Source: Magnetococcales bacterium DCbin4 (GTDB taxonomy: Bacteria > Pseudomonadota > Magnetococcia > Magnetococcales > UBA8363). From it: 64,000 bases of DNA. How positions within the stretch are numbered: position 1 is the stretch's first letter; each line of letters opens with the position of its first letter. Shown here in pieces: positions 1-64,000 of the stretch. Position numbers and translations under genes: made by a program. The stretch covers positions 6,625 to 70,624 of the forward strand of contig PEAN01000013.1 in assembly GCA_002753735.1 (NCBI GenBank), in the 5' to 3' direction. The notes beneath the pieces are model-generated. The model was not told where the DNA came from, made no database searches, and saw only the letters and a list, made by a program, of their open reading frames with translations.

Positions 1-50
1 AATCAAAACCCTGGGGGCAATCCCCCAGACCCCTTTTTTCTTTCAATAAT
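1..50 (-). repeat. Interspersed palindromic repeat unit (minus orientation)
   Basis: This is a copy of the dispersed repeat that recurs at 7783-7834, 7924-7976, 22347-22550 and 42359-42509. It contains CTGGGGGCAATCCCCCAG, a perfect hairpin, followed by a CCCC/T-run/CTTTCAATAAT tail. Read on the minus strand the order is ATTATTGAAAG, A-run, GGGG, hairpin. It lies before ribF and could also act as a terminator for an upstream gene that is outside the window. Confidence 0.75.
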
Positions 51-179
51 CCCGAACCGGGGTGGTACCCGGGCTGTTACTTCTTTTCCAATAAGATTGC
101 ATGGACCGCTGCCGTTGCCTGAAAGGACCCGGGGTGAACGGTGTGGATTCAGGCGTGGGCTGGAGCTATAGCATTCGGA

Positions 180-1112
180 ATGTACATCATTCGTGGCAAT
201 CTCAATATCGTCCCCCGGTTCAAGAAGGCGGTCGTGACCATCGGCAATTTCGATGGCGTCCATCGTGGACATCAGGCCATTTTTTCCCGTTTGCAATCCC
301 TTTCCCATGCCCATGGGGGGGCGCCACGGGTTGTCATCACCTTCGAACCGCACCCGAGAAGGTTTTTGGGCACCGATCAGTCGATGGCCAGAATCACCCG
401 TCTCGGGGTGAAGGTTCGCCGACTGGCCGAAGCGGGGGTCGATGCGGTGTTCATCCTCAGATTCAATCGGGACTTGGCGACCCTGTCGGCGGAAGAATTC
501 GTCCAACGCCATCTGGTTCAGGGACTCGGGGTCCGGGAAGTGTTGGTGGGTGAAAATTTCCGTTTCGGCTCGGGTGGCGAGGGTAACCTTGAAACGTTGC
601 GGCAATTGGGGGCACAACACGGGTTCGGGGTCCATGAGGAGCCGTTGATGCGGGTTGGGGATACGGTGATCTCCTCTTCGATGATCCGGGCGGCGGTGAT
701 GCGGGGCGATTTGGAACAGGCGGGCGTCATGTTGGGGCGACCTTTTGAAATGGAAGGACGGGTGATCGCGGGTGCGCGCAGGGGACGGACCCTGGGATTC
801 CCGACGGCCAACATCCCGGTCAGAAACATGTTGCACCCCCCTTTGGGGGCCTGGATCGTTCAGGGATGGGTGGCGGGTATTTGGCGCAAGGGTGTGGCCA
901 ATCTGGGGATCAATCCCACGTTTTCCCTGGAGTGGGTCAATCTTGAAACCCACCTGCTCGACTTTTCCGGTGATTTGTACCGCCAATGGTTGCGGGTTGA
1001 ATTTTTAAAGTTTATCCGTCCCGAGCAAAAGTTTTCAAATCTGGAAGCGTTGCAACGAAGAATTGCCCGGGATGTCCAGGAGGCGAAACATTACTTCTCA
1101 AGTACCGGTTGA
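180..1112 (+). CDS. ribF: Bifunctional riboflavin kinase / FAD synthetase
   Basis: RibF phosphorylates riboflavin to FMN and adenylates FMN to FAD in the cytoplasm. The N-terminal FAD-synthetase half shows TIGNFDGVHRGHQ (about residues 18-30), the HxGH-type nucleotidyl-transferase motif. The C-terminal riboflavin-kinase half has GRTLGFPTANI near residue 200. The 310-residue length is normal for the family. I chose the ATG at 180 because it gives the family-typical start (an IRG... stretch before TIGNFDG); an in-frame ATG at 141 would add 13 residues. ileS and lspA follow on the same strand, the usual ribF-ileS-lspA order, but a strong hairpin/T-run separates ribF from ileS. Confidence 0.95.
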   Translation: MYIIRGNLNIVPRFKKAVVTIGNFDGVHRGHQAIFSRLQSLSHAHGGAPRVVITFEPHPRRFLGTDQSMARITRLGVKVRRLAEAGVDAVFILRFNRDLATLSAEEFVQRHLVQGLGVREVLVGENFRFGSGGEGNLETLRQLGAQHGFGVHEEPLMRVGDTVISSSMIRAAVMRGDLEQAGVMLGRPFEMEGRVIAGARRGRTLGFPTANIPVRNMLHPPLGAWIVQGWVAGIWRKGVANLGINPTFSLEWVNLETHLLDFSGDLYRQWLRVEFLKFIRPEQKFSNLEALQRRIARDVQEAKHYFSSTG

Positions 1113-1165
1113 AGGGCCTGAGTCGTGACTGTTTCAGGGCGTGTTGGAATATTAATGGTCAGGGA

Positions 1166-1213
1166 GAAAAAGGGGATCAAACGAGTTTCGCCAAGGCGGA
1201 ACCCCTTTTTTTC
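1166..1213 (+). terminator. Rho-independent terminator between ribF and ileS
   Basis: GAAAAAGGGG (1166-1175) pairs with CCCCTTTTTTTC (1202-1213) around a GC-containing loop. The A and T tracts make it look bidirectional. It resembles a diverged member of the local repeat family. It suggests that ileS has its own promoter or is attenuated here. Confidence 0.7.
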
Positions 1214-1241
1214 TTAATCATCATCAGGAGTGAAACAGGCT

Positions 1242-4082
1242 GTGGATTACAAGGATACGGTGCTATTGCCCCAGACGGGGTTTGCCATGAAAGCCAATCT
1301 TTCCGCCCGCGAACCGGAACTGTTGAAAAAATGGCGGGAATTGAATCTATACCAACGCTTGCGGCAACAATCGGCGGGCCGGGAACCCTTCATTCTCCAT
1401 GATGGTCCACCGTACGCCAACGGCCACCTCCACATGGGGCACGCCATCAACAAGGTCCTCAAGGACATCATTGTCAAATCACGGCAGATGATGGGCTTTG
1501 ACGCCAATTATGTCCCGGGTTGGGATTGCCATGGACTGCCCATCGAAACCAAGGTGGAACAGGAACTCAAACAGGAAGGCAAAACCCGTGAATCGATCGC
1601 CATTGTCGCCTTCCGCCGGCGCTGCCGCGATTATGCCGGGCATTGGGTCGAGGTCCAGAAAGATGAATTCATCCGCCTGGGGGTGATTGGCAACTGGGAG
1701 CATCCCTACCGCACCATGGACTATGACTTCGAGGCGGAGATCGTCCGGGAACTGGGTCGGTTCCTCGCCAATGGCGGACTCTACAAGGGTTCCAAGCCGG
1801 TCTACTGGTGCGTCCATGATGTCACCGCCCTGGCTGAGGCGGAGGTGGAATATCAGGACCATACATCCCAGGCGATCTACGTCAAGTTTCCCCTGGCCGG
1901 GGGATCCTCCCTGGAAGACCTGGATCCGGCCCTGCGGGGGCGGATTTCGGTGGTCATCTGGACAACGACGGCCTGGACCGTTCCGGCCAATCTGGCCGTG
2001 GCACTCCATCCGCAATTGATCTATGTCGCCCTGGAAATTCTCGATCCCTGCGGTCACGCCAACCTTCGTGCAGGTGAACTTTTGATCGTGGCGGAAGGGT
2101 TGTGGGAATCGGTGGTGGATGCCATCGGCGTGGCACGGGACCGGGTTGCGGTGCGTGCCCGTATTCCCGGTGCGGCACTGGAAGGGCGCCGTTTCCGTCA
2201 CCCCTGGCTCGACCAGGATGCCCCCATCGTGCTGGGCGACCATGTGACGTTGGAGGCGGGTTCCGGCTGTGTCCACATCGCCCCCGGCCACGGGCATGAA
2301 GACTATGAAGTGGGTTTGCGTTATGGTCTGGATGCCTTCAATCCGGTCGATGACCGGGGTCGGTTCACCAGCGAAACCCCGGTGTTCTCCGGTGCGTTCA
2401 TCTTTACCGCCAACGGGGCCATCATCGATCATCTGGATCAGGGCGGCATGCTCCTCGGCCGTGCCCCGCTGCAACACAGTTATCCCCATTGCTGGCGTTG
2501 CCATCAACCGGTGATCATCCGTGCGACGCCGCAATGGTTCATCTCCATGGAACATGACGATCTGCGGCAAAAGGCTTTGTCGGCCATCCGTGCCACCCGT
2601 TGGATCCCCGCCTGGGGGGCGGACCGGATCTTCAACATGGTGCAGGGCCGTCCCGACTGGTGTGTCTCCCGGCAGCGGGCATGGGGGGTTCCGATCACGG
2701 TGATCTCCTGTAACGGTTGCGGAACCCACTGTACCGGGCCGGAGGTGATCGAAACGGTCGCTGCGGCGGTGGCGCGGGGGAGCGCTGATGTGTGGTTCGA
2801 AAAAGAAGCCCGTGAGTTCCTTCCTCAGGGATTCGTCTGCCCCAACTGTGGCGGGGAGGAGTTCCGCAAGGAGTCCGACATCCTGGATGTGTGGTTCGAC
2901 TCGGGCGTGACGCACGCGGCGGTGTTGGAAAATCATCGTCCCGAGGGTTGGGGGCTGCGCTGGCCCGCTGATCTGTATCTGGAAGGGTCCGATCAACATC
3001 GGGGTTGGTTCCACTCCAGCCTGCTGACCGCCATCGGTACCCGTGGTGCCGCTCCTTACCGTTCGGTCCTGACCCATGGGTTCGTGGTCGATGGCCGCGG
3101 ACGCAAAATGTCCAAATCCCTGGGCAATGTCCTGGCTCCCGAAAAGGTGATTCGGCAATACGGGGCCGATATCCTCAGAATGTGGGTCAGCGCTGAAGAT
3201 TATTCCGGGGATATCCGCATCTCCGATGAAATCCTCAAAGGATTGGCGGACGCCTACCGCAGGATACGCAATACGATGCGTTATCTCCTGGGCAATCTCC
3301 ATGGATTCGACCCCCGGCATGAAATCCCATGGTCTCAGATGCCATCCTTGGACCGCTGGGCATTGGATCGATTGGCCAACCTGATCGCCCAGGTGAAAAC
3401 CGCCTACGAAGAATATGCGTTTCACAGGGTCTATCAGGAGCTGCACTATTTTTGCGCCGTGGATATGGGGGCGTTCTATCTGGACATCCTGAAGGACCGG
3501 CTTTATTGCGATGCCGCTGATTCGGTGTCGCGGCGTTCGGCCCAGACGGTGCTGAACGCCATCCTGAACGCCCTGGTGCGGTTGATGGCCCCGATTCTGT
3601 CGTTCACCGCCGAGGAAATCTGGCATCACATGGAAGGGCGGTCCGGCGATTCGGTCCATCTGGAACCATTCCCCCCCAGCCGTCCCGAATGGCACAACGA
3701 TGATCTGGCGGCTACCTGGCGCCGTTTTCGCGAGGTGCGCGCCGAGGTGTACCGTCTGCTGGAAACCTTGCGCAACGAAAAGGTGATCGGTTCGTTCATG
3801 GAAGCCAAGGTGCGGTTTGTGGCAACCCGGGAATGGTGCGACTTCTTGAACTCCTTTGACGGACTGGCGAGGCTTTTGCTTGTAGCCCATGTGGAAGTCG
3901 TCGTCCGGGAGGATCTGGCGGGGCGGGAGACGGGTCTGGCCGGGTTACTGGTGGAAGCGGTGCGTTCCGATGGCGCGAAGTGTCAACGTTGCTGGAACTG
4001 GGGGACCGATGTCATGGGAGCGCCAGGATTGGAACTGTGTCCCCGGTGTACCGGGGTGGTGGCGGGCCTGGGGTTGTTATGA
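1242..4082 (+). CDS. ileS: Isoleucyl-tRNA synthetase
   Basis: This class I aminoacyl-tRNA synthetase charges tRNA-Ile. The signature HIGH-type motif is GPPYANGHLHMGHA (about residues 54-67) and the KMSKS loop is visible as KMSKSLGNV near residue 625. An editing (CP1) domain lies between them. The C-terminal zinc knuckle has CQRCWNW and CPRC. The 946-residue size matches the bacterial family. A GTG at 1242, 11 nt after AGGAG, gives an N terminus like the E. coli protein (DYK.T..LP.TGF); a GTG at 1230 is the alternative and would add four residues. The stop overlaps the lspA start by four bases, so the two are translationally coupled. Confidence 0.97.
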   Translation: MDYKDTVLLPQTGFAMKANLSAREPELLKKWRELNLYQRLRQQSAGREPFILHDGPPYANGHLHMGHAINKVLKDIIVKSRQMMGFDANYVPGWDCHGLPIETKVEQELKQEGKTRESIAIVAFRRRCRDYAGHWVEVQKDEFIRLGVIGNWEHPYRTMDYDFEAEIVRELGRFLANGGLYKGSKPVYWCVHDVTALAEAEVEYQDHTSQAIYVKFPLAGGSSLEDLDPALRGRISVVIWTTTAWTVPANLAVALHPQLIYVALEILDPCGHANLRAGELLIVAEGLWESVVDAIGVARDRVAVRARIPGAALEGRRFRHPWLDQDAPIVLGDHVTLEAGSGCVHIAPGHGHEDYEVGLRYGLDAFNPVDDRGRFTSETPVFSGAFIFTANGAIIDHLDQGGMLLGRAPLQHSYPHCWRCHQPVIIRATPQWFISMEHDDLRQKALSAIRATRWIPAWGADRIFNMVQGRPDWCVSRQRAWGVPITVISCNGCGTHCTGPEVIETVAAAVARGSADVWFEKEAREFLPQGFVCPNCGGEEFRKESDILDVWFDSGVTHAAVLENHRPEGWGLRWPADLYLEGSDQHRGWFHSSLLTAIGTRGAAPYRSVLTHGFVVDGRGRKMSKSLGNVLAPEKVIRQYGADILRMWVSAEDYSGDIRISDEILKGLADAYRRIRNTMRYLLGNLHGFDPRHEIPWSQMPSLDRWALDRLANLIAQVKTAYEEYAFHRVYQELHYFCAVDMGAFYLDILKDRLYCDAADSVSRRSAQTVLNAILNALVRLMAPILSFTAEEIWHHMEGRSGDSVHLEPFPPSRPEWHNDDLAATWRRFREVRAEVYRLLETLRNEKVIGSFMEAKVRFVATREWCDFLNSFDGLARLLLVAHVEVVVREDLAGRETGLAGLLVEAVRSDGAKCQRCWNWGTDVMGAPGLELCPRCTGVVAGLGLL

Positions 4083-4576
4083 AACCATGGGGTGGGGATC
4101 AACGGGGACTGCTGATTGGGATTCCCTTGGCGTTGCTGGTCTTCGTCGCGGACCAAGTGTCCAAATGGCTGGCGGTGGTGCAGTTGGCCGATGGTCGCCG
4201 CATCGTCCTCTGGGAGCATTTTTTCGATCTGGTATTGGTCTATAATGTCGGTGCCGCATTTGGCATGTTTCAAAATCTGGCTGCGTTGTGGCGCAATTTC
4301 ATTCTGGGAGGGATCGCTTTGGGGGCGGTGGTGGCCATCGTCATCATACTGGGGCGGACAACCGGTCTGTGGCTTATCGGCGGGATGGCCTGCATCCTGG
4401 GCGGGGCACTGGGCAATCTGGTGGACCGGGTGCGTCTGGGAAAGGTGGTGGACTTTCTTCATGTCCATTGGCATGATCTTTCCTGGCCGGTGTTCAATCT
4501 TGCCGACAGTGCCATTTCGCTGGGAGTCGCCATGCTCTTGTTGGATTATTTCCTGAATGAAGAGAAAGGGAATTAA
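4079..4576 (+). CDS. lspA: Lipoprotein signal peptidase (signal peptidase II)
   Basis: LspA is an inner-membrane aspartyl protease that cleaves prolipoprotein signal peptides after diacylglyceryl transfer. It has four hydrophobic segments. Visible family motifs are NVGAAFG, GNLVDR with VVDF, and FNLADSAI; the conserved Asp residues of the last two provide the catalytic dyad. Length is 165 residues, normal for the family. The ATG at 4079 overlaps the ileS stop (ATGA). A lipoprotein gene follows directly after the terminator, giving a possible local substrate. Confidence 0.95.
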   Translation: MKPWGGDQRGLLIGIPLALLVFVADQVSKWLAVVQLADGRRIVLWEHFFDLVLVYNVGAAFGMFQNLAALWRNFILGGIALGAVVAIVIILGRTTGLWLIGGMACILGGALGNLVDRVRLGKVVDFLHVHWHDLSWPVFNLADSAISLGVAMLLLDYFLNEEKGN

Positions 4577-4579
4577 GAC

Positions 4580-4639
4580 AAAAAAGGGGTCTGGGAGCAA
4601 TCCCCCGTCATCCTGAGCGATGGTGGGAACCTTTTTTTT
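4580..4639 (+). terminator. Terminator / degenerate repeat unit after lspA
   Basis: AAAAAAGGGGT (4580-4590) can pair with the AACCTTTTTTTT stretch ending at 4639. The sequence between contains GGGAGCAATCCC, recognisable as the hairpin core of the dispersed repeat family. It probably ends the ribF-ileS-lspA transcript. Confidence 0.6.
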
Positions 4640-4672
4640 CTTGATCGTTTCACGGCTTTGGAAGGAGGCGGC

Positions 4673-5044
4673 ATGAGACGGCTCGGAAAGGTGATGATGC
4701 TTGTGGTGGGGTGTGGATTGCTGGGAGGATGTTCCAGTTCCGTTTCCCTTCCCTGGGAGCAGGATTTGCTCGATCCGGGGCGGGTTGCAACCCGCGAACC
4801 TTTGGAAATTCCTCCTGATCTGAGTGAATTGCCCAATCCAGATGTCAAAAAGAAGGAAGAATCCCCCCTGGAACCCTGGGTCAGTCCCGATGTGTCGGCG
4901 GGCAAGGGCGGGGGAACCCGGGAAGGTCGCAATGATCGGCTTCCTTTTGCCATTCCCACCGTCCGTGAGGATAAGGAAGGTTTGTCCCGCAATGAAAAAG
5001 AAAACCTGCCCGGTTGGATGGACGCGCCGATCAAGGCGCATTGA
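4673..5044 (+). CDS. Small outer-membrane lipoprotein, DUF3035/BamF-like
   Basis: This is a 123-residue secreted lipoprotein. A basic N terminus (MRRLGK) precedes a hydrophobic stretch and a lipobox LLGGC at about residues 17-21. The mature part is Pro- and charge-rich with no further hydrophobic segment. The early mature motif TREPLEIPPDL resembles the ..TRAPL.VPPDF segment of the alphaproteobacterial DUF3035 family, the BamF subunit of the outer-membrane assembly complex; that link is by motif only. A good Shine-Dalgarno (GGAAGGAGG) precedes the ATG. The 3' end overlaps the start of the M16 peptidase gene by about 50 bases, so the two are probably co-translated. Confidence 0.75.
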   Translation: MRRLGKVMMLVVGCGLLGGCSSSVSLPWEQDLLDPGRVATREPLEIPPDLSELPNPDVKKKEESPLEPWVSPDVSAGKGGGTREGRNDRLPFAIPTVREDKEGLSRNEKENLPGWMDAPIKAH

Positions 5045-6368
5045 GTTTGGCCCCGCCATTTTGGCGCTGATCCTGGTCCTGACTGCAACCCGGGGCGGCG
5101 ATGCCCTGGGGTGGGAGTCGGAGGATCTGTCCCTGGAGAATGGATTGCGGGTCATCCTGGTGAAAGAATCCAAAGCCCCGGTCGTCGTGACCCAGGTGTG
5201 GTATCGGGTGGGGGCGGCGGATGAAGTGGATGGCAAAACGGGGCTGGCCCACATGTTGGAACACATGATGTTCCAGGGAACCCGCGACATCCCTCCCGGT
5301 GAATACAGCCGGATCATCGCCCGGCATGGGGGCGAGGACAACGCCTCGACGGCATGGGACTACACCAACTATTGGTCCCGGTTGTCGTCCGATCAACTGG
5401 ATCTGGCGCTCCGCCTCGAAGCGGACCGCATGCGCCATCTGGTCCTTGATCCGCGCCGCTTCGAATCGGAGAACCAGGTTGTGCGCGAAGAGCGCCGCAC
5501 CCGGACCGATTCCAATCCCCAGGGGCGCTATTATGAAAAATTCCGCCATTTTTTCTTCCAGAACCACCCCTATGGCCGTCCCGTCATCGGTTGGATGAAT
5601 GAGATTGAGCACCATACCCTCAAGGATCTGGAAGCCTGGTATCGGGGCCATTATTCCCCGGATAACGCCATCCTCGTGATCGTCGGGGATGTCGATTTCG
5701 CCCAGGCCAAGGCGCAGGTCCGTACTCATTTCGGCAGCATCGAACCGGCGGGCCGCACGGTCACGAGGGATCTTGCCGCATGGCCTCCGATTACGGGTGG
5801 CAGGCGCATGGTCCACAAGGATCCCCACGTCATGGCCCCCCTGGTACAGATCTCCTGGCCTGCCGCATCCTTGACCCATGGCAATTCCCGTGATGTCCAT
5901 GCCCTCGATCTGTTGGCGGCCATTCTCGGCGGCAGTGGTTCCAGCCGGTTGTATCGTCGGGTCGTCGTCGAACAGCAAAAGGCCATATCGATACAAACCC
6001 AGTACAACGGATCGTCCCTGGGGGTCGAAACCTTCGACATCTATGCCGATCCCCCCGATGGCCAGGCGGTGGCCGCCCTGGAGCAGTCGTTGTTGGCCGA
6101 GGTTGATGCGTTGATGACCACCTTGTTGACCGATGAGGAGTTGCAACGGGCGAAAAATGGTTTGCTGGCTGAGCGGATTTATGCCCGGGATGCCATCGAT
6201 CATCTGGCGTCGATGATTGGTCGTTTGAGCGTCAATGGGGTCGATTGGCGGCAGGAAGTGGAGGGGTATCCCCGGAAAATCCAGGAAGTGACTGCGGAAC
6301 GGATTCGCGAGGTTGCGTCCCGCTATCTGACACGGGATAAAGCGGTGATCGGGATTTTGACGCCATGA
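4992..6368 (+). CDS. M16 family zinc metallopeptidase, catalytic subunit (secreted)
   Basis: This is a 458-residue pitrilysin-type peptidase acting outside the cytoplasm. The start at 4992 gives a basic N terminus, a hydrophobic stretch (AILALILVLTA) and a likely signal-peptide cut near GDALG. The inverted zinc motif HMLEH (HxxEH) lies near residue 80, and the third ligand region is ENQVVREERR about 77 residues later. It is therefore the catalytic partner of a two-gene M16 pair of the alpha/beta mitochondrial-processing-peptidase type. AGGAAGG sits about 11 nt before the ATG. It overlaps the lipoprotein gene upstream and, by ATGA, the second M16 gene downstream. Confidence 0.9.
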   Translation: MKKKTCPVGWTRRSRRIEFGPAILALILVLTATRGGDALGWESEDLSLENGLRVILVKESKAPVVVTQVWYRVGAADEVDGKTGLAHMLEHMMFQGTRDIPPGEYSRIIARHGGEDNASTAWDYTNYWSRLSSDQLDLALRLEADRMRHLVLDPRRFESENQVVREERRTRTDSNPQGRYYEKFRHFFFQNHPYGRPVIGWMNEIEHHTLKDLEAWYRGHYSPDNAILVIVGDVDFAQAKAQVRTHFGSIEPAGRTVTRDLAAWPPITGGRRMVHKDPHVMAPLVQISWPAASLTHGNSRDVHALDLLAAILGGSGSSRLYRRVVVEQQKAISIQTQYNGSSLGVETFDIYADPPDGQAVAALEQSLLAEVDALMTTLLTDEELQRAKNGLLAERIYARDAIDHLASMIGRLSVNGVDWRQEVEGYPRKIQEVTAERIREVASRYLTRDKAVIGILTP

Positions 6369-7690
6369 AACGATGGATTGCCTTTTGGCTGGTATGGATG
6401 GCGTGGACGGGTCCGGGACTTCTTCATGCGGCAACGTCCCTGGGAGAGGCTCGTTCCTTCCAGACCCGGGGGGGGATCCGGGTTTTTCTGGTGGAAAATC
6501 ATGCCAATCCCATGGTGGAAATCAACCTGCTCACCCGTGGGGGTTCGGCGTTTGATCCCAAAGGCAGGGATGGTGTGGCCTATCTGACGGCCTGGATGTT
6601 CAACGAAGGGGCGGGGGGGATGGATTCCGAAACCTTTCGTGCCCGTCTGGATGATCGTGGCATTCAAATGGATGGTAATGCCAACAGGGATACGCTGGAA
6701 GTCAACCTGACGACCCTTTCGGAGCATCTGGAAGAGGCGGTTCATCTGTTGGCCTTGGCGGTGACTGAACCTCGCTTCGATCCCAAGGATTTTGCCCGGG
6801 GGCAACAGGAATGCATTGCCAACGCAAAACAAAACCGTGAGCAGGCCGAGTGGCTGGCGGGGGTGCGGTTGAATGCCATGATGTTTGCCGGTCATCCGTA
6901 TGCGCATCCCCCTACCGGCACCGAAGAACCTTTGGCCCGGATCACCCTGAATGATGTCCGGCAATTCCATGTCAAAAGTTTCCGCGCACCTCAGATGGTG
7001 CTGGCGGTGGCTGGCGATGTGACCCCGTCGGCCCTCGAATCCTTGTTGGAACGGTATCTGGGGGGGGTCGATTCCCGTCCTTCACCGCATGGGGCGATCC
7101 CCGAGACCCCTTCGGCGAAGGTTGGGGAGGCCGTCCATCTGACGATGGAGAGTCCCCAGACGGCCATTCAGATGGGGCGGGTCGCCATGGACCGGGAGGA
7201 TGCCGATTATTATCCCATGCTGGTTTTGAATCAGCTTTTGGGTGGGCCCGGGTTGACCAGCCGTCTGAATCAGGAAATTCGAGAAAAGCGTGGATTGACC
7301 TATGGCGTTCACTCCCAGTTCAGCCCACTGGAGATGAAAGGTCCGTTCATGGTGATGATGAACACCAAGACCGAATCGGTTGCTGAAGCACTCGGTTTGA
7401 TTCGGGAACAGATGCGGATCGTCGTCAGGGAAGGGGTTGGGGAAGAGGAATTGACGGATGTCAAACGGTATCTGGTCCAATCTTTTCCCTTGAATCTTGA
7501 CACCTTGAAGAAGCAGGCTGCGACCTGGAGTCTGATTGGTTATTACCGGCGAGGTGTCGATTATTTGCGGCGTTGGCCCGAGCGGGTCGAGGGGGTACGC
7601 CGGGAGGATGTCGCCCGTGTGGCACGGCGCATGCTGGATCCAGACCATTACTTTACGGTAACCGTAGGCAAGCGTGCGGAAAAAAAATAA
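6365..7690 (+). CDS. M16 family peptidase-like protein, non-catalytic partner (secreted)
   Basis: This is a 441-residue secreted M16 homologue with a signal peptide (AFWLVWMAWTGPGLLHAA). At the place where HxxEH would be there is only AYLTAWMFNEGAGG, so the zinc site is absent. The C-terminal half retains the family hallmark of the non-catalytic subunit, an aromatic/basic substrate-binding segment around IGYYRRGVDYL. Pairs of one catalytic and one inactive M16 protein are common in Gram-negative bacteria and assemble as heterodimers. The ATGA overlap with the upstream gene supports stoichiometric expression. A dense block of palindromic repeats follows. Confidence 0.9.
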   Translation: MKRWIAFWLVWMAWTGPGLLHAATSLGEARSFQTRGGIRVFLVENHANPMVEINLLTRGGSAFDPKGRDGVAYLTAWMFNEGAGGMDSETFRARLDDRGIQMDGNANRDTLEVNLTTLSEHLEEAVHLLALAVTEPRFDPKDFARGQQECIANAKQNREQAEWLAGVRLNAMMFAGHPYAHPPTGTEEPLARITLNDVRQFHVKSFRAPQMVLAVAGDVTPSALESLLERYLGGVDSRPSPHGAIPETPSAKVGEAVHLTMESPQTAIQMGRVAMDREDADYYPMLVLNQLLGGPGLTSRLNQEIREKRGLTYGVHSQFSPLEMKGPFMVMMNTKTESVAEALGLIREQMRIVVREGVGEEELTDVKRYLVQSFPLNLDTLKKQAATWSLIGYYRRGVDYLRRWPERVEGVRREDVARVARRMLDPDHYFTVTVGKRAEKK

Positions 7691-7980
7691 TGATCAAGAA
7701 AAAAAAAGGGTTTGGCGGATTGTCCCCAGGGGTTTTGATTTTAGAAATAAAGGTAACTGCCCAGGAACCTCCCCGGGTCGGGATTATTGAAAGAAAAAAG
7801 GGGTCTTAAGGGATGGCCCCCAGGGTTTTGACTTCAAGGATCGATCAAAACCATAAAAGAAGAACCTTGGGGGACTTCGTCCCCCAAACCCCCTGTGGGG
7901 GATGTAAAAACAAAGTCAAAATCCAAGTCAAAGTCCTGGGGGCAATCCCTTAAGACCCCTTTTTTCTTTCAATAATTTTT
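7690..7980. repeat. Composite palindromic repeat block between the M16 operon and gspL
   Basis: This fills most of the 348-base gap before gspL. Unit a (about 7690-7745) and unit b (7783-7834) are in plus orientation; unit c (7924-7976) is inverted. Units b and c are about 50-base arms of an almost perfect inverted repeat (ATTATTGAAAGAAAAAAGG..., then TTAAGGGAT.GCCCCCAGG). The loop between them holds a perfect small hairpin, TTGGGGGAC-TTC-GTCCCCCAA (7867-7887). Long A- and T-tracts at the outer ends make both directions terminator-like. I see no gene in the block. The remaining 7981-8037 shows nothing I can name. Confidence 0.8.
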
Positions 7981-8037
7981 TTAAATGTCAACAAGCCTAA
8001 GGGTTTTGCTTCCTGCCCAAAGGGCATCCTGTTCTGG

Positions 8038-9273
8038 ATGATGGTTCGGCGGTCTATGCGCACTCCCTTCTTCCTGTTTCTTCCCCCACTCGATGGCGAC
8101 AAGGTGGTTTTTGCCGGTGGCGAAGCCGGCCTGGACCAGGTGCGTCGGGAGCCGAGCGGGATTGCTGCGTTTGCGGCCAAGGGACACAAGGTGATTCTGG
8201 TCGTTCCGGGGCGTGACGTACTGCTGACCCATGTGGAACCGCCGGCAGGGGCGAACAAGCGGCAACTGGACAAGGCAGTTCCCTTTCTATTGGAAGACGA
8301 TCTGCTCTCTCCAGTGGAACAATTGCATTTTGTCCTGGGCAAGATGGGGTCGGATGGCCGTTTACCGGTTGCGGTGGTGGCCAAAAAGACCATGGACAGT
8401 TGGATGGCCTTGGTTGCGGAGTGGGGCATTCAACCCCATGCCATGGTGTGTGATACCCTGCTGTTACCCTGGACGCCGGGCAAATGGCAGGTGTTTGTCG
8501 ATGAAGAGATGGCTTGGGCACGTTTGGGGGAGCACGAAGGGTTCATGGTGGAGCGTGACAACCTGGAAATTTTTTTGACATTGGCCTGCAAACGGCCCGA
8601 TCTGCCCGAACGGATCCGTAGGGTCGATTTTTCCAGGGATACCCCCCCGTTGGGCGACTGGTCTGCGCTTGGGATTCCGGTGGATGCGGTGGTTGGTCAT
8701 CGTGACCGGGTGGTGGAGATGGTCGGTGGGGATGGGATGACGGTGGGGATGAATCTGTTGCAGGGTCCCTATCGCGCGGTCGGGTTGCTGGGTGGTGGTT
8801 GGAAACAGGTGCGATGGAGTGTGATGTTGTTGTCGTTGTGGCTGATCGTGCGTGTCGTCGTCGGCATGGTGGAACTCAGTTATCTGGACAAGCGGGAAAC
8901 GGCTTTGAAAAATCAATCCCGGACCATTTTGACCGAGGTCTTTCCTGACATGAAGGTGATTGTGAACCCCAAGGGGCAGATGATGCAACGATTGGAGGAA
9001 CTCAAGGCCAAGGAAGGGAAAAGTCGGGGGGACGGGTTCATGGAATGGTTGACCAAGGTGGGGATGGCGGCCCGGGGGGAGGAGGGGTTGCTGTTCAATC
9101 GGGTGAACTATCGTGATGGAACGCTTGGTATCTTTGTCAGAAGTCCCGACATGGGGCGTTTGGAGCGGATGATCGATGTGTTGAAGAAACAGCATGGATT
9201 GCAGGCGGTTTTGCGCAAGGCGGACCGTGGCAACGATGGCGTCGATGGCCAGATTGACATTGGAGCGATGTAG
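8038..9273 (+). CDS. gspL: Type II secretion system inner-membrane platform protein GspL
   Basis: GspL anchors the secretion ATPase GspE to the inner membrane and contacts GspM. The protein has 411 residues. The N-terminal ~255 residues are the cytoplasmic actin-like domain, with the typical pattern of polar strands and LPFL-like segments such as KAVPFLLEDDL. A single transmembrane segment lies near residue 265-280 (WSVMLLSLWLIVRVVVGMVEL). A coiled, then ferredoxin-like periplasmic domain ends the protein. gspM follows after 3 nt. The start is uncertain: ATG 8038 and ATG 8056 both lack a strong Shine-Dalgarno. No gspE, gspD, gspC or gspG is in this window. Confidence 0.88.
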   Translation: MMVRRSMRTPFFLFLPPLDGDKVVFAGGEAGLDQVRREPSGIAAFAAKGHKVILVVPGRDVLLTHVEPPAGANKRQLDKAVPFLLEDDLLSPVEQLHFVLGKMGSDGRLPVAVVAKKTMDSWMALVAEWGIQPHAMVCDTLLLPWTPGKWQVFVDEEMAWARLGEHEGFMVERDNLEIFLTLACKRPDLPERIRRVDFSRDTPPLGDWSALGIPVDAVVGHRDRVVEMVGGDGMTVGMNLLQGPYRAVGLLGGGWKQVRWSVMLLSLWLIVRVVVGMVELSYLDKRETALKNQSRTILTEVFPDMKVIVNPKGQMMQRLEELKAKEGKSRGDGFMEWLTKVGMAARGEEGLLFNRVNYRDGTLGIFVRSPDMGRLERMIDVLKKQHGLQAVLRKADRGNDGVDGQIDIGAM

Positions 9274-9276
9274 ACC

Positions 9277-9783
9277 ATGAATGCGTTGTCGGGCCTGAGG
9301 GAGACGTGGCAGAATCTTGGGGCGAGGGAGCGCCGGATGGTCGTGATCGGGGCTGCGGCATTGTTGGTTGCCGGGTTTTATTTCATGATCTGGTCCCCCT
9401 TCGTCGAACGCCTGGATCATGCGCGCCAACGGGTGACGGCGGGTCTGGATGCCCTGACCTGGATGCAATCCAAGGCAGCGGAGGCCAGGGCATTGCAGGG
9501 TGCCCTGGGCGAGGCGGGGACGAAGGTCCAGCCGGGATCCCTGGTGTCATTCATCGAAGAGAATGCCCGCAAGGGGGGGTTGGGGAGTGTCCTCAAGGGG
9601 GTGGAACCTTCCGGCAACGACCAGGTTCTGGTCCGATTCGAGCAGGCCTATTTCCACGCCTTGATCGCCTGGATGATTGATCTCCATGCCAAGGGGGTGG
9701 ATGCCTCTTCGGTCTCATTGGAACGGGAACAGGAACCGGGCAAGGTCCGTGCCCGTCTGGTCCTTGGCCGCCGTGGCGGATGA
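9277..9783 (+). CDS. gspM: Type II secretion system protein GspM
   Basis: GspM is the bitopic partner of GspL. The protein has 168 residues: a short cytoplasmic N terminus, one transmembrane helix (VVIGAAALLVAGFYFMIW, about residues 25-42), a coiled stretch and a small periplasmic ferredoxin-like domain. Only this copy has the membrane anchor. Codons from position 9450 to the stop are duplicated almost perfectly at 13626-13959, on the other side of the Gabija genes. The five minor-pseudopilin and platform genes gspF-K lie about 9 kb away on the opposite strand. Confidence 0.88.
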   Translation: MNALSGLRETWQNLGARERRMVVIGAAALLVAGFYFMIWSPFVERLDHARQRVTAGLDALTWMQSKAAEARALQGALGEAGTKVQPGSLVSFIEENARKGGLGSVLKGVEPSGNDQVLVRFEQAYFHALIAWMIDLHAKGVDASSVSLEREQEPGKVRARLVLGRRGG

Positions 9784-9786
9784 TAA
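9450..9786 (+). repeat. Left copy of 337-bp direct repeat (gspM 3' end)
   Basis: It matches 13626-13962 with only two mismatches, both near the end and both synonymous in gspM (CGT/CGA, GGC/GGT). The two copies are 4176 bp apart and bracket gajA and gajB. Confidence 0.95.
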
Positions 9787-9907
9787 CCGTTTGTGCCGTT
9801 TGAATGTCGAACGGTTTGAGATGCCGCAAATCTTGAAAAGATTGACTCGCAGCAGTCGGCAATTGGCCGAACTCAAGGGGATTGCGGCGTCCATTCCCAA
9901 TCAGGAC
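9787..9907 (+). pseudogene. Truncated 5' fragment of a fic gene
   Basis: Translation gives NVERFEMPQILKRLTRSS followed by RQLAELKGIAASIPNQD, which matches the first ~40 residues of the intact Fic protein encoded from 14117. Nucleotide identity to the intact copy is visibly lower than in the adjacent gspM repeat, with many scattered changes. The fragment has no start region of its own, and the match ends at caggaca, 7 bases before the gajA ATG. It is a remnant left at the junction of the Gabija insertion. Confidence 0.8.
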
Positions 9908-9914
9908 AAACCCT

Positions 9915-11609
9915 ATGAAATTACGTCGTTTACAAATTGAAAATTTTCGTGGCATCACCAGTCTGGATATGGAGATTGGGGATACGACGGTCCTGATCGG
10001 GGAAAACAACACAGGAAAGACTGCCATGCTTGATGCCCTGCGGTTTGCGTTGCGTGATGTCCGCTCCCGCCGTGGATGTGCATTTGATGCCTACGATTTT
10101 CACCTGAAAGACGCCAAGTCTGAGCCATCCATGGCCCCGGCGATCAGTATTTGTTTGACCTTTCGTGAAGATGAACCCAATGAATGGGATAAACAACTGA
10201 TAGGAACCATGAGCCGTTCTCAAATTCTTCAGACGGATACGAACGGCCGCATGTGTATCATGTTGAAAGTCGGTGCCAGATTTGATACGGGAACGCAGGA
10301 ATTCATTCATGATTGGGAGTTCCGAAATCTGACTGGTGCGCCATTGACAACCTATGCGGATTCAGCGCTATCGATTTTTCGAAACGAGGTGTCGTACTAC
10401 TATTTGTCAGCCCTGCGTGATGCGGCAAAACATTTTGATGACAAAGGCATCTTCTGGAGACCGTTCCTGAAAGAGTCTCAGTTGACCCAAGAAAACCGTG
10501 AAAAGATTGAAAAAATATTAGCTGAAGTCAATCAATTGATTGTTTCCTCGCATGTAAATTTTTCTCAGGTCGTAGAGAAACTGAGGGAAATAAACGAAGT
10601 CGTGTCGATGGGGGGAGATCATGATCTGGTTTCCATCGATGCGGTTCCCGGTCGTCTGTTCGATGTGTTGGCTAAGGCGCAGCTGAACTTGAATACCGGC
10701 ACTGGCGCGAAAATTCCGGTTGGGCGACATGGGGAAGGCATGCAAAGCCTTGCAGTGTTGACACTGTTTAATGCGTTTCTTCAAACATGGAACAAAGGCA
10801 CGGCAATTGTCGCCATGGAGGAACCCGAAGCACATTTGCATCCAAGTGCTGTGCGGGCACTGTGGAAACTGATTGAACGCATCCCAGGACAAAAAATCAT
10901 TTCAACACACAGCGGTGATCTTCTATCAGAAGTACCATCGGAAGTGGTTACCCGCTTGCATAAGAGGGCTGGAACTGTAGAAGCAGCATGTCTCAAGAAC
11001 GCTGACTTGAATGCGGACGAAACGAGGAAATTCGATTTCCATATTCGACGCACACGGGGTGATCTTTTGTTTGCAAAGTGCTGGATTCTTGGAGAAGGGG
11101 AAACCGAGGCTACCTTGATTTCAGAATGTGCAAGGGTATTGAAGGATGACCTTGAAAGGATAGGAATTCGATTTGTAACCTGCCAGACTGGTATTTCCCC
11201 TGCGTTAGGTCTCAAAGTAGCCAATTGCATGGGAATTGATTGGGTTGTCCTTGCAGACAATGATCAACAAGGAAAAAATTATCATAAGGCGGTCAGAGAT
11301 CACCTTGATGGCCGTGTTGAGAATGAAGTCTTGTTCACAATGAAGGAGAAAGATATTGAACACTATCTGTGTGCTAATGGTTTCTTAGATGTATACCTTG
11401 GTCTGCTAGGTGATCAACCAATAAAGAAAGTTGATGCGCTTCCAGATGATCCAAAGTATCCCGAACAAATAGCAGACGCACTGCCAAAGAATCAGAAGAC
11501 CAAGGCTGTACAAAAAGTTTTGGAAGCTATCGGAGGCGACCCCTTGAACGTGCCATCGCTTTTCAGGGATGTGATTGACGCCGCAATCAAGTTGGCAAAG
11601 ATCGAATGA
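9915..11609 (+). CDS. gajA: Gabija GajA-like OLD-family ATPase/TOPRIM endonuclease
   Basis: This 564-residue protein starts with the typical LRRLQIENFRGI of SMC/ABC-like ATPases. The N-terminal ATPase has Walker A GENNTGKT (about residues 36-43), a Walker B with EEPEAHLHP near 305 and a switch-type STHSGDLL. The C-terminal half is a TOPRIM nuclease: GEGETE near 400, LADNDQQG near 445, and KDIEHYL. In Gabija anti-phage systems this protein is an ATP-regulated DNA-nicking enzyme in complex with GajB. gajB overlaps it by ATGA. The gene is visibly richer in A+T than the surrounding gsp genes. No clear Shine-Dalgarno precedes the ATG. A generic class 2 OLD nuclease is the conservative alternative. 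Confidence 0.85.
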   Translation: MKLRRLQIENFRGITSLDMEIGDTTVLIGENNTGKTAMLDALRFALRDVRSRRGCAFDAYDFHLKDAKSEPSMAPAISICLTFREDEPNEWDKQLIGTMSRSQILQTDTNGRMCIMLKVGARFDTGTQEFIHDWEFRNLTGAPLTTYADSALSIFRNEVSYYYLSALRDAAKHFDDKGIFWRPFLKESQLTQENREKIEKILAEVNQLIVSSHVNFSQVVEKLREINEVVSMGGDHDLVSIDAVPGRLFDVLAKAQLNLNTGTGAKIPVGRHGEGMQSLAVLTLFNAFLQTWNKGTAIVAMEEPEAHLHPSAVRALWKLIERIPGQKIISTHSGDLLSEVPSEVVTRLHKRAGTVEAACLKNADLNADETRKFDFHIRRTRGDLLFAKCWILGEGETEATLISECARVLKDDLERIGIRFVTCQTGISPALGLKVANCMGIDWVVLADNDQQGKNYHKAVRDHLDGRVENEVLFTMKEKDIEHYLCANGFLDVYLGLLGDQPIKKVDALPDDPKYPEQIADALPKNQKTKAVQKVLEAIGGDPLNVPSLFRDVIDAAIKLAKIE

Positions 11610-13537
11610 GCAGCTCAAGATACCAACCAAACGACAATCAGAGACGAGCAATTGCATGGAATGATGGACCACTGCTGGTTTTGGCGGGTCCTGGTTCAGG
11701 TAAAACAGCTGTCTTGACCCATAGAGCAGCACGTCTCCTCAAGGAGTTTCCTGATTCAAGCGTTTTGGGACTCACTTTCACGACGAAGGCTGCCGACGAA
11801 ATGCGGGAACGGCTGAATGCATTGATTGGGGGACGTACTGACCGTGCCCGTCTCTGCACCTTCCACTCGTTTTCCGGGGATATTCTACGTCAGCATGGGA
11901 GCCATGTGGGAATACAGCCTGATTTTTCGGTTCTTACTCTTGATGAAGACCGTATGGCGATACTCGAATATGCAATGACCTCGCTGAAGTGCGATACTTC
12001 ATCCATTCCACACGACCGGAAAAATCTTTTGGTGATTCTTGAATATTTGTTCAGGGAATCGTATGATGGGGAACCTAAAATATCTGGGATGGTTCCCACT
12101 CCACCGTGGATACCAGAATTGTTCTTGCGGTACTGTGAGTTGCTGCAACAGAGCAATCGCTTATGTTATGGAGGGCTTTTGTACTTTGCCCGAAAATTGC
12201 TCTCAGGCAATGCAGGGGTGGCACGTTTGACACGGTTGACTTGGCAGTTCATCTGTGTTGACGAATTTCAAGATACCAACCGTGCGCAATATGATTTGCT
12301 CAAGTTGCTTGTTGACGATCAGCAGCCAAATCTTTTTATCGTCGCTGACGATGATCAAATTGTTTATCAGTGGAATGGCGCAAGTCCGGAAAGATTGCTT
12401 GCATTGCAAGATGATTTCAATATGGAATTGGTGCAACTTCCAAAAAATTATCGCTGCCCACCGGTCATTATCACCATGGCCAATAAGTTGATTGGTCACA
12501 ACAAGACTAGAGCGCATGACAAACAGCCTCTTGAGGCAAATAAAAGCATTGATTCTGCACCCGTCCTGAAATTGAAGGACTTTCCAAATGTCGATGAAGA
12601 GGTCATGTCCATTCCAACCGCAATTAAACAGGCCGGATGGGTTCCTGGAGATTGTGTCGTTCTCGCCCGTTCGACAAAGCTTCTGGTATGTGCAGCGAAA
12701 AAGTTGAGCGCGCATGGGATGACGCCCCATCTGTTACAGCGGAAAAACGAGTTTGAGTGTGCTTCGGTTCGTTGGATGCATGCGGTACTTAAGCTTGCCA
12801 ACGCCCGACATGATCGAGAGTTCTTGCGGCGGGTTTGTGTGACGTGGCGGGATTTTACCGAAATATCGATCAAGGTGAATGATGTTGAAGCTGCGGCGGC
12901 TTTGAATGGTGGCGACTTTTTGCGTGCATGGGTCGATGCCGCTTCAATGAAGATTGAACCAGACATGAAGACATCGGCAAAAGTTGATCCGAATGCGATT
13001 CGGTCGTTGTTGGATCGAGTGGGTCATGATCTTGTAGACCGCCTGACATTCATGAAGTTGCTTGAATGGTTTTGGGCCAATCGATGGTTGGATAACACAC
13101 TGGAAGTCGAGGAAATCAATACGTGGCGGGAGTTGCATGGGACATTGATGCAAGCGCATTCACCGGAACATGTGTCGCTTCACCTTTATTTGCAGGAAAT
13201 GGATTTAAAATCAAAATCTGCCGCACGAGTCCCCGATTCAATTCCGTGCCTTACGGTGCATGGGGCCAAAGGGATGGAGTTCAAACATGTATTCCTGATC
13301 GGTATGGCTGACGAAGTCTTTCCATCCTACCAAGCGGTTAGAAAGGGAGACTACAGCCGGGAAATGGAAGAAGAACGTCGAGCCTGTTTCGTCGCAATCA
13401 CACGTACCGAAGAGACACTCCATATGAGTTGGGCTCACTCTTACAATGGTTACCGCAAAAATCCTTCACGCTTTATCGAAGAAATGGGATTACAGTCGCT
13501 TGACTCGAACAAGCTGAGAGAAAGTGGGGATCTATGA
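11606..13537 (+). CDS. gajB: Gabija GajB-like UvrD/PcrA-family helicase
   Basis: This is a 643-residue superfamily 1A helicase. Motif I is LAGPGSGKTAVL (about residues 31-42), motif II is CVDEFQDTN, motif III is VADDDQIVYQWNGA, motif IV is LPKNYRCP, motif V is TVHGAKGMEFKHV and motif VI is VAITRTEE. All catalytic motifs look intact. In Gabija, GajB is activated by DNA ends and works with GajA. It overlaps gajA by four bases, forming a two-gene operon. At its 3' side the sequence passes, within 90 bases, into the truncated second copy of gspM. Confidence 0.87.
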   Translation: MSSSRYQPNDNQRRAIAWNDGPLLVLAGPGSGKTAVLTHRAARLLKEFPDSSVLGLTFTTKAADEMRERLNALIGGRTDRARLCTFHSFSGDILRQHGSHVGIQPDFSVLTLDEDRMAILEYAMTSLKCDTSSIPHDRKNLLVILEYLFRESYDGEPKISGMVPTPPWIPELFLRYCELLQQSNRLCYGGLLYFARKLLSGNAGVARLTRLTWQFICVDEFQDTNRAQYDLLKLLVDDQQPNLFIVADDDQIVYQWNGASPERLLALQDDFNMELVQLPKNYRCPPVIITMANKLIGHNKTRAHDKQPLEANKSIDSAPVLKLKDFPNVDEEVMSIPTAIKQAGWVPGDCVVLARSTKLLVCAAKKLSAHGMTPHLLQRKNEFECASVRWMHAVLKLANARHDREFLRRVCVTWRDFTEISIKVNDVEAAAALNGGDFLRAWVDAASMKIEPDMKTSAKVDPNAIRSLLDRVGHDLVDRLTFMKLLEWFWANRWLDNTLEVEEINTWRELHGTLMQAHSPEHVSLHLYLQEMDLKSKSAARVPDSIPCLTVHGAKGMEFKHVFLIGMADEVFPSYQAVRKGDYSREMEEERRACFVAITRTEETLHMSWAHSYNGYRKNPSRFIEEMGLQSLDSNKLRESGDL

Positions 13538-13625
13538 TGTGAATCAAAGAAATGATTAAGATAAGAAAGGGAGCTGGATGGCGGTTTGTCGGTCGATGTG
13601 GTGGCCAGAAGGCAACGGGTGATGG

Positions 13626-13959
13626 TGCCCTGACCTGGATGCAATCCAAGGCAGCGGAGGCCAGGGCATTGCAGGGTGCCCTGGGCGAGGCGGGGACGAA
13701 GGTCCAGCCGGGATCCCTGGTGTCATTCATCGAAGAGAATGCCCGCAAGGGGGGGTTGGGGAGTGTCCTCAAGGGGGTGGAACCTTCCGGCAACGACCAG
13801 GTTCTGGTCCGATTCGAGCAGGCCTATTTCCACGCCTTGATCGCCTGGATGATTGATCTCCATGCCAAGGGGGTGGATGCCTCTTCGGTCTCATTGGAAC
13901 GGGAACAGGAACCGGGCAAGGTCCGTGCCCGTCTGGTCCTTGGCCGCCGAGGTGGATGA
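13626..13959 (+). pseudogene. Truncated duplicate of gspM (lacks membrane anchor)
   Basis: It encodes the periplasmic part of GspM (from ALTWMQSK to the stop) but not the transmembrane helix. An in-frame ATG at 13552 would give a 135-residue fusion whose first 26 residues are unrelated. It cannot replace GspM in the secretion platform, so I call it a pseudogene. The reading frame is intact, which fits recent duplication. Confidence 0.85.
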
Positions 13960-13962
13960 TAC
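13626..13962 (+). repeat. Right copy of 337-bp direct repeat (gspM 3' end)
   Basis: This is the near-identical partner of 9450-9786. Homology starts abruptly at TGCCCTGACC; upstream sequence (13538-13625) does not match gspM. Recombination between the two copies would delete 4176 bp containing gajA and gajB and would leave an intact gspM followed by the fic upstream region and fic. Confidence 0.95.
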
Positions 13963-14016
13963 GGCCACGTTTGTATGGATCAAATTTTCTCTTTGTGATA
14001 CATGTCTTCGATCTGA

Positions 14017-14043
14017 TGTATAGAAAAGTCGATTTTCTATACA
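14017..14043. promoter_or_regulatory. Palindromic operator-like site 1 upstream of fic
   Basis: TGTATAGAAAA-GTCGA-TTTTCTATACA is a perfect inverted repeat with 11-bp arms and a 5-nt spacer. It lies about 75 bp before the fic ATG in an A+T-rich stretch. A second, diverged copy starts 42 bp further on. Paired copies suggest cooperative binding of a dimeric repressor. Confidence 0.6.
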
Positions 14044-14058
14044 TATCGTGCTGACACA

Positions 14059-14085
14059 TGTATGGAAAAACCGATTTTCTATATA
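14059..14085. promoter_or_regulatory. Palindromic operator-like site 2 upstream of fic
   Basis: TGTATGGAAAA-ACCGA-TTTTCTATATA has the same architecture as site 1, with mismatches in the outer arms. It ends about 30 bp before the fic start, where a bound protein would block transcription. The Fic protein itself has a C-terminal winged-helix-like region, so autoregulation is possible. Confidence 0.55.
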
Positions 14086-14116
14086 TATGTCGATCATCCT
14101 GGCAGGATGGAGGGTC

Positions 14117-15190
14117 ATGAAACCGCTTGTTCCGCTTGAACGCTTGAACGTCGAACGGTTTGAGACACCGCAAATTTTGAAAAAATTGGCCCGCAGCAGT
14201 CGGCAATTGGCCGAACTCAAGGGGATTGCGGCATCCATTCCCAATCAGGACATCCTGATCAGCACATTGGGTTTGCAGGAGGCCAAGGATAGTTCCGAGA
14301 TCGAAAATATCGTGACCACCCATGACGAATTGTTCAAGGATTCGTTGTTATCGAAGGAATTTTTAAATCCGGCTACCAAGGAAATATTGCGTTACCGGCA
14401 GGCATTGCGGCACGGTTTCGAGCAGGTTCAAAAGACCGGCTTGATCACGGTCAATCATATCATCGGCATACAGGCCGAACTGGAACGCACCCATGCCGGA
14501 TTGCGCAAGCTACCGGGAACCGACTTGAGGAACAACCGGGGCGAGACGGTCTATACGCCACCACAGAATCCCGACGAAATTGTGGCATTGATGAACGATC
14601 TGGAACGTTTCATCAATGATGCAGGCTGTTTTGCGGCCGATCCGCTGATCAAAATGGCGCTGATTCATCACCAGTTTGAAAGCATTCATCCGTTTTACGA
14701 CGGCAATGGTCGTACCGGGCGCATCGTGAATGTGCTGTATCTGGTCAAGGAAGGATTGCTGGATGTGCCGGTCCTTTATCTGAGCAGTCACATCGTGCGC
14801 ACGAAAGCGGATTATTACCATCTGCTGCAAGCCGTGCGTGACCACGATGCCTGGGAGGATTGGGTCCTGTACATGTTGGAAGCGGTGGAACAAACCGCTG
14901 AACAGACGATTGCCACCATTCGTGCCATCAAGGTTGCCTTGTTCGATTATAAACACCGCATTCGCGATACCTTCAAGTTTTACAGTCAGGACCTGATCAA
15001 CCATCTGTTTACCCATCCCTATACCAAAATCGAATTCGTGCAGCGTGACCTGAAGGTAGCGCGCATGACGGCAACCCAGTATCTGAATGCGCTGGCCGAT
15101 GGTGGTTTTGTGCAAAAGCATAAAGTGGGGCGAAACAGCTACTACGTCAATCAAACGCTCAACGGCATTTTGACAAGTAAACAAAAATAA
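14117..15190 (+). CDS. Fic family protein (AMP-transferase) with C-terminal winged-helix domain
   Basis: This is a 357-residue Fido-domain protein. The core motif HPFYDGNGRTGRI (about residues 193-205) has the catalytic His and the phosphate-binding residues intact. Upstream, DSSEIEN near residue 62 fits the inhibitory-helix motif [S/T]xxxE[G/N], so activity is probably autoinhibited. The last ~70 residues (KIEFVQRDLKVARMTATQYL, then a GFV..HKVGRNSYY turn) look like a winged helix. The ATG at 14117 follows GGATGGAGGG. Fic enzymes usually AMPylate a protein target; the target here is unknown. Two palindromes lie upstream. A 5' remnant of a second fic gene lies before gajA. Confidence 0.9.
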   Translation: MKPLVPLERLNVERFETPQILKKLARSSRQLAELKGIAASIPNQDILISTLGLQEAKDSSEIENIVTTHDELFKDSLLSKEFLNPATKEILRYRQALRHGFEQVQKTGLITVNHIIGIQAELERTHAGLRKLPGTDLRNNRGETVYTPPQNPDEIVALMNDLERFINDAGCFAADPLIKMALIHHQFESIHPFYDGNGRTGRIVNVLYLVKEGLLDVPVLYLSSHIVRTKADYYHLLQAVRDHDAWEDWVLYMLEAVEQTAEQTIATIRAIKVALFDYKHRIRDTFKFYSQDLINHLFTHPYTKIEFVQRDLKVARMTATQYLNALADGGFVQKHKVGRNSYYVNQTLNGILTSKQK

Positions 15191-15211
15191 TCAACTATTC
15201 GCCTGAAGTGG

Positions 15212-15544
15212 TCAAGGTCGTTCATAGAGTACCTTTCCCTCCCGCAAGGCGTGGGCGATGAGGTGGTTGGTGGTATCACGCCACTGAGACACTTCGTCCG
15301 CACTGGAGAGGATGATGTCCACCGGGGTTCGGATGCGCGGCAGGGCGCGCCATAGACGGGCCAGGCACTTGCGGCGGCAGTTGTGGAGACCATAGGTTTC
15401 GGTGGTGATCACCAGCAGGTCCACGTCGGAATCTGGCGCGGCATCGCCCCGGGCGTAAGATCCGAACAGGATGATCCGCTCCGGATGCACGGCTTCCACG
15501 ATGCGGGCGCTCATGGTGGACAGATCGGCGTCGGTGATGGTCAT
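15212..15544 (-). CDS. MNT-type minimal nucleotidyltransferase
   Basis: This 110-residue protein carries the pol-beta-fold motif LFGSYARGDAAPDSDVDLLV (about residues 26-45), with the GS and DxD metal-binding residues intact. Small MNT proteins are antitoxins of HEPN toxins in HEPN/MNT modules, where they AMPylate the toxin. No HEPN gene adjoins it: on one side is fic (convergent) and on the other a secreted protein. It is either an orphan antitoxin or a stand-alone nucleotidyltransferase. The proximity to a Fic enzyme, also an AMP-transferase, is noteworthy but may be chance. Confidence 0.8.
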   Translation of the reverse strand: MTITDADLSTMSARIVEAVHPERIILFGSYARGDAAPDSDVDLLVITTETYGLHNCRRKCLARLWRALPRIRTPVDIILSSADEVSQWRDTTNHLIAHALREGKVLYERP

Positions 15545-15572
15545 GCTCGTGGGGGAACCATGGATACCTGCG

Positions 15573-15950
15573 TCATGGGTTATCCACCATCACCGGGCCG
15601 ACAAAGTAGATCACCGGAAAGGTGCGGTGCCACACCTTGCTGAAAAACTGTTCCATACGGGTCCCCTCACCATAGCGGATACGGGTGCCGACGGTTAAGG
15701 ATTGACGGGGTGCCGCCAACCAACGCTCCCCATCCGTCGGGTGGGAAACCCGCAGATAGGTGTAATTGTTGCTGTCAAAAGCTTCCAAGACCGATCCATG
15801 ATTCGAGGCGGAAGATTCCGGAATGGCCAGAATGCGGGATGCATCCTCCACACTGGGGTGTCCCGGAGGCGGTGCCGCCTCTGCCACGACTGCCATCATG
15901 ATGGCTGCGGCAAGGGTCAATGGTGGTCGCAATCTTGTCCACATCATCAT
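15573..15950 (-). CDS. Secreted small protein, NrfJ-like
   Basis: This is a 125-residue exported protein. The start MMMWTRLRPPL has GGAG six nt upstream and opens a signal peptide (LTLAAAIMMAVVAEA) with likely cleavage before APPPGHP. The mature domain has VLEAFDSNNYTYLRV, GERWLAAP, VGTRIRYGEG and FFSKVWHRTFPVIYFVG. This pattern resembles the NrfJ-related proteins found with multihaem cytochrome genes. No cytochrome gene is nearby, so the role here is unclear. An upstream ATG at 15962 is a possible alternative start. Confidence 0.6.
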   Translation of the reverse strand: MMMWTRLRPPLTLAAAIMMAVVAEAAPPPGHPSVEDASRILAIPESSASNHGSVLEAFDSNNYTYLRVSHPTDGERWLAAPRQSLTVGTRIRYGEGTRMEQFFSKVWHRTFPVIYFVGPVMVDNP

Positions 15951-16139
15951 TTGAATCTCCATCCATCGGTATTCGTTGCCATGTTCGTCTGGCCATGGAT
16001 TGTCACGAGGTTCAGCATTTGCCGCGCACGCTCCGATCATGGTACGCTTCCAGTGTAATTCTTGGCAAGATCAACGGCCAAAGGTTCAAGGGTTTGGACC
16101 GATGCCATTCTTAATTTTACGCGGTCATTGAGGATCACC

Positions 16140-17024
16140 ATGTTTTTGCGCCAGCACGAGCGGATTGCCTTTGATACCGAAGCAGTCCTGTATTTTCCGG
16201 ACAAGAAGGAATTCATCTGCAAGACCCTCGACATCAGTGTCGGCGGCATCAAGGTGGCCCGGGAATCGTTGAAGGAACTCTACGGTTACATCGGCGATCA
16301 TTGCATCGTGGAACTTGCCCTCACGGTGCCAAACGGGCTGGAAATGAAAAGTGTCTTTTTGCAGTCCAAGGCGGTGGTCGTCAATGGCGATATCAGAGGG
16401 ATCGGGGTGAAATTCGAGGGGCTTGATCATGAAACTCTGACGCTTCTGGAAAAAGTGGTCAGCCGGGAATGCGTTGAGGAGGATTTGAGTGTTCTGAAAA
16501 GCAAGGAAGGGATTACCGTCAAGCCCAGTTATAACAAGGTTTTGGTTTCCCAACTTGACGGATTGATCGTTGAATCGGTCAAAGAGGTATTCATTGCTTT
16601 TCTGGGCATTGATGTCGTTCCCGGTCCTTACATGGAGCGTCCCGCCTTTCAAGAATACAAACCACCTGAAACCGAAGTGACGGGTATTGTGTTGTTCAAT
16701 GGCGCCCTGGAAGGGGGGATTCATTTGTCCTCTCCAATGCATTTTGCCATCAAGGCGGCCGGGGCCATGCTGGGAGTGGCGGGTTTGGATTTGGAGAAGC
16801 AACAGGAAGACATGGTCTGGGATGCCCTGGGAGAAATCACCAATCAGGTCGCGGGTGGTGTGCAGACACGGATCAGCAGCAGTTTCGAAAGCATCAGCCT
16901 GACGGCTCCCAATATTGTCATCGGGCCAAAATTTCGTATCAATTACAGTAAGAATCTGACCAGCGTCCGTAAATTTTTCCGGACGCCATACGGCCCCTTT
17001 TTCATCGAATGTTTTTTCTCCTGA
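16140..17024 (+). CDS. PilZ-CheX two-domain protein
   Basis: This is a 294-residue cytoplasmic protein. The N-terminal ~120 residues form a PilZ-type c-di-GMP-binding domain: RQHER near the start, then DISVGGIKV, the (D/N)xSxxG motif. The C-terminal part resembles CheX/CheC-type phosphatases: VTGIVLFNGALEGGIHL and DALGEITNQVAGGVQTRI, with the E..N pair that in CheX acts on phospho-CheY. The arrangement would couple c-di-GMP sensing to dephosphorylation of a chemotaxis regulator; that is inference. GAGG precedes the ATG at 16140. Several chemotaxis receptors lie downstream in the window. Confidence 0.78.
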   Translation: MFLRQHERIAFDTEAVLYFPDKKEFICKTLDISVGGIKVARESLKELYGYIGDHCIVELALTVPNGLEMKSVFLQSKAVVVNGDIRGIGVKFEGLDHETLTLLEKVVSRECVEEDLSVLKSKEGITVKPSYNKVLVSQLDGLIVESVKEVFIAFLGIDVVPGPYMERPAFQEYKPPETEVTGIVLFNGALEGGIHLSSPMHFAIKAAGAMLGVAGLDLEKQQEDMVWDALGEITNQVAGGVQTRISSSFESISLTAPNIVIGPKFRINYSKNLTSVRKFFRTPYGPFFIECFFS

Positions 17025-17034
17025 CCTTCTACCG

Positions 17035-17493
17035 ATGAGTATCATTCTCTATGTGGACGCCGATGCCTGTCCGGTGAAGGAGGAGATCATCCGGGTGGCG
17101 GAGCGGCATCAGCTCAACGTCATCATGGTCAGCAATCAGAAGATGCGCCTGCCTCGAAGCCCCCTGGTGCGCATGGAAGTGGTTGCGGGGGGGCTGGACA
17201 AGGCGGACGATTGGATCGCTGAACGGATCGGTCCCCGGGATGTGGCCATTACGGCGGATATTCCGCTTGCCGCCCGTTGTCTGGAGCGGGGTGCCCGGGT
17301 GATCGGTCCGACAGGCAAACCTTTTGACGCCGATTCCATCGGCATGGCACTTTCCATGCGTGACCTCAACGCCCACCTGCGCGATACCGGTGCCATCTCC
17401 GGCAACAACCCGGGCTTCGAAAAAAAAGACCGCTCCCGCTTTCTCAACGCCCTGGAAAACACCATTCAGGCACTCAAGAGGGAGAAAACGTGA
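17035..17493 (+). CDS. YaiI/YqxD family protein (DUF188)
   Basis: This 152-residue protein has YVDADACPVKEEIIRVAERH at the N terminus and GLDKADDWIAERIGPRD, ITADIPLAARC and TGKPFDADSIGMAL further on. These are the defining blocks of the YaiI/YqxD family, a PIN-like fold with conserved acidic residues. The biochemical function is not established. It starts 10 nt after the PilZ-CheX gene and may share its transcript. Confidence 0.88.
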   Translation: MSIILYVDADACPVKEEIIRVAERHQLNVIMVSNQKMRLPRSPLVRMEVVAGGLDKADDWIAERIGPRDVAITADIPLAARCLERGARVIGPTGKPFDADSIGMALSMRDLNAHLRDTGAISGNNPGFEKKDRSRFLNALENTIQALKREKT

Positions 17494-17585
17494 ATGTTTC
17501 ATACTCTGGATTGACGTAGGGCGCATGCTTGAAGTAATAAATTATTGAATGATAAATGTGCGTTACTACACTACCTGGAGGCATC

Positions 17586-18491
17586 ATGAACCGACTCGTT
17601 ACCTGGATCACACTGTTTTTGTTGCTGCTGCTGGTTCAGATTCAGAGTGCCCATGCCGATCTGACCCGGTTGGCGGAGAACGTCTATGCCTATGTCGGCA
17701 CCAAGGATGCCACACCGGCCCGCAGTTTTGCCGCCAACGCCGGGATCGTCATCGGTCGCGATGGGGTGCTGGTGGTCGATACGTTGATCTCCGCCAAGGA
17801 GGGAGCGCGGTTCCTGGCCGATATCCGCAAGGTGACCGACAAGCCGATCAAATATGTCGTCAATACCCATACCCATCTGGATCATGCCTTCGGCAACTGC
17901 GTCTTTGCCAGATTGGGGGCGACGGTGATCTCCCACGAGGCGGACCAGGCCATGCTGGCTTCCAAAGGGGCTGACATGCTCAAGAGTGTCGGCAACTATG
18001 GCCTGAAACCGGAGGAGATGGAGGGGACTGAAATCGTCGTACCACAGCTCGCCTTCAATGATCGACTCTCCATTGATCTGGGGGGGGAGAACGTCCGTTT
18101 GATCCGCACCTCCCCATCCCATACCGAAGGGAGTCTGGTGGTCTATCTGCCTGTGGAAAAGTTGATGTTCACGGGTGACATCCTGTTCAGCGATTTTCAC
18201 CCTTATCTGGCGGATGCCGATTTTGACGGTTGGGCCAAAACCCTGGACGCTCTGCTCGCCATGGAGGTGGAACGGATCGTTCCCGGACATGGGCCGCTTT
18301 CGACGAAAAAGGATCTTCAGGCGATGAAGGAATATCTGGTCCTTTTCGATACCAAGGCGAAGGCATTGGCGGCCATATCGCAGGATGCGGAGGCCATCGC
18401 TGCCGAATTGCTCAAGGTGCTTCCGAAACGGTCGCTGGCGGAGTGGATGATCGCCGCCAACGTCAAAGGGCGCTATCTTGGGAAAAAATAA
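17586..18491 (+). CDS. Secreted metallo-beta-lactamase-fold hydrolase
   Basis: This 301-residue protein has a signal peptide (LVTWITLFLLLLLVQIQSAHA). The MBL metal motif THTHLDHAFGN (about residues 95-105) is intact, followed by PSHTEGS, FTGDILF and VPGHGPLS, covering the remaining metal ligands. The context of a periplasmic MBL with no close operon partner fits the broad group of beta-lactamase-like and quinoprotein-relay-associated hydrolases. I cannot name the substrate. CTGGAGG precedes the ATG at 17586. A terminator follows, facing gspK on the other strand. Confidence 0.85.
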   Translation: MNRLVTWITLFLLLLLVQIQSAHADLTRLAENVYAYVGTKDATPARSFAANAGIVIGRDGVLVVDTLISAKEGARFLADIRKVTDKPIKYVVNTHTHLDHAFGNCVFARLGATVISHEADQAMLASKGADMLKSVGNYGLKPEEMEGTEIVVPQLAFNDRLSIDLGGENVRLIRTSPSHTEGSLVVYLPVEKLMFTGDILFSDFHPYLADADFDGWAKTLDALLAMEVERIVPGHGPLSTKKDLQAMKEYLVLFDTKAKALAAISQDAEAIAAELLKVLPKRSLAEWMIAANVKGRYLGKK

Positions 18492-18511
18492 TTCTGGTCA
18501 AGGTACAGGAT

Positions 18512-18549
18512 AAAAAAGGGTCTGGAGGAGTGCCTTCAGATCCTTTTTT
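18512..18549. terminator. Bidirectional terminator between the MBL gene and gspK
   Basis: AAAAAAGGGTCTG (18512-18524) pairs with CAGATCCTTTTTT (18537-18549) with one mismatch and a 12-nt loop. Both strands end in a T-run. It serves the two convergent transcription units. Confidence 0.8.
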
Positions 18550-18562
18550 GCATCTTGATCAT

Positions 18563-19510
18563 TTATAACATCCCCATGGAGCGCCGGATCACCACCACCG
18601 TTGTTGGATTGCGCCGCAACAAGGAACGCAGGATCATCTTTCCCTGTCCCACTTCCGCCTGGGCGTTGACCAGAAAAAAATTGCTTTTGACATCCACATG
18701 AGCTTCCGTCAGCGTTTGCAACTCCGCCTTGGCCTGAACCAGATTGGGATGATTGCGAAACGATTCCATGTTTTTGAACGGCTCCATGAAGCGAGACTTC
18801 ACAACCTGTTGGGCATCGGACAAGCTGATGTTTCCCGCCAGGGCACTCAATAGTTCTGCCGGGGCGGTATTGACATTGATGGCGGTTCGGCCCGGCAAGG
18901 CGACGACGAACGGTTGCAACCGTGCCCACCCTTTGGCATCGAATCCCTGCACCAACATCAATTCCGTGGCCGATTGCATTGGTTGATTGGCAGCGCCATA
19001 GGGTGATTTCAACCGGCTGTAAGCATCATTTTCCACTCCCATTGCGCCACCCCGTTCACTGTCGGCATCGATCCAATCGGCCACGGCGGTTGCCGTCAAC
19101 GGATCCAGATCCAACCGATCCAACAACCGTTCAAAGATTCCCATGGCAATGCCGTCCTGCTTGCCGTTGATCACCAGGCTGTTCAGATTGAACCGGGATT
19201 GCAAATCTTCATTCCATCCCCACACCGTAGCCCCTTCAACCTCCATGGGGGCCATTTTTTCGGCCCAAGGTTCATCCAGGGAATCCCATGCATTGTCACC
19301 CGCCGTACGCAGCAACACTGCCTTTGCCCACGCCTCACCCCCCAAGACCATGTTCCATGCCTGATCCCGTCCAATGAGAATCGACGTATAACGGGCCTGC
19401 ATTTTTTGATGGGTGGCCATGGCAACCATCGTGATGGTCGCCAATGAAACCATCAAAAGCGCCGTGATCAAGGCGACCCCCTGCGTTCCATGTCCCGTCG
19501 ACCAGCGCAT
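18563..19510 (-). CDS. gspK: Type II secretion minor pseudopilin GspK
   Basis: GspK caps the pseudopilus tip with GspI and GspJ. The protein has 315 residues. Near the N terminus, GVALITALLMVSLATITMVA is the pseudopilin helix; the usual Glu at +5 is absent, as is normal for GspK. The large globular part contains the family markers NLNSLV and VADWIDADSERGG, plus INVNTAPAELLSALAG. I chose the ATG at 19510 because it overlaps the gspJ stop (TGATG coupling); a GTG at 19519 is possible. Confidence 0.93.
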   Translation of the reverse strand: MRWSTGHGTQGVALITALLMVSLATITMVAMATHQKMQARYTSILIGRDQAWNMVLGGEAWAKAVLLRTAGDNAWDSLDEPWAEKMAPMEVEGATVWGWNEDLQSRFNLNSLVINGKQDGIAMGIFERLLDRLDLDPLTATAVADWIDADSERGGAMGVENDAYSRLKSPYGAANQPMQSATELMLVQGFDAKGWARLQPFVVALPGRTAINVNTAPAELLSALAGNISLSDAQQVVKSRFMEPFKNMESFRNHPNLVQAKAELQTLTEAHVDVKSNFFLVNAQAEVGQGKMILRSLLRRNPTTVVVIRRSMGML

Positions 19511-20163
19511 CACAACCACCCCGGTGCCAACGGAAGTTCAAAGATACGCCGTATCCGGCCGATTCCCTGCTTTTCCAGGGTCACTTCGACGGCCCGGGGC
19601 AGGGTGTCCGAGATCACGGTGGTATCTTCCTCTTTAGGCCAAAGAGGGAATTTTCCTCCCTTGTCGTCTGTGAACGAAACTTCCAGATGCAACACCTGTT
19701 GGACCATGGTTTCATCATCATGTGGGTTTTCCCCCAGGGCATCCAAATGTCTCCAGGAACGCCGGATCAGGGCACCGCCCTCGAACATCCAGGCGATTCT
19801 TTGAAATTCACTGCGAGCCTCGCCTCTGGGATTGGAACGGCCAGAGCGGGTCAAGGTCAGCCAGGTGCTGGTCTGTTCCCCCCCGCGGAATGCAGCGTCT
19901 CTTTTGCCATCTTCCATGACGACCGTTCGTGCCACTGCCTGGGAGAGATCGTTGCCAAGGATCATGAAAAACATTTGTAACTCATCCAGATCCCGTGCCT
20001 TTTCCTCGATGATGTCTCGCGTGCGCAACAGGTTGGACAAACTTTGATACGCCATGACGGACAACACGACAAATACCGACAAGGCAACCAACAGTTCCAG
20101 GAGGGTGAATCCTGCCCGATGGTTGCCAGGATGGTGAAGTTCATGGTTTGCCAAGATAGCCAT
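19510..20163 (-). CDS. gspJ: Type II secretion minor pseudopilin GspJ
   Basis: GspJ is part of the pseudopilus tip complex. The protein has 217 residues. The prepilin-peptidase site is AGFTLLELLVALSVF, with cleavage G|F and Glu5. The body contains LDELQMFFMILGNDLSQAV and WMFEGGALIRRSW, typical of GspJ, which wraps around GspI and GspK. The gene overlaps gspI by about 23 bases and gspK by one, so the block is a tight operon in the order gspF-H-I-J-K. Confidence 0.92.
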   Translation of the reverse strand: MAILANHELHHPGNHRAGFTLLELLVALSVFVVLSVMAYQSLSNLLRTRDIIEEKARDLDELQMFFMILGNDLSQAVARTVVMEDGKRDAAFRGGEQTSTWLTLTRSGRSNPRGEARSEFQRIAWMFEGGALIRRSWRHLDALGENPHDDETMVQQVLHLEVSFTDDKGGKFPLWPKEEDTTVISDTLPRAVEVTLEKQGIGRIRRIFELPLAPGWL

Positions 20164-20515
20164 TCAACACCGCCAACGGCGTTTGGGAGCGGGCGGAATC
20201 CTGAAAAACCGCAACTTCGATGCGCCGGACATCAGGTTCCGGGGTGTCTGAAATATTCGCCCGCCAATACCACATGCGCCGTCCCAGTTGTTCTTCACCA
20301 AACTGCGTTCCCGGATTGGGGAAAAAATTGAGCAGCCTGCGATCAACGATGCAGTTCATCGCCACCCAATGGGCCATGGTCCGATCCTCCAGATAGGCGG
20401 CATTGCGTGCATGCGCCCCAGTCGCCTTGATCACGCCGCCCAACACCAACGCCAGCACCACCAGGGCTACCAATACTTCGATCAGGGAGAAACCACCGTG
20501 TCGTCTTCCTCTCAT
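20141..20515 (-). CDS. gspI: Type II secretion minor pseudopilin GspI
   Basis: This is a 124-residue minor pseudopilin. The N-terminal type IV prepilin motif is GGFSLIEVLVALVVLAL. A small globular domain has RTMAHWVAMN and ends with a VRRIEVAVF strand, as in the GspI family. Length is normal. It starts within the end of gspH (4-base overlap) and runs into gspJ. Confidence 0.92.
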   Translation of the reverse strand: MRGRRHGGFSLIEVLVALVVLALVLGGVIKATGAHARNAAYLEDRTMAHWVAMNCIVDRRLLNFFPNPGTQFGEEQLGRRMWYWRANISDTPEPDVRRIEVAVFQDSARSQTPLAVLNGYLGKP

Positions 20516-21072
20516 GATTCCGGACGCTCCACTTTGATGGCACCCACCATGCCGCCGGTCACTTCGTTCCAGATTCCAGTTCGTGATTGGATCCGAATCC
20601 TGAAGGGGGTTCGATCACCACTGCTGAAAAAAAAGAGATGCGGTTTTGGTTTTTCCTTTTCCGATTCATCATTGTTTTGTTTTTGTTCATCATCAGTCAA
20701 TGCCATCGGGACATCCTCCACCCAGACCGAAAAGGACATGCCGTCGGGCAAAAACCGTTCACGCAATAGATCATCTCCAGCAATCGGAAGCCATTTACCG
20801 TTATCATCCCGGCTCCAGAAGGAAAAACCGTTGGGGGTCAATCGCACTCCGGTTTCGCGAAAGGTGAGGACCGATTCCCGGGCGACCATGTCCAGCAGTT
20901 CACGCAATCTGCGCGCCTCTTCGGTGACCATGGCGGCGGGATCGTTGGTTCGGATGGAGACCACCGCCAATCCCGACAACAAGGCAATGATGAAAAAAAC
21001 GACCAGAAGTTCCAGCAGGGTGAATCCATATTCGCTGGAATCGGTATCCCGCAGTTCATGTCCTGGTTTCAT
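20512..21072 (-). CDS. gspH: Type II secretion minor pseudopilin GspH
   Basis: This 186-residue protein has the prepilin motif YGFTLLELLVVFFIIALLSG after a 14-residue leader. The globular part shows RRLRELLDMVARESVLTFRETGVRL and GFSFW, which identify GspH/FimT-type proteins. It sits between gspF and gspI. The acidic/polar insert DDEQKQNNDESEKEKPKPH near residue 130 looks like a disordered loop. Confidence 0.9.
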   Translation of the reverse strand: MKPGHELRDTDSSEYGFTLLELLVVFFIIALLSGLAVVSIRTNDPAAMVTEEARRLRELLDMVARESVLTFRETGVRLTPNGFSFWSRDDNGKWLPIAGDDLLRERFLPDGMSFSVWVEDVPMALTDDEQKQNNDESEKEKPKPHLFFFSSGDRTPFRIRIQSRTGIWNEVTGGMVGAIKVERPES

Positions 21073-21081
21073 GATCCGGTA

Positions 21082-22296
21082 TTATCTGATCAGGGTATTG
21101 AGTTCAAAGACTGGCAGGAGAATGGCAATCACGATGGTGACCACCACTCCGCCCATCATCAGGATGAGAAGCGGTTCCATGAGTCCGGTCAAGGTTGCCA
21201 CGTAGGTTTCCACCTCCTGTTCCTGGGCCTCCGCAGCCCGTTGCAGCATTCCCGACAGATTGCCACTCGTTTCGCCGCTGGCCACCAGATGGATGAGCAT
21301 GGGGGGGAAAATATTGGTTTCGTTGAGGGCCATGTGGATGCTGCCCCCTTCACGTACTTTCACCGCGGCCAGTTCCACCGCCTTTTTCATTGGCAGGTTG
21401 ACCAAAACCCGCGCCGAAATTTCCATCCCTTCGAGGGCCGGGACCCCACTGGCGGCAAGAATGCCGAACGTACGGGCAAACCGCGCCGCATCCATCCCCC
21501 GCACCAGGGTTCGAACCAAAGGCAACACCAAAAGCAGGCGATGAAATTGATACCGGGCCGCCTGATTCTTCAGCATCATTCCAAATCCGATCCATCCCAG
21601 TACCATGCCCACCGCCAGCAACCATCCATGCGAACGCAAAAAATCACTCAATGCAATCAGGGTACGGGTCAAGGCAGGGAGATCCTGGTCGAAATCGGCA
21701 AATACTTTGGAAACTTCAGGAACGACATAGGTTAGTAATGCGACCGTCACGCCCAGGGCAAAGACCAGGACCACCATGGGGTAGATCATGGACAATCCGA
21801 CTTTCTGTTTCAGCTTGCGGGTGTTTTCCAGATAATCGGCCAATCGTTCCAGGACGTTTTCAAGTTTGCCGGTTTGCTCGCCTGATGCCACCGTTTCCCG
21901 GTACAGGTCGGAAAACAGATGGGGATAGGCCCCCAATGCCCGAGAAAAAGATTGCCCTTCCAACACTTGCGTTCGCACCGCCAACATCAGAAGGCGCATC
22001 CGTTTTTGCGCACTTTGTCGGGAGACCGCTTCCAAGGCTTCCGCCAGTGGCAATCCTGCCCGCACCAGGGTTGCCAATTGCCGGGTAGCGAGGGTCAGGT
22101 CGGACATGCGAACCCGTCCCCCCCGGAAGACCCCCCCCTGGCGGGATTGATTCTTTTCCCGGACCTCCTGGATATTCAACAGGGAAAGCCCCTGTTTTTT
22201 CAGGGAGACGCGGACTTCCCTGGCCGATTCACCCATGGCCACCCCTTTGCGGGTCCGGCCTTTTTGATCCAAAGCGGTATATTCGAATGCACCCAC
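21082..22296 (-). CDS. gspF: Type II secretion inner-membrane platform protein GspF
   Basis: GspF is the polytopic platform protein that couples the GspE ATPase to pseudopilus assembly. The protein has 404 residues: two repeated cytoplasmic helical domains with ATRQLATLVRAGLPLAEAL (first) and RFARTFGILAASGVPALEGM (second), and three transmembrane segments. I chose GTG at 22296, preceded by GAGGAAAGG, because it gives the usual GAFEYTALD start; a TTG at 22305 would add three residues. It begins the gspFHIJK run. A large repeat block lies immediately upstream. Confidence 0.93.
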   Translation of the reverse strand: MGAFEYTALDQKGRTRKGVAMGESAREVRVSLKKQGLSLLNIQEVREKNQSRQGGVFRGGRVRMSDLTLATRQLATLVRAGLPLAEALEAVSRQSAQKRMRLLMLAVRTQVLEGQSFSRALGAYPHLFSDLYRETVASGEQTGKLENVLERLADYLENTRKLKQKVGLSMIYPMVVLVFALGVTVALLTYVVPEVSKVFADFDQDLPALTRTLIALSDFLRSHGWLLAVGMVLGWIGFGMMLKNQAARYQFHRLLLVLPLVRTLVRGMDAARFARTFGILAASGVPALEGMEISARVLVNLPMKKAVELAAVKVREGGSIHMALNETNIFPPMLIHLVASGETSGNLSGMLQRAAEAQEQEVETYVATLTGLMEPLLILMMGGVVVTIVIAILLPVFELNTLIR

Positions 22297-22346
22297 TCGG
22301 CCCAACCTTTCCTCAAGGTCCCCCGACGTGCTGTGATGGGAGGAGG

Positions 22347-22550
22347 ATTAAAAGAAAAAAGGGGGCTTGAGGGATTGCCCCCAGGGTTTTGACTTTAAAT
22401 CAAAAGCCCCAATTTTTGCTTTTGATTTTGTTTTTGACCTTGATAACAAAGTCATAAGCGGAGCATGGAAACCTTTTTGTTCAAATTCAAAAACCAAGTC
22501 AACACCCTGGGGGGGGGCAATACCTGAAGCCCCCCTTTTTTTCTTAATCA
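22347..22550. repeat. Paired inverted repeat between gspF and the MCP gene
   Basis: The left unit (22347-22396) has GATTA, A-run, GGGGGCTTGAGGGATTGCCC, CCAGGGTTTTGACTTT. The right unit (22494-22550) is the inverse, ending CCCCCCTTTTTTTTCTTAATCAT. The A+T-rich centre (about 22397-22493) contains several TTTTTG/CAAA stretches and no gene. The whole can fold as one long stem. It has the same design as 42359-42509. Confidence 0.8.
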
Positions 22551-22568
22551 TGAATGTTAAACGGTTCG

Positions 22569-24743
22569 CTAAAAACGTTCAAACTCATCATCCGTTCCCC
22601 GGGATCCCTCAAGGTTCAACGCGATGCCACCCCCCTTGGCGGCCTTTTTGGGAGGCGGCAACGATGGGGCTGATTTTCTTACGGGCATGGCCTGATTGGC
22701 CTGCTTTTTGGGTTTGGAAACGGGGGGGGAACCATGGCTTCCAGCCGAAAGTTTGAAGAAACTGACCGCGATTTTCAATTCTTCCGCCTGTGCTGATAAT
22801 TCTTCCGAAGTCGCTGCCATTTCCTCGGACGCGCCCGCATTTTTTTGAATGACTTGGTCGAGTTGTTGAATGGCCTGATTGATCTGGATGGCCCCTGCAT
22901 CCTGCTCACGGCTGGAAGCGGCGATTTCCTGAACCAGCATGGCGGTTTGTTGAATATCGGGAACCAGAGTCGACAGCATGGTGCCCGCTTGTTCCGCCAC
23001 ATGGACACTGGAGGCGGAGAGGGCATTGATTTCTCCAGCTGCCTGTTGACTGCGTTCGGCCAGTTTGCGGACTTCAGCAGCGACTACAGCAAACCCTTTG
23101 CCATGTTCTCCTGCTCGGGCCGCTTCAATGGCGGCATTCAATGCCAGCAGGTTGGTCTGGCGGGAAATTTCTTCGATGATGGAAATCTTGTCCGCAATTT
23201 TTTTCATGGCTTCTACCGCCTGGGAGACCGCCCGGCCACTCTCCTGGGCATCGGTGGAGGCTTTTTTGGACATTCCTTCGGTTTTTGATGCGTTTTCGGT
23301 GTTGTTTTGAATGCTTCCGACCATCTCTTCCATTGCGGATGAAGTTTCCTCAATGGAGGCCGCTTGTTGAACGGCTCCTTGCGACAGGTTTTGCGAAGAA
23401 TCGGACAATTCCCGGGATCCCGCCGCGACGGAGTTGGACACCTGGATGATTTTTTGCACGACGGCGCTGATCCGGCTGACCATGTTGCGCACATCGTCCA
23501 ACATCCGCCCCAACTCATCCTTGCGATCAACCACGATATTGGAGGTCAGGTCACCTTCGGCAACCGCCGTAAAAATGGAACGGCAATAGTTCAAAGGGGA
23601 GGCGATATTGCGGGTGATGAACACGCCCAACATCATGGAAAGCAGGGTGCCCAGAATGATGCCGAAGATGGATTGTTTTTTCGATAGCCCCGCCATTTCC
23701 AGAGAGGCGTGGGATGCCATGGCAATGAGTTCTTCTGTCTTCTCTTCGACTCTGACCATCATCTCGAACATTTGTTCACCGATCTTGTCGGCATTGTGGT
23801 CGGTCTCAGAACGCTGCGCCATGATTGCAGACCACTTTTTCAAGGTTTCTCTGAGGGCGGCAACACTTTTTTGAAAATCTTCGTCATGGATGGTATCAAT
23901 CTGTTCGACGATGGCCAACAGTTTGGGATCGGTCACGGCCGAGATTTTACCTTCTTCTGTGACCGCCCCGGTTTTCAGGGCACCGATCCATTGGTCGAAT
24001 TCCTGCAGGGTTTTCTGATAATCCTGTCCGGCTTCTCCAGCCGATTTCGTTTCGATGCCCTGATTCATCCGTTCGACCGCGATCCGGCTGTTGGCCAAAG
24101 TGGTTTTGATCTCCATGGCCATGTCGGCCCAGGTGTTTTCGGTGGCAAGGATGTCCTGTGCCGATTTCCCGGCGGCAACCTGTTCGCTGATGCGTTCCTT
24201 GACCTGTCCCTCGAATTGTACCGCCAGTTCGGAAACACGATCGTAGCTCGTTGCCATCTGTTTCATGTTGAGCGCTCGCGCTTCATCCAAATGGAACAGC
24301 TCCAGGGTCAGATCACGAATCGATTGCAACGCCGTTTCAAAGCGGTCGCGGTGAAACCGTTCCGCTTCGCCGATGATCTGGCGCATCGATTCGTCCCGGG
24401 TGGCATGGTAGGTATCGTTGTCGATGACCGCCCCTTCGAGGACCGCCTTGGCATATCCATGGAACTGGTTTGAAAAATTTTCATGTTCCCGCCACAGTTC
24501 ACCCAGTTCTTCCGCGTTTCCCGCCGCCAGGAACTCCATGATCATCTGCATGTCTCTGGCCACCATCAGTTTCATTTCCAGGGCGGCATCCATGAGTGGC
24601 GTGGTTTGGGAGATTTCTTCCTCTTTTTCAATCATGGTATTGATGTTCACGAAATTCAGCCCGCCGATGATGATCAATACCGAGGTCACCATGATAAAGG
24701 CACCCATCAGCTTGGTGCCGATGTTCCAATTATTGATGTGCAT
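22569..24743 (-). CDS. Methyl-accepting chemotaxis protein with C-terminal tether
   Basis: This is a 724-residue transmembrane chemoreceptor. TM1 is [22 protein letters not shown] long helical periplasmic sensor (about residues 35-360) follows, then TM2 ([17 protein letters not shown]), a HAMP domain ([19 protein letters not shown]) and a full cytoplasmic coiled coil with the conserved hairpin tip ([20 protein letters not shown]). After the coil comes a Pro/Lys-rich linker of about 50 residues ending in DEFERF. F-x-x-F at the very end fits the CheR/CheB-binding pentapeptide of some receptors. It is transcribed alone, towards the repeat block. Confidence 0.93.
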
Positions 24744-24927
24744 GATATTCCCGTTCCCCCTGTGTGATTATTTTTATAAATCTGTTTTTTCGACTCGCAT
24801 TTCCGACAGGATACCGCTTTGCATCAACCTGGGAAAGCATGTTGATCATCCACACCTTCCATGACACGCTTTCATCTTGGGGCAATCGGGTATATTATCA
24901 GAAAAAAATATCTTTTTTTGTTTGGAC

Positions 24928-27147
24928 ATGGTGGATATGCACAAGACATCGGCCTGGATCGGTGATGCCTGGGGTGGCTTGGCGGCGATGTTGGTTGCCC
25001 TCCCCTCGGCGATTGCCTATGGGGTTGCCGCCTTGGCACCGCTGGGGGCATCCAGTCTTCCCCTGGGGGCGATGGCGGGGGTGATGGGGGTGATCGCGCT
25101 GGGTTTGTCAACGCCAGGATTGGGTGGTGCTGCGCGTCTTATTACCGCACCCTGTGCCCCGGCGGCGGCCGTACTTTCTGCCCTGGCGGCGGAACGGATT
25201 GCCAGCGGTTCCCAATCGCCCGCAGAGATTCTCGTCTTTCTTGCCATGGTAGCCCTGCTTTCATCGTTTTTGCAAATGCTTTATGGTGCCCTTGGGGGGG
25301 GCCGGATCATTAAATTCATTCCTTATCCGGTCGTCGCTGGCTATCTGAGTGCCGTTGGCCTGCTCATTTTCTTGAGCCAGGTTCCCAAATGGTTGGGATT
25401 GCCTCGGAATGTCACTCTTGCACAAGGATTGACCCACCCCGATCTGTGGCAATCCACCGGCATCCTGACCGGACTGGTCACCATCATCGGCATGATCGCC
25501 GCGCCCTGGATCACCCGTAGACTGCCTGCGCCGGTCTTTGGTTTGCTCCTGGGGATGGGGAGTTATTTCCTCTCCAGCCTCAACCATCCCGAACTGCTCC
25601 GCTTGACCGACAATCCCCTGCTGGTTGGCCCCATTCAGGTAGACTTTTCTACGCTGCGTCAGGGATTCGAAGGGCGTTGGCAAGCCTTGGGTCAGTTGCA
25701 TTTGCGTGATCTGTTCGCCCTGTTGGTCCCTGCCTTTACCCTTTCGGCGCTTTTGTCGGTCGATACCTTGAAAACCTGTGTCGTCGTCGATGCCATGACC
25801 CGTTCCCGGCATGATTCTAATCGGGAACTCATGGCCCAGGGGGTGGGCAATCTGATTTCCACCCTGCTGGGAGGGATGCCCGGTGCTGGCACCATGGGGG
25901 CGACGCTCGTGAGTATCAACAGTGGCGGACACAGCCGGTTGGCGGGGATTCTTGAAGGGTTCTTTTCCTTGTTGGTCCTTCTTTTCTTCAGTTCCCTGCT
26001 CGGTTGGGTTCCGATCCCTGCGCTGGCGGGGATCCTGATCGTTGTCGCCTGGCGCATGGTTGATTGGCACAGTTTTTCGTTGCTTCGGCGCAGTGAAACC
26101 TTCCTTGATTTTTTTGTCGTGGCCACGGTGGTCGTGGTTGCCATCGTGTTCAACCTGATTGCCGCCGCCGGTGCCGGAATGGCGTTGGCGGTCGTATTGT
26201 TTGTTCGTGATCAGGTAAAAACTTCAGTGATCAGACGCAAACTCTATGGCGGGCAGTATTCATCCAAGCATCAACGTCTCCCTGAAGAACGCAAAATTTT
26301 GGAGGACAACCGGCGCCTCGTCGTCATCTGCGAATTGCAGGGCAATTTGTTTTTCGGGACCACGGATCAGTTGTTCAGTCGGCTGGAAACCGATCTCAGT
26401 AGCTGTCGTTTCCTGATCTTCGACATGAGCCGGGTTCAGACCATCGACTTTACCGCCATGCACATGCTGGGTCAGATGGACGCCATGCTTTCCGAAGGGG
26501 GTGCCCATCTGATCTTGACCGAACCTTCCAGGATCATGTCTGGCGGACAAAACCCCATCGTTCATTTGGAGCATCTGGTGTTGCGTCCGACGGAGCATCT
26601 CCAGACCTTTGCCACGCTTGATGAAGCCATCGAGTGGGTGGAAGATCAGATCCTTGCGGGTGATGTTGCGGGGCGTGTCGTTGAGGAGTGGCCGTTACCG
26701 ATCCATGAATTCCCATTATTTCTGGGTTTGGAGGAGGAGGGAAAGGAGGGGGTATTGGCGTTGTTGGGCAAGGTTGTGGAGGAGCGTTCCTACAAAGCGG
26801 GGGAAACCTTGTTTCAACGGGGTGATCCGGGGGATGAGATGTATTTCATTCGCAAGGGTGGGGTTCGCATTGTTTTGCCGATTCACCATGGCAAGGAGCA
26901 TACCCTGGCCATTTTTGGCCGTGGTGGTTTTCTTGGGGACATGGCGTTCATCGACCTGGCCCCCCGGTCTTCCAATGCGGTCACCATCATGGATACGGAG
27001 GTCTTCATCCTGTCGCGGCATCAGTTTGATCTGGTCAGTGGAGAAGACCCCGAAATGGCGAAAAATGTGTTCATCCGCTTGTGCAAGGTATTGACGTTAC
27101 GCCTGCGTTTTGCCGATGCCGAGATCATGGCGCTCAAGGAGGCGTGA
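24928..27147 (+). CDS. SulP-family transporter with STAS and C-terminal cyclic-nucleotide-binding domain
   Basis: This 739-residue protein has an N-terminal SulP membrane core of 10-14 helices (about residues 10-440; early motif LVALPSAIAYGVAALAPLG) and a STAS domain (about 460-560; FLIFDMSRVQTIDFTAMHML). It ends with a cNMP-binding domain (about 620-739; YKAGETLFQRGDPGDEMYFI, then FGRGGFLGDMAFID). SulP proteins carry sulfate, bicarbonate or other anions; the substrate here is unknown. The fused cNMP domain suggests gating by a cyclic nucleotide. The start may be ATG 24928 or ATG 24937. The stop codon directly abuts the stop of the convergent MscS gene. Confidence 0.88.
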   Translation: MVDMHKTSAWIGDAWGGLAAMLVALPSAIAYGVAALAPLGASSLPLGAMAGVMGVIALGLSTPGLGGAARLITAPCAPAAAVLSALAAERIASGSQSPAEILVFLAMVALLSSFLQMLYGALGGGRIIKFIPYPVVAGYLSAVGLLIFLSQVPKWLGLPRNVTLAQGLTHPDLWQSTGILTGLVTIIGMIAAPWITRRLPAPVFGLLLGMGSYFLSSLNHPELLRLTDNPLLVGPIQVDFSTLRQGFEGRWQALGQLHLRDLFALLVPAFTLSALLSVDTLKTCVVVDAMTRSRHDSNRELMAQGVGNLISTLLGGMPGAGTMGATLVSINSGGHSRLAGILEGFFSLLVLLFFSSLLGWVPIPALAGILIVVAWRMVDWHSFSLLRRSETFLDFFVVATVVVVAIVFNLIAAAGAGMALAVVLFVRDQVKTSVIRRKLYGGQYSSKHQRLPEERKILEDNRRLVVICELQGNLFFGTTDQLFSRLETDLSSCRFLIFDMSRVQTIDFTAMHMLGQMDAMLSEGGAHLILTEPSRIMSGGQNPIVHLEHLVLRPTEHLQTFATLDEAIEWVEDQILAGDVAGRVVEEWPLPIHEFPLFLGLEEEGKEGVLALLGKVVEERSYKAGETLFQRGDPGDEMYFIRKGGVRIVLPIHHGKEHTLAIFGRGGFLGDMAFIDLAPRSSNAVTIMDTEVFILSRHQFDLVSGEDPEMAKNVFIRLCKVLTLRLRFADAEIMALKEA

Positions 27148-28782
27148 TTATTGTTCCCGAATCAGATGCATTGCCAATCCCAGTTTGTGAAACAATGAAT
27201 TCGGTTTCAAATGTTGTTCCACGGTCAATTTTTTTCCTGGTTCCAGGTGTTGTAATTGTTCGAACAGTTGTCTGGATCGTCGTGCCGCCAAACCTGTCAG
27301 TGCATGCTGCACTTCCGGGGAAATGGCCAGCAAGGCATCGAAGGCCGGGGAGGAGACTTCCAGGAGTTCCACCTCTTCCGGTCCCGCTTTGACCGTGGCG
27401 GTACGGGGCAGATCGGTCAACAAGGCCATTTCACCCACGAGTTCACCCGTTTCTACACGGAATTCCTGGGTCGCATCCAAACCTTCATAGAACACCATTC
27501 CGAGCAGGTGTCCCCGGGCCACGATGTGGCACACCCGTCCCACCTCGCCTTGACGGAATAAAAGCTCGTTGGGGCCATACACGCGATGCACCAGAAGTGC
27601 AGCGAAGTTCAGGAGTTTTTCCGGGCTGGGCAGGGGTGCCCGCGGCATGGAGGCCAACAGACGAGTGAAAAAACCACATTGTTGTAGAATGCGGATATGA
27701 TCCTCGGGTTGTTTTTCAACCTTTGGTACCAGGGTTGGCGCGACCGAATAGACTGAGCCGCCATCGGGAAAGGGGATGGAAAGTCCGTGACGCCGTAACT
27801 GATACCAGACCCGCTCCCGGACCAATCCTTCGAGTTTGGACCGGTCGAAGTAGGTTCTGCTCCAGAAACGGACCAGATACACCACCCCATAATCACGAAA
27901 TTCCTGAATGAAGGCATCGACCGGTTTGCTCTGTTCCACCTCATCCACACTGGAAGCGGCATTACGCAGAATCGTTTTCACTTCCTGGGGGAAATCACCA
28001 AAGGATAGGGTGAAGAGCAATTGATGGCGTCGCAGGGGGCTGTTCCAGGTCATGTTGTTGATGACGCTGGCGGCCAGTGTGCTGTTGGGGATGATGTAGA
28101 TGTGCCCACTGGTGCTGCGCAGGCGGGTTTCCCGCCAGTTGCGATGGATGATTTCCCCCTCTTTATCGCCGACCGCGATCCACTGTGACGGTTCAACCGT
28201 GCCGACCAGGTTCATGGACAGCCCTGCCAGGAAATTGCTCAACACTTCACGCAAGGCGATGCCCACCACTGCCGCCACGACGGCTGTCGAAGTGAGGAGT
28301 TGGGAGGTATCGAAATCCAGGACGAAGTGAAAGATGGCAAAGGAGGTCGCCCCGATCAGCAGCAGGCGCAGCAGGAACAACATCACCGAAGGGATGGGGA
28401 ATCGCCGTCGATGGACGAAATAAAACAGGCGCCCAATGGCTTCATTGATATTGAAAAACAGCAGAATGACCCAGAACAGATACCATGCCTTGATGTAGCG
28501 CGCATCGATCCGCGCTGACCCCAGCCATTCGGGATGGAGGTCGAGTACCTTCAGCAGGCACCAGGTCAAGGTCAGGATCACCACGGGACGGATCACTGCC
28601 CCCAATAATGGCACGACCCAGGATTCTCCCTGGGACGAGGGTATTTCCTTGGGTTCTTCGATGGCAGTGGTTTTCGATGTTCGCAGGCGCAACGGCAACG
28701 TCAACAGTGTTGCCACGGTGAAAATGGCCAGGAAGCCACCCAGTGTCAGTGAGATCAGGGATAAACTGTCCAAAGCGGGCAC
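27148..28782 (-). CDS. MscS-family mechanosensitive channel with cyclic-nucleotide-binding domain
   Basis: This is a 544-residue protein. Four or five N-terminal membrane helices lead to the MscS pore/beta domain: TAVVAAVVGIALREVLSNFLAGL, then the beta domain with VGDKEGEIIHRNWRETRLRS and IYIIPNSTLAASVI. The C-terminal ~130 residues are a cNMP-binding fold (YGPNELLFRQGEVGRVCHIV, GELVGEMALLTDLPRTATV). Such fusions are known as bCNG channels, a MscS subgroup gated by cAMP. The start is a GTG with AAGGA upstream. It ends tail-to-tail with the SulP-cNMP gene, with no intervening base. Confidence 0.9.
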   Translation of the reverse strand: MPALDSLSLISLTLGGFLAIFTVATLLTLPLRLRTSKTTAIEEPKEIPSSQGESWVVPLLGAVIRPVVILTLTWCLLKVLDLHPEWLGSARIDARYIKAWYLFWVILLFFNINEAIGRLFYFVHRRRFPIPSVMLFLLRLLLIGATSFAIFHFVLDFDTSQLLTSTAVVAAVVGIALREVLSNFLAGLSMNLVGTVEPSQWIAVGDKEGEIIHRNWRETRLRSTSGHIYIIPNSTLAASVINNMTWNSPLRRHQLLFTLSFGDFPQEVKTILRNAASSVDEVEQSKPVDAFIQEFRDYGVVYLVRFWSRTYFDRSKLEGLVRERVWYQLRRHGLSIPFPDGGSVYSVAPTLVPKVEKQPEDHIRILQQCGFFTRLLASMPRAPLPSPEKLLNFAALLVHRVYGPNELLFRQGEVGRVCHIVARGHLLGMVFYEGLDATQEFRVETGELVGEMALLTDLPRTATVKAGPEEVELLEVSSPAFDALLAISPEVQHALTGLAARRSRQLFEQLQHLEPGKKLTVEQHLKPNSLFHKLGLAMHLIREQ

Positions 28783-28851
28783 GATCCTTGGTGGAAATCG
28801 AAGTCTTGGGGACGTTTTCTCAAGCTTAATTATATTTATTATATCAACATG

Positions 28852-30486
28852 TTATTGATGACGTTCGCCCAGTTGATTGATGATGACATTGATGGCATCG
28901 ACCATGCGTTTGAAATCACCCTGGAACTGGCCATCCAGTTTTCCCGGGATTTCACCCCGACTGATCCGATCCACATGGTCGGCAATCAGCCGCAATTCCT
29001 GCAAACGCCGGATCATGTCATTCAAGGCGGAACACATTTTTTGGAAATCACCCTGAAACTTGGCATCCAGGGGATCGGGAATCGCCCCTCTTGCCGCCAA
29101 AGCCATGATCATCACCATGCGATCCGCAATCAGGCGCATGGCACGCATGCGGTTGACCATTTCCCGCATGACGACTGCCAACTGGCCGATTTCATCCTGA
29201 CTGTCCAACGTGGTTTTCGCTTCCAGATTGCCGCCCGCCACCTCATGGGAAAAATGCCACAGATTGGCAATGGCACTGACAATCGAACGGACAATCATAT
29301 AGGACAGCCATCCACAAATGATGATGGCGAATAAACTCACGATAAAAATGAATTGGGCACGCCTTTCGGCGGACTGACGGGTTTTCGCTGCCGATGCCGC
29401 GACCAGTTCATCGGCAATGGCGCTGATGTTTGCGACCAACGGTTCAGTTAGATGCACTTCGTGTCGCATCGATGTCATGGTTTGTCGGATGTTGGCGTCG
29501 GTTATGGCCATGGCCTTCATGGTTTCCAGATAATTCGTCAAATGGCCGTCCAGCCGTTTTTTGATCTCCTCTGACACCATCGATTGTTGAATCAGAAGAT
29601 GCAACCGTTGCGCTTCTTCATGGAAGAGGGGGAGAAGGGATTCATCCTGACGCATCAGGTAATCCTTTTCCATTCGGCGCAGTGTCAGATAAACCATCTG
29701 CGCTCCGGGTATGGTTTCGCGGCTGACCTGGTGAATCAGTTGCAACAGAACCTCCCGGGAAGCGGTTCCTTCTCCCCCGCGGGCGTGCCACCGTTCAAAC
29801 GCTGCGGCAAATTTTTTCAAGCCGTGCAGAATCTGGCGCTCAAGTGGCGATTGATCGGCTTTGGATTGCAGGGATTGTCTCAGGGTACGCACCATATGGG
29901 TGACTGGCGTGACCGTATCGGGTGTGGCGGGGATCGACGCCGTCAGGGCCAGTCGCAGCAAATGTTCCAGATCGTTCAGGATGCCGTCGGCATTCATGTT
30001 ACGGAATGCCCGTTCCATGGCATGGGCTGCATCACGCAATGTTTTGTGCTGTCCATGTTCATGGTCCAATCCACGTACTTCCCAGGCAGCAACAATGGCC
30101 TGGAAGCTTTGTTCATATTGCTTCAGATGATCCGTCAACCGTAATTGCTGTCTGATTTCCAAGCCACGATCCGTGGGTGGTACCAGGCGTTCCACGGCTT
30201 GCGCCTCCTGGATGGCACGCTGCACGTTCTGAATTGCGGCCAGGGCATGGGCAGGATCCTTTCGGGCCAGAAAATCTTTTTCGTCCTTTCTGGCCTGAAG
30301 CACATACAGGGAAATTTGACTTGCGTGCTGACGGATGGCGATTTCATGGTTGAGGAGGTGTTCGTAACCGGTGATGGTATTGCGCAAGGTCAGGGTATAT
30401 AACAAAACAGCGGAGCAAAATAATAAAAAGCAAAACCCAATCGTGAACATTAATTTTTGTTTTATTGGAATATCTGAAAGGCGCAT
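28852..30486 (-). CDS. Chemoreceptor-like membrane protein lacking the signalling domain
   Basis: This is a 544-residue protein. TM1 (LMFTIGFCFLLFCSAVLLYTL) is followed by a long helical-bimodular-type periplasmic sensor (about residues 35-360), TM2 (FIFIVSLFAIIICGWLSYMIV), a HAMP domain and two further HAMP-like repeats, each containing GxIPxxLDxxFQGDFxxM. Receptors of this type normally continue into a methyl-accepting coiled coil, but here the frame stops after NVIINQLGERHQ. It may be a truncated MCP or a membrane sensor acting through HAMP contacts with another receptor. No MCP-tip sequence follows in the 70 bases before the next gene. Confidence 0.8.
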   Translation of the reverse strand: MRLSDIPIKQKLMFTIGFCFLLFCSAVLLYTLTLRNTITGYEHLLNHEIAIRQHASQISLYVLQARKDEKDFLARKDPAHALAAIQNVQRAIQEAQAVERLVPPTDRGLEIRQQLRLTDHLKQYEQSFQAIVAAWEVRGLDHEHGQHKTLRDAAHAMERAFRNMNADGILNDLEHLLRLALTASIPATPDTVTPVTHMVRTLRQSLQSKADQSPLERQILHGLKKFAAAFERWHARGGEGTASREVLLQLIHQVSRETIPGAQMVYLTLRRMEKDYLMRQDESLLPLFHEEAQRLHLLIQQSMVSEEIKKRLDGHLTNYLETMKAMAITDANIRQTMTSMRHEVHLTEPLVANISAIADELVAASAAKTRQSAERRAQFIFIVSLFAIIICGWLSYMIVRSIVSAIANLWHFSHEVAGGNLEAKTTLDSQDEIGQLAVVMREMVNRMRAMRLIADRMVMIMALAARGAIPDPLDAKFQGDFQKMCSALNDMIRRLQELRLIADHVDRISRGEIPGKLDGQFQGDFKRMVDAINVIINQLGERHQ

Positions 30487-30735
30487 TTATTTTTCCGTTC
30501 AAGGTTGAACCTGCGGGTTCATGACACGGGCCATGGTGCTGGTGTATGGGCGCGATATGCCGATACACGTGCGGTTACGATGCACAAAATGCAGGATGGT
30601 GTCAATTACAGCGTGCTTTCAACCCCGTTGCGCGCAAAAAAGTGGACATGATCATTGAGAGGGGCTGTCAGGATGTCGTAGAATGAATCCACACTTTATA
30701 ATGTGATTTCAATCCATCAGGAAGGTTGCGCCCGA

Positions 30736-32184
30736 GTGAATGTCCATTTTTTAAGCATTGGCATGTTCTCAATCAACCGTGGCAGGCCCATTCCCGCCAC
30801 CCTCACTTTGTGGCAGGACCGCCGGGTTTCCCTCAAATGTGCCGCAGAGCGCCTGAAAAACGTATTTTCGGTCAAGGGAGAGAAAAATATTGTTGCCTTC
30901 CTGGCCCTGGTCAACGGGGCCATCATGAAGGTCAAGTCCAAGAGCATGATTTCTTTTGTTAAGGGGCGGGGAGAGGATGAGGACTTTTATACTCTTTCCT
31001 TTGCCATCCATGAAGTTTTGGATGAATCGATTGGCAATCTGTTCAACCCCATAGAACTGTCGGATGAAGGGATCGTATTTCGGCAGTACTACGAGGAATC
31101 CAAACGGGAAAAGACCGTCAAGGTTGTCGAGACCGATTTCAGTCCCCTCAATTTGAACCTGGGGGTTCGGATCATTTATGAACATTTTACCCAATCCGTT
31201 TTTGGTCCGGAGGGGGAAGATGTATTATTCAACGATTTTGAGACCCGGATCCTGGGGAAAATCTACGCGCTTGCCGATATTCAAGTCCTGACCCCGAATC
31301 CAGAAGACGACACGGTCGATCAGGTCAAGAAGTCTTCCTACTGGCAAAAAGCGCTTCCCAGACAACCGCAAGTCAAGCCAGCGGATGCCCAGGCGACGAA
31401 GGCAACCTCCCAGACCCCGCCGTCTTCTGCGGCTGTGGCGGCGACCGGGGCGAAGAAAAACTGGTGGGAAAAGGCAGCCGATACCCTGCCTCCAGAGAAA
31501 AAGGGACCCCGGGCACCTCCTGCCAGAACGGCACCCAGCCCAGTGAATGTCCAGCAAAAGGCGCCGCCGATTGCCCCTGAGGTTTCCGCCAAAGCGGTTT
31601 CGACCCTCCCGAGTGATGCACCGCCACCGCCCAGGAGGATCAGCGACATCATGCGGCTGATCAAAGATACCCGGGAATCGCGTTCCTCTGTCATTCGGGA
31701 GATGGCCCCTTCAATCTCGTGGAATTCCGAAGGGATCAAATCGGTCATGACGGGACTTGGCGACCTGGAACGTAACCGGGTGAGTTCGGCATACGCACAA
31801 TCGAACCGTAGAGGTAATTATCGGATCTATTTCAAGGATTTCCCTGGAGTTGCCACCAACGAGGAAAGTGTCGAGTTTCCGATCAATATTGATAATATTT
31901 CCGAATCGGGTGCCCTTTTTTCCATTGTCGCCGCCTCTTCGGAGATATCGTCTCCATTTGCCATCAACGACACCGTCATGCTGGAAATTTCCATCGTCGG
32001 TTTTTTTGATCGGGAAATATTTGGCAAGGTGGTTCGGGGAACGCGAACCCGATTCAAGAACGGGAAGATCAAATTTTCCTACGCGGTCAAATTTTCATGG
32101 ATTGCCGCTCCCCCTGCTTTTGTGGAAGCGGTGCGCAAAACGCAATTGTTCATCACTGCCGAACAACTTGGACGCGATTCTTGA
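30736..32184 (+). CDS. PilZ-like domain protein with proline-rich linker
   Basis: This is a protein of about 482 residues with three parts. The N-terminal ~190 residues are a soluble domain I do not recognise (FLALVNGAIMKVKSKSMISF, FSPLNLNLGVRIIYEHF). A Pro/Ala-rich linker (about 200-310) follows. The C-terminal part begins NRRGNYRIYF and has ISESGALFSIV and VVRGTRTRFKNGKIKFSYAV, consistent with a PilZ c-di-GMP-binding fold. No signal peptide is seen. GTG at 30736 is preceded by AGGAAGG; a GTG at 30703 would add 11 residues. The 250-base gap upstream shows no other gene. Confidence 0.65.
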   Translation: MNVHFLSIGMFSINRGRPIPATLTLWQDRRVSLKCAAERLKNVFSVKGEKNIVAFLALVNGAIMKVKSKSMISFVKGRGEDEDFYTLSFAIHEVLDESIGNLFNPIELSDEGIVFRQYYEESKREKTVKVVETDFSPLNLNLGVRIIYEHFTQSVFGPEGEDVLFNDFETRILGKIYALADIQVLTPNPEDDTVDQVKKSSYWQKALPRQPQVKPADAQATKATSQTPPSSAAVAATGAKKNWWEKAADTLPPEKKGPRAPPARTAPSPVNVQQKAPPIAPEVSAKAVSTLPSDAPPPPRRISDIMRLIKDTRESRSSVIREMAPSISWNSEGIKSVMTGLGDLERNRVSSAYAQSNRRGNYRIYFKDFPGVATNEESVEFPINIDNISESGALFSIVAASSEISSPFAINDTVMLEISIVGFFDREIFGKVVRGTRTRFKNGKIKFSYAVKFSWIAAPPAFVEAVRKTQLFITAEQLGRDS

Positions 32185-32213
32185 TCATTGCCGCGCGCGG
32201 ATTGATGTCGATA

Positions 32214-33095
32214 TCATGAATCGGAGGAGTTGGAACGGGGATTTGCTTTTGTCCTGGGTTTTTTGAATCCCAGGAAGGTTTGCAATTGAAGGCGAATCGA
32301 GGTGCGTTCGCGAGGTTGCGGACAGTCGGTATCTCCTTCGGCAAAGAGCGCAGTGGTCGCGGAATGTTTGCGGATGATGGCATCAAGGCGTTGCCGGTGG
32401 AGGCTGGCAATGAAGGTATTGATGTGGTCACGATCATTGCTGACGATGGCTGAGAAGAGGGCCGTGATATGAATGCGCGAATCGGGGGGCTGGGGCGGAT
32501 GAGTGACAACCTTGGGTTCCACTTTGCGGATGACGCTTCCCCCGTTGATCGTCCCTCCTGCAAAGGGAATGGCAACCTGGACGAAGGTTCCAACCGTTGG
32601 CAGGTCTTCCGCGAGGGGCAGTGAGCATTCAAATTGTCCGGAGCTGATGGTTTCCAGACGCACGGAATAGACGCGGTTGCTTTCCATGGTGAGTGTTGCG
32701 TTGATTTCTTCCTGGGGCATCAGATCGACCCCCAGACGTTCCTGACCTGCGCCGCACAGCAAGGCGATCAGGGTGTTGCCGAGTTCGGTGGCGGAGGCTT
32801 TGAGTTCCATCCCCACCCCTTTGGGATTGGCGTGAACGACCCGGATGGGGAAGTTTTTTTTAAGGCGCATTCCCCCGAGTTCCAGGGAGCCCGTGCATTC
32901 CGTCACGGCATCGGGAACGGGGTTAAAGGTTGCCAGAAAGATACCATTCATTCCCAGGTTGCGCGTGACCCCCACCAGGGTCACCGGTTTGCCGTCGGTT
33001 GGATGGAGGATTAAACGGCATTGGAGCCTGCCCCAAATTCTTGGGAAGCGGCGCCGACATGGGTGGGGATTGGACACGGGAGGTTCTGCAGGCAT
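32214..33095 (-). CDS. PilZ domain protein
   Basis: This is a 293-residue soluble protein. The N terminus has the PilZ signature RRRFPRIWGRLQCRLIL (RxxxR) followed by GVTRNLGMNGIFL (the NxGxxG variant of DxSxxG), so c-di-GMP binding is likely. A second beta-rich segment covers about residues 125-190 (YSVRLETISSGQFECSLPL), suggesting a tandem PilZ or YcgR-N-like module. The C-terminal ~90 residues are helical and basic. The gene lies 16 nt after the response-regulator gene on the same strand, so the two probably form an operon. Confidence 0.78.
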   Translation of the reverse strand: MPAEPPVSNPHPCRRRFPRIWGRLQCRLILHPTDGKPVTLVGVTRNLGMNGIFLATFNPVPDAVTECTGSLELGGMRLKKNFPIRVVHANPKGVGMELKASATELGNTLIALLCGAGQERLGVDLMPQEEINATLTMESNRVYSVRLETISSGQFECSLPLAEDLPTVGTFVQVAIPFAGGTINGGSVIRKVEPKVVTHPPQPPDSRIHITALFSAIVSNDRDHINTFIASLHRQRLDAIIRKHSATTALFAEGDTDCPQPRERTSIRLQLQTFLGFKKPRTKANPRSNSSDS

Positions 33096-33110
33096 CGGGG
33101 CACCGTGAAG

Positions 33111-33578
33111 TTACGAACTGGAACGTTCACCTGCTTCTTCTTCGGCCAGATATTCTTCCCACAGCAATTCGCCCCAGCGATCACAACGTTCTTTGGCTTC
33201 GGCGGCGATTTTGCCCATCAGATCCATGGAGAGCGGTTTTTTCACATAATCGATGGCCCCGAACGAGAGGGCTTCCATGGCGCGATCCAGGTCGCTGGCA
33301 CCGGTGATGACGATGAACTGGATCATCGGATATTTTTTCTTGGCCTGTTTGATGAATTGCAGGCCGTTGCCATCGGGCAGATTGATGTCCTGGAACACGA
33401 TGGCGGGATTGTCCTGTTCCAGTTTTTCCAAGGCATTCTCGAACGTATTGGCGCTGATGAACTCAACGTCGCCGAACTGGGGTTGGAATCGCAGGTAACG
33501 TTCGATGCTTCGGATGATCTCCGGTTCATCATCGACGGTCATGATTTTCAGTTTGCGTACTTCCTGATCATTATCCAT
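33111..33578 (-). CDS. Single-domain response regulator
   Basis: This 155-residue CheY-like receiver has all phosphorylation residues: the acidic pair in TVDDEP (about 15-16), the phospho-acceptor Asp in VFQDINLPDGNG (near 64), the Thr in VITGAS and the Lys in YVKKPLS. There is no output domain, only a ~30-residue acidic C-terminal helix. It probably acts by protein contact. It precedes the PilZ gene in the same direction. No histidine kinase is present in the window. Confidence 0.9.
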   Translation of the reverse strand: MDNDQEVRKLKIMTVDDEPEIIRSIERYLRFQPQFGDVEFISANTFENALEKLEQDNPAIVFQDINLPDGNGLQFIKQAKKKYPMIQFIVITGASDLDRAMEALSFGAIDYVKKPLSMDLMGKIAAEAKERCDRWGELLWEEYLAEEEAGERSSS

Positions 33579-33752
33579 CCCAGTCTCCCAAGAAAAAATT
33601 CAATGCCACCGGCCTGGATGGCATGCAATGTTCCCCCAACTGGAGGTACAGGTGGAACGCTCGTGATCTTTCCTGCATGTCCAGTCATTGCAGGAATGAA
33701 ATTAACATGATTTGCCCGGATTTTACAAGCACCGTCGGGGCAGGGGATTCGT

Positions 33753-33781
33753 TTGCAATTCGAATCGGAACATGATATTAA
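33753..33781 (+). promoter_or_regulatory. Candidate sigma70-type promoter for the Trypco1/NACHT operon
   Basis: TTGCAA (33753-33758) and TATTAA (33776-33781) are separated by 17 bases, each with four of six consensus matches. It lies about 40 bases before the ATG of the small protein gene. This is by inspection only. Confidence 0.35.
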
Positions 33782-33819
33782 TCATTGGTTATTTCAACGA
33801 TCATCAGGGGAATGCCGCC

Positions 33820-34137
33820 ATGAGCAACATCGTCAAAGTGCAGTTGGATGAAAAGACCACCTTTTATGCCGAAGTGGAGGATCGGCCCGAAAATGGATTA
33901 CAACAGGCTTCCCCCTCCATGACGGAGCAGGTTTCCGCCACGGTCAGTGAAGGGTTGGCGTCGATGCGTCCGGTCGTGCAGAAGGTGATGGAAACGTTTC
34001 GTGATCTTGGGCCGGAAGAATGCCAGGTGGAGTTCGGGCTGAAGATCAATGGCGAGGTGGGGATTTTTGTATCCAAAGGGGGGGCCGAGGCCCAGATCAA
34101 GGTTACCATGAAATGGAAGCGCGATCCCCGCTCATGA
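33820..34137 (+). CDS. Trypco1-like small protein (trypsin-co-occurring domain)
   Basis: This 105-residue acidic soluble protein has VKVQLDEKTTFYAEVED at the N terminus and LGPEECQVEFGLKINGEVGIFVSKG followed by AQIKVTMKW at the C terminus. That beta-rich pattern ending in the V.FG(L/I)K....G..I.K....A.I.V...W signature is the trypsin-co-occurring domain 1 family (also called CU044_2847 family). The family is found beside trypsin-like proteases in bacterial conflict systems. Here its stop overlaps the start of a trypsin-NACHT gene by ATGA, which matches that association. A role as protease substrate or adaptor is likely but unproven. AGGGGAA precedes the ATG. Confidence 0.82.
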   Translation: MSNIVKVQLDEKTTFYAEVEDRPENGLQQASPSMTEQVSATVSEGLASMRPVVQKVMETFRDLGPEECQVEFGLKINGEVGIFVSKGGAEAQIKVTMKWKRDPRS

Positions 34138-37100
34138 CCGATCCCAACCTTCCGGCACTTCATGGCGCTTTGGTTCATGTGCTTGCTTCAAATGGAAAAC
34201 GGTGTGGTATCGGTTTTCTGGTGGACCGGAAACGGGTATTGACCTGTGCCCATGTGGTGACCAACGCAGACCCGAATCTGCGCCAGGTACGACTTCGGTT
34301 CCCCTTCCTCAACCATGCCGAAATGATGGCCACGGTGAAATTTCTCTCTCCTGCGGCACCGCCGCCGGATGGAACCCGGACGGTCGCCAAAAACGATATT
34401 GCCGTGTTGCTATTGCCAGAGGATGCCCCTGATGGGAGCGATCCTGCCTGTCTTTTCATGGGAGAGGTGAACGATGGTGACCCGTGTTGGGTCCATGGCA
34501 TTCCCAACAAGGCCAACACCGGGGAACAATGGACCTCGGCCACCATCCATCCCTTGCAGGGCAATGGTTGGCGGGGTCTGTTCCCGGCCAACCCGAATAA
34601 ACCCATTGTCGGTGGTTACAGCGGTTCCCCGGTGACGACGACGCGGGGTCTGGTGTTGGGGATGGTGGTTGCCTTTGAGAACCCCAGCACCGAGGCATTC
34701 ATGATTCCAGCCCGTGTGTTGCGGGAGGTCTGCCCATCCCCGGAAAATTTGGTGGCAATTGAGCGCGAGCATCCCTATCTGAATCAGGGCGAGGCTTGCG
34801 AACTGGCACGCTATGCCCGTTGGGCCTTGAAAAAACATGGTGAACTGGAGTTGGTCGGTCTGGGTGGTGGCGACCTCCCCCTGGAACTGGAGGAGGTTTA
34901 TGTCCCCCTGCGTTTGGCCTTCCAGGGAATGCGGTGGGAACAGGGGGAAGGGCATTCCGGATCCGTGGAATTGCAGGATGTGTTTCGGCATTCCGCGAAC
35001 AAACCGGTCACACTCCTGGGACAACCGGGGTCCGGCAAGACCACCGCCTTGCGCAAAATGCTCTACCTGTGTCTGAAAGAAGGGGGGCAGATCCTTGGAC
35101 TGCCACCGGAGGTCTTGCCCGTATTTCTGCGCCTGCGCCGGTTTGATACCGCGCTTCTGGATCAACCGTTGGAATCTTTTATCGACATCGATCTGGCGGA
35201 AATGTCGGAAGGGGCGGACCTGCCGAAAGGGTTGGGCCAACGGTTGTGGCGGCGGGGTCATCTGCTGCTGTTATTCGATGGTCTGGATGAAATTTCCGAC
35301 CCCACTATGCGGCAACAGGTGGCTCAAAAACTTGAAAGGGAATTGTTCCAATCTTCTCACACGACAATCTGGATCGTGATTTCCAGCCGCATCGCCGGAT
35401 TCGAGCCGGTTCAGGAGCATTTTGGCAATACGTTTGGCTTTGAGGTTCAACCCTTGAATCCGAAACAAATCGAGCAGTTTGTCACCCTGTGGTTCAAGGC
35501 GGCGTTCATTAAACAGGAGCGAGGGACACCCGAGCAGGCACGGAAAAGCGCACAGGTTTTGTTGGATGGGTTGGGTCGGGAGGAAAACGCCAGTCGGCGC
35601 ATCCAGGGGCTGACCGGATCACCGCTGCTGTTGGCCCTGCTTTGCCTGGTGGTGTTGCAGGGGGGCGAGATTCCCCGGCGGCGGGTGGGGTTTTATGAAG
35701 AGTGCCTGCGGGTGTTGCTGCAACGATGGGGTGAAAAACAAAAGATGGAATCCCCCTTGTTGGACCTGGATATCGCCCAGGCGCTGCTTCAGTATGTGGC
35801 TTGGCATCTTCATGAAGCGGGACAACGGGATACCATGACCGGGAGTCAATTCGTCTTGTGGGCCGAGGATCGTCTGTTTGATTTGGGGTATCTCGCTGTG
35901 GATGGCTATGCCGTGTTGACGTGGCTGCATCATCGCACCGGGGTTTTCTCCGAATATGCGAAGGACCTTTATGGTTTCATGCACCTGGGATTTCAGGAAT
36001 ACCTGGCCGCCTGTCGTGTCGCCAGGGATCGGCAGCTATTGTCGGTTCTTTGTGGTCACGCTGGAGAACGATTTCATGGCGAAGATTGGTGGAAAGAGGT
36101 CATTTTGCTGCTGGCGGGGATGGCGGAACGGACCCTGTTTTGTGATCTGGTCGCAACCCTGTTGCCAAAGATCGAAGACTCCGAACGAGAAAATTTGTTG
36201 CGCAATTGTTTGGAGGAGGCCAAGGAGCCTGATCTGACCCCCTTTCTGGAACTGCTTCAGCCCAAGACCCCTTCTCCGGTATTGATGGCGGTATTGCGCA
36301 TCCTGAAAGGGGATCGGTGGCAAAGGGTTGCCGAATTGCAGCAACGGGTTGCCACCCTGAAACAGGCGACAACCGACCCCACCGTGAAGTATTTGTGCGA
36401 TCAGCTTTTGGCACCCCCCAAGGCCACGGACAAGGAATTTCATCTGCTGTTGATCCATGGGCCACAAGAGGCCGGGATCGTTCATGGGTGGCATCAAGAG
36501 TTGCACGGTCTTGGTTTGAATCTTTGGCCGGAACGCCAACCTTGGCGCAAAGAGATTCCACAGGTACGGCAAAAAGTCGCCGCCGCCGCTCTGTTCGTGG
36601 GTGCTTCCCCACCGCCATGGAGCGATCAACAGGTCGCCGAAGAACTTCAAGTTTTGGCCAACCGGATGAAACTATTTCTGGTTCCCTTGTCTGGGGCACC
36701 AAAACCCCTGTCGCTGCCATGGGACGCTACCTGCCCAACAGTCATCGATCCGCTTTCCCTGGCACAGGGGGTACGGGGAGCGGAAGGGACTTCCAAGATC
36801 GCCGAGTTGATTGAACCCAAAACCGGTCTCCGACTTTTGTTCATTTCTGGTGCGACGTTCACCATGGGCAGCGATGATCACGAACCTGACGAGCGCCCCG
36901 CTCATGAGGTACGATTGTCCGACTACTGGTTGGGGGAAACTCCGGTTACCAACGATCAGTATCGATGTTATCTCAGGGCTACCAAGGCTGGGGAACCTGA
37001 CTATTGGCGCAATCCTCGTTTTTCTGATCCGATGCAGCCGGTGGTCGGGGTCAGTTGGGACGATGCCCAGGCTTTTTGCCAATGGCTCAACGAGGGTTCC

Positions 37101-37535
37101 GGACAAAACTTCCGCTTTAACCTGCCCAGCGAGGCGCAATGGGAGTTTGCCGCCAGGGGGACCGATGGGCGGGACTATCCTTGGGGTAAAGAAGAACCGA
37201 CAAAAGAGCGTGCCTGCTTCGGTCAGCAATCTTCTTACGGCAAACCTGCACTCGTGGGCAGTTTCCCCGATGGGCGCGGTCCGTTTGGCCACCTGGATTT
37301 GGCGGGCAATGTGTGGGAATGGTGTTTGGATGGATGGAGTGCGGACTATCGATGGTGTACGGAGAAGAAAAAATTCAACCCGATGGGGCCTGGACGTGAT
37401 ATGAGGATTCTCCGGGGCGGGTCCTGGTTCAATCCTGCCGATCTCCTGCGTGCGGCCTATCGCCGCGGGAACCTTGCCGGGCTCCGGCGCGGCGTTGTCG
37501 GTTTCCGGGTGGCCGCTGCGCCCGCGCGCCTTTGA
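34134..37535 (+). CDS. Trypsin-NACHT-(TIR-like)-FGE protein with DGR-type variable C terminus
   Basis: This is a 1133-residue multidomain protein. Residues 1-200: trypsin-like serine protease with His40 (LTCAHVV), Asp88 (KNDIAVLL) and Ser163 (GYSGSP), a complete triad and no signal peptide. Residues ~285-640: NACHT/STAND NTPase, Walker A GQPGSGKTTAL (296-306), Walker B LLLLFDGLDEI (377-387). Residues ~640-760: helical repeat-like region. Residues ~766-890: an alpha/beta segment (HLLLIHGPQEAGIVHGWHQE) resembling a TIR-like domain. Residues ~895-1133: formylglycine-generating-enzyme/C-type-lectin fold (FTMGSDD, LPSEAQWEFAARG, LAGNVWEWCLDGW, RGGSWF, GFRVA). The last 41 codons form a putative variable region. 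I infer an intracellular ligand sensor that activates a protease. Confidence 0.88.
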   Translation: MTDPNLPALHGALVHVLASNGKRCGIGFLVDRKRVLTCAHVVTNADPNLRQVRLRFPFLNHAEMMATVKFLSPAAPPPDGTRTVAKNDIAVLLLPEDAPDGSDPACLFMGEVNDGDPCWVHGIPNKANTGEQWTSATIHPLQGNGWRGLFPANPNKPIVGGYSGSPVTTTRGLVLGMVVAFENPSTEAFMIPARVLREVCPSPENLVAIEREHPYLNQGEACELARYARWALKKHGELELVGLGGGDLPLELEEVYVPLRLAFQGMRWEQGEGHSGSVELQDVFRHSANKPVTLLGQPGSGKTTALRKMLYLCLKEGGQILGLPPEVLPVFLRLRRFDTALLDQPLESFIDIDLAEMSEGADLPKGLGQRLWRRGHLLLLFDGLDEISDPTMRQQVAQKLERELFQSSHTTIWIVISSRIAGFEPVQEHFGNTFGFEVQPLNPKQIEQFVTLWFKAAFIKQERGTPEQARKSAQVLLDGLGREENASRRIQGLTGSPLLLALLCLVVLQGGEIPRRRVGFYEECLRVLLQRWGEKQKMESPLLDLDIAQALLQYVAWHLHEAGQRDTMTGSQFVLWAEDRLFDLGYLAVDGYAVLTWLHHRTGVFSEYAKDLYGFMHLGFQEYLAACRVARDRQLLSVLCGHAGERFHGEDWWKEVILLLAGMAERTLFCDLVATLLPKIEDSERENLLRNCLEEAKEPDLTPFLELLQPKTPSPVLMAVLRILKGDRWQRVAELQQRVATLKQATTDPTVKYLCDQLLAPPKATDKEFHLLLIHGPQEAGIVHGWHQELHGLGLNLWPERQPWRKEIPQVRQKVAAAALFVGASPPPWSDQQVAEELQVLANRMKLFLVPLSGAPKPLSLPWDATCPTVIDPLSLAQGVRGAEGTSKIAELIEPKTGLRLLFISGATFTMGSDDHEPDERPAHEVRLSDYWLGETPVTNDQYRCYLRATKAGEPDYWRNPRFSDPMQPVVGVSWDDAQAFCQWLNEGSGQNFRFNLPSEAQWEFAARGTDGRDYPWGKEEPTKERACFGQQSSYGKPALVGSFPDGRGPFGHLDLAGNVWEWCLDGWSADYRWCTEKKKFNPMGPGRDMRILRGGSWFNPADLLRAAYRRGNLAGLRRGVVGFRVAAAPARL
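37413..37535 (+). other. Putative DGR variable region VR1
   Basis: The DNA from CGGGGCGGGTCCTGG to the stop is almost identical to the end of the facing gene (38231-38353), while sequence upstream and downstream is not. Over 123 bases there are 13 differences; 11 are at codon positions 1 or 2 and change nine amino acids. Seven of the changed codons lie within 12 consecutive codons (37492-back to 37462 or so). Six of the 11 sites have A in one copy. This is what adenine-directed mutagenic retrohoming of a DGR produces. The GC-rich 3' end could serve as the homing-initiation site. Confidence 0.75.
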
Positions 37536-37562
37536 TCCTTGGATTTTATTGATTTTTTTTGT

Positions 37563-37581
37563 CCAGGGGCGTAGCCCCTGG
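37563..37581. other. Hairpin downstream of VR1
   Basis: CCAGGGGC-GTA-GCCCCTGG is a perfect 8-bp stem with a 3-nt loop, 27 nt after the stop codon. It has no T-run after it on either strand, so it does not look like a classical terminator. Short hairpins just after the variable region are known target-recognition elements in DGRs. Confidence 0.6.
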
Positions 37582-37622
37582 TCGCCATCATCGTATGGCT
37601 TTTAGTTCCGCTTGCGTCCATG

Positions 37623-38018
37623 TCATGAATGGGGTTCCAATATCTCCTCGGCAGCCCGGGCCAGAAACCCGGACCGGCTCATGTGGTGTGCCTTGGCGTA
37701 ACCATCAATGCGGCGCACCAGGGGTTCCGGAAGGGTGACGTTGAAGCGCAGGGATTTGGGGCTGATGTGTGCTGGATCAATGTCTACCAGCATCCATACC
37801 CCGCCCTGGAACGCTTCCTTTGCGACCAGTTCCTCCAGCGGGCTGGGGGGCGGGATGTTCAAGTCTTCGCCGTCAAAGTGGACTTCAACCGCTTCCCGGA
37901 CCATGGCCGGGATCATGTCCCAGGCGTCGGCGGCAGAGAAACAGCAGGGGAAGTCGGGGATGGTGATGCCGTGCGCGTGATCTTCATCCCCCATATGGAC
38001 GTACACCGGATAAAGCAT
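37623..38018 (-). CDS. HicB-like antitoxin (orphan)
   Basis: This is a 131-residue protein. The N-terminal half is the HicB partial RNase-H fold: MLYPVYVHMGDEDHAHGITI, then PDFPCCFSAADAWDMIPAMVREAV. The C-terminal half is a ribbon-helix-helix DNA-binding domain: LRFNVTLPEPLVRRIDGYAKAH, then MSRSGFLARAAEEIL. HicB normally neutralises the HicA mRNA interferase encoded next to it. No intact hicA is present. The start at 38018 has GGAGGGGAAC directly upstream. The in-frame ATG at 38072 would fuse a 15-codon HicA-like leader. The gene lies between the two NACHT-FGE genes. Confidence 0.85.
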   Translation of the reverse strand: MLYPVYVHMGDEDHAHGITIPDFPCCFSAADAWDMIPAMVREAVEVHFDGEDLNIPPPSPLEELVAKEAFQGGVWMLVDIDPAHISPKSLRFNVTLPEPLVRRIDGYAKAHHMSRSGFLARAAEEILEPHS

Positions 38019-38021
38019 GTT

Positions 38022-38072
38022 CCCCTCCATTCCCAACCGGCGAAGACGATTGATGATGTCCGCACTATTCAT
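38022..38072 (-). pseudogene. Possible remnant of hicA (first ~15 codons)
   Basis: From the ATG at 38072 the frame reads MNSADIINRLRRLGMEG, resembling the usual N terminus of HicA toxins (M.S.D.I..L...GW). It then runs directly into the hicB ribosome-binding site. The rest of hicA, including the catalytic His region, is absent. An internal in-frame deletion of the toxin is the simplest explanation. Confidence 0.45.
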
Positions 38073-38192
38073 GCTGGGGATTATTCCACGCTCAGACAAG
38101 ATGACAAAGAGGGAATGATGTTGGATGATATAATGTAACGAAAAAAATATAAAATATCATCAAAATAAATATTTATTATAAAATTTCCGCTA

Positions 38193-38210
38193 ACATGGCC
38201 ACGCCAATGT
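38193..38210. other. Imperfect hairpin downstream of VR2
   Basis: On the plus strand ACATGGC-CAC-GCCAATGT forms a 7-bp stem with one bulged base and a 3-nt loop. It lies 20 nt after the stop of the cyclase-NACHT-FGE gene (minus strand). Its position and loop size match the hairpin after VR1, although the sequence differs. The region around it (38130-38190) is very A+T rich. Confidence 0.45.
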
Positions 38211-38230
38211 ATCAATCAAATTAATAATGA

Positions 38231-38353
38231 TCAAAGGCTCGCGGGCGCAACGGCCACCCGGAAACCGAAAATGTCGTCCCGGAGCCCGGCAAGGTCCCTG
38301 AAGCGATAGGCCGCACGCAGGAGATCAGCGGGATTGAACCAGGACCCGCCCCG
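38231..38353 (-). other. Putative DGR variable region VR2
   Basis: This is the counterpart of VR1 in the facing gene. Encoded residues at the changed sites are F-R-D ... D-D-I-F here against R-G-N ... R-G-V-V in VR1, and V and S against A and R at the very end. The unchanged flanks encode RGGSWF and GFRVA, the conserved edges of the FGE/C-lectin ligand pocket. VR1 and VR2 are in inverted orientation about 0.7 kb apart. Confidence 0.75.
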
Positions 38354-41293
38354 CAGAACCAGTCTGTCATCTTTGGTGACAACCGGGTCCGGCAACGTTT
38401 CTTCCAGGGGCGGCAGATTATCTTGATAGATCGTATGCTGCCATTCCCAGATGTTGCCCGCAAGGTCGCTGTGGCCACAAGGTCCATCTCCCGCCGGATA
38501 AATCCCCACCGGCGTGGGTGCCCCGACGTTGCGATTGAAATTGGCCAAATCGGGAGTTGGTTCGGGCGTACCCCACGGATAGCCTCCGGTCGATGGTTGG
38601 GCCGCCTTCTGCCATAAGACTTCGGCAGGGAGGCAGAGTTTCATTTTCTTCTGGTCGCTCAACCAGCGGCAATAGGCCATGGCTTCAAACCAGGAGACCC
38701 CGGTGACCGGGCGGGTGGGGTACTGGAGCTGTGCATCCCATTCTTCTGGCGTCGTCCAGCCTCGTTTGTCTCGTATTCTTGACCACTGCTCATCCCACCA
38801 GCGGGGATCCCGGTAGCCATCGCCATGGTCCACAAACTCTTGATATTCCATCACCGTAACCGGAAATTTCCGCAGTCGCCAACCGCCGGTTCCGGGAACC
38901 TCGATCAGGTACTTCGGATCGGCAAACAGTTCCCGGGCCAGGCGCGGATCACCGCCCCGGCCCAACGCCTCGGCCGCTGCGATGCGATCAGTGATTGGAA
39001 CCTGGGCTGCACCTTCGAGGGTAAATATTTTCAGCACCTGGGTCATGATTTCGTGTTCGGGTTCGCGTATTTGTGGGGGGATACTGTAGCCGTAGACCCC
39101 CAGCGGGGCCAGCAAACACCCCAGAATACCCGCAACCTTGGCATCCTGGGCCAGAGTGTGCTGTTCACCACGCTCGGCGAGTACCCGGTTGAGCAGAAGA
39201 TCCACCCGCCGCCGTCCCCCTTCGTCAAACAGGGCACCCGGAAAAAATTCCACTGTCTCCCGCCATTGGGAATCGTCCAGCCGGGGTTGAATGACCGGCC
39301 ACCAATCCTCTGTGGGATCTTCTCCATCACCTAAAAAAGTTAGGGCATAGGCTGCCAGATATTCCTGGAAGGTGAGGTGCCAAAATTTCAATCTTTGGTC
39401 GCCCAACTCCTCCACAATGCCACTGTTCAGACATTCAAATACCAACCATTGTCGGCCAAGGCGTACCTGATCCGCATTTTTCTTTAATGAAGGAAAAAAT
39501 CGCGCCACCAGGGGTTGGATCACTTCAGCCCCATCCTGCACCTCGTACACCACGTTTTTTTTGTTGTCCTTGCCGATCATCATGGCCAGGGCCAGGGTGG
39601 CAAAGGCTTCGAACACAAACCGACTTTCATCCACCCGTTCCATCGCGTCGCCCAACCCCGGTTGGCGCTGGAACCAGGATTGGCGTTGTCTCCGACGGGC
39701 GTCGATCAGCCAGCGCAACACCGCCTGATAGACGCGGGAGCGCCCCTCCGGCAGCCGCCCTTCGTTCCAGTGGATCACGCACAGGCAGGTGAGCATCACC
39801 GGATTGGCGGCCAACAACCGGATGGTCGGTCGGTCCAGAATGGCTTGTTGCAACGTGTGGCGATCCGTGCGCGCATGGGTTTCTTCCCCGATCAGCGCCG
39901 TCACCCAACGGTCGATGAATGCCCGAATCTGGTCATGGCCAAAGGGATCGATCACGACATGTTCAAACCCGTGCTGGCGCAACGCCGCCGCACCGAAGGG
40001 GCGACTGGTCACGATCAGGGGACATCGGTGCCAGTGTTTGGCTGCATCATGAAAAATGGCGAAAAGACGATCCCGCGCCGATGCTTCCGTCACCTCGTCC
40101 AACCCGTCCAACAACAGGATCACCTTTCCCTCATCCAGCAAGTGTTCAATCACCGCCCGACCGCCGGGGGGCAGTTCCGTGGTCTTTTCCAGTAAATCCA
40201 GCAATCGGTGGCGGGTGTCATGGGTGTTTTGCAAACCGTGGGTTTCCAGTTGCGACAGCCGCAGAAAAAGGGGAAACAAGACTTCGCCCGTCAATCCCAG
40301 ATAATGATGACGCCAGGTATCGCCATTGGGGCCGGGAATATCCAGCCAATCCTTGGCCAGCATGGCGGCGGTGAGGCGCAAAAAGGTGGTCTTGCCCGCC
40401 CCCGGTTGCCCTTCGATCAGCAGGCGGGGCGCCTTGGGGCGCAGATCGGACAACCGGACCGTGCTTCCCCATCCCCCGTTGTGCCGTTTCTCTATGCCGC
40501 TGCGGCTGCGCAATTCGGTATAAAGCTGTTCGATGTCGCAAAACATCGCTTCCCGACCGCGCCCCACCCCGGAACTGATGCCACGAAGTTCCAGTTTGCC
40601 AACACGTTCCAGCAATTCGCTCATCCAGGGGCGCAGATCGGTGACCTCGGTGGCGACTTTGGGAACCGCCTGGGGATTTCCCTCGATGATCTTGGCGATT
40701 TTTTCCTGGGTTTCCTGGATGTATCCTGGCAAGAGTTTATTATCTTTGATCGGAAATTCAACCCGTGTCCAAATCCATTCGGCGGGGATCGCCACTTCCG
40801 GGCTGTTTTTGCCGGGGTGCCGCTGCCAATCATCCATGAACCATGTGGAGGTCACCAGCACCAGGGGACGTTCTGGACGCTGTGCCAACAATATTCGGGG
40901 CCAGGGGTGGTCCACCAGCCGGTTGAGTTCGGTTTTGGCGGGGGAAAGGGCATGCTGGCCAACCGCCTCCACATTGCCCAATGCCAACCCGACCCGCAAT
41001 CGCAGGGGGGCGTTCGGGAACCGGGCATTGTCGGTCTCCAGTGCCCGTTCCAGATCCACGGCAAAACGCATCGCTTCTGGTGAGGAATATCCCTCCATGG
41101 GGATGTAATACCCATCCCCGGTGCTTTGCCAGGCAAATGCCCGACGCGGATCCACCCGGCCGGTGAAGGTTCTGAGTACCTTGACCAGGATGTCATCGAG
41201 ACGCAGCAGAATGTCCCGTTGTTCCGATACGGTCTTCAACCGGGAAAAACCGGCCATGTCGATCAGAATAATGGGAACAGGGGGGTCGTTCAT
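38231..41293 (-). CDS. Nucleotidyl-cyclase-like-NACHT-FGE protein with DGR-type variable C terminus
   Basis: This is a 1020-residue protein. Residues 1-190: class III nucleotidyl-cyclase-like domain, with the metal Asp12 in ILIDMAGFS and Asp60 in QSTGDGYYI. The later N..AR motif of canonical cyclases is not obvious, so activity or product is uncertain. Residues ~290-640: NACHT NTPase with Walker A EGQPGAGKTTFL (294-305) and Walker B VILLLDGLDEV (391-401). Residues ~795-1020: FGE/C-lectin fold (FPVTVMEYQEF, VTGVSWFEAMAYCRWL, DLAGNIWEWQ, RGGSWF, GFRVA). It shares the sensor half with the trypsin-NACHT protein and differs in its effector head. Probably cytoplasmic. Its 3' end faces the other gene. 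Confidence 0.87.
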   Translation of the reverse strand: MNDPPVPIILIDMAGFSRLKTVSEQRDILLRLDDILVKVLRTFTGRVDPRRAFAWQSTGDGYYIPMEGYSSPEAMRFAVDLERALETDNARFPNAPLRLRVGLALGNVEAVGQHALSPAKTELNRLVDHPWPRILLAQRPERPLVLVTSTWFMDDWQRHPGKNSPEVAIPAEWIWTRVEFPIKDNKLLPGYIQETQEKIAKIIEGNPQAVPKVATEVTDLRPWMSELLERVGKLELRGISSGVGRGREAMFCDIEQLYTELRSRSGIEKRHNGGWGSTVRLSDLRPKAPRLLIEGQPGAGKTTFLRLTAAMLAKDWLDIPGPNGDTWRHHYLGLTGEVLFPLFLRLSQLETHGLQNTHDTRHRLLDLLEKTTELPPGGRAVIEHLLDEGKVILLLDGLDEVTEASARDRLFAIFHDAAKHWHRCPLIVTSRPFGAAALRQHGFEHVVIDPFGHDQIRAFIDRWVTALIGEETHARTDRHTLQQAILDRPTIRLLAANPVMLTCLCVIHWNEGRLPEGRSRVYQAVLRWLIDARRRQRQSWFQRQPGLGDAMERVDESRFVFEAFATLALAMMIGKDNKKNVVYEVQDGAEVIQPLVARFFPSLKKNADQVRLGRQWLVFECLNSGIVEELGDQRLKFWHLTFQEYLAAYALTFLGDGEDPTEDWWPVIQPRLDDSQWRETVEFFPGALFDEGGRRRVDLLLNRVLAERGEQHTLAQDAKVAGILGCLLAPLGVYGYSIPPQIREPEHEIMTQVLKIFTLEGAAQVPITDRIAAAEALGRGGDPRLARELFADPKYLIEVPGTGGWRLRKFPVTVMEYQEFVDHGDGYRDPRWWDEQWSRIRDKRGWTTPEEWDAQLQYPTRPVTGVSWFEAMAYCRWLSDQKKMKLCLPAEVLWQKAAQPSTGGYPWGTPEPTPDLANFNRNVGAPTPVGIYPAGDGPCGHSDLAGNIWEWQHTIYQDNLPPLEETLPDPVVTKDDRLVLRGGSWFNPADLLRAAYRFRDLAGLRDDIFGFRVAVAPASL

Positions 41294-41485
41294 GAGGAGA
41301 AGGCTTTAGATTGATGTTTAGACCTTTTGATACCCATTTTTATTGGAATCATGATCATCGAATTTATCATGATTTTTATTTCTATTCAAATTGAAGTCAA
41401 TTGCTCGGGAAGGAAAAGCGCGGCAATGACCTTGGTGCAAGGTCAATCCACAGGGAGCGCCACCATGGCCTTGATGGGTGATCGG

Positions 41486-42319
41486 TCAACCCAGTTCAAA
41501 GGAAGTGATGCCGTAGATGTGGTCGAGGGGGAGGCCGGGGTCGCCATGAAGGTACATGCGGGCGGTTTCGAAGACGGGCGTCATGCCATGTCGGGCGGCC
41601 AGTGCCAGGGCTTCGACATTGGGTTGTGGCAGGTCGAGGAACAAGGGTGCTCCGGGGACCATGGAAGATAATGCCTGAAACAGACGTTCGGCGACAGCGG
41701 GGGTGGTGGCGAACAAAGGGCCGATCTTGTGACCGAGGCGGCAGGGCCGAATGACGCCATAACCCGCCAAAACGTCATCGGTGATGATGGCCTTGCCGGG
41801 CAGGGTGGACCAATGGCGCAGAAAGGCGGTACGGGGCCGGCCGAAATGGTGCGCATCAAAGGCGTTCAGCCAGTCGAAAGGGATGGAGGCCAGGTCGATC
41901 ACCCCTGCGGGGGCTTCTCCACCTCCGATTCCCTGGAACCGTTGGTTGCGGTGGGCCAGGATGAAACCGGACCGGCGATAGTTTTCCTGTTGCGCAACGA
42001 CGCCATCCAACCCGATCCTGCGCCGGCCAAGCCGGGACAGGGCGGCCTGCCATAGATTCATCCCATGTCCACGGCCGCGAAACCCGGGGTGTACAATATA
42101 AAAACCCAAAAATCCAAACTGATCGTCATGGCGGACGGCGGAGATCAAGGCGATTGGCTGCCCATCCCGTTTCGCCAGGAGGAATCCTTGCGGATCGGCG
42201 GCATGAAAACACCGGGCATCATTCAGCCCCGGGTTCCAACCTTCGTTTGCCGCCCAATTGAGGGCCAGTTCCATTTCCGGCAAAGAGAGGGAATGGATGA
42301 CGGTCGTGGATTGATTCAT
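41486..42319 (-). CDS. GNAT-family N-acetyltransferase (two-domain)
   Basis: This is a 277-residue cytoplasmic protein. The N-terminal GNAT domain has FLGFYIVHPGFRGRGHGMNLW (about residues 70-90), containing the acetyl-CoA-binding R/QxxGxG/A element, and GLDGVVAQQENYRRSGF. The C-terminal half (GYGVIRPCRLGHKIGPLFA, then DLPQPNVEAL) is the YitH/HI0933-like second GNAT fold seen in this subgroup. The substrate is unknown. It is preceded by a repeat block and is transcribed alone. Confidence 0.85.
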   Translation of the reverse strand: MNQSTTVIHSLSLPEMELALNWAANEGWNPGLNDARCFHAADPQGFLLAKRDGQPIALISAVRHDDQFGFLGFYIVHPGFRGRGHGMNLWQAALSRLGRRRIGLDGVVAQQENYRRSGFILAHRNQRFQGIGGGEAPAGVIDLASIPFDWLNAFDAHHFGRPRTAFLRHWSTLPGKAIITDDVLAGYGVIRPCRLGHKIGPLFATTPAVAERLFQALSSMVPGAPLFLDLPQPNVEALALAARHGMTPVFETARMYLHGDPGLPLDHIYGITSFELG

Positions 42320-42358
42320 GGATCCGTCCTGTCAAATGATTCAAAACGATAAAAAATT

Positions 42359-42509
42359 ATCAAAAGAAAAAAGGGGGCTGGGGGACTGCCCCCAGGGTGT
42401 TGATTTTGTTTTCAAATCCAAACAAAAAGGTTTCCATGATCAAGCTTTTGACTGTGTTTTCAAAGTCAAAACCCCAGGTGCCATCCCCCAGCCCCATTTC
42501 CCTTTGAAT
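42359..42509. repeat. Paired inverted repeat between the GNAT and exonuclease genes
   Basis: The left unit (42359-42405) has A-run, GGGGGCTGGGGGACTGCCCC, CAGGGTGTTGATTTTG. The right unit (42461-42509) is its inverse: CAAAGTCAAAACCCCAGGTG, CCATCCCCCAGCCCC, then TTTCCCTTTGAATTC. The arms are more diverged than in the other blocks. It fills half of the 304-base gap 42320-42623; in the rest (42510-42623) I see nothing I can name. Confidence 0.75.
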
Positions 42510-42623
42510 TCAACAGGGGGAAGATGGAACAACCGATGCCGATAGCATACAGGGGTTGGTGCATCAAGCACAATCACGGTCGGATGGGAACCGGGATCCT
42601 TGGCCCGACACACGGTCTGATCA

Positions 42624-43271
42624 TCATGGGTTTCTTTGATGGCATCTGCGGATCGGGATGGATAAAGGGTGTGGCGGGGTGAATGGGTTGAGGCACGCTT
42701 GGACATCCGATTTCTTTGCCCGTTGCAGGGCACGGAGCAGGGGGTGGGACAGATGTGCAATCCTGAACCGTTGCATCAAGGTGGTCTCCATGTGGCACAG
42801 CAGGTGTGCGGTCATGGTTGCGTCCGCCATGGCACGATGGGCCTTGCCGGTATCGGGCAACGCCATGAATCTGGCCAGGGTCTCCAGTTTGTGGTTGGGT
42901 GCGGTGGGATAGACCCTTCGGGCCGCCAACATGGTACATGCGAATTCCTGTGGACGGGTTCGACCGATCCGTGCCAACTCGGCATCCCAAAATTTGCGAT
43001 CAAAGGATGCGTTATGGGCAACCAAAGGGAGGTCACCCACGAACTCGGCCACTTCCCCCATGACCTTGGCGGCGGAGGGGGCCTGCTGCACCATGTGGTT
43101 GGTAATGCCCGTCAGTTGGGTGATGAAGGCGGGGATTCTGATGCCGGCGTTCATGAGGCTTTGGTATTGCCGCACAATCCGACCATCCTGCACCACCACG
43201 GCCGCTATTTCCGTAGCCCGTTCCCCTGATTGGGGTGAAAGCCCGGTGGTTTCAAAATCGATGATGGCCAT
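42624..43271 (-). CDS. DEDDh 3'-5' exonuclease, DnaQ/epsilon-like
   Basis: This 215-residue protein has the exonuclease motifs IIDFETTGL (Exo I; Asp, Glu), LVAHNASFDRKFW (Exo II; Asp) and KAHRAMADATMTAHL (Exo III; His, Asp). All catalytic residues are present. It is shorter than and different from replicative epsilon at the C terminus, lacking a clear alpha-subunit-binding tail, so it is probably a proofreading-like or RNase T-like accessory exonuclease. I chose ATG 43271 because it places the DFETTGL motif at the usual distance; a GTG three codons earlier is also possible. Confidence 0.87.
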   Translation of the reverse strand: MAIIDFETTGLSPQSGERATEIAAVVVQDGRIVRQYQSLMNAGIRIPAFITQLTGITNHMVQQAPSAAKVMGEVAEFVGDLPLVAHNASFDRKFWDAELARIGRTRPQEFACTMLAARRVYPTAPNHKLETLARFMALPDTGKAHRAMADATMTAHLLCHMETTLMQRFRIAHLSHPLLRALQRAKKSDVQACLNPFTPPHPLSIPIRRCHQRNP

Positions 43272-43348
43272 GGTTTCCACAAAAATTGAACTCCGTTGTC
43301 TGTTGGCACATCGGTCCCGCCGATGGCATTTGGCCCGGTGCGCCTCGA

Positions 43349-45046
43349 TTATTGGAGATGCAGAATACGGTTGGCCCGGACATCTTCCAGGTCACGGGCT
43401 AGGATTGCGGGGGGAATGTCGAAGGTGGTGAATATTTTGTGGCACAAGGCGACCGAGGCTTCCAATTGCATCGAAATGACATGATTGGCCCCGAGGTGTT
43501 CCAATTCGGCAACTTCGCTGACAAAATTGGAACGGGCGACGATGAAGAGGTCGGAGCGCAGTTGCCGGGCGGTGGCGACGATGTTGCGGGTGGCGCTGGA
43601 AAAAGGGATGGTGATCATCATGGCTTTGGCATGCATGATGCCGGCATGTTGCAACACTGCCGCCTGGGTGGCATCGCCAAAATGAATGGGGGTGCCGTTG
43701 GCATGTTCCCGGCGGACGGTTTCGGGGTTGGTCTCCAGAATGATGTGGGGAATTTCATGTCTGCGGGAAAGCAGGGTCGCTGCCTGGCCGTTTTCGCCAA
43801 AGCCGATGATGATCAAATGGTTGTCCAGATCCTCCCGCGTGGCATGGGCCGGGTCGCGACCCACGGCCAGGGAACGAAACATCGGCCATTGTGCCAGTTT
43901 GCGTCCCAACACCCCCGAGCGTTGCACCAGATTGGGGGCCATGGCCATGGTCAGGATGGAAACGGCAAGAAAAAATTGATAGTTGAACGGGGAAAGCAGT
44001 TTTTCAGACATCCCCGCCTTGGCCAGGACAAAGGAGAATTCACCCACCTGTGCCAGCGACAGCCCGACCGCAACCGAGGTGGCGAAACCGGCTCCGGCAA
44101 ACATGGTCGAACCGAAGGTCAATATGATTTTGAGCACGATGACCATGGTCGCGGCGATGGCGATGTCGGACAGATGTGCCAGGAGGAATCCGGAGTCCAA
44201 CAGCATGCCGACCGAAACGAAAAACAGACTGGTGAAAATGTCACGGAACGGCAGAATGGAGGCGAATGCCTGATGACCGAATTCCGATTCGGAAATGATC
44301 AATCCCGCCAAAAACGCCCCCAGTGCCAGCGACAGGTCCGCCATCGAGGTGAGCCAGGCGACGCCGAGGCCGATGACAATGACGCTCAGGATGAATAATT
44401 CCGGGTCGCGTTGGCGCACGATGCGAAACAGCATGGTGGCGATCAAACGTCGGGCACCAAACCACAGGATGAGGCCGATGAGGGATGATTTGAACACAAA
44501 CATGCCAATCGCCAACATCGGATGCGCTGCGGTTCCCGACAACAGGGGGATCGACAGCAACATCGGGACGACGATAAGGTCCTGAAAGATGAGGATGCCC
44601 ACGGCAATGCCCCCATAGGGGGTTCCGGTCTCACCTCGCTGTTGCAGTATCTTGAGGACAATGGCGGTGGAACTCAAGGTGACCAGGAAACCGATGAACA
44701 ACGCATGATTCCAGGGGAGGGCGAGGTTCCAGACGATCAAGCTGGTGATCAGAGTGGTCAGGAGCACCTGAAGCCCGCCACCCACGAACACCGCCCGTTT
44801 CATCTTCATGATTTTCGACAGCGGCAATTCCAGGCCGATGGTGAACAACAGCAACATGACCCCGATTTCCGCCAGTTGGTCCACTTCATGGAGGGATGAG
44901 ACCAGGGAAAGTCCATGGGGCCCTGCAACCACTCCGGTGATCAAAAAACCCAGAATCGGGGCAATACGAAAACGATGGCACAGGTAGACCACCGTAACCG
45001 ACAGGGAAAATATGACCAATAGTTCGAAAAGAAACGAATTATGCAT
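43349..45046 (-). CDS. Kef/YbaL-type monovalent cation:proton antiporter with TrkA-N domain
   Basis: This 565-residue protein has about 12 membrane helices in the N-terminal ~380 residues (CPA2 exchanger: GFLITGVVAGPHGLSLV, IGVMLLLFTIGLEL, SLALGAFLAGLIISES). A cytoplasmic Rossmann-type RCK/TrkA-N domain follows (IIIGFGENGQAATLLSRR near residue 415; HFGDATQAAVL). Such proteins export K+ or Na+ in exchange for protons and are gated by nucleotides or glutathione through the RCK domain. No KefF/G-like partner gene is nearby. It appears monocistronic. Confidence 0.92.
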   Translation of the reverse strand: MHNSFLFELLVIFSLSVTVVYLCHRFRIAPILGFLITGVVAGPHGLSLVSSLHEVDQLAEIGVMLLLFTIGLELPLSKIMKMKRAVFVGGGLQVLLTTLITSLIVWNLALPWNHALFIGFLVTLSSTAIVLKILQQRGETGTPYGGIAVGILIFQDLIVVPMLLSIPLLSGTAAHPMLAIGMFVFKSSLIGLILWFGARRLIATMLFRIVRQRDPELFILSVIVIGLGVAWLTSMADLSLALGAFLAGLIISESEFGHQAFASILPFRDIFTSLFFVSVGMLLDSGFLLAHLSDIAIAATMVIVLKIILTFGSTMFAGAGFATSVAVGLSLAQVGEFSFVLAKAGMSEKLLSPFNYQFFLAVSILTMAMAPNLVQRSGVLGRKLAQWPMFRSLAVGRDPAHATREDLDNHLIIIGFGENGQAATLLSRRHEIPHIILETNPETVRREHANGTPIHFGDATQAAVLQHAGIMHAKAMMITIPFSSATRNIVATARQLRSDLFIVARSNFVSEVAELEHLGANHVISMQLEASVALCHKIFTTFDIPPAILARDLEDVRANRILHLQ

Positions 45047-45147
45047 GAAAGAACGACATCCATTCCATGGATCGGGTTGGGAAGGGGGAAGCCCCCTTCC
45101 CGGAATTCCTTGCGGAGAAACACGCTTCAGGTCAACGCAGTGGTCGT

Positions 45148-46086
45148 TCAGCCGTCGGCGGTGATGCTGTCAATCAATTCCTTGAGCACGTCGTTGGCTT
45201 TGTCATTGTCGATCTGGCAGGTTCCGGCATTGCGATGGCCGCCACCCCCGTATTTCAGGGCCAGTTCGCCGACATTGGTGTTGGAATCGCGTTTGATGAT
45301 CGATTTGCCAATGGCAAAGACGGTGTTCTGTTTTTGGAACCCCCACAACACATGGATGGAAATATTGCATTCCGGGAAGAGGGCATAGATCATGAAACGA
45401 TTCCCGGCCCAGATCGATTCCTCCTGACGCAGATCCAGGACCACCAGATTTTCATGCACCTTGGCACAATCCTGGACCTGTTGCCGGAATTTTTTCTCAT
45501 GCTCGAAATAGATATCGACCCGTTCCATGACATCGGGGAGTTTCAATATTTCTTCGATGGGTTTATCCCGGCAATAGTCGATCAACTGCATCATCAACTG
45601 ATAGTTGGAGACGGTGAAATTGCGGAACCGTCCCAGGCCGGTGCGGGCGTCCATCAGAAAGTTCATCAGGACCCAACCGGTGGGGTTGAGAATTTCATCG
45701 CGGGAAAACTGCGCCGAATCCCCTTTGTCCACCGCCTCCATCATCTCCTTGCTGATCCGGGTCAGCACCGATGCCCCCCCGTAATAATCGTAGACCACGC
45801 GGGCGGCGGAGGGGGCTTTGGGATCGATGATGTGGTTGTCGGGTTTTTTCCCGCCCCGGCGGATGGTTTCGCTCAGGTGGTGGTCAAATGCCAGATACAC
45901 CCCATCGACATAGGGCAGATTGGTCGAAATATCCCGGTTGGTGATGTCGATTTTGCCATCCTGCATGTCCTTGGGGTGAACGAACTTGATCTCTTCGATC
46001 ATGTCCAGTTCCTTGAGGATGACGGCGCACACCAGACCGTCAAAGTCGCTTCGGGTGACAAGCCGAAATTTGTTTTTCGGATTCAT
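45148..46086 (-). CDS. DHH-family phosphoesterase (exopolyphosphatase-like)
   Basis: This 312-residue protein has TRSDFDGLVCAVIL (about residues 10-23) and VYLAFDHHLSE near 65, giving the DHH-motif acidic and His metal ligands. The C-terminal DHHA1-like part has LKYGGGGHRNAGTCQI, the substrate-binding GGGH loop. Family members hydrolyse nano-RNA, cyclic dinucleotide intermediates or polyphosphate; I cannot choose among these. The several PilZ genes in the window make pGpG turnover a plausible but unproven role. Confidence 0.85.
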   Translation of the reverse strand: MNPKNKFRLVTRSDFDGLVCAVILKELDMIEEIKFVHPKDMQDGKIDITNRDISTNLPYVDGVYLAFDHHLSETIRRGGKKPDNHIIDPKAPSAARVVYDYYGGASVLTRISKEMMEAVDKGDSAQFSRDEILNPTGWVLMNFLMDARTGLGRFRNFTVSNYQLMMQLIDYCRDKPIEEILKLPDVMERVDIYFEHEKKFRQQVQDCAKVHENLVVLDLRQEESIWAGNRFMIYALFPECNISIHVLWGFQKQNTVFAIGKSIIKRDSNTNVGELALKYGGGGHRNAGTCQIDNDKANDVLKELIDSITADG

Positions 46087-46197
46087 TGGGACTCCTTCGA
46101 CATCGAAGTTGGGTTGTTCATTTTATGTTCCATCGGCCTGCATGTTGCGAATCGCATTCGCAACATACCATACCGAAAAAAAAAATGGATTCAAACC

Positions 46198-48357
46198 CTA
46201 TTTTTTTTCCCGGTGCCGCAATACCCAACAACGGTGGATCTTCGGGTGTCGGGCAAAATCGGGAGGGAGGGTATCGCGACTGATCTCCTGGATCCCCAGG
46301 GTCGATTGCAGCGCCGTTTCATCCAGTTTGAATCTTTGAAAGTTGGTCGAAAACAATAAAATACCGTGATGGCTCAACCGTGCGGCCGCCTGTTGAATCA
46401 GGTGGACATGGTCGTTTTGCAGATTCAAGGGCCGATCCATTCCCTTGGAGTTGGAAAAGCTGGGGGGATCCAGCAGGATCAGGTCAAAGCGTTCACGGGT
46501 ATCGCCGAGCCACGCCAGGCAATCGGCGCGCATGAAGCGATGACGGGGACCCATGGTGAAACCATTGAGTTCCATGTTTTTCCTGGCCCAATCGATATAC
46601 AGGTTGGACAGATCCACCGTCAGGGTCGATTCCGCCCCGCCGGCGGCGGCAAAGACGGTGGCGGTTCCGGTGTAACCGAACAGGTTGAGAAAACGCATGC
46701 CGTGGGCGTGTTCCCGGATCCAGCGCCGTACCTGGCGGAAATCAAGGAACAGGCCGGTATCCAATCGATCCTCAAGGTTGACCAGGAAGCGCAGACCCCC
46801 TTCTTCCACTTCCAGATAGCGTTCCTTGCGTTGGAACACGCCGTAGCGGGCACCCCCCTGGCCCCGTTTGCGGGTTTTGAGAAAGACGGCATCGGGGGAA
46901 CAGCCCAGATGTTCCGGAATCGCCGCCACCGCCATGCGCAACCGATCCCTGGCCTTTTGGGGATCGATGGTTTTTGGGGGCAGATATTCCTGCACATGCA
47001 CCGCAGTGCCGTAAAGATCGACCGCCAGGGCGAACTCGGGGATGTCGGCGTCGTAGAGACGGTAGCAGGAAATCTGGTCGCGACGGCACCATGCCGCCAA
47101 TTTTTTCTTGTTTTTGAGCAACCGGTTGACGAACGATGCCACTTCGACCGGTTTTTCATGGGTACCCTCCAGGATGGCCGTCTCGGGTGGGGCAACGGTT
47201 TTCTCGGGGGGATAATGAATGAGCAGGCAGGGGAGGGAGCCATTGTTGAGAGCATCCGTATGGTGTGCCTTCCGTCCCAGGGCCGCTTCAGCAGCTTCCA
47301 AGCCTGAAAAGATGGCGCAATGCCAATCGAAAAAATGGCGTTGGATCAATTCTCCCAGGCGTTGATGCAACACCAACACCTCATCACCCGATCCCATCCG
47401 GACGCCATAGGGGGGGTTGGTCAGAAGCAATCCCGGGGTGTCGGGTCCCGACTCCCGGGACAGGTGTTCCAAAGGTTGCCGTTCAAACCGGATGCGACCT
47501 TGCAATCCCGCCCGCGCCGCATTGGCCTTGGCGGCGATGATGGCCCCGGGGTGGGCATCCAATCCCACCATCTTCGGCAAATGTGCCAACCCTGCCGCAA
47601 ATCGTTCCCGTCCCTCTTCGCGGCAGCGGATCCACAGGGAGAGGTCCATGGGAACCCATCCCATGAATCCATGGTAGTCCCGTGACAATCCCGGGGGGCT
47701 GTCCGCCGCCATGAGGGCCGCTTCGATGGCAAGGGTTCCGGTGCCGCACATGGGATCGAGAAAGGGGGTTCCCTCCCGGGCCAGTTCCGGCCATCGGGCC
47801 AGCAGAAGAATGGAGGCGGCCAGGTTTTCCTTGAGCGGGGCATCCCCCGGTTGTTGCCGGTAGCCGCGGCGATGGAGGCTTTCTCCCGACAGGTCCAGGG
47901 CGATCATGACCCTTTTGTCGCGCAGGCGGCAATGGATCCGTACCTCGGGCCGTTCAATCCGGACCGAGGGCCGCTGTCCGGTTCGCTGGCGAAACCGGTC
48001 GGCGATGGCATCCTTGACCTTCATGCCGCCAAAATGGGTATGACGGATTCCCTGGCCCGTGCCGAAAAAATCGATGGCAAAGGTGTCACTGACCCGCAAA
48101 TGATCTTCCCAGGCCAGATCCAATACCCCGGCGTACAGGTCTTCCGGGGAATCGATGACGAAGCGTTTCAATGGCAACAACAGACGCGATGCCGTCCGGG
48201 ACCACAGACAGACCTGACAGACGGTGGTCAGGGATCCTTCAAAGGAAACGCCTCCCTGGGCCGGACGGATCTTTTTGGCGCCCAAGGTGTGCAATTCCCG
48301 GGCAAGGAGGGCTTCGGTCCCCTGGGGGGCGGTGGCAAAAAGGTCAAGGTTGGCCAA
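46198..48357 (-). CDS. rlmL: Bifunctional 23S rRNA methyltransferase RlmKL
   Basis: RlmL/RlmK methylate 23S rRNA at G2445 (N2) and G2069 (N7). This 719-residue protein is the fused form. It has a THUMP domain (about 45-155), a first methyltransferase with FLDPMCGTGTLAIEAAL and LLTNPPYGVRMG, and a second Rossmann methyltransferase with FLNLFGYTGTATVFAAAGGA and ILLDPPSFSNSKGM. Length and domain order are as in E. coli. The start is a TTG at 48357 with AGGA six nt upstream. It sits after the GDP-fucose synthase gene on the same strand. Confidence 0.95.
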   Translation of the reverse strand: MANLDLFATAPQGTEALLARELHTLGAKKIRPAQGGVSFEGSLTTVCQVCLWSRTASRLLLPLKRFVIDSPEDLYAGVLDLAWEDHLRVSDTFAIDFFGTGQGIRHTHFGGMKVKDAIADRFRQRTGQRPSVRIERPEVRIHCRLRDKRVMIALDLSGESLHRRGYRQQPGDAPLKENLAASILLLARWPELAREGTPFLDPMCGTGTLAIEAALMAADSPPGLSRDYHGFMGWVPMDLSLWIRCREEGRERFAAGLAHLPKMVGLDAHPGAIIAAKANAARAGLQGRIRFERQPLEHLSRESGPDTPGLLLTNPPYGVRMGSGDEVLVLHQRLGELIQRHFFDWHCAIFSGLEAAEAALGRKAHHTDALNNGSLPCLLIHYPPEKTVAPPETAILEGTHEKPVEVASFVNRLLKNKKKLAAWCRRDQISCYRLYDADIPEFALAVDLYGTAVHVQEYLPPKTIDPQKARDRLRMAVAAIPEHLGCSPDAVFLKTRKRGQGGARYGVFQRKERYLEVEEGGLRFLVNLEDRLDTGLFLDFRQVRRWIREHAHGMRFLNLFGYTGTATVFAAAGGAESTLTVDLSNLYIDWARKNMELNGFTMGPRHRFMRADCLAWLGDTRERFDLILLDPPSFSNSKGMDRPLNLQNDHVHLIQQAAARLSHHGILLFSTNFQRFKLDETALQSTLGIQEISRDTLPPDFARHPKIHRCWVLRHREKK

Positions 48358-48412
48358 GCGTGTTCCTGAAGGGCAGGTGGATATTCATTCTTTGAGGGTA
48401 CCATGAATGCGT

Positions 48413-49354
48413 TCAACTCCGGAACGAATCCTGATGATCGAGAAACCAACGGTAGGTTTGGGTGATCCCCTCTTCCAACGAGATTTTGGCCTTCCATCCC
48501 AGGGCGTTGATTTTGCTGACATCCAGGCATTTGACCGGTGTGCCGTCGGGTTTGGAGGGGTCAAAGCGCAATTCACCTGAAAAACCGATGATCTTTTGGA
48601 TCAATTGCGCCAACTCGGCAATCGTCAAATCGTGTCCCACTCCGACATTGATGATCTCTTCCGAATCATAATGGCGCATGAGGAAAATCGCCGCTTCCGC
48701 CAGGTCATCAACGAACAGGAATTCACGTCGGGGCTGGCCCGATCCCCAGATGACCACCTGTTGTTCCCCCCGGATCCTGGCTTCGTGGAATCGCCGGATC
48801 AACGCTGGCAGAACATGGGAATTTTCATGGTGAAAATTATCTCCGAAGCCGTAAAGATTGGTCGGCATGAGGCTGATGGCATTGAGTCCATATTGCCGAC
48901 GGTAGGCCTGGGTCATGCGAATACCCGCAATTTTGGCAATGGCATACCATTGGTTGGTCTCTTCGAGTGGACCGGTCAGCAGACTTTCTTCCCGGATGGG
49001 TTGTGCGGCATCTCGGGGATAAATGCATGAAGATCCGAGAAAGAGCAGTTTTTTTACCGGATAGCGCCTGGCGGCTTCGATGCAGTTGTTTTGTATTTGC
49101 AGATTGCTGTAAATGAATTCAGCGGGGTAGGTGGTGTTGGCATGGATGCCACCGACCCTGGCTGCCGCCAAAAATACGAACTCGGGGCGTTGGCTTGCGA
49201 AAAACTGTTCCACATCCGCTTGTCGGGTCAGGTCCAATTCCCGGTGGGTCCGTTCCAGAAGGTGTTCATATCCTTCCTGGCGCAATTTCCGGGCGATGGC
49301 TCCACCCACCATGCCGTGATGTCCCGCCACGAAGATTCGCTGTTTTTTATCCAT
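48413..49354 (-). CDS. fcl: GDP-L-fucose synthase
   Basis: The enzyme converts GDP-4-keto-6-deoxymannose to GDP-L-fucose in two NADPH-dependent steps. This 313-residue short-chain epimerase/reductase has the NADP-binding [16 protein letters not shown] near the start. The catalytic Ser is in LGSSCIYP and the YxxxK motif is in [20 protein letters not shown]-like [11 protein letters not shown] follows. The ATG at 49354 with AGGAGGT upstream gives the canonical start. GDP-mannose dehydratase is not in the window. The nearby glycosyltransferase genes suggest use in surface polysaccharide. Confidence 0.93.
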
Positions 49355-49507
49355 GAACAAGGTGACCTCCTCGGCAATGTTGATCTCCCGGACGAAAGAA
49401 TCCATTCCCATTTCCGTTGGCATCATCCTGCTTGTTTTGGATCGGCTGCGCAAGCGGTCTGATTCCGGTTTTGCTGGACAAACAGCCGAACCTTCCATTC
49501 CGACGTT

Positions 49508-49762
49508 CTAACCCAGGCGGATTTTCATGACCAGGACGATGACCAGCAGGATGAAGGCGAGCGAGTTGGCCATGATGATCGGCCAGGCATGCAACACCAC
49601 ACCATAGATCACCCACAGGAAGGCCCCCATGCTCGACATGGCGTACATCCAAAATGAAATGCCACTGGTATCGCGGGTTTTGAAGGTTCGCACCACCTGG
49701 GGGACCAGGCCGAACGTCGTCAGGCAGGCGGCGGCGAAACCGAGGAGCGAAACAAGGTCCAT
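49508..49762 (-). CDS. SemiSWEET-type sugar transporter
   Basis: This protein of about 84 residues has three membrane helices and one PQ-loop motif: LVPQVVRTFKTRDTSGISFW, then MSSMGAFLWVIYGVVL and a final LAFILLVIVLVMKI. SemiSWEETs dimerise to form a small sugar uniporter. The start at 49762 (MDLVSLLGF) places the first helix correctly; an ATG at 49795 would add 11 polar residues. It lies next to polysaccharide genes but its substrate cannot be read from sequence. Confidence 0.88.
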   Translation of the reverse strand: MDLVSLLGFAAACLTTFGLVPQVVRTFKTRDTSGISFWMYAMSSMGAFLWVIYGVVLHAWPIIMANSLAFILLVIVLVMKIRLG

Positions 49763-49855
49763 GATCCAGATACCATCGGGTGAAGGTGGAACCATCCCAT
49801 CCAGCGGAATCGGGTGTCACTTTACAGCATTCCAAGGCAACCGTATGCTCTTGTC

Positions 49856-51046
49856 ATGAACATTTTGACCTTCACCACCCTATATCCCAACGACAGCCAG
49901 CCCACACATGGCCTGTTCGTGGAACATCGTGTCCGGCGGGTGGCGCAGAGTGGTATGGCCAACGTCCGGATTCTGGCCCCGGTGGCGTGGTTTCCCTTCA
50001 CCCACCCCCGATTCGGCAATTATGCCGGTCTGGCCCGTGTCCCCGGGAATGACCGTCGGCATGGTTTGATCATCGACCATCCCCGGTTTCCCCTGATTCC
50101 GAAAATCGGGATGAATCTGACCCCCTTCACCATGGCGGCGGCGATGGTGCGTCCTTTGCGCGCCATCATGGCCCGGGGGTTTGATGTTTCGTTGATCGAT
50201 GCCCATTTCCTCTATCCTGACGGTGTCGCGGCGGCGTTGTTGGGGCAATGGTTTGACCTGCCGGTGGTCCTGACCGGCCGTGGAACCGACATTACCCTGA
50301 TCCCGCAATACGCCGTGCCACGACGCCTGATCACCTGGGCCTGCCACCGTGCGGCGGCGGTGATCACGGTGTGCGAGGCCCTCAAACAGGCGTTGCTCCC
50401 GTTGGGGATTCCCGAGGGGCACATCCGGGTTTTTCCCAATGGGGTGGATCTGGATCTGTTCCGCCCCCTGGATCGGGAGGCGGCACGGCGGGAATTGGGA
50501 GTTGAAGGGATGACATTGCTTTCGGTGGGACATCTGGTGCAACGCAAGGGACATGACATTCCGATCCGTGCCTTGACTGCATTGCCCGGGGTCCGTCTGA
50601 TGGTGGTCGGAGGGGGCGGGACCTTCGAAGACGACAACGAGGTGGCGTTGAAACAGTTGGCACACGATCTGGGGGTCGCCGATCGGGTTCATTTTGCGGG
50701 GGCGGTGCCGCAGACCCGGTTGCCGTTGTACTATTCCGCCGCGGATGTTCTGGTTCTGGCCAGTGCCCGTGAGGGATGGGCCAACGTGTTGTTGGAGGCG
50801 ATGGCCTGCGGCTTGCCGGTGATCGCCTCCAATGTTTGGGGAACTCCGGAAGTGGTGGCGGCCCCCGAGGCGGGGATGTTGATGCATGAGCGTTCGGTCG
50901 ATGGGTTCCTCACTGCTTTTGCCCAACTGTCCGCCGATATGCCCGACCGCACCCGAACCCGGCGTTATGCGGAACAGTATTCCTGGGATCGGACGACCCG
51001 GAATCAGCTTGAATTGTTTCGGGGTATCCTTGGGTTCAAGGAATAA
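49856..51046 (+). CDS. Glycosyltransferase family 4 protein
   Basis: This 396-residue GT-B enzyme has an N-terminal acceptor domain (TFTTLYPNDSQPTHGLFVE, typical of the WcaC/TagB group). The C-terminal nucleotide-sugar domain has LSVGHLVQRKGHDIPI, the E-x7-E-like block SAREGWANVLLEAMACGLPVIAS and ARREL. It is a retaining GT4, probably acting at the inner membrane in exopolysaccharide or O-antigen assembly. A second GT4 gene follows in the same direction after a repeat unit. Confidence 0.9.
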   Translation: MNILTFTTLYPNDSQPTHGLFVEHRVRRVAQSGMANVRILAPVAWFPFTHPRFGNYAGLARVPGNDRRHGLIIDHPRFPLIPKIGMNLTPFTMAAAMVRPLRAIMARGFDVSLIDAHFLYPDGVAAALLGQWFDLPVVLTGRGTDITLIPQYAVPRRLITWACHRAAAVITVCEALKQALLPLGIPEGHIRVFPNGVDLDLFRPLDREAARRELGVEGMTLLSVGHLVQRKGHDIPIRALTALPGVRLMVVGGGGTFEDDNEVALKQLAHDLGVADRVHFAGAVPQTRLPLYYSAADVLVLASAREGWANVLLEAMACGLPVIASNVWGTPEVVAAPEAGMLMHERSVDGFLTAFAQLSADMPDRTRTRRYAEQYSWDRTTRNQLELFRGILGFKE

Positions 51047-51047
51047 A

Positions 51048-51105
51048 TCATTGAAAGGGAGAAGGGCGCTGGGGCAATCCCTTGAGGCTTTGATCCCTTG
51101 ATCAT
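51048..51105 (+). repeat. Short interspersed repeat unit between glycosyltransferase genes
   Basis: CATTGAAAGGGAGAAGGGCG, then CTGGGGCAATCCC, TTGAGGCTTTGATCCCTTGATCA, is a degenerate single unit of the family described at 1-50. It ends 20 nt before the next ATG, so it may affect translation of the second gene. Confidence 0.55.
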
Positions 51106-51126
51106 TTTTGCAACCAAAGGTCGATC

Positions 51127-52212
51127 ATGCTGAAAGAAACCTGGTGGCGATGGCGGCATCTGTTGGCCAACGAATGGCAGGGGCGCCGACATCGGCAGGT
51201 CTACTTTGTCACCGATTCCGCCAACTGGTCGTTCAAATGGGACGCCCATTACATCACGACCGGCCTGAGTCAGCGGATCGGTGCGGCAGTTCCCACCCTG
51301 ACGACCCCCTGGCATTTGCGCCATCAGATCATTGTGTTTGGCAACCGCTATCCCTGGTTTTTCGGCCCCAGGAACCGGCTGCATCGATCCAATACCCTGT
51401 TTCTGACCTGGTTTCATGGCGATCCTGACGATCCCGATCCAAACATGCGTACCATGTTCGATCAACTGCCCCAGGCCCTTGATCCCATGGTTGGGATCGT
51501 GGTGACCTGTTCCATTTCCCGCGATATTTTGCTGCGGTATGGGGTTTTGGAGACCAAACTGGTGACCATCCCTCTGGGGGTGGATTTGAATCGGTTTACA
51601 CCGCCCACTCCGGAACAAAGACGTTTGAGTCGCCAGTCTTTGGAGATTTCCGATGAGATGTTTTGCATTGGTTCGTTTCAAAAGGATGGCACCGGCTGGG
51701 GGGATGGCCAAACCCCCAAACTGGTCAAGGGACCCGATGTCTTTTTGGAAACCCTGTCCCGGTTAACCATCCCCCGTCATCGGCTGATGGTGTTGTTGAC
51801 GGGACCGGCCCGGGGGTATGTCAAACAGGGGTTGACACAAATGGGGATCCCTTGGCGGCATCGTTTTCTCGATGATTACCATGAGATCGTCTCCTGTTAT
51901 CATGCCCTGGATGCCTACCTGATCGGTTCGCGTGCCGAAGGGGGACCCAAGGCATTGCCGGAAAGTTGGGCCTGTGGTGTGCCGGTGGTTTCGACCCGGG
52001 TGGGGATGCCCGCCGACTGCATTCAGTCGGGAAGCAACGGTTTTCTGGCAGATATCGAAGATACCCATTCCCTGGCTACGGCTTTGGACACCCTGTTTTT
52101 CCAGCCCGATCTGTACCAGAGTTGCCGACAGGGGGGATTGACTTCGGTGCGCGGTTTGGACTGGAGTATCATTGCCGACGGATATTTCCAGATGATCAAG
52201 GAGCACCTGTGA
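51127..52212 (+). CDS. Glycosyltransferase family 4 protein
   Basis: This 361-residue protein has an N-terminal part unlike the preceding enzyme (VTDSANWSFKWDAHYITTGL, FLTWFHGDPDDPDPNMRTMF), and then a standard GT4 donor domain: IPLGVDLNRF, IGSFQKDGTGWGDG, LIGSRAEGGPKALPESWACG, VVSTRVGMPAD. The final E-x7-E element is present as EGGPKALPE. The sugar is unknown. It is transcribed together with, or just after, the first GT4 gene and ends directly against the stop of the convergent lipocalin-like gene. Confidence 0.88.
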   Translation: MLKETWWRWRHLLANEWQGRRHRQVYFVTDSANWSFKWDAHYITTGLSQRIGAAVPTLTTPWHLRHQIIVFGNRYPWFFGPRNRLHRSNTLFLTWFHGDPDDPDPNMRTMFDQLPQALDPMVGIVVTCSISRDILLRYGVLETKLVTIPLGVDLNRFTPPTPEQRRLSRQSLEISDEMFCIGSFQKDGTGWGDGQTPKLVKGPDVFLETLSRLTIPRHRLMVLLTGPARGYVKQGLTQMGIPWRHRFLDDYHEIVSCYHALDAYLIGSRAEGGPKALPESWACGVPVVSTRVGMPADCIQSGSNGFLADIEDTHSLATALDTLFFQPDLYQSCRQGGLTSVRGLDWSIIADGYFQMIKEHL

Positions 52213-53367
52213 TCAATGATAACCCGCCAGCTCCACGTAGCCATCACCTTGGACTTCCAGGCCGGCATGGACGCCTCGTACCTGCACCGCCCCTTCCCAA
52301 TAGCGGACCAACGTGCGGTTGAGTTCCTGATCCTGGATCCAGGGGGTAACCGAAAGATCGATCCCGACGGTAGCGACCCGCAACCGCCAGCCGGAGGGAT
52401 AGACAATTTCTGTTTTTGGACTGCGCCAGTGTCCCAGGGGATCGATGATCATCGCATCGTGGGCGAAGGGGATCCGTGTTCCATCGGGGTCGATCAGCGC
52501 GCCGGCGCTCAGGGTGCCGGTGGTTCCATTTTTCTCCCGCATCCGATAGAGCATCAGATCCCACCCGTCGGACAGGTGCAGGGCGAACCAATCCCATCCT
52601 TCCTGATGTTCATCCAAGGCACTGGTACTCCATTCGCGATCAAACCAGCTCATTCCCGTGACGGGAAATCGTTCGCCCTGGAGTGTTAACCATCCCGTGG
52701 TTTCCATGCGCGGCAAGGAATAGTAGTACGAGGCGTTACCCGGGCGTTCACTTTTTCGGCTGAGCCCGTTTTCGCCCTGCAACACGACCGGTTTGCGGGC
52801 GGTGAGGTTGAGATCAAGCGTGATGTCTTCATGATGTGCTGCAAGGTGCATGGTCGGGGCCAGGGGGGTTCCCCCGGTTGCGGCGATGGACCAGTCGCCC
52901 AGCCATACCCGGAACGGATCGGCCACCGCCCCTGCCAGGTCCATGGCGATCCGGGAAAAACGTTGTGCGTGATGAAATTGTTGTTTCTGGATATCGGTTA
53001 CCGCAAAATGTCCCATTTGCACCTGGGTGCTGCCCCACTTTGAGGTTCGTTCCATGGGTTTGGGTGTCAGGGCCAGGCGGAAGAGGGTCAATTCATAGCC
53101 GAACCGGCGTTCCCCGACCTCCGTTGCCAGGGTTCCGGTCATGTACCACCATTCATGTTTGAATTGGGGATGGGGACCATGATCCGCAGGGAAATGGAAT
53201 GGCCGGGGGGTGGTGGCGCGATCAAAACCGGCATCATCGCCCCCACCCAGCAAAGAGGTCATGACTGCATCCGGGTCGGAACGGTGTCCATTGTCGAATC
53301 GGGTCATGGCGGCAATCAGAACGACCGCCATGACGACAACGACCATCACGATCCATCTTTTACGCAT
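52213..53367 (-). CDS. CrtC/AttH-like lipocalin-domain protein of an ABC exporter cluster
   Basis: This 384-residue exported protein starts MRKRWIVMVVVVMAVVLIAA (signal or membrane anchor). The two-lobe lipocalin-like fold of the hydroxyneurosporene-synthase/AttH group is recognisable by PHPQFKHEWWYMTGTL, RFGYELTLFRLAL, GMSWFDREWSTSALDE and GWDWFALHLSDGWDLMLYRMR. No carotenoid genes are nearby. Instead it follows an FtsX-type permease and an ATPase, the standard AttEFGH-like arrangement, so a role in lipid or lipoprotein transport is more likely than carotenoid hydration. Confidence 0.82.
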   Translation of the reverse strand: MRKRWIVMVVVVMAVVLIAAMTRFDNGHRSDPDAVMTSLLGGGDDAGFDRATTPRPFHFPADHGPHPQFKHEWWYMTGTLATEVGERRFGYELTLFRLALTPKPMERTSKWGSTQVQMGHFAVTDIQKQQFHHAQRFSRIAMDLAGAVADPFRVWLGDWSIAATGGTPLAPTMHLAAHHEDITLDLNLTARKPVVLQGENGLSRKSERPGNASYYYSLPRMETTGWLTLQGERFPVTGMSWFDREWSTSALDEHQEGWDWFALHLSDGWDLMLYRMREKNGTTGTLSAGALIDPDGTRIPFAHDAMIIDPLGHWRSPKTEIVYPSGWRLRVATVGIDLSVTPWIQDQELNRTLVRYWEGAVQVRGVHAGLEVQGDGYVELAGYH

Positions 53368-53408
53368 GTGTAACCCCCAGATCCCTTTTTTCCTTGATTG
53401 GTTTCCCG

Positions 53409-55958
53409 TTATCCCTGTTCCCGCAACGCCTCCAGGGGAGGTGTCCGGGCCATGTGCCATGAGGGAATGAGCCCCGCCAGCAGGGCGGTGGGGACCGCAA
53501 TGACCATGGCCTGAAGGATCATGGCGGGGCTGGTGGTCATCTGGAGGCTCCAACCGAAGGAGCGATGGTTGATCACCTCGACCAGGAGCAGGCCCATGAA
53601 CCACCCCAGGGGCATGGCGATCCCTCCGGCGATGATCCCCATGAAGGTGGTTTCCAACAGGTTCAGGCGCAACACCTCCCCCCGCGTCATCCCCAGGGCG
53701 CGAAACACCGCCAGCTCCCGGGTTCGTTCCAGTTGAATGGCCATCAGCGCGGTCCATATGCCAAAAAAAGCGATGACGACACTCAACAGGCGCAACACCC
53801 GGGTCACTGCAAAGGTGCGATCAAAAATTTCCAGGGAAGCTTCGCGCAATCCGCGATTGGACTGGATTTCAAGTGAATGTGCAGGCCCTGCAGCCAGGTT
53901 GAGCCGGTCCATGACCGTTTCCACCGTTTCTCCCGCACGGATCCGGATGCCCATGCTGGCCATGGCAGGGTCGTCCCAGTAGCGGGCAAACAGGGTACGG
54001 CTGACGGTGATGGAACCGGTATCGGCGCGGAAATCGGCATGGATTCCGGCGATGGGAAAGGAATGCAGACCGGTGGGGGTGGGGAGTTCCAATGTGGCAC
54101 CGACATCAAGCTTGCGGCGAAAGGCCAGCGATTCAGAGATCACAACGATCTCCCCTCGTTGAAAAGGGGGCCAGAGATCTTGTGCATTTCCCTTGAGAAA
54201 CCAACGTTCGGAAAACCGGGCCTGGTCAATATCAAGGACGAACAGATTGAGCAATCCTTCCGGGGTATCCAGGGAGACCCGGCGTCCCAGACCGACGCTT
54301 TCGATCCCTGGTACCCGGGAGAGGGTCGCGATCAGTTCAGGATCCAAAATTCCCACCTCCACTCCGGCCCCGGTCGAAGTTTCCCCGGTGGAGACATAAA
54401 TGTCGGAGGCGACCGTTTCCGTCAACCATCGTTCCACCGTATCGCGAAAGCTTTCCACCAGGATTCCCATGCCGATGGTGGTTGCCACCGATAGGGTCAA
54501 GGCGGCTACGGCGACCCCGGTCCGGCTCAGGTTGCGCGGCACTGCGCCCAAGGCGAGGGTCCAGGTCCAGGGGAGCCAACGGCGGACCATGGGTTGGATC
54601 CATCCGACCAACAGCATCATGGTGGTCGGTACCAGGAGTGCGGCGCCGACGGTGAAACAACCCAGGGCGGCGAATCCGGCATAAAGATTTTGGCCGGGGA
54701 GCAATAGAATGAGTCCACCCAGGAGCAGGATACCCGCTCCCCAGCGGCCTGCACGTTGAACTCCTTGTTGGACCGTATGTTCCAGTGTTGAACGGGTCAG
54801 GGCGAGGGAGGGGGGGATGGCGACCGCCTCCCAGGCGGCGGGCCAGGTGGCAATCAGGGTGGCTCCGATACCGAGCAGACCCCCTTTGGCCAGGGACCAG
54901 GGATCGAGGGGCAACCGGGTGACCTGGAGTTCAAAATAAAGATCATTGATGGTTTGAACCACCAGTCCCAGCAATCCTTGGCCCAGGGCCAGGCCAAGGA
55001 GCAGGCCCAGAAGGGTTCCCGGAATCCCCAGGAGGAGGCCGTCGGCGAAGAGTTGTACCAATAATTCCTGCCGCGTCACCCCCTGGGCGCGCAGGAGCCC
55101 GATGATATGGCGGCGGCGGACGACCGAAAAGGTGATGGTATTGAAAATAATGAACATCCCCACCATCAATGCCAGCATTCCCAGGACCGCCAGGTTCAGC
55201 CGGAAGGATTCGGTCAATCCTTCCAGTGCCCGGGTACGGCGTTCCGTTTCGATCCAGCGTGTGTGTTTTGGTGCCGGGGGCAGGGGGGATCCGGGGGTCA
55301 ACACCAGATCAATCCGGGTCAGCCGACCTTGAAAATCAAGCAGTTCCTGGGCGCTGGCCACATCCATCACCAGGGTATCGGCCAATCCTTGGCGGATCAG
55401 CGGATCGGAAACATCCAACAGTCCAATGATGGTGATTTCATGTTTTTTTTCACCGACCTTAAGTGGCATCGTATCGCCGGCCCTGATGCCAAATCGTGTC
55501 GCGGTCCGGGTTGAAAGGAGGGCGGTCCCGGGAATGGTCACCAGGGATTTGAGATCGACTCCCCGGGTATTTCGCGTCAGGTGGGGGCGGATGGGGGCAT
55601 CGGCGATGGGGTCCACTCCCATGATGCGCAAGGTCCGGTCGGGAAAGGTGACCAAACGGGCGACCCCTTCAACGATGGGGGCCGCCTGTTGGACGCCATC
55701 TGCCCAGCGCAGGGGGCCGAACAGGTGTTCCTCCATTCCCGTTGTCGGTCCCGACAATCGATGGGTGGTATGCCCTGACAGGGAGGCCATTGTCAGGCGC
55801 ATCGCCCGCATGGCCCCTTCGTTGGCCAGATCGACTGCGGTGACGACGGCGACTCCCAAGGCGATCCCGAACATGGCCAGAATGGTCATCCAGGGATGCC
55901 CAAGGAAATGCCTCAGGCTGGAGCGGAGCAGAAGGGGGGTGGCAAAGGGGTGTTTCAT
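53409..55958 (-). CDS. ABC transporter permease, FtsX/MacB type (double)
   Basis: This 849-residue permease has an N-terminal helix (MTILAMFGIALGVAVVTAVDLA), a large periplasmic MacB-PCD-like domain, three central helices with FtsX-type VVRRRHIIGLLRAQGVTRQEL, then a second repeat of the same layout (ILVESFRDTVERWLTETVA ... RTRELAVFRALGMTRGEVL). Duplicated FtsX permeases of this size work with a LolD-like ATPase and move lipids or lipoproteins rather than pump solutes. The gene starts 56 nt after the ATPase gene and ends 41 nt before the lipocalin-like gene. Confidence 0.88.
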   Translation of the reverse strand: MKHPFATPLLLRSSLRHFLGHPWMTILAMFGIALGVAVVTAVDLANEGAMRAMRLTMASLSGHTTHRLSGPTTGMEEHLFGPLRWADGVQQAAPIVEGVARLVTFPDRTLRIMGVDPIADAPIRPHLTRNTRGVDLKSLVTIPGTALLSTRTATRFGIRAGDTMPLKVGEKKHEITIIGLLDVSDPLIRQGLADTLVMDVASAQELLDFQGRLTRIDLVLTPGSPLPPAPKHTRWIETERRTRALEGLTESFRLNLAVLGMLALMVGMFIIFNTITFSVVRRRHIIGLLRAQGVTRQELLVQLFADGLLLGIPGTLLGLLLGLALGQGLLGLVVQTINDLYFELQVTRLPLDPWSLAKGGLLGIGATLIATWPAAWEAVAIPPSLALTRSTLEHTVQQGVQRAGRWGAGILLLGGLILLLPGQNLYAGFAALGCFTVGAALLVPTTMMLLVGWIQPMVRRWLPWTWTLALGAVPRNLSRTGVAVAALTLSVATTIGMGILVESFRDTVERWLTETVASDIYVSTGETSTGAGVEVGILDPELIATLSRVPGIESVGLGRRVSLDTPEGLLNLFVLDIDQARFSERWFLKGNAQDLWPPFQRGEIVVISESLAFRRKLDVGATLELPTPTGLHSFPIAGIHADFRADTGSITVSRTLFARYWDDPAMASMGIRIRAGETVETVMDRLNLAAGPAHSLEIQSNRGLREASLEIFDRTFAVTRVLRLLSVVIAFFGIWTALMAIQLERTRELAVFRALGMTRGEVLRLNLLETTFMGIIAGGIAMPLGWFMGLLLVEVINHRSFGWSLQMTTSPAMILQAMVIAVPTALLAGLIPSWHMARTPPLEALREQG

Positions 55959-56014
55959 GTGCGATCCGATTCATGATTATGATCAAGAAATGATCGTCAT
56001 TCATGTCAAGCCTT

Positions 56015-56722
56015 CTACAACGCATCCTGGCGGATGGAGGCATGCAGTCGTCCCCGTTCCATGGTGAGGATGTGATGGGCTTGTTGCGCAAAAAGTGTGC
56101 TGTGGGTGACCATGATCAAGGTTTGGCGCTGCTCCAGGACGAGTTGGGTCATCAGGTTGAGTACTGCGCTTGCCGTTTCCTGGTCAAGGTTGCCCGTCGG
56201 TTCATCGGCTAAAAGAAGACGTGGCCGATGGACCAGCGCCCGGGCGATGGCGACCCGTTGGCGTTCCCCGCCCGAAAGACGGTCGGGAAAGGTCGTCGCG
56301 CGATCCGCCAATCCCACCCGTTGGAGCAATTGCATGGCCCATTGTTGACCTGCTGCATCCGCCCGTGCCATCAATTGCAGCGGGAAAAGGACGTTTTCCA
56401 GGACATTCAATGTGGGGATCAGATTGAAAAATTGAAAGATGAAACCGATGTGGTGGCGGCGGAACAGCGTTCGCTGCCGATCATCCATTGCCGTCAGTTC
56501 GGTGGGACCGATGCGAATGGTTCCGCCATCGGGGAGATCCATGCCGCTGATGAGGTTCAACAGGGTGGTTTTTCCCGATCCCGACCGCCCGATGACCGCC
56601 GTGATCTCCCCTTGATTGAAGTTCGCTTCCAGATCCTGCAACACCGCGACGTTGCGTTCCCCCTCGCGATAGGATTTGTGGATGCCCTGCAAGGAAACCA
56701 GGGTGTGTTCATTCCATGGCAT
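56015..56722 (-). CDS. ABC transporter ATP-binding protein, LolD/MacB-like
   Basis: This is a 235-residue ATPase. Walker A is IGRSGSGKTTLLN (about residues 41-53), the signature is LSGGERQRVAIARAL, Walker B is LLLADEPTGNLD and the switch His is in MVTHST. The TGNLD ending of Walker B is typical of the MacB/LolD/FtsE group. With the following permease and lipocalin-like protein it forms a three-gene mechanotransmission-type ABC system. Confidence 0.92.
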   Translation of the reverse strand: MPWNEHTLVSLQGIHKSYREGERNVAVLQDLEANFNQGEITAVIGRSGSGKTTLLNLISGMDLPDGGTIRIGPTELTAMDDRQRTLFRRHHIGFIFQFFNLIPTLNVLENVLFPLQLMARADAAGQQWAMQLLQRVGLADRATTFPDRLSGGERQRVAIARALVHRPRLLLADEPTGNLDQETASAVLNLMTQLVLEQRQTLIMVTHSTLFAQQAHHILTMERGRLHASIRQDAL

Positions 56723-56917
56723 GGGAGAAACAACCCTCGGGTTGGGTGGTGGGATGACCGGAGATTCTACTTCAGATCCCGATGGGGTTCACTGGTATCG
56801 GATCATAAATAAGCAAAAAATCAAAGTAACTTTGTTTTGACCGGTTGCCTTCAAAGCCAGCGGCAGGCATGCTGTTGCCCTGGCCAAGGGATGGGTGGCT
56901 GCGAAAGGAGTGGGCAG

Positions 56918-58111
56918 ATGACGGATGCGGAATTGGAACTCTTTCTGGATGATCTGGAATCAGACCGGGTTGAACGCAAGGAGTCGGAAAAGGCGGGAGA
57001 CAAGATTTGTCAGGCGATTTGCGCCTTTGCCAACGATATGCCAGACCATCGGTTGCCTGGCGTGATCTTCGTGGGCGTCAAGGATCAGGGTTCTTTTGCC
57101 GGACTTGCCATCACCGATCAACTGTTACAAAACCTTTCCGCCATGCGTTCGGATGGCAATATTGTTCCACTCCCGGCCATGACGGTGCAAAAGCGAAACA
57201 TTAGAGGGACAGATCTGGCGGTGATCATTGTGCAACCGAGCGAGAGTCCGCCGGTCCGATTCAAGGGGACGGTTTGGATCCGTGTCGGACCGCGCAGGGC
57301 CATCGCCAACCTGGACGAAGAACGCCGATTATCGGAAAAACGACGTTATAAAGATTTGCCCGGGGATATCCATCCCATCCGCTCCGCTCCCATGGATGGA
57401 CTGGACGAATTTTTGTTTCTTCGCAGGTATCTCCCAACAGCCGTTTCTTCCCTGGTGTTGGCACAGAACCATCGTAGCCTTGAAGACCAATTGATTGCGA
57501 CCAAATTTGCCCATCCCGGTCCGCCAGTCTGCCCTACGGTCCTTGGTGAATTGACGATTGGAAAGGATCCCACCGATTGGATTCCCGGGGCGTTTGTTCA
57601 ATTCATCTGGATTGATGGTCATGAACTGGGTGACCCGGTGCAATCCTCGCAAGAATTGCGGTTGCCCATGCCTGAGTTGCTGCGGGAGATTGACCAATTG
57701 TTGAAAATCAATATCCATGTCGCGGTGGACATGACCACGGATTCCACGGAACGCCGACAACCCGATTATCCCCTGGTCGCTTTGCAACAAATGGTTCGCA
57801 ATGCCGTATTGCATCGATCCTACGATCAGGGCAATACCCCGGTGCGCATCTATTGGTTCAAGGATCGGGTGGAAATTTTCAATCCCGGAGGCCCCTATGG
57901 GCAGGTGACAAAAAAAAATTTTGGTCAACCCGGGGCCTATGGCGATTGTAATCCGAATCTGGCCACGGTACTCAAAGATCTTGGCTATGTTCAACAGTTT
58001 GGCATGGGGATCAGTCTCACCCGGAAAGCAATGGCGGGGAATGGTAATCCACCACCAGAATTTCTGGTTGAAGAAACCCATGTGGGCGTCATCTTGAGGA
58101 AACGTTCATGA
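56918..58111 (+). CDS. AlbA_2 (Schlafen-like) domain protein with HATPase-type C-terminal domain
   Basis: This is a 397-residue soluble protein. The N-terminal ~130 residues are an AlbA_2 domain: ERKESEKAGDKICQAICAFA, DHRLPGVIFVGVKDQG, VRFKGTVWIRVGPRRAIA. The C-terminal part has VALQQMVRNAVLHRSYDQGN, VRIYWFKDRVEIFNPGG and GMGISLTRKAM, the GHKL-like fold common in putative regulators with this architecture. AAAGGAG precedes the ATG. Its stop overlaps the start of the ParA-like gene by ATGA, so the two products very likely act together. Function unknown; transcription control or defence are both possible. Confidence 0.82.
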   Translation: MTDAELELFLDDLESDRVERKESEKAGDKICQAICAFANDMPDHRLPGVIFVGVKDQGSFAGLAITDQLLQNLSAMRSDGNIVPLPAMTVQKRNIRGTDLAVIIVQPSESPPVRFKGTVWIRVGPRRAIANLDEERRLSEKRRYKDLPGDIHPIRSAPMDGLDEFLFLRRYLPTAVSSLVLAQNHRSLEDQLIATKFAHPGPPVCPTVLGELTIGKDPTDWIPGAFVQFIWIDGHELGDPVQSSQELRLPMPELLREIDQLLKINIHVAVDMTTDSTERRQPDYPLVALQQMVRNAVLHRSYDQGNTPVRIYWFKDRVEIFNPGGPYGQVTKKNFGQPGAYGDCNPNLATVLKDLGYVQQFGMGISLTRKAMAGNGNPPPEFLVEETHVGVILRKRS

Positions 58112-59121
58112 GTGTTCCAGTCATCGCGTTTTTTAATAACAAAGGCGGCGTGGGCAAGACTTCCCTGGTGTACCACGTATCCTGGATGATGTCCGAGTTG
58201 GGTTTGTGTGTCGTGGCGGCCGATCTGGATCCGCAGAGCAACCTTTCCACAGCGTTTCTCGAAGAAGAACCTCTGGAATTGTTGTGGTCGGCAAATGGGC
58301 ATGATACGACGATTTTTGGGGCCATCAAGCCACTCAAGGAAGGCGAAAGCGATGTTGCCGAGCCAAAGCTCTTCAAAATAAATGATCGCTTGCACCTGTT
58401 GCCGGGAGACATGATGTTGTCCCGATTCGAGGATGACCTGTCGGAAACCTGGCCCAAATGTCTTGACGGTGATATACGGGCGTTTCGAATCACTTCCGCA
58501 TTTTGGCGACTATTACAAAATGGAGCGCGACAGTGTGCGGCGGATGTGGTGTTGGTGGATCTGGGACCCGATCTCGGGGCCATCAATCGGTCCGCCATGG
58601 TTGCCTCAGATGTTTTGGTCATCCCCCTGGGGCCGGATCTTTATTCGTTGCAGGGGTTGCACAACCTCGGGCCTGCTTTGCGTCTTTGGCGTAAGGATTG
58701 GAAAAAACGGTTGGATGAAATTCCCGATCCCAAGCTGGTCATGCCCCAGGGAACCATGAAGCCGATTGGTTATATTGTCATGCAGCATTCGGTGCGACTG
58801 GATCGTCCCGTCAAGGCGTATGACAAATGGGTCAATCGTATGCCGGGAGATTATCGGGAATTCGTTCTGAACGAATCCATCCCGGAAGGGGTGAAGGTTG
58901 CCAACGATCCCCATTGTTTCATGCTGCTGAAACATTACCGCAGTCTCATGCCCATGGCCCAGGAGGTACGTAAACCCATCTTTCACCTGAAACCGGCGGA
59001 TGGTGCCTTGGGTGCGCATACCTACGCGGTTCAAGAGGCTTACCGGGATTTTGAAAAACTTTCACGGGAAATCGCCAAACGGGCCGGGATTCCCATTGAA
59101 GGCGCGATTTCGACGGAATAA
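58108..59121 (+). CDS. ParA/Soj-family ATPase
   Basis: This 337-residue ATPase has the deviant Walker A FNNKGGVGKTSLV (about residues 9-21), the A' motif VAADLDPQSNLS and the Walker B region VVLVDLGPDLGAINR. It is about 70 residues longer than typical chromosomal ParA, with extra C-terminal helices (HTYAVQEAYRDFEKLSREIA). No parB or centromere-like repeat is visible nearby. The overlap with the AlbA_2 protein suggests a paired module that is neither a chromosome-partition locus nor a flagellar MinD/FlhG locus. Confidence 0.88.
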   Translation: MSVPVIAFFNNKGGVGKTSLVYHVSWMMSELGLCVVAADLDPQSNLSTAFLEEEPLELLWSANGHDTTIFGAIKPLKEGESDVAEPKLFKINDRLHLLPGDMMLSRFEDDLSETWPKCLDGDIRAFRITSAFWRLLQNGARQCAADVVLVDLGPDLGAINRSAMVASDVLVIPLGPDLYSLQGLHNLGPALRLWRKDWKKRLDEIPDPKLVMPQGTMKPIGYIVMQHSVRLDRPVKAYDKWVNRMPGDYREFVLNESIPEGVKVANDPHCFMLLKHYRSLMPMAQEVRKPIFHLKPADGALGAHTYAVQEAYRDFEKLSREIAKRAGIPIEGAISTE

Positions 59122-59147
59122 CAGCTCTGGTTTGTTTATTGTTGCTT

Positions 59148-59199
59148 TTCAGCACCCCCTTTACATTGAAATTATTGAAAGGAAAAAGGGGGTGCTGAA
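59148..59199. terminator. Bidirectional terminator between parA-like gene and apaH
   Basis: TTCAGCACCCCCTTT (59148-59162) and AAAGGGGGTGCTGAA (59185-59199) are perfect 15-bp arms around a 22-nt loop that contains ATTATTGAAAGGAA, the edge motif of the local repeat family. It separates two convergent genes. Confidence 0.75.
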
Positions 59200-59213
59200 T
59201 CGTTACTGTTTTT

Positions 59214-60083
59214 CTACCCTTCTCCACCCGCGTCGGTCCTGGAATGATTCGGGCAATCCACCTGGGTCACGGGCAGATCGGGATGGTCCAGGCGGATCGC
59301 GGTCAGACGCCCCCCATAGACGCACCCCGTATCCAATCCCTTGGAATGGGGATGAAGTGCCAATCCCACCGCTGCCCAATGGCCGTAGACCACCCGTTCC
59401 CCGGAGGTCCAACGGCGCACCTGATACCATGGTTGAAAGGAAAAGCCCACGGGCGGTGGCGCATAAGGGTCGGATAAGCCTGCTTTTTTTGCCTCTTCCG
59501 GCCATACCGGACGACCATCGGGGGCCGTCAGCCGGATCCGGGTGAACACGGTCTGATCATCTTTGGCGATGCGCAGTGGGTCGGGTGGTTCCGTGGGATC
59601 CACCGTTCGTTTCGCGGCAGGGGCATAGAATGTTTCCAGGCGATCCAATCCACCCGCCTGACGCATGACCTTGCCCGCCCGGGTCATCGCTTCGTCCAGG
59701 GACCATGAAGGATGCACCCCCGCATGCACGACGACAAATCCGGTTTCCCGATCCTGCAACATCAATGGCAAGCGGCTGATCCAGTCGAGCAAAGTGTCGC
59801 GATCGGAAACCCGGGTCAACGTTTTCTGCCAGGGTTCAACCGGAGGGGCATCGACCGCCGCCATTTGCCGGAGGAGATTGACTTCATGATTGCCCATCAC
59901 GACTTCAGCCCGGGTTCCCAGGCTGCGAATGAATCGCAGACACTCCAAAGAATTGGGACCCCGATTGACCAGGTCACCGACGAACAACAGGCGGTCCCGG
60001 GCGGGATCGAATCTCAAGAGCTGCAACAGCCGTTGCAGTTCCAGAAGACATCCGTGAACATCACCGATGGCATAAACTGCCAC
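59214..60083 (-). CDS. apaH: Symmetrical bis(5'-nucleosyl)-tetraphosphatase
   Basis: ApaH splits Ap4A into two ADP and also removes Np4N caps from RNA. This 289-residue calcineurin-type phosphoesterase shows AIGDVHGC (about residues 4-11), VGDLVNRGPNS, VMGNHEVN and later VVHAGVHPSW and VYGHWAA, covering all metal and phosphate ligands. Length is normal. The start is a GTG at 60083. It is the last gene of a four-gene minus-strand run SulP, guanylate-kinase-like, CYTH, apaH. Confidence 0.94.
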   Translation of the reverse strand: MAVYAIGDVHGCLLELQRLLQLLRFDPARDRLLFVGDLVNRGPNSLECLRFIRSLGTRAEVVMGNHEVNLLRQMAAVDAPPVEPWQKTLTRVSDRDTLLDWISRLPLMLQDRETGFVVVHAGVHPSWSLDEAMTRAGKVMRQAGGLDRLETFYAPAAKRTVDPTEPPDPLRIAKDDQTVFTRIRLTAPDGRPVWPEEAKKAGLSDPYAPPPVGFSFQPWYQVRRWTSGERVVYGHWAAVGLALHPHSKGLDTGCVYGGRLTAIRLDHPDLPVTQVDCPNHSRTDAGGEG

Positions 60084-60086
60084 GAT

Positions 60087-60560
60087 TCATTTCCTTTCCC
60101 ATTGGCAATAGGGATGGGTTGCCAGATTGGAATTAAAGTAACGTGGATCGTCGGAAACCTCGATTCCCAACCAGGGAGGAATGGCAAAGGGTTGATCCGC
60201 TCGGTCCAATTCAATTTCAGCCAGCACCAGACCCTGATTTTCCCCCTCAAATTCATCGACAACCCATTCCGACGTGTCATGAATGAGATGATACCGTTGT
60301 TTTTCGATTAATGGCCTTAAACACAGGGTATCCAAAAGTTCCAACGCCTCCCGGGGGGGAATGGGGTATTCAAATTCACTTTTGACGGTACCGCGGGTTG
60401 GCCCCTTGATGGTCAGGGTGCCGGTCTCCCCGACAAGGCGAACACGAACGACCCGTTCTTTGTCGGTGGACAGGAATCCCTGTTTCAACCGGGTTACCGT
60501 GGCACCTGAACGCCAGCGATCATCCTTGACCAGGAAACGACGCTCGATTTCAATACCCAT
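60087..60560 (-). CDS. CYTH domain phosphatase
   Basis: This 157-residue protein begins with the CYTH signature EIERRFLV, followed by LKQGFLS, RVRLVGETGTLTIKGPTRG, EFEYPI, LIEKQRY, VDEFEGENQGLVLAEIEL and VSDDPRYFN. The charged tunnel residues of triphosphate-tunnel enzymes are all present. Bacterial members hydrolyse inorganic triphosphate or other triphosphate substrates. It lies 3 nt before apaH, so the two nucleotide or polyphosphate hydrolases are probably coexpressed. Confidence 0.9.
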   Translation of the reverse strand: MGIEIERRFLVKDDRWRSGATVTRLKQGFLSTDKERVVRVRLVGETGTLTIKGPTRGTVKSEFEYPIPPREALELLDTLCLRPLIEKQRYHLIHDTSEWVVDEFEGENQGLVLAEIELDRADQPFAIPPWLGIEVSDDPRYFNSNLATHPYCQWERK

Positions 60561-60578
60561 GGTGTGGATTCCATCCCG

Positions 60579-61325
60579 TTACGGCAACAGATCCTGTGGC
60601 CATGGGCCATCTTCCTCGACATGTTCATGTCCAGCCACCAACGCGGCAAAGGAAAGCAATGATTTGCGCGCATTGCCCAAAGGATAGTGAAAAGCATCCC
60701 AGTTGTCCCCGTCGCCCGAATCGTAGGAGACCAGGATGTGTCTGAATTTCCACGCCTCACGCAATTCCAGGTAGGCGCTGACGCTGCCATGCTCAATGTC
60801 TTCCAGATCTTTGAGCGAAAGATATTGTTTGCGGCTGGCGGTGCGCCGCAAAAGTTTGCGGCGTTGAACCTCACGCACGAATCCATTCAAATCCACACGA
60901 CGCTCGGGTGAACGCAGGAACAGGATCTCTTCCTTGGAAAGGGGTGACAGAAAAATGGGCAGATGGGCGAATTGGTTGAGGATTCCTTCATCCCACAATT
61001 TGGCCGGGACAAAAGGGTTGCCTTCATAGTAGGGGATGTTGCCTTCATCGAGGATGCGCCGTATCTGGTTGATTTCCAAAGCCTGGAGGTTGCCCCGGAC
61101 ATCGGCGACCACAAAGCCCTCCTTGAAGCGCATCGATTCAAGCTCCATGCGGGAGCGAAAATAATAATCAACGCCGTCATCTTCTCCCGGGTAAGGGCTG
61201 CGATCATTGAACAGGACCAGGCGTTTGAATTTGGCGGCGGTTTCGGGATAAAACCGGCGGAAAGCGGCAAAAAGGGGACGTTTGCCGACGCAACCGGGTC
61301 CAGCCAGAATGATAATTCTACTCAT
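60579..61325 (-). CDS. Guanylate-kinase-like P-loop protein
   Basis: This is a 248-residue protein. The P-loop is ILAGPGCVGKRPLF (about residues 6-19); the usual K-S/T after G is K-R here, so the Walker A is degenerate at the Ser/Thr that coordinates magnesium. SPYPGEDDGVDYYF (about 42-55) matches the GMP-binding RPGE.DG.DY.F of guanylate kinases. The rest (EGNIPYYEGNP, RRVDLNGFVREVQRR) is family-like but diverged. It may be an inactive or re-purposed kinase. The ATG overlaps the stop of the SulP gene, and the CYTH gene follows after 18 nt. Confidence 0.65.
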   Translation of the reverse strand: MSRIIILAGPGCVGKRPLFAAFRRFYPETAAKFKRLVLFNDRSPYPGEDDGVDYYFRSRMELESMRFKEGFVVADVRGNLQALEINQIRRILDEGNIPYYEGNPFVPAKLWDEGILNQFAHLPIFLSPLSKEEILFLRSPERRVDLNGFVREVQRRKLLRRTASRKQYLSLKDLEDIEHGSVSAYLELREAWKFRHILVSYDSGDGDNWDAFHYPLGNARKSLLSFAALVAGHEHVEEDGPWPQDLLP

Positions 61326-63163
61326 TTTTGATCCCCATCCTGTCGATCATTATTAAGGTTCTGGGCATTTCCCAGTTCTGAACATTCGAGGAATACTTTG
61401 CGATTGCATTGTTGACACGTCTGTTTATTCAGAAACCGGGTCACGATATTTTGCACCGCTTCCATCTTGGATTCAAAAATATGATTCTGCCCGATGATGT
61501 TGACATATCCAAACCGTTGAAACATTTCGCAGACTTGATCCTTGACGCCAAAGAAGAACATGCTGCCATCCTTCATTTTGTAGGTTACAGCGATTCGGAG
61601 CAACATGTCGATGCCTGGAAGATCGATATAGTTGATCCCGCTGCAGACGATGAGCAAATTGGGTTGCCGTTGTCCATCGGAGGTTTCCCTGTGGATCATC
61701 TCTTCGATGTGGGCCACCGAGCCAAAATAGAGGGGGCCGTCGATGCGGATGATTTTAAGTTGCGGACATTCGGGCAGGTCAGGGTCGGTGACGAAGGAGC
61801 GCCACGCCGATTGGGGATCGGGAACCCGGCTCAGGACAACGGGAGCTGCGGTGCGATGGAGAAAAATCACCAGGGAGAGCAATACGCCGACGAAGATGGC
61901 AAATTCCAGTTCCAGGGAGAGGGTGGCCAGAACGGTTACCAGAAAGACGCTGACTTCGGTGATGCCTGAACGGATGATGACCCGTATGGTTTGGAAGTCG
62001 ATCAGTTGGTAGGCAACCACCAGGATGACACCTGCCATGGAGGCAATGGGGAGGTATTGGGCCAGCGGTGCCATGGTCAGAACGATGATGGTGAGGCAGA
62101 CGGCGGCGAATATGGCGGCCATGGGGGTTTGGGCGCCGCTACGAAAATTGATGCCGCTGCGGGTAAAGGAGCCGGAAGAGGGATAGGAGGAGAAGAAACT
62201 GCCGATCAGGTTGGCCAGCCCCTGGCCGAGAAATTCACGATTGCCGTTGATTTTCTGGCCGGAATGAAGACCAATGGAGCGGGCGATGGATACCGCTTCG
62301 ATGAGGCCCATCAGGGCGATGGCAAGCCCCCCGGGTGCCAATTGTTTGAGGGTGGCTGGTGAAAGATCGGGCATGGAGGGGGGGGGGAGCGTTGCCGGAA
62401 TGGGGCTGACCATGGCCACGGAATCAAGGCCGGTGAGCCAAACGGTAAGGCTTCCAACCAGCATTCCCAGGAGCATGTTGGGCCAGGTGGGGGCGAGCCA
62501 GCGCAGTGCAATCACGGTGGACAGGGTGATCAGCCCGATGGCCATGGCGTGGATATTGGTATTGGGCAGCTCGCCGATCAGGCGCATCAGATTGCGCACG
62601 AACCAGGGATCATGCTCGAAATGGAGGCCAAAAAGATGTTTCAACTGGCTTGATGCAATGAGCACGGCGGCTCCTGCAGTGAAACCGACGACGACGGAAT
62701 GCGAGACGAAATTCACCAGCAGTCCCAGCTTTGCCAATGCCAGCGCGATCTGGAACAGACCGGCCAGGAACGCCAGGGTCAATGCCAGGGAGACATAGTC
62801 GGAACTTCCCGCCGGAGCCATGGTGGCCAGGGTGGAAAAGACGAGGAGGGAAATGGGGGTCGTGGGACCGGAAACCAGATGGTGGGAGGATCCGAAGAGC
62901 GCGGCCACAATGACGGGGATCATGGCGGTATAGAGTCCATATTCCGGCGGCAGGCCGGCGATGGCGGCAAAGGCGACTCCTTGTGGCAACACCACGATGG
63001 CACCGGTGATCCCGGCAAAAAAATCTTTGCTCAAGCTTTGCCGGCTGATTTTTTCCTTCCAGGGAAACCAGGAGTGCCATGAGGGGACACGCTGGTGGTG
63101 GGCGGTCAGTTTGTGGCGTACCGAAGTCGGGCAGGGAACACCGCCCATTCCGGAAGCGGTCAT
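61322..63163 (-). CDS. SulP-family anion transporter with STAS domain
   Basis: This 613-residue protein has a SulP membrane core (about residues 40-440; GITGAIVVLPQGVAFAAIAGL, YGLYTAMIPVIVAALFGSSH, VSGPTTPISLLVF) followed by a STAS domain (about 470-570; LYFGSVAHIEEMIHRE, LLIVCSGINYIDLPGIDML). A C-terminal extension has CQQCNR, possibly metal-binding. The substrate is unknown (sulfate, bicarbonate or an organic anion). It is the second SulP gene of the window but lacks a cNMP domain. A CBS-domain gene lies 135 nt upstream on the same strand. Confidence 0.9.
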   Translation of the reverse strand: MTASGMGGVPCPTSVRHKLTAHHQRVPSWHSWFPWKEKISRQSLSKDFFAGITGAIVVLPQGVAFAAIAGLPPEYGLYTAMIPVIVAALFGSSHHLVSGPTTPISLLVFSTLATMAPAGSSDYVSLALTLAFLAGLFQIALALAKLGLLVNFVSHSVVVGFTAGAAVLIASSQLKHLFGLHFEHDPWFVRNLMRLIGELPNTNIHAMAIGLITLSTVIALRWLAPTWPNMLLGMLVGSLTVWLTGLDSVAMVSPIPATLPPPSMPDLSPATLKQLAPGGLAIALMGLIEAVSIARSIGLHSGQKINGNREFLGQGLANLIGSFFSSYPSSGSFTRSGINFRSGAQTPMAAIFAAVCLTIIVLTMAPLAQYLPIASMAGVILVVAYQLIDFQTIRVIIRSGITEVSVFLVTVLATLSLELEFAIFVGVLLSLVIFLHRTAAPVVLSRVPDPQSAWRSFVTDPDLPECPQLKIIRIDGPLYFGSVAHIEEMIHRETSDGQRQPNLLIVCSGINYIDLPGIDMLLRIAVTYKMKDGSMFFFGVKDQVCEMFQRFGYVNIIGQNHIFESKMEAVQNIVTRFLNKQTCQQCNRKVFLECSELGNAQNLNNDRQDGDQK

Positions 63164-63298
63164 CTAAAGTCCTCGCAAAAGCAAAGTGTTCCCTCGCCCC
63201 GGGGGGCAAGGGGGAGATGAGCAGCAGAAGTAACTGATGGTGGCAACGAAACAGCTCAATGGGACCGTGTGGTGGTTCCTGTTTGTAGAGGGTTTGGG

Positions 63299-63757
63299 TC
63301 AGTCCTTGACGCCCAATTCCTTTTTGAAGATTGCCTTGTGAATGTCACCCAGACTGATGATGCCCACCAGTTGGTCCCCTTCCTCGACGACGGGGATGCG
63401 GCGAATCCGGTGCAGGGCCATCTGCGAGGCGGCCTTCATGATGGGATCATTGGGGGAGGCGGAGAAAACCCGGGGCGTCATCAATGATCCGACCGTTTTG
63501 GTCAGGACGGCGTGGTAGGAATTTTCCATGACTTCAAAGTCCCGGGCCCGGATCGGGTCATGGAGAAACTCGGAATAGCTGGGCAGGAGGGCATTGAGAA
63601 TATCTTTTTCGGAGATGACACCGATCAGGTGGTTGTCCTCGTCGACCACGGGAAGACCACTGATTTTACTGGCACAAATGATATCGGCCACGGTACGGAT
63701 GGTATCGTTTTTTTTGGCAGTGCGTATGTTGCGGATCATGACATCTTTGACGAACAT
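63299..63757 (-). CDS. Tandem CBS-domain protein
   Basis: This 152-residue protein consists of one Bateman pair: CBS1 with SKISGLPVVDEDNHLIGVIS (about residues 32-51) and CBS2 with RIRRIPVVEEGDQLVGIISL (about 118-137). CBS pairs bind adenine nucleotides and usually act as sensors for a partner. The downstream SulP transporter on the same strand is a possible partner. AAGGAGT precedes the start. The 240 bases upstream of it to the window end show no gene. Confidence 0.9.
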   Translation of the reverse strand: MFVKDVMIRNIRTAKKNDTIRTVADIICASKISGLPVVDEDNHLIGVISEKDILNALLPSYSEFLHDPIRARDFEVMENSYHAVLTKTVGSLMTPRVFSASPNDPIMKAASQMALHRIRRIPVVEEGDQLVGIISLGDIHKAIFKKELGVKD

Positions 63758-64000
63758 GGATGGACTCCTTCATTTTTTGCATCAAAGTGTTGATGTGCAG
63801 GGAATGCGGCAATCCGGTTCCCGACTTTTTGCGACCTTGGTCTAGGGGTGCAGCCAACCTGCGGAACAGCGACTTCAAGTGATGCACTCATTTTTCATTT
63901 GTCAGGCGAGTGTAAGCAAAAAACACATTTTCAAAAAGGGTTGAATTCATTTTTTCGGTCTGTTCGTCGTTCCATGATCACCGCGTCTTCCGCCATGGTG

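Follow-up and report, generated by a model that had tools for sequence, protein, structure and literature searches.

To our knowledge, the experimental case for a role of a hairpin in DGR homing comes from one phage element only, that of BPP-1. In this element a stem-loop located 3' of the VR is needed for efficient homing, and in the BPP-1-type phage DGRs this structure has a 4-nt GRNA loop and is found 4–34 nt past the VR (PMC3240598). In a reconstruction carried out in E. coli, homing was found to depend on the stem-loop to an important, though not a strict, extent (PMC12875486). DGR targets of the FGE/STAND type occur in multicellular bacteria, such as Thiohalocapsa PB-PSB1, and the words hairpin and cruciform are absent from the text of the paper describing them (PMC10907252). 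In the open-licence PMC literature, no report of DGRs in Magnetococcales was found.

The 64-kb stretch of Magnetococcales DNA that was analysed in this work (referred to below as the window) contains two convergent FGE genes. The first of these (34128–37535, + strand) encodes a trypsin–NACHT–FGE (C-type-lectin-like) protein (Pfam FGE 4.4e-49, NACHT 7.4e-13, Trypsin_2 1.6e-10), whose variable region comprises the final ~125 nt of the gene, and directly 5' of it is a gene for a small protein of the CU044_2847 family (33808–34137, + strand; NCBIfam NF041216, 6.7e-20). The second (38231–41293, − strand) encodes a NACHT–FGE protein (Pfam FGE 4e-36, NACHT 7e-10). In both genes the FGE domain extends to the C-terminus, and the variable part of this scaffold lies near that end. 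The likeness to Thiohalocapsa PB-PSB1 includes a variable FGE domain at the C-terminus of STAND-type proteins and the trypsin-like partner, and also the presence of incomplete loci and remote targets, some of which are diversified in trans (PMC10907252). VR1 (37408–37540, + strand) and its convergent partner VR2 (38226–38358, − strand) are 89% identical in DNA, and this identity is limited to ~130 bp at the 3' ends of the genes, the FGE domain upstream being ~50% identical. Of the 11 core differences between VR1 and VR2, eight are at columns that contain an A in the TRs of the family (25 of 99 columns; p = 6e-4), where the A-columns were taken from the TRs of relatives, as the cognate TR is absent from the assembly. 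Based upon this distribution, it is very likely that the pair was diversified by a DGR in the past.

The gap of 695 bp between VR1 and VR2 contains a solitary HicB-like (RHH-containing) gene (37623–38099, − strand; Pfam HicB_lk_antitox, 9.2e-42), whereas in the relatives described below 2–3 kb consisting of HTH, avd, TR and RT are present at this place. Remnants of an RT or of the HTH accessory gene were not detected between VR1 and VR2 by tblastn, and neither a cognate TR nor a cognate RT was found in the assembly (96% complete, 148 contigs). An RT, a TR and an accessory gene (avd or HRDC) serving VR1 and VR2 were thus found neither nearby nor elsewhere in the genome, and homing at this locus is accordingly only putative. 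A core is possibly inside an assembly gap, and the two VRs may still be served in trans by a core absent from the assembly. Convergent pairs of FGE variable genes with no DGR core between them are also seen on C143 of the same genome and in two relatives (G003 C189 and G006 C6). Such pairs, at L013 3935–4397, L182 4776–5761 and L177 3512–4210, suggest that the core was lost or moved repeatedly. A dispersed repeat of ~110 bp, which begins near gggggctgggggactgccccc, is present at 42350–42460 of the window; dozens of copies of it, some as inverted pairs, occur in several genomes of the same genus, and a comparison of right-flank synteny with the relatives was swamped by this repeat.

The sequence 3' of the VR1 stop (position 37535) reads TCCTTGGATTTTATTGATTTTTTTTGTCCAGGGGCGTAGCCCCTGGTCGCC. 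It contains, beginning 27 nt from the stop, the inverted repeat CCAGGGGC-GTA-GCCCCTGG (37563–37581, + strand), a candidate homing element with a perfect 8-bp stem, in which seven of the eight pairs are G-C, and a GNA triloop. The 8-bp stem and 3-nt loop without a T-run after it, which were described in the initial annotation, are thus confirmed. When folded as DNA, the hairpin has an energy of −9.7 kcal/mol, with z-scores of −4.2 (65 nt) and −4.6 (36 nt), and none of the dinucleotide shuffles was as good. Nine places in the window, this one included, have a perfect stem that reaches at least 8 bp and encloses a 3–5 nt loop, and such a stem at the same offset is seen in 0.4% of random 75-mers. 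Perfect matches to CCAGGGGCNNAGCCCCTGG number only two in the 4.52-Mb genome, each of them located 3' of an FGE-type variable gene, and no match was obtained when the window was compared with Rfam. We consider that this inverted repeat is a DGR target-site homing hairpin that works as DNA, and assign to this reading a probability of roughly 0.78.

The hairpin is GC-rich and is located shortly 3' of a stop codon between convergent genes, a setting in which a transcription terminator, possibly a bidirectional one, could be expected. However, a T-run follows the stem on neither strand; on the + strand a T-run instead precedes it, and the stem is followed by TCGCCATC, so that the combination of a stem with a T-run is lacking. 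As no T-run follows, it is not an intrinsic terminator. A terminator consensus scan also did not recover this hairpin, and the two weak terminator-like sites that it returned compare with 1.4 expected; the intrinsic terminator was rejected on these two grounds, the missing T-run and a scan at chance level. Further, the left copy of the hairpin in the relatives is situated between target and accessory genes of the same strand, and the loss of the hairpin at orphan genes (see below) would be unexpected for a terminator, which would still be needed there. A role in termination is therefore quite improbable.

The situation downstream of VR2 is different. The imperfect stem that had been noted here is present 20 nt from the VR2 stop at 38231 (38193–38210, − strand; ACATTGGC GTG GCCATGT, with one bulge), but it does not rise above chance. 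Its energy is −3.3 kcal/mol, and its z-score over 65 nt is −0.28, with 77 of 200 shuffles as good; for a short piece the corresponding values are −1.7 and 15 of 200. At a z-score of −0.28, VR2 lacks a GC-rich inverted repeat of the kind found 3' of the VR in BPP-1. The 3' flanks of VR1 and VR2 can be aligned beyond the stop, the match extending to 37553, and in an alignment of the two the sequence GGCGT-GGCC of VR2 falls under GGGGCGTAGCCCC of VR1. The description of the two hairpins in the initial annotation as unrelated in sequence but equal in geometry is hence doubtful, and with the VR2 stem at chance level its suggestion that structure was conserved at VR2 is unsupported. In view of the alignment past the stop, it is more plausible that the VR2 stem derives from a counterpart of the VR1 hairpin that has decayed and was probably displaced by a 7-nt deletion. 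In our reading, VR1 and VR2 are an orphaned or relict target pair, in which the VR1 hairpin has been kept and that of VR2 largely lost.

Related cassettes were searched for with the DNA of VR1 and then with the hairpin-free TR alone. Complete cassettes, which we refer to as family A, were found in G004, G005, G006, G007, and G026. They are arranged as FGE target (+), HTH ORF, avd, TR, RT (YMDD) and FGE target (−), or the mirror image of this. The Magnetococcales as host order, and convergent targets that enclose an HTH-avd-TR-RT core, set them apart from Thiohalocapsa PB-PSB1. The Avd proteins of these cassettes were identified by NF033474 (8e-13), the PHROG 'Avd protein of DGR' (2e-10) and bAvd (4e-11). 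Differences between VR and TR in the relatives are present at A residues of the TR only (19/19, 15/15, 14/14, 11/11, and 11/11), with a less clean result for VRa of G005, which contains a block of non-A differences from its TR. An additional search of the genome contigs with an RT alignment retrieved three loci, in G005, G004 and G007, and no further cassette. An HTH_17-like ORF of ~230 aa is present 5' of avd (L110 5647–6345, with equivalents in L111, L112, L116, and L176), which is unlike the layout of BPP-1, where this ORF is not found. All five family-A cassettes also contain a conserved inverted repeat, GCCCGTTCTCGTAGG...CCGAGCGTCCGGGC, between the TR and the RT (L110 ~6970–7020, and at the same place after the TR in L111, L112, L116, and L176); within the TR RNA it likely forms a structured spacer by which RT-Avd is recruited.

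The distribution of the hairpin was examined by scoring perfect stems of at least 7 bp with a loop of 3–5 nt that start 15–45 nt past the stop. Such a hairpin was found at 10 of 10 core-adjacent VRs, where it starts 26–30 nt past the stop, versus 5 of 22 orphan VRs (Fisher 4.7e-5), although the core-adjacent VR pairs share ancestry and the counts are in this respect non-independent trials. If a third VR of G007, which has the broken stem GGCCAGTTGGCTTGCTCAATGG, is counted in, the orphans become 5 of 23, and for the targets retrieved with the TR-only query the corresponding values are 10 of 10 versus 3 of 17. Comparable stems are present 3' of 14 of 221 other ORFs. The orphan copies mostly retain recognisable remains in which pairs are broken, as in GTCCAGGGGATGAAGCTCAATGG, ATCCAGGGACGAACCCCATGG, and GTCCAGGGGGCGAAGCCTATTGG. 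A target on C151 of G026, which has apparently been served recently (TR match 0.98), is without a hairpin; an ungapped TR-match value of 0.37 for G006b, which is probably an indel artefact, was left out of the evidence. At a target of a third type (G022 C1), a 6-bp stem lies at a distance of 30 nt from the stop, and no stem was seen at two other target types (G008 C202 and G005 C7). In agreement with what the initial annotation had anticipated for other FGE-type DGR targets of this kind, the hairpin is thus present at the same position at all of the core-adjacent ones, and the inverted repeats of a second DGR described below are found at 31 nt. Of the two findings that would have spoken against its proposal, a lack of hairpins at other targets and a terminator signature at 37563–37581, neither applies to VR1.

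The stems of this family are CCAGGGC, CCAGGGGC, CCAGGGGG(C) or GTCCAGGGGGC, all with the full complement; they are 7–11 bp long, and both sides change together so that the pairing is kept. The loops among the relatives are GTA, GAA or GCA (i.e., GNA), or CTTG. At the matching place after the TRs of this order the hairpin was found in 0 of 11 cases, and it therefore lies, as in BPP-1 and other phage DGRs, outside the TR/VR homology and is absent after the template. The TR of G006 is followed by a different 7-bp stem, GGCGCAA-AGGT-TTGCGCC, which is located ~40 nt into the region after the TR. These observations also bear upon the possibility that the structure acts in the mRNA, as a 3' hairpin shielding the target transcript from exonucleases. 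In favour of this are its stability and its location within the 3' UTR, and the RNA would fold too. However, GNA triloops are a known class of DNA minihairpins (work cited in PMC11101458), and absence after TRs together with retention mainly in the presence of an intact core points to homing rather than expression. We regard a function in the mRNA as highly improbable.

Palindromes with the core TCCAGGG...CCCTGG, some with GAA loops, are abundant in several Magnetococcales genomes, often in arrays (G037, G041, G023, and partly G006), with counts of 517+446 in G037 and 130+111 in G041. Examples such as TCCAGGGGGATCATCCCCCTGG paired with TCCAGGGGCAAAGCCCCTGG, both dispersed and in tandem, resemble the DGR hairpin (G006 C9:45932, C35:7800 and C7:50944; also G041, G023, and G037). 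Some of the dispersed palindromes are near-identical to the VR hairpin, and the latter could thus be a REP-like element that landed there by chance and has no function in the DGR. Against this, no copy of the long perfect GNA form lies anywhere but after a VR in G000, G004, and G005; the distance of 26–30 nt is constant at 10 of 10 core-adjacent VRs, while most orphans have lost the stem; and another DGR family has unrelated inverted repeats at the same place. Unlike the VR hairpin, the REP-like palindromes are dispersed or in tandem and have no fixed distance to a VR. A genome-wide repeat was rejected as an explanation, as the exact form of the hairpin is found only after VRs in the genome of the window, even though some relatives are rich in palindromes of a related kind. 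A chance landing is accordingly unlikely. As the hairpin sequence is common to the REP-like family, a REP origin is possible, and the homing hairpin may possibly have been derived from this family.

A profile search of the genome with PF03781 revealed 20 FGE stretches, and one with RVT_1 revealed two RTs, on C8 and C110. The contig C8 (L011 5500–8600) contains a complete second DGR, with an HRDC-domain accessory gene, a TR, and two FGE targets, in which all VR-TR differences are confined to adenines (17/17 and 15/15). Its TR does not match VR1 or VR2, and its RT is the only DGR RT found in the genome. The RT on C110, which was considered as the missing core, looks from its sequence like a group II intron RT; no TR was seen on the stretch examined, and the contig does not extend past the RT. 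At both targets of C8 a long inverted repeat, with a sequence unrelated to that of the VR1 hairpin, starts 31 nt past the stop. Between the two G007 copies of this C8-type family there is a single compensatory pair change (TCCGG/CCGGA to TTCGG/CCGAA), besides one uncompensated change.

The hairpins described here share several features with those of BPP-1 and other phage DGRs. A GC-rich inverted repeat with a stem of 7–10 bp is present 3' of the VR, as is the case for VR1; the sequence of the stem varies while its pairing is kept; and in the GNA copies a G opens the loop and an A closes it, as read on the coding strand. They differ in their loop, which is a 3-nt GNA (GTA in VR1) or CTTG, in contrast to the 4-nt GRNA, and in that the targets are chromosomal NACHT-FGE genes, the window being without a core, rather than a phage fibre. 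Where a known TR allowed a clean measurement in the relatives, the hairpin is 38–43 nt beyond the end of the TR/VR homology, in contrast to 4–34 nt in BPP-1; for VR1 the spacing is given by the distance of 27 nt from the stop only. The BPP-1-like homing role put forward initially thus agrees with the results for core-adjacent targets, but the hairpin is not located directly after the VR as that of BPP-1 is.

In terms of mechanism, the RT-Avd complex of the ancestral cassette would have made cDNA from the TR RNA, with errors at adenines, and this cDNA would then substitute for the VR with which the FGE gene ends. The GC-rich inverted repeat ~40 nt beyond the VR end, which is present at targets and not after the TR, would extrude as a hairpin or cruciform, keep the target open and mark it as the recipient. 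The extrusion of a cruciform and its role in homing here are inferred by analogy with BPP-1. GNA loops give rise to extraordinarily stable DNA minihairpins, according to work (Yoshizawa 1997; Hirao 1994) cited in PMC11101458. We put forward, as a tentative and rather doubtful proposal, that these structures are a distinct class of homing hairpins, which carry an ultrastable GNA triloop of DNA at ~40 nt from the VR end and which are possibly REP-derived and read by the extra HTH accessory protein. If such a class exists, the decay at orphans would be natural evidence of a hairpin kept only for retrohoming.

The results described here provide a natural experiment in one bacterial lineage, in which core-adjacent targets all possess the hairpin and orphans are mostly without it. 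Together with the presence of unrelated inverted repeats at the same place in a second DGR family of the same order, this supports a general requirement, and the GNA loop and longer spacing offer a second hairpin type for comparison with BPP-1. The state of the hairpin is also suggested as a marker, based upon sequence only, by which live DGR targets may be distinguished from dead ones.

Follow-up and report, generated by a model that had tools for sequence, protein, structure and literature searches.

The 64,000-nucleotide stretch of Magnetococcales DNA analysed here (the window) contains two overlapping genes, A and B, which, judged by sequence comparison, probably form a mobile conflict module of two genes, with a ParA-type ATPase (B) that would control a Schlafen-type RNase (A). 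ParA ATPases are usually taken for partition proteins; in the present case one widespread branch of them is coupled to the type of protein that stops an infected cell, and other branches are coupled to other such enzymes. In the proposed mechanism A would act as the effector, its Schlafen-type nuclease domain, predicted to cleave tRNA or rRNA, being controlled by the C-terminal GHKL ATPase domain of the same protein. B would restrain A, or sense a threat, through its own ATP cycle. Disturbance of B by an invader, which is probably a phage or some other mobile element, would release A, and A would then halt translation and lead to growth arrest or abortive infection. We infer the RNase activity and toxicity of A, its control by B, the trigger and phage as the target. 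A ParA-type ATPase in the role of sensor would be unusual. If the proposal is confirmed, many genes that now go by the name 'ParA family protein' or 'RecG-like helicase' would turn out to belong to modules for defence or growth arrest, and for bacterial Schlafen-type proteins there would be a genetic regulator open to direct testing.

The gene pair and its products

The features of the locus are collected in Table 1. The ATGA overlap of the two reading frames, which an earlier note on this DNA had described, is borne out by the sequence. In the window the pair is flanked on one side by a divergent ABC_tran gene (ABC-transporter ATPase) and on the other by a convergent Metallophos gene, which we take to be apaH; beyond the latter lie a CYTH gene and a guanylate-kinase-like gene.

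Table 1. Positions of the genes, domains and sequence signals of the A-B locus in the window.
Feature	Position	Strand	Basis
Gene A: AlbA_2 (Schlafen) and HATPase_c_4 protein, 397 aa	56918..58111	+	ATG 56918, TGA 58111; sequence and Pfam
Gene B: ParA-type ATPase, 337 aa	58108..59121	+	ATG 58108, TAA 59121; sequence and Pfam
AAAGGAG, likely ribosome-binding site of gene A	56904..56910	+	Sequence, inference
SLFN_AlbA_2 domain, residues 14-126 of A	56957..57295	+	Pfam E 2.3e-15; fold matches
HATPase_c_4 domain, residues 307-393 of A	57836..58096	+	Pfam E 1.1e-15
ATGA stop/start overlap of genes A and B	58108..58111	+	Sequence
Deviant Walker A KGGVGKT of B	58141..58161	+	Alignment
Inverted repeat with perfect 15-bp arms between convergent genes; the arm sequence belongs to a dispersed genomic repeat	59148..59199		Repeat search, folding, genome matches

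The PF04326 match in protein A scores 57.6 bits against a cut-off of 25.3. Residues E14 and E19 correspond to the Schlafen E-x4-E pair, which is required for cleavage in SLFN13 (PMC5862951); both are invariant in all 64 aligned sequences and align to the SLFN11 motif in a weak profile match (E 0.72). The third Schlafen acid (D248 of rSLFN13) falls on the variable residue 55, which makes the catalysis of A uncertain; the neighbouring D56 is kept in 62 of 64 sequences. In the ATPase part N295, G324 and G328 are invariant, N295 lying in a conserved NA..HR.Y stretch just ahead of HATPase_c_4, at 57800. Pfam gives no HEPN family for A up to an E value of 1. The predicted model of A (mean pLDDT 89.2) finds its best solved match in 3lmm (DIP2311 of Corynebacterium diphtheriae), with Z 22.5 and an r.m.s.d. 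of 18.3 Å over 348 residues, so that the two agree domain by domain. Its N-terminal part resembles 2kyy, a RecG-related bacterial domain (Z 10.1, 4.1 Å over 129 residues), the SAMD9 tRNase (Z 9.4, 3.8 Å over 137 residues) and SLFN11 (Z 8.9, 3.0 Å over 109 residues); the Z values of 8.9-9.4 for the nuclease domain are moderate only.

Protein B matches Pfam AAA_31 over residues 5-202 (E 1.2e-25). Counting the sequences that have a letter at the position, K12 of B is kept in 81 of 81 and K17 in 78 of 81; D39, D41 and D151 are kept in 82 of 82. K17 is replaced in three proteins (L058, L119 and L125), two of which (L058 and L119) adjoin a broken A. The predicted model of B (mean pLDDT 94.5) is closest to 3pg5 (DIP2308 of C. 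diphtheriae; Z 28.8), a structure that, like the best match of A, is titled by locus tag only. Soj/ParA structures (PDB 9a6n, 8jmj and 2bek) follow with Z values of 26-28 and share with B the deviant Walker A KGGVGKT and a common fold; B differs from them in its length (337 residues versus about 245-265 in the Soj/ParA chains), in having no ParB partner and in being coupled to another gene.

In profile collections A matches PHROG 12156 ('DNA helicase') and B matches PHROG 164 ('ParA-like partition protein'), each over nearly the whole length. These nearest PHROG annotations are not defence annotations. In PADLOC-DB 2.0.0, A matches three pAgo-type models, each covered in part (best E 7.4e-10), and B matches PDC-M28B models only, at residues 3-53 or less; no model there was matched over most of both protein and model for A or B, and no NCBIfam model reached its cut-off for either.

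The ATPase residues and the Soj/ParA fold of B would suit a partition or positioning system in which B positions DNA or a protein cargo and A, as a DNA-binding adaptor, replaces ParB; AlbA_2 is classed as a DNA-binding domain in a pAgo survey (PMC6299218). What speaks against such a role is, first, that no ParB-like or plasmid protein was found among the 10 window proteins scanned near the pair and that the 261 bases at 56700-56960 contain no direct repeats, although a lone parS site would escape a repeat search; for these proteins the earlier note was right that parB and plasmid genes are absent. Second, no plasmid match resembles the AlbA-type pair among the matches listed, the best 40 of 4,067 plasmid matches of B having a top identity of 33% and all 22 plasmid matches of A lying at or below 34%. 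Third, relatives of B are paired with enzymes, as described below. A partition system as the leading reading was rejected, given the absence of an adjacent ParB, of upstream direct repeats and of a like plasmid match, and we regard this role as very improbable. The earlier note had proposed 'an unrecognised conflict or positioning module'; its second half finds no support, on these same three grounds, and the first half draws its support from comparison only, namely the occurrence in 19 phyla, the swapped enzymes, the changing location and one BREX case.

Pairing and spread of the two genes

The pair recurs widely across genomes, which excludes that it is found only here. A scan of 84,980 species genomes with a profile of B returned 515 relatives, the best 80 of which were examined. 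A lies directly upstream of B in 66 of these 80 named loci (55 full length and 11 partial), with the exact 4-nt overlap in 37 of the 55 loci that have a full-length A; in the 14 loci without A, B is at most 41% identical to that of the window. Among 61 own and related genomes, matches were found in 19 for B (E 1e-15) and in 26 for A (E 1e-10), and the strong matches of the two coincide. Within the own-phylum sample of 398 genomes, B adjoins 21 of 23 A-type loci or fragments, a set picked by score and identity; longer AlbA_2/HATPase proteins that also occur in own-phylum genomes score below 175 bits and fall outside it. Two own-phylum fragments of A have no B nearby, one (G047, 69% to A of L068) within 1,787 bases and the other (G031, 41%) within 3,282 bases, and the two own-phylum AlbA-type B loci without A both lie at contig ends. 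Distances between A proteins correlate with those between the B proteins beside them (r 0.68 over 55 pairs, a value reached in none of 2000 permutations), with the same nearest relative for A and B in only 18 of the 55 pairs.

At an E value of 1e-40, the B profile finds matches in 34 of the 398 own-phylum genomes; for Bacteroidota the figure is 22 of 345 genomes, and for Bacillota 5 of 348. In a tree of 101 B proteins, 63 that have A beside them, whole or broken, fall on a single branch of 64 rows with support 100/100. The rows of this AlbA-type branch come from 19 phyla, and distant phyla appear on the tree as strongly supported sisters, Planctomycetota with Myxococcota (100/100) and Thermodesulfobacteriota with Elusimicrobiota (100/98), a pattern in the sequences that points to spread of the AlbA-type pair by horizontal transfer. 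Its location changes as well: in nine relatives whose apaH region was inspected, to 1.5 kb or the contig end, A-B is absent beside apaH, and five of the nine (G002, G005, G006, G008 and G011) carry it elsewhere, whole or broken.

Broken copies of the two genes bear on a plainer account, according to which the pair is a toxin-antitoxin (addiction) system with A as toxin and B as antitoxin, kept for its own spread and not for defence. Of 22 own-phylum loci, three have only A broken, none only B and three both; for 107 loci found through B, a sample that favours intact B, the counts are 11 for A only and 2 for B only. This asymmetry is what the addiction account has in its favour, together with the proposal made in 2013 by Anantharaman et al. 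(PMC3710099) of the same role for a dyad of a HEPN protein (MAE_18760) and a ParA/Soj ATPase. The same asymmetry fits an effector that is lost more readily than its regulator, and is suggestive only because most of the loci were found through B. The Bacteroidota sample (n=22) goes the other way, with A alone broken in none and B alone in one, and breaks seen in draft genomes may stem from errors of sequencing. A viral contig (L292) moreover encodes a near full-length A-type protein (50% to A of L068), and no B was found in the remainder of that contig; both the off-plasmid setting and the several effector classes suit defence at least equally. We consider addiction unlikely.

Exchange of the enzyme beside the ATPase

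Relatives of B outside the AlbA-type branch can have a gene for a SIR2, HEPN, RelA/SpoT or PIN enzyme directly downstream. On the tree, SIR2_2 occupies this place at 13 loci, which form one branch with support 98/85, HEPN_RiboL-PSP at five, RelA_SpoT at three (plus L192) and PIN_12 at one. Three SIR2, two HEPN, two RelA/SpoT and one PIN partner were scanned with Pfam, and the remaining ones match these Pfam-checked proteins by TBLASTN at E values of 1e-21 or better. The labels cluster on the B tree, with 8 changes compared with 36 in shuffles; for 15 of its 101 rows no partner was recognised. One locus outside the tree (L147) has a PDDEXK_13 gene 33 nt upstream of B. In E. coli a SIR2-type locus (L339) gave no megablast match.

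Coupling of one B family to SIR2, HEPN, RelA/SpoT or PIN enzymes suggests a constant ATPase with an exchangeable effector, and the occurrence of such different toxic enzyme classes beside a single ATPase family argues most strongly for control of an effector by the ATPase. A broader claim, which is possible and which we put forward tentatively, is that one ParA-type ATPase family serves as an effector-swapping platform for immunity and superinfection exclusion in bacteria and prophages, the invader being sensed through a DNA-dependent ATP cycle. On such a platform the ATPase gene, in many cases overlapping its partner by start and stop codons, would be coupled to one of several effectors, namely a Schlafen or HEPN RNase, a SIR2 NADase, a PIN nuclease or a RelA/SpoT alarmone synthetase, and a trigger such as the replication or segregation of foreign DNA would lead to release of the effector.

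Relatives of B also occur on viral contigs, where the best 80 of 474 were analysed, with partners labelled by how they match, in BLASTP and profile searches, the partners already identified. RelA/SpoT stands beside B at 19 of these 80, SIR2 at 17, HEPN at 9 and A at 2, 28 having no such partner and 5 lying at a contig edge; crude removal of near-copies leaves 71 loci with 15 RelA/SpoT, 15 SIR2, 9 HEPN, 2 A, 25 without partner and 5 at an edge. The small number with A, and the 28 of 80 for which no partner was recognised, speak against the conflict module. Nine proteins (eight viral and one from L222) were checked with Pfam: the six presumed effectors agree with their label, and no family was found for two upstream genes and the gene of L347. 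A scan with a profile of A picked out three loci on the viral contigs: L291, where B is present, L293, which the contig end cuts, and L292. The temperate phages ST160 and Pf1 carry B-like genes without an annotated enzyme directly adjacent.

Genomic context and relation to known systems

The earlier note had suggested, as a check, looking for enrichment of the pair near defence genes. The nearest gene on each side was therefore compared at 50 loci (94 proteins by a simple longest-ORF rule) with 88 control proteins from 44 of the same 50 genomes, the control stretches of the other 6 yielding none; these stretches were in most genomes contig starts and not a random draw. With PADLOC the neighbours match 64 families with at most five members each and the controls 49 families with one member each, so that the best family reaches 5 of 94 neighbours and none exceeds 1 of 88 controls, these being counts per family and not of distinct proteins. 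Pfam helicase families are slightly commoner beside the pair (ResIII 4, SNF2 3 and NOV_C 3 of 94, none of them in the listed part of the controls). Clear enrichment of defence families was thus not found among the 94 neighbours relative to the 88 controls; nor does the pair stand consistently next to a known system. The nearest neighbours of A-B are mostly ordinary genes. At one locus from IMG/VR (L295), A-B sits inside a BREX operon recognised by PADLOC, with PglX and PglZ on its two sides; the end of BrxC precedes this group and BrxL follows it. Its BREX proteins were found at none of 110 other loci, mostly with the pair, which makes this nesting a single case.

The literature offers several partial likenesses. 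A coupling of an ATPase gene to a gene for a predicted toxic RNase, as in A-B, characterizes the MAE_18760 dyad mentioned above, whose ATPase can be likened to B by description; the partner of B differs in being an AlbA_2/HATPase_c_4 protein, encoded upstream, and not a HEPN protein (PMC3710099). For the HEPN partners of B relatives, the best Pfam match is HEPN_RiboL-PSP. Bacterial Schlafen RNases, some near BREX, combine like A an AlbA_2/Schlafen domain with a minimal histidine-kinase ATPase domain, but end in a wHTH, whereas A ends with the ATPase domain, and no ParA partner is named in the portion of PMC12839542 that describes them and cites Taboada et al. 2025 (bioRxiv). MinD/ParA-like domains with the fold of B have a predicted conflict role in NTP-dependent conflict systems; there they serve as effector or accessory parts and are predicted to lack activity (PMC7159879), whereas B is a separate protein that keeps its ATPase residues. 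No description of an AlbA_2-ParA pair was found in the titles and abstract openings of the open-access papers listed or in the passages cited here, a search that left subscription papers and bioRxiv largely outside, so that a published one may exist. By sequence, A-B resembles one form of a mobile system for defence or growth arrest in which effectors are swapped.

The closest counterpart of A in domain order is TrlG of the Photorhabdus temperature-restricting locus, which has AlbA_2 at residues 14-128 and HATPase_c_4 at 298-365, positions similar to those in A, and without which growth is not arrested at 36 °C (PMC7554251). This related phenotype is in keeping with the conflict module; the likeness also favours a stress-responsive growth regulator, in which A would arrest growth and B regulate A with no role against invaders. 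TrlG belongs, however, to a three-gene operon with the phosphatase(-like) trlF and the small regulator trlR and no ParA among the genes described, and A-B lies between the ABC_tran and Metallophos genes and not in an operon of this kind. Patchy occurrence, together with SIR2, HEPN or RelA/SpoT enzymes beside related ATPases, would also be unusual for a housekeeping function, and we give this account a low probability, below that of addiction.

The earlier note had described the two genes as bounded by a 'perfect 15-bp bidirectional terminator'. The inverted repeat itself, which follows gene B, is real: its arms (59148-59162 and 59185-59199) enclose a loop of 22 nt, and its predicted folding energy of -27 kcal/mol is far better than that of shuffled sequences (z -5.4). 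It may act as a transcription terminator. The sequence has no T-run directly after either arm, and a terminator scan omitted the repeat because it permits loops of 3-8 nt only. Nor is the arm unique to A-B: its sequence recurs in the host genome, with 9 exact matches that include the two arms and 8 further matches with one mismatch, compared with 2 matches in all for a reversed control pattern. The bases flanking the other arm copies resemble the flanks in the window and, in an alignment without the window copy, align with each other; these dispersed copies with similar flanks indicate that the inverted repeat is a copy of a genomic repeat.

Solved structures and settings of the A–B pair

The best matches among solved structures are PDB 3pg5 (DIP2308) for the ParA-type ATPase B and PDB 3lmm (DIP2311) for A, the protein with SLFN_AlbA_2 and HATPase_c_4 domains. 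Both structures come from one source organism and their locus tags lie three apart.

The pair also occurs within a BREX operon (L295), where it is flanked by pglX and pglZ. On a viral contig (L292), an A-type protein is encoded and the remainder of the contig contains no B. At L058, in a close relative, the Walker A lysine of B is replaced by threonine (K17 to T) and the adjoining A is broken, as if both genes were decaying.

Features at loci with relatives of A or B
Feature	Locus and coordinates	Source
223-aa gene directly after a B-like gene	L347:6059-6730	viral contig
A-type protein, 519-aa frame	L292:4998-6557	IMGVR_UViG_3300002498_000087, viral contig
BREX operon with A–B pair	L295:562-10354	IMGVR_UViG_3300043424_000947
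Broken A; B with altered Walker A	L058:8831-10381	G006, close relative

Additional genes beside B

Three SIR2-type loci (L339, L350 and L076) carry a similar gene of ~375 aa directly upstream of B, annotated in L076 as a DNA methyltransferase, which suggests a three-gene form of these loci. Just upstream of B in RelA/SpoT-type loci L187, L222 and L327 lies an additional gene of 183–207 aa; those of L187 and L327 are alike by BLAST and that of L222 by eye, and none of the three was assigned to a Pfam family. The 223-aa gene of L347, likewise without a Pfam match, may represent a further partner type of B.

Inverted repeat downstream of B

The inverted repeat at 59148-59199 is a short copy of a repeat module dispersed in the host genome. 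Its arm has 15 further matches there (7 exact and 8 with one mismatch), several of them close to contig ends, and the module looks like a MITE or REP family.
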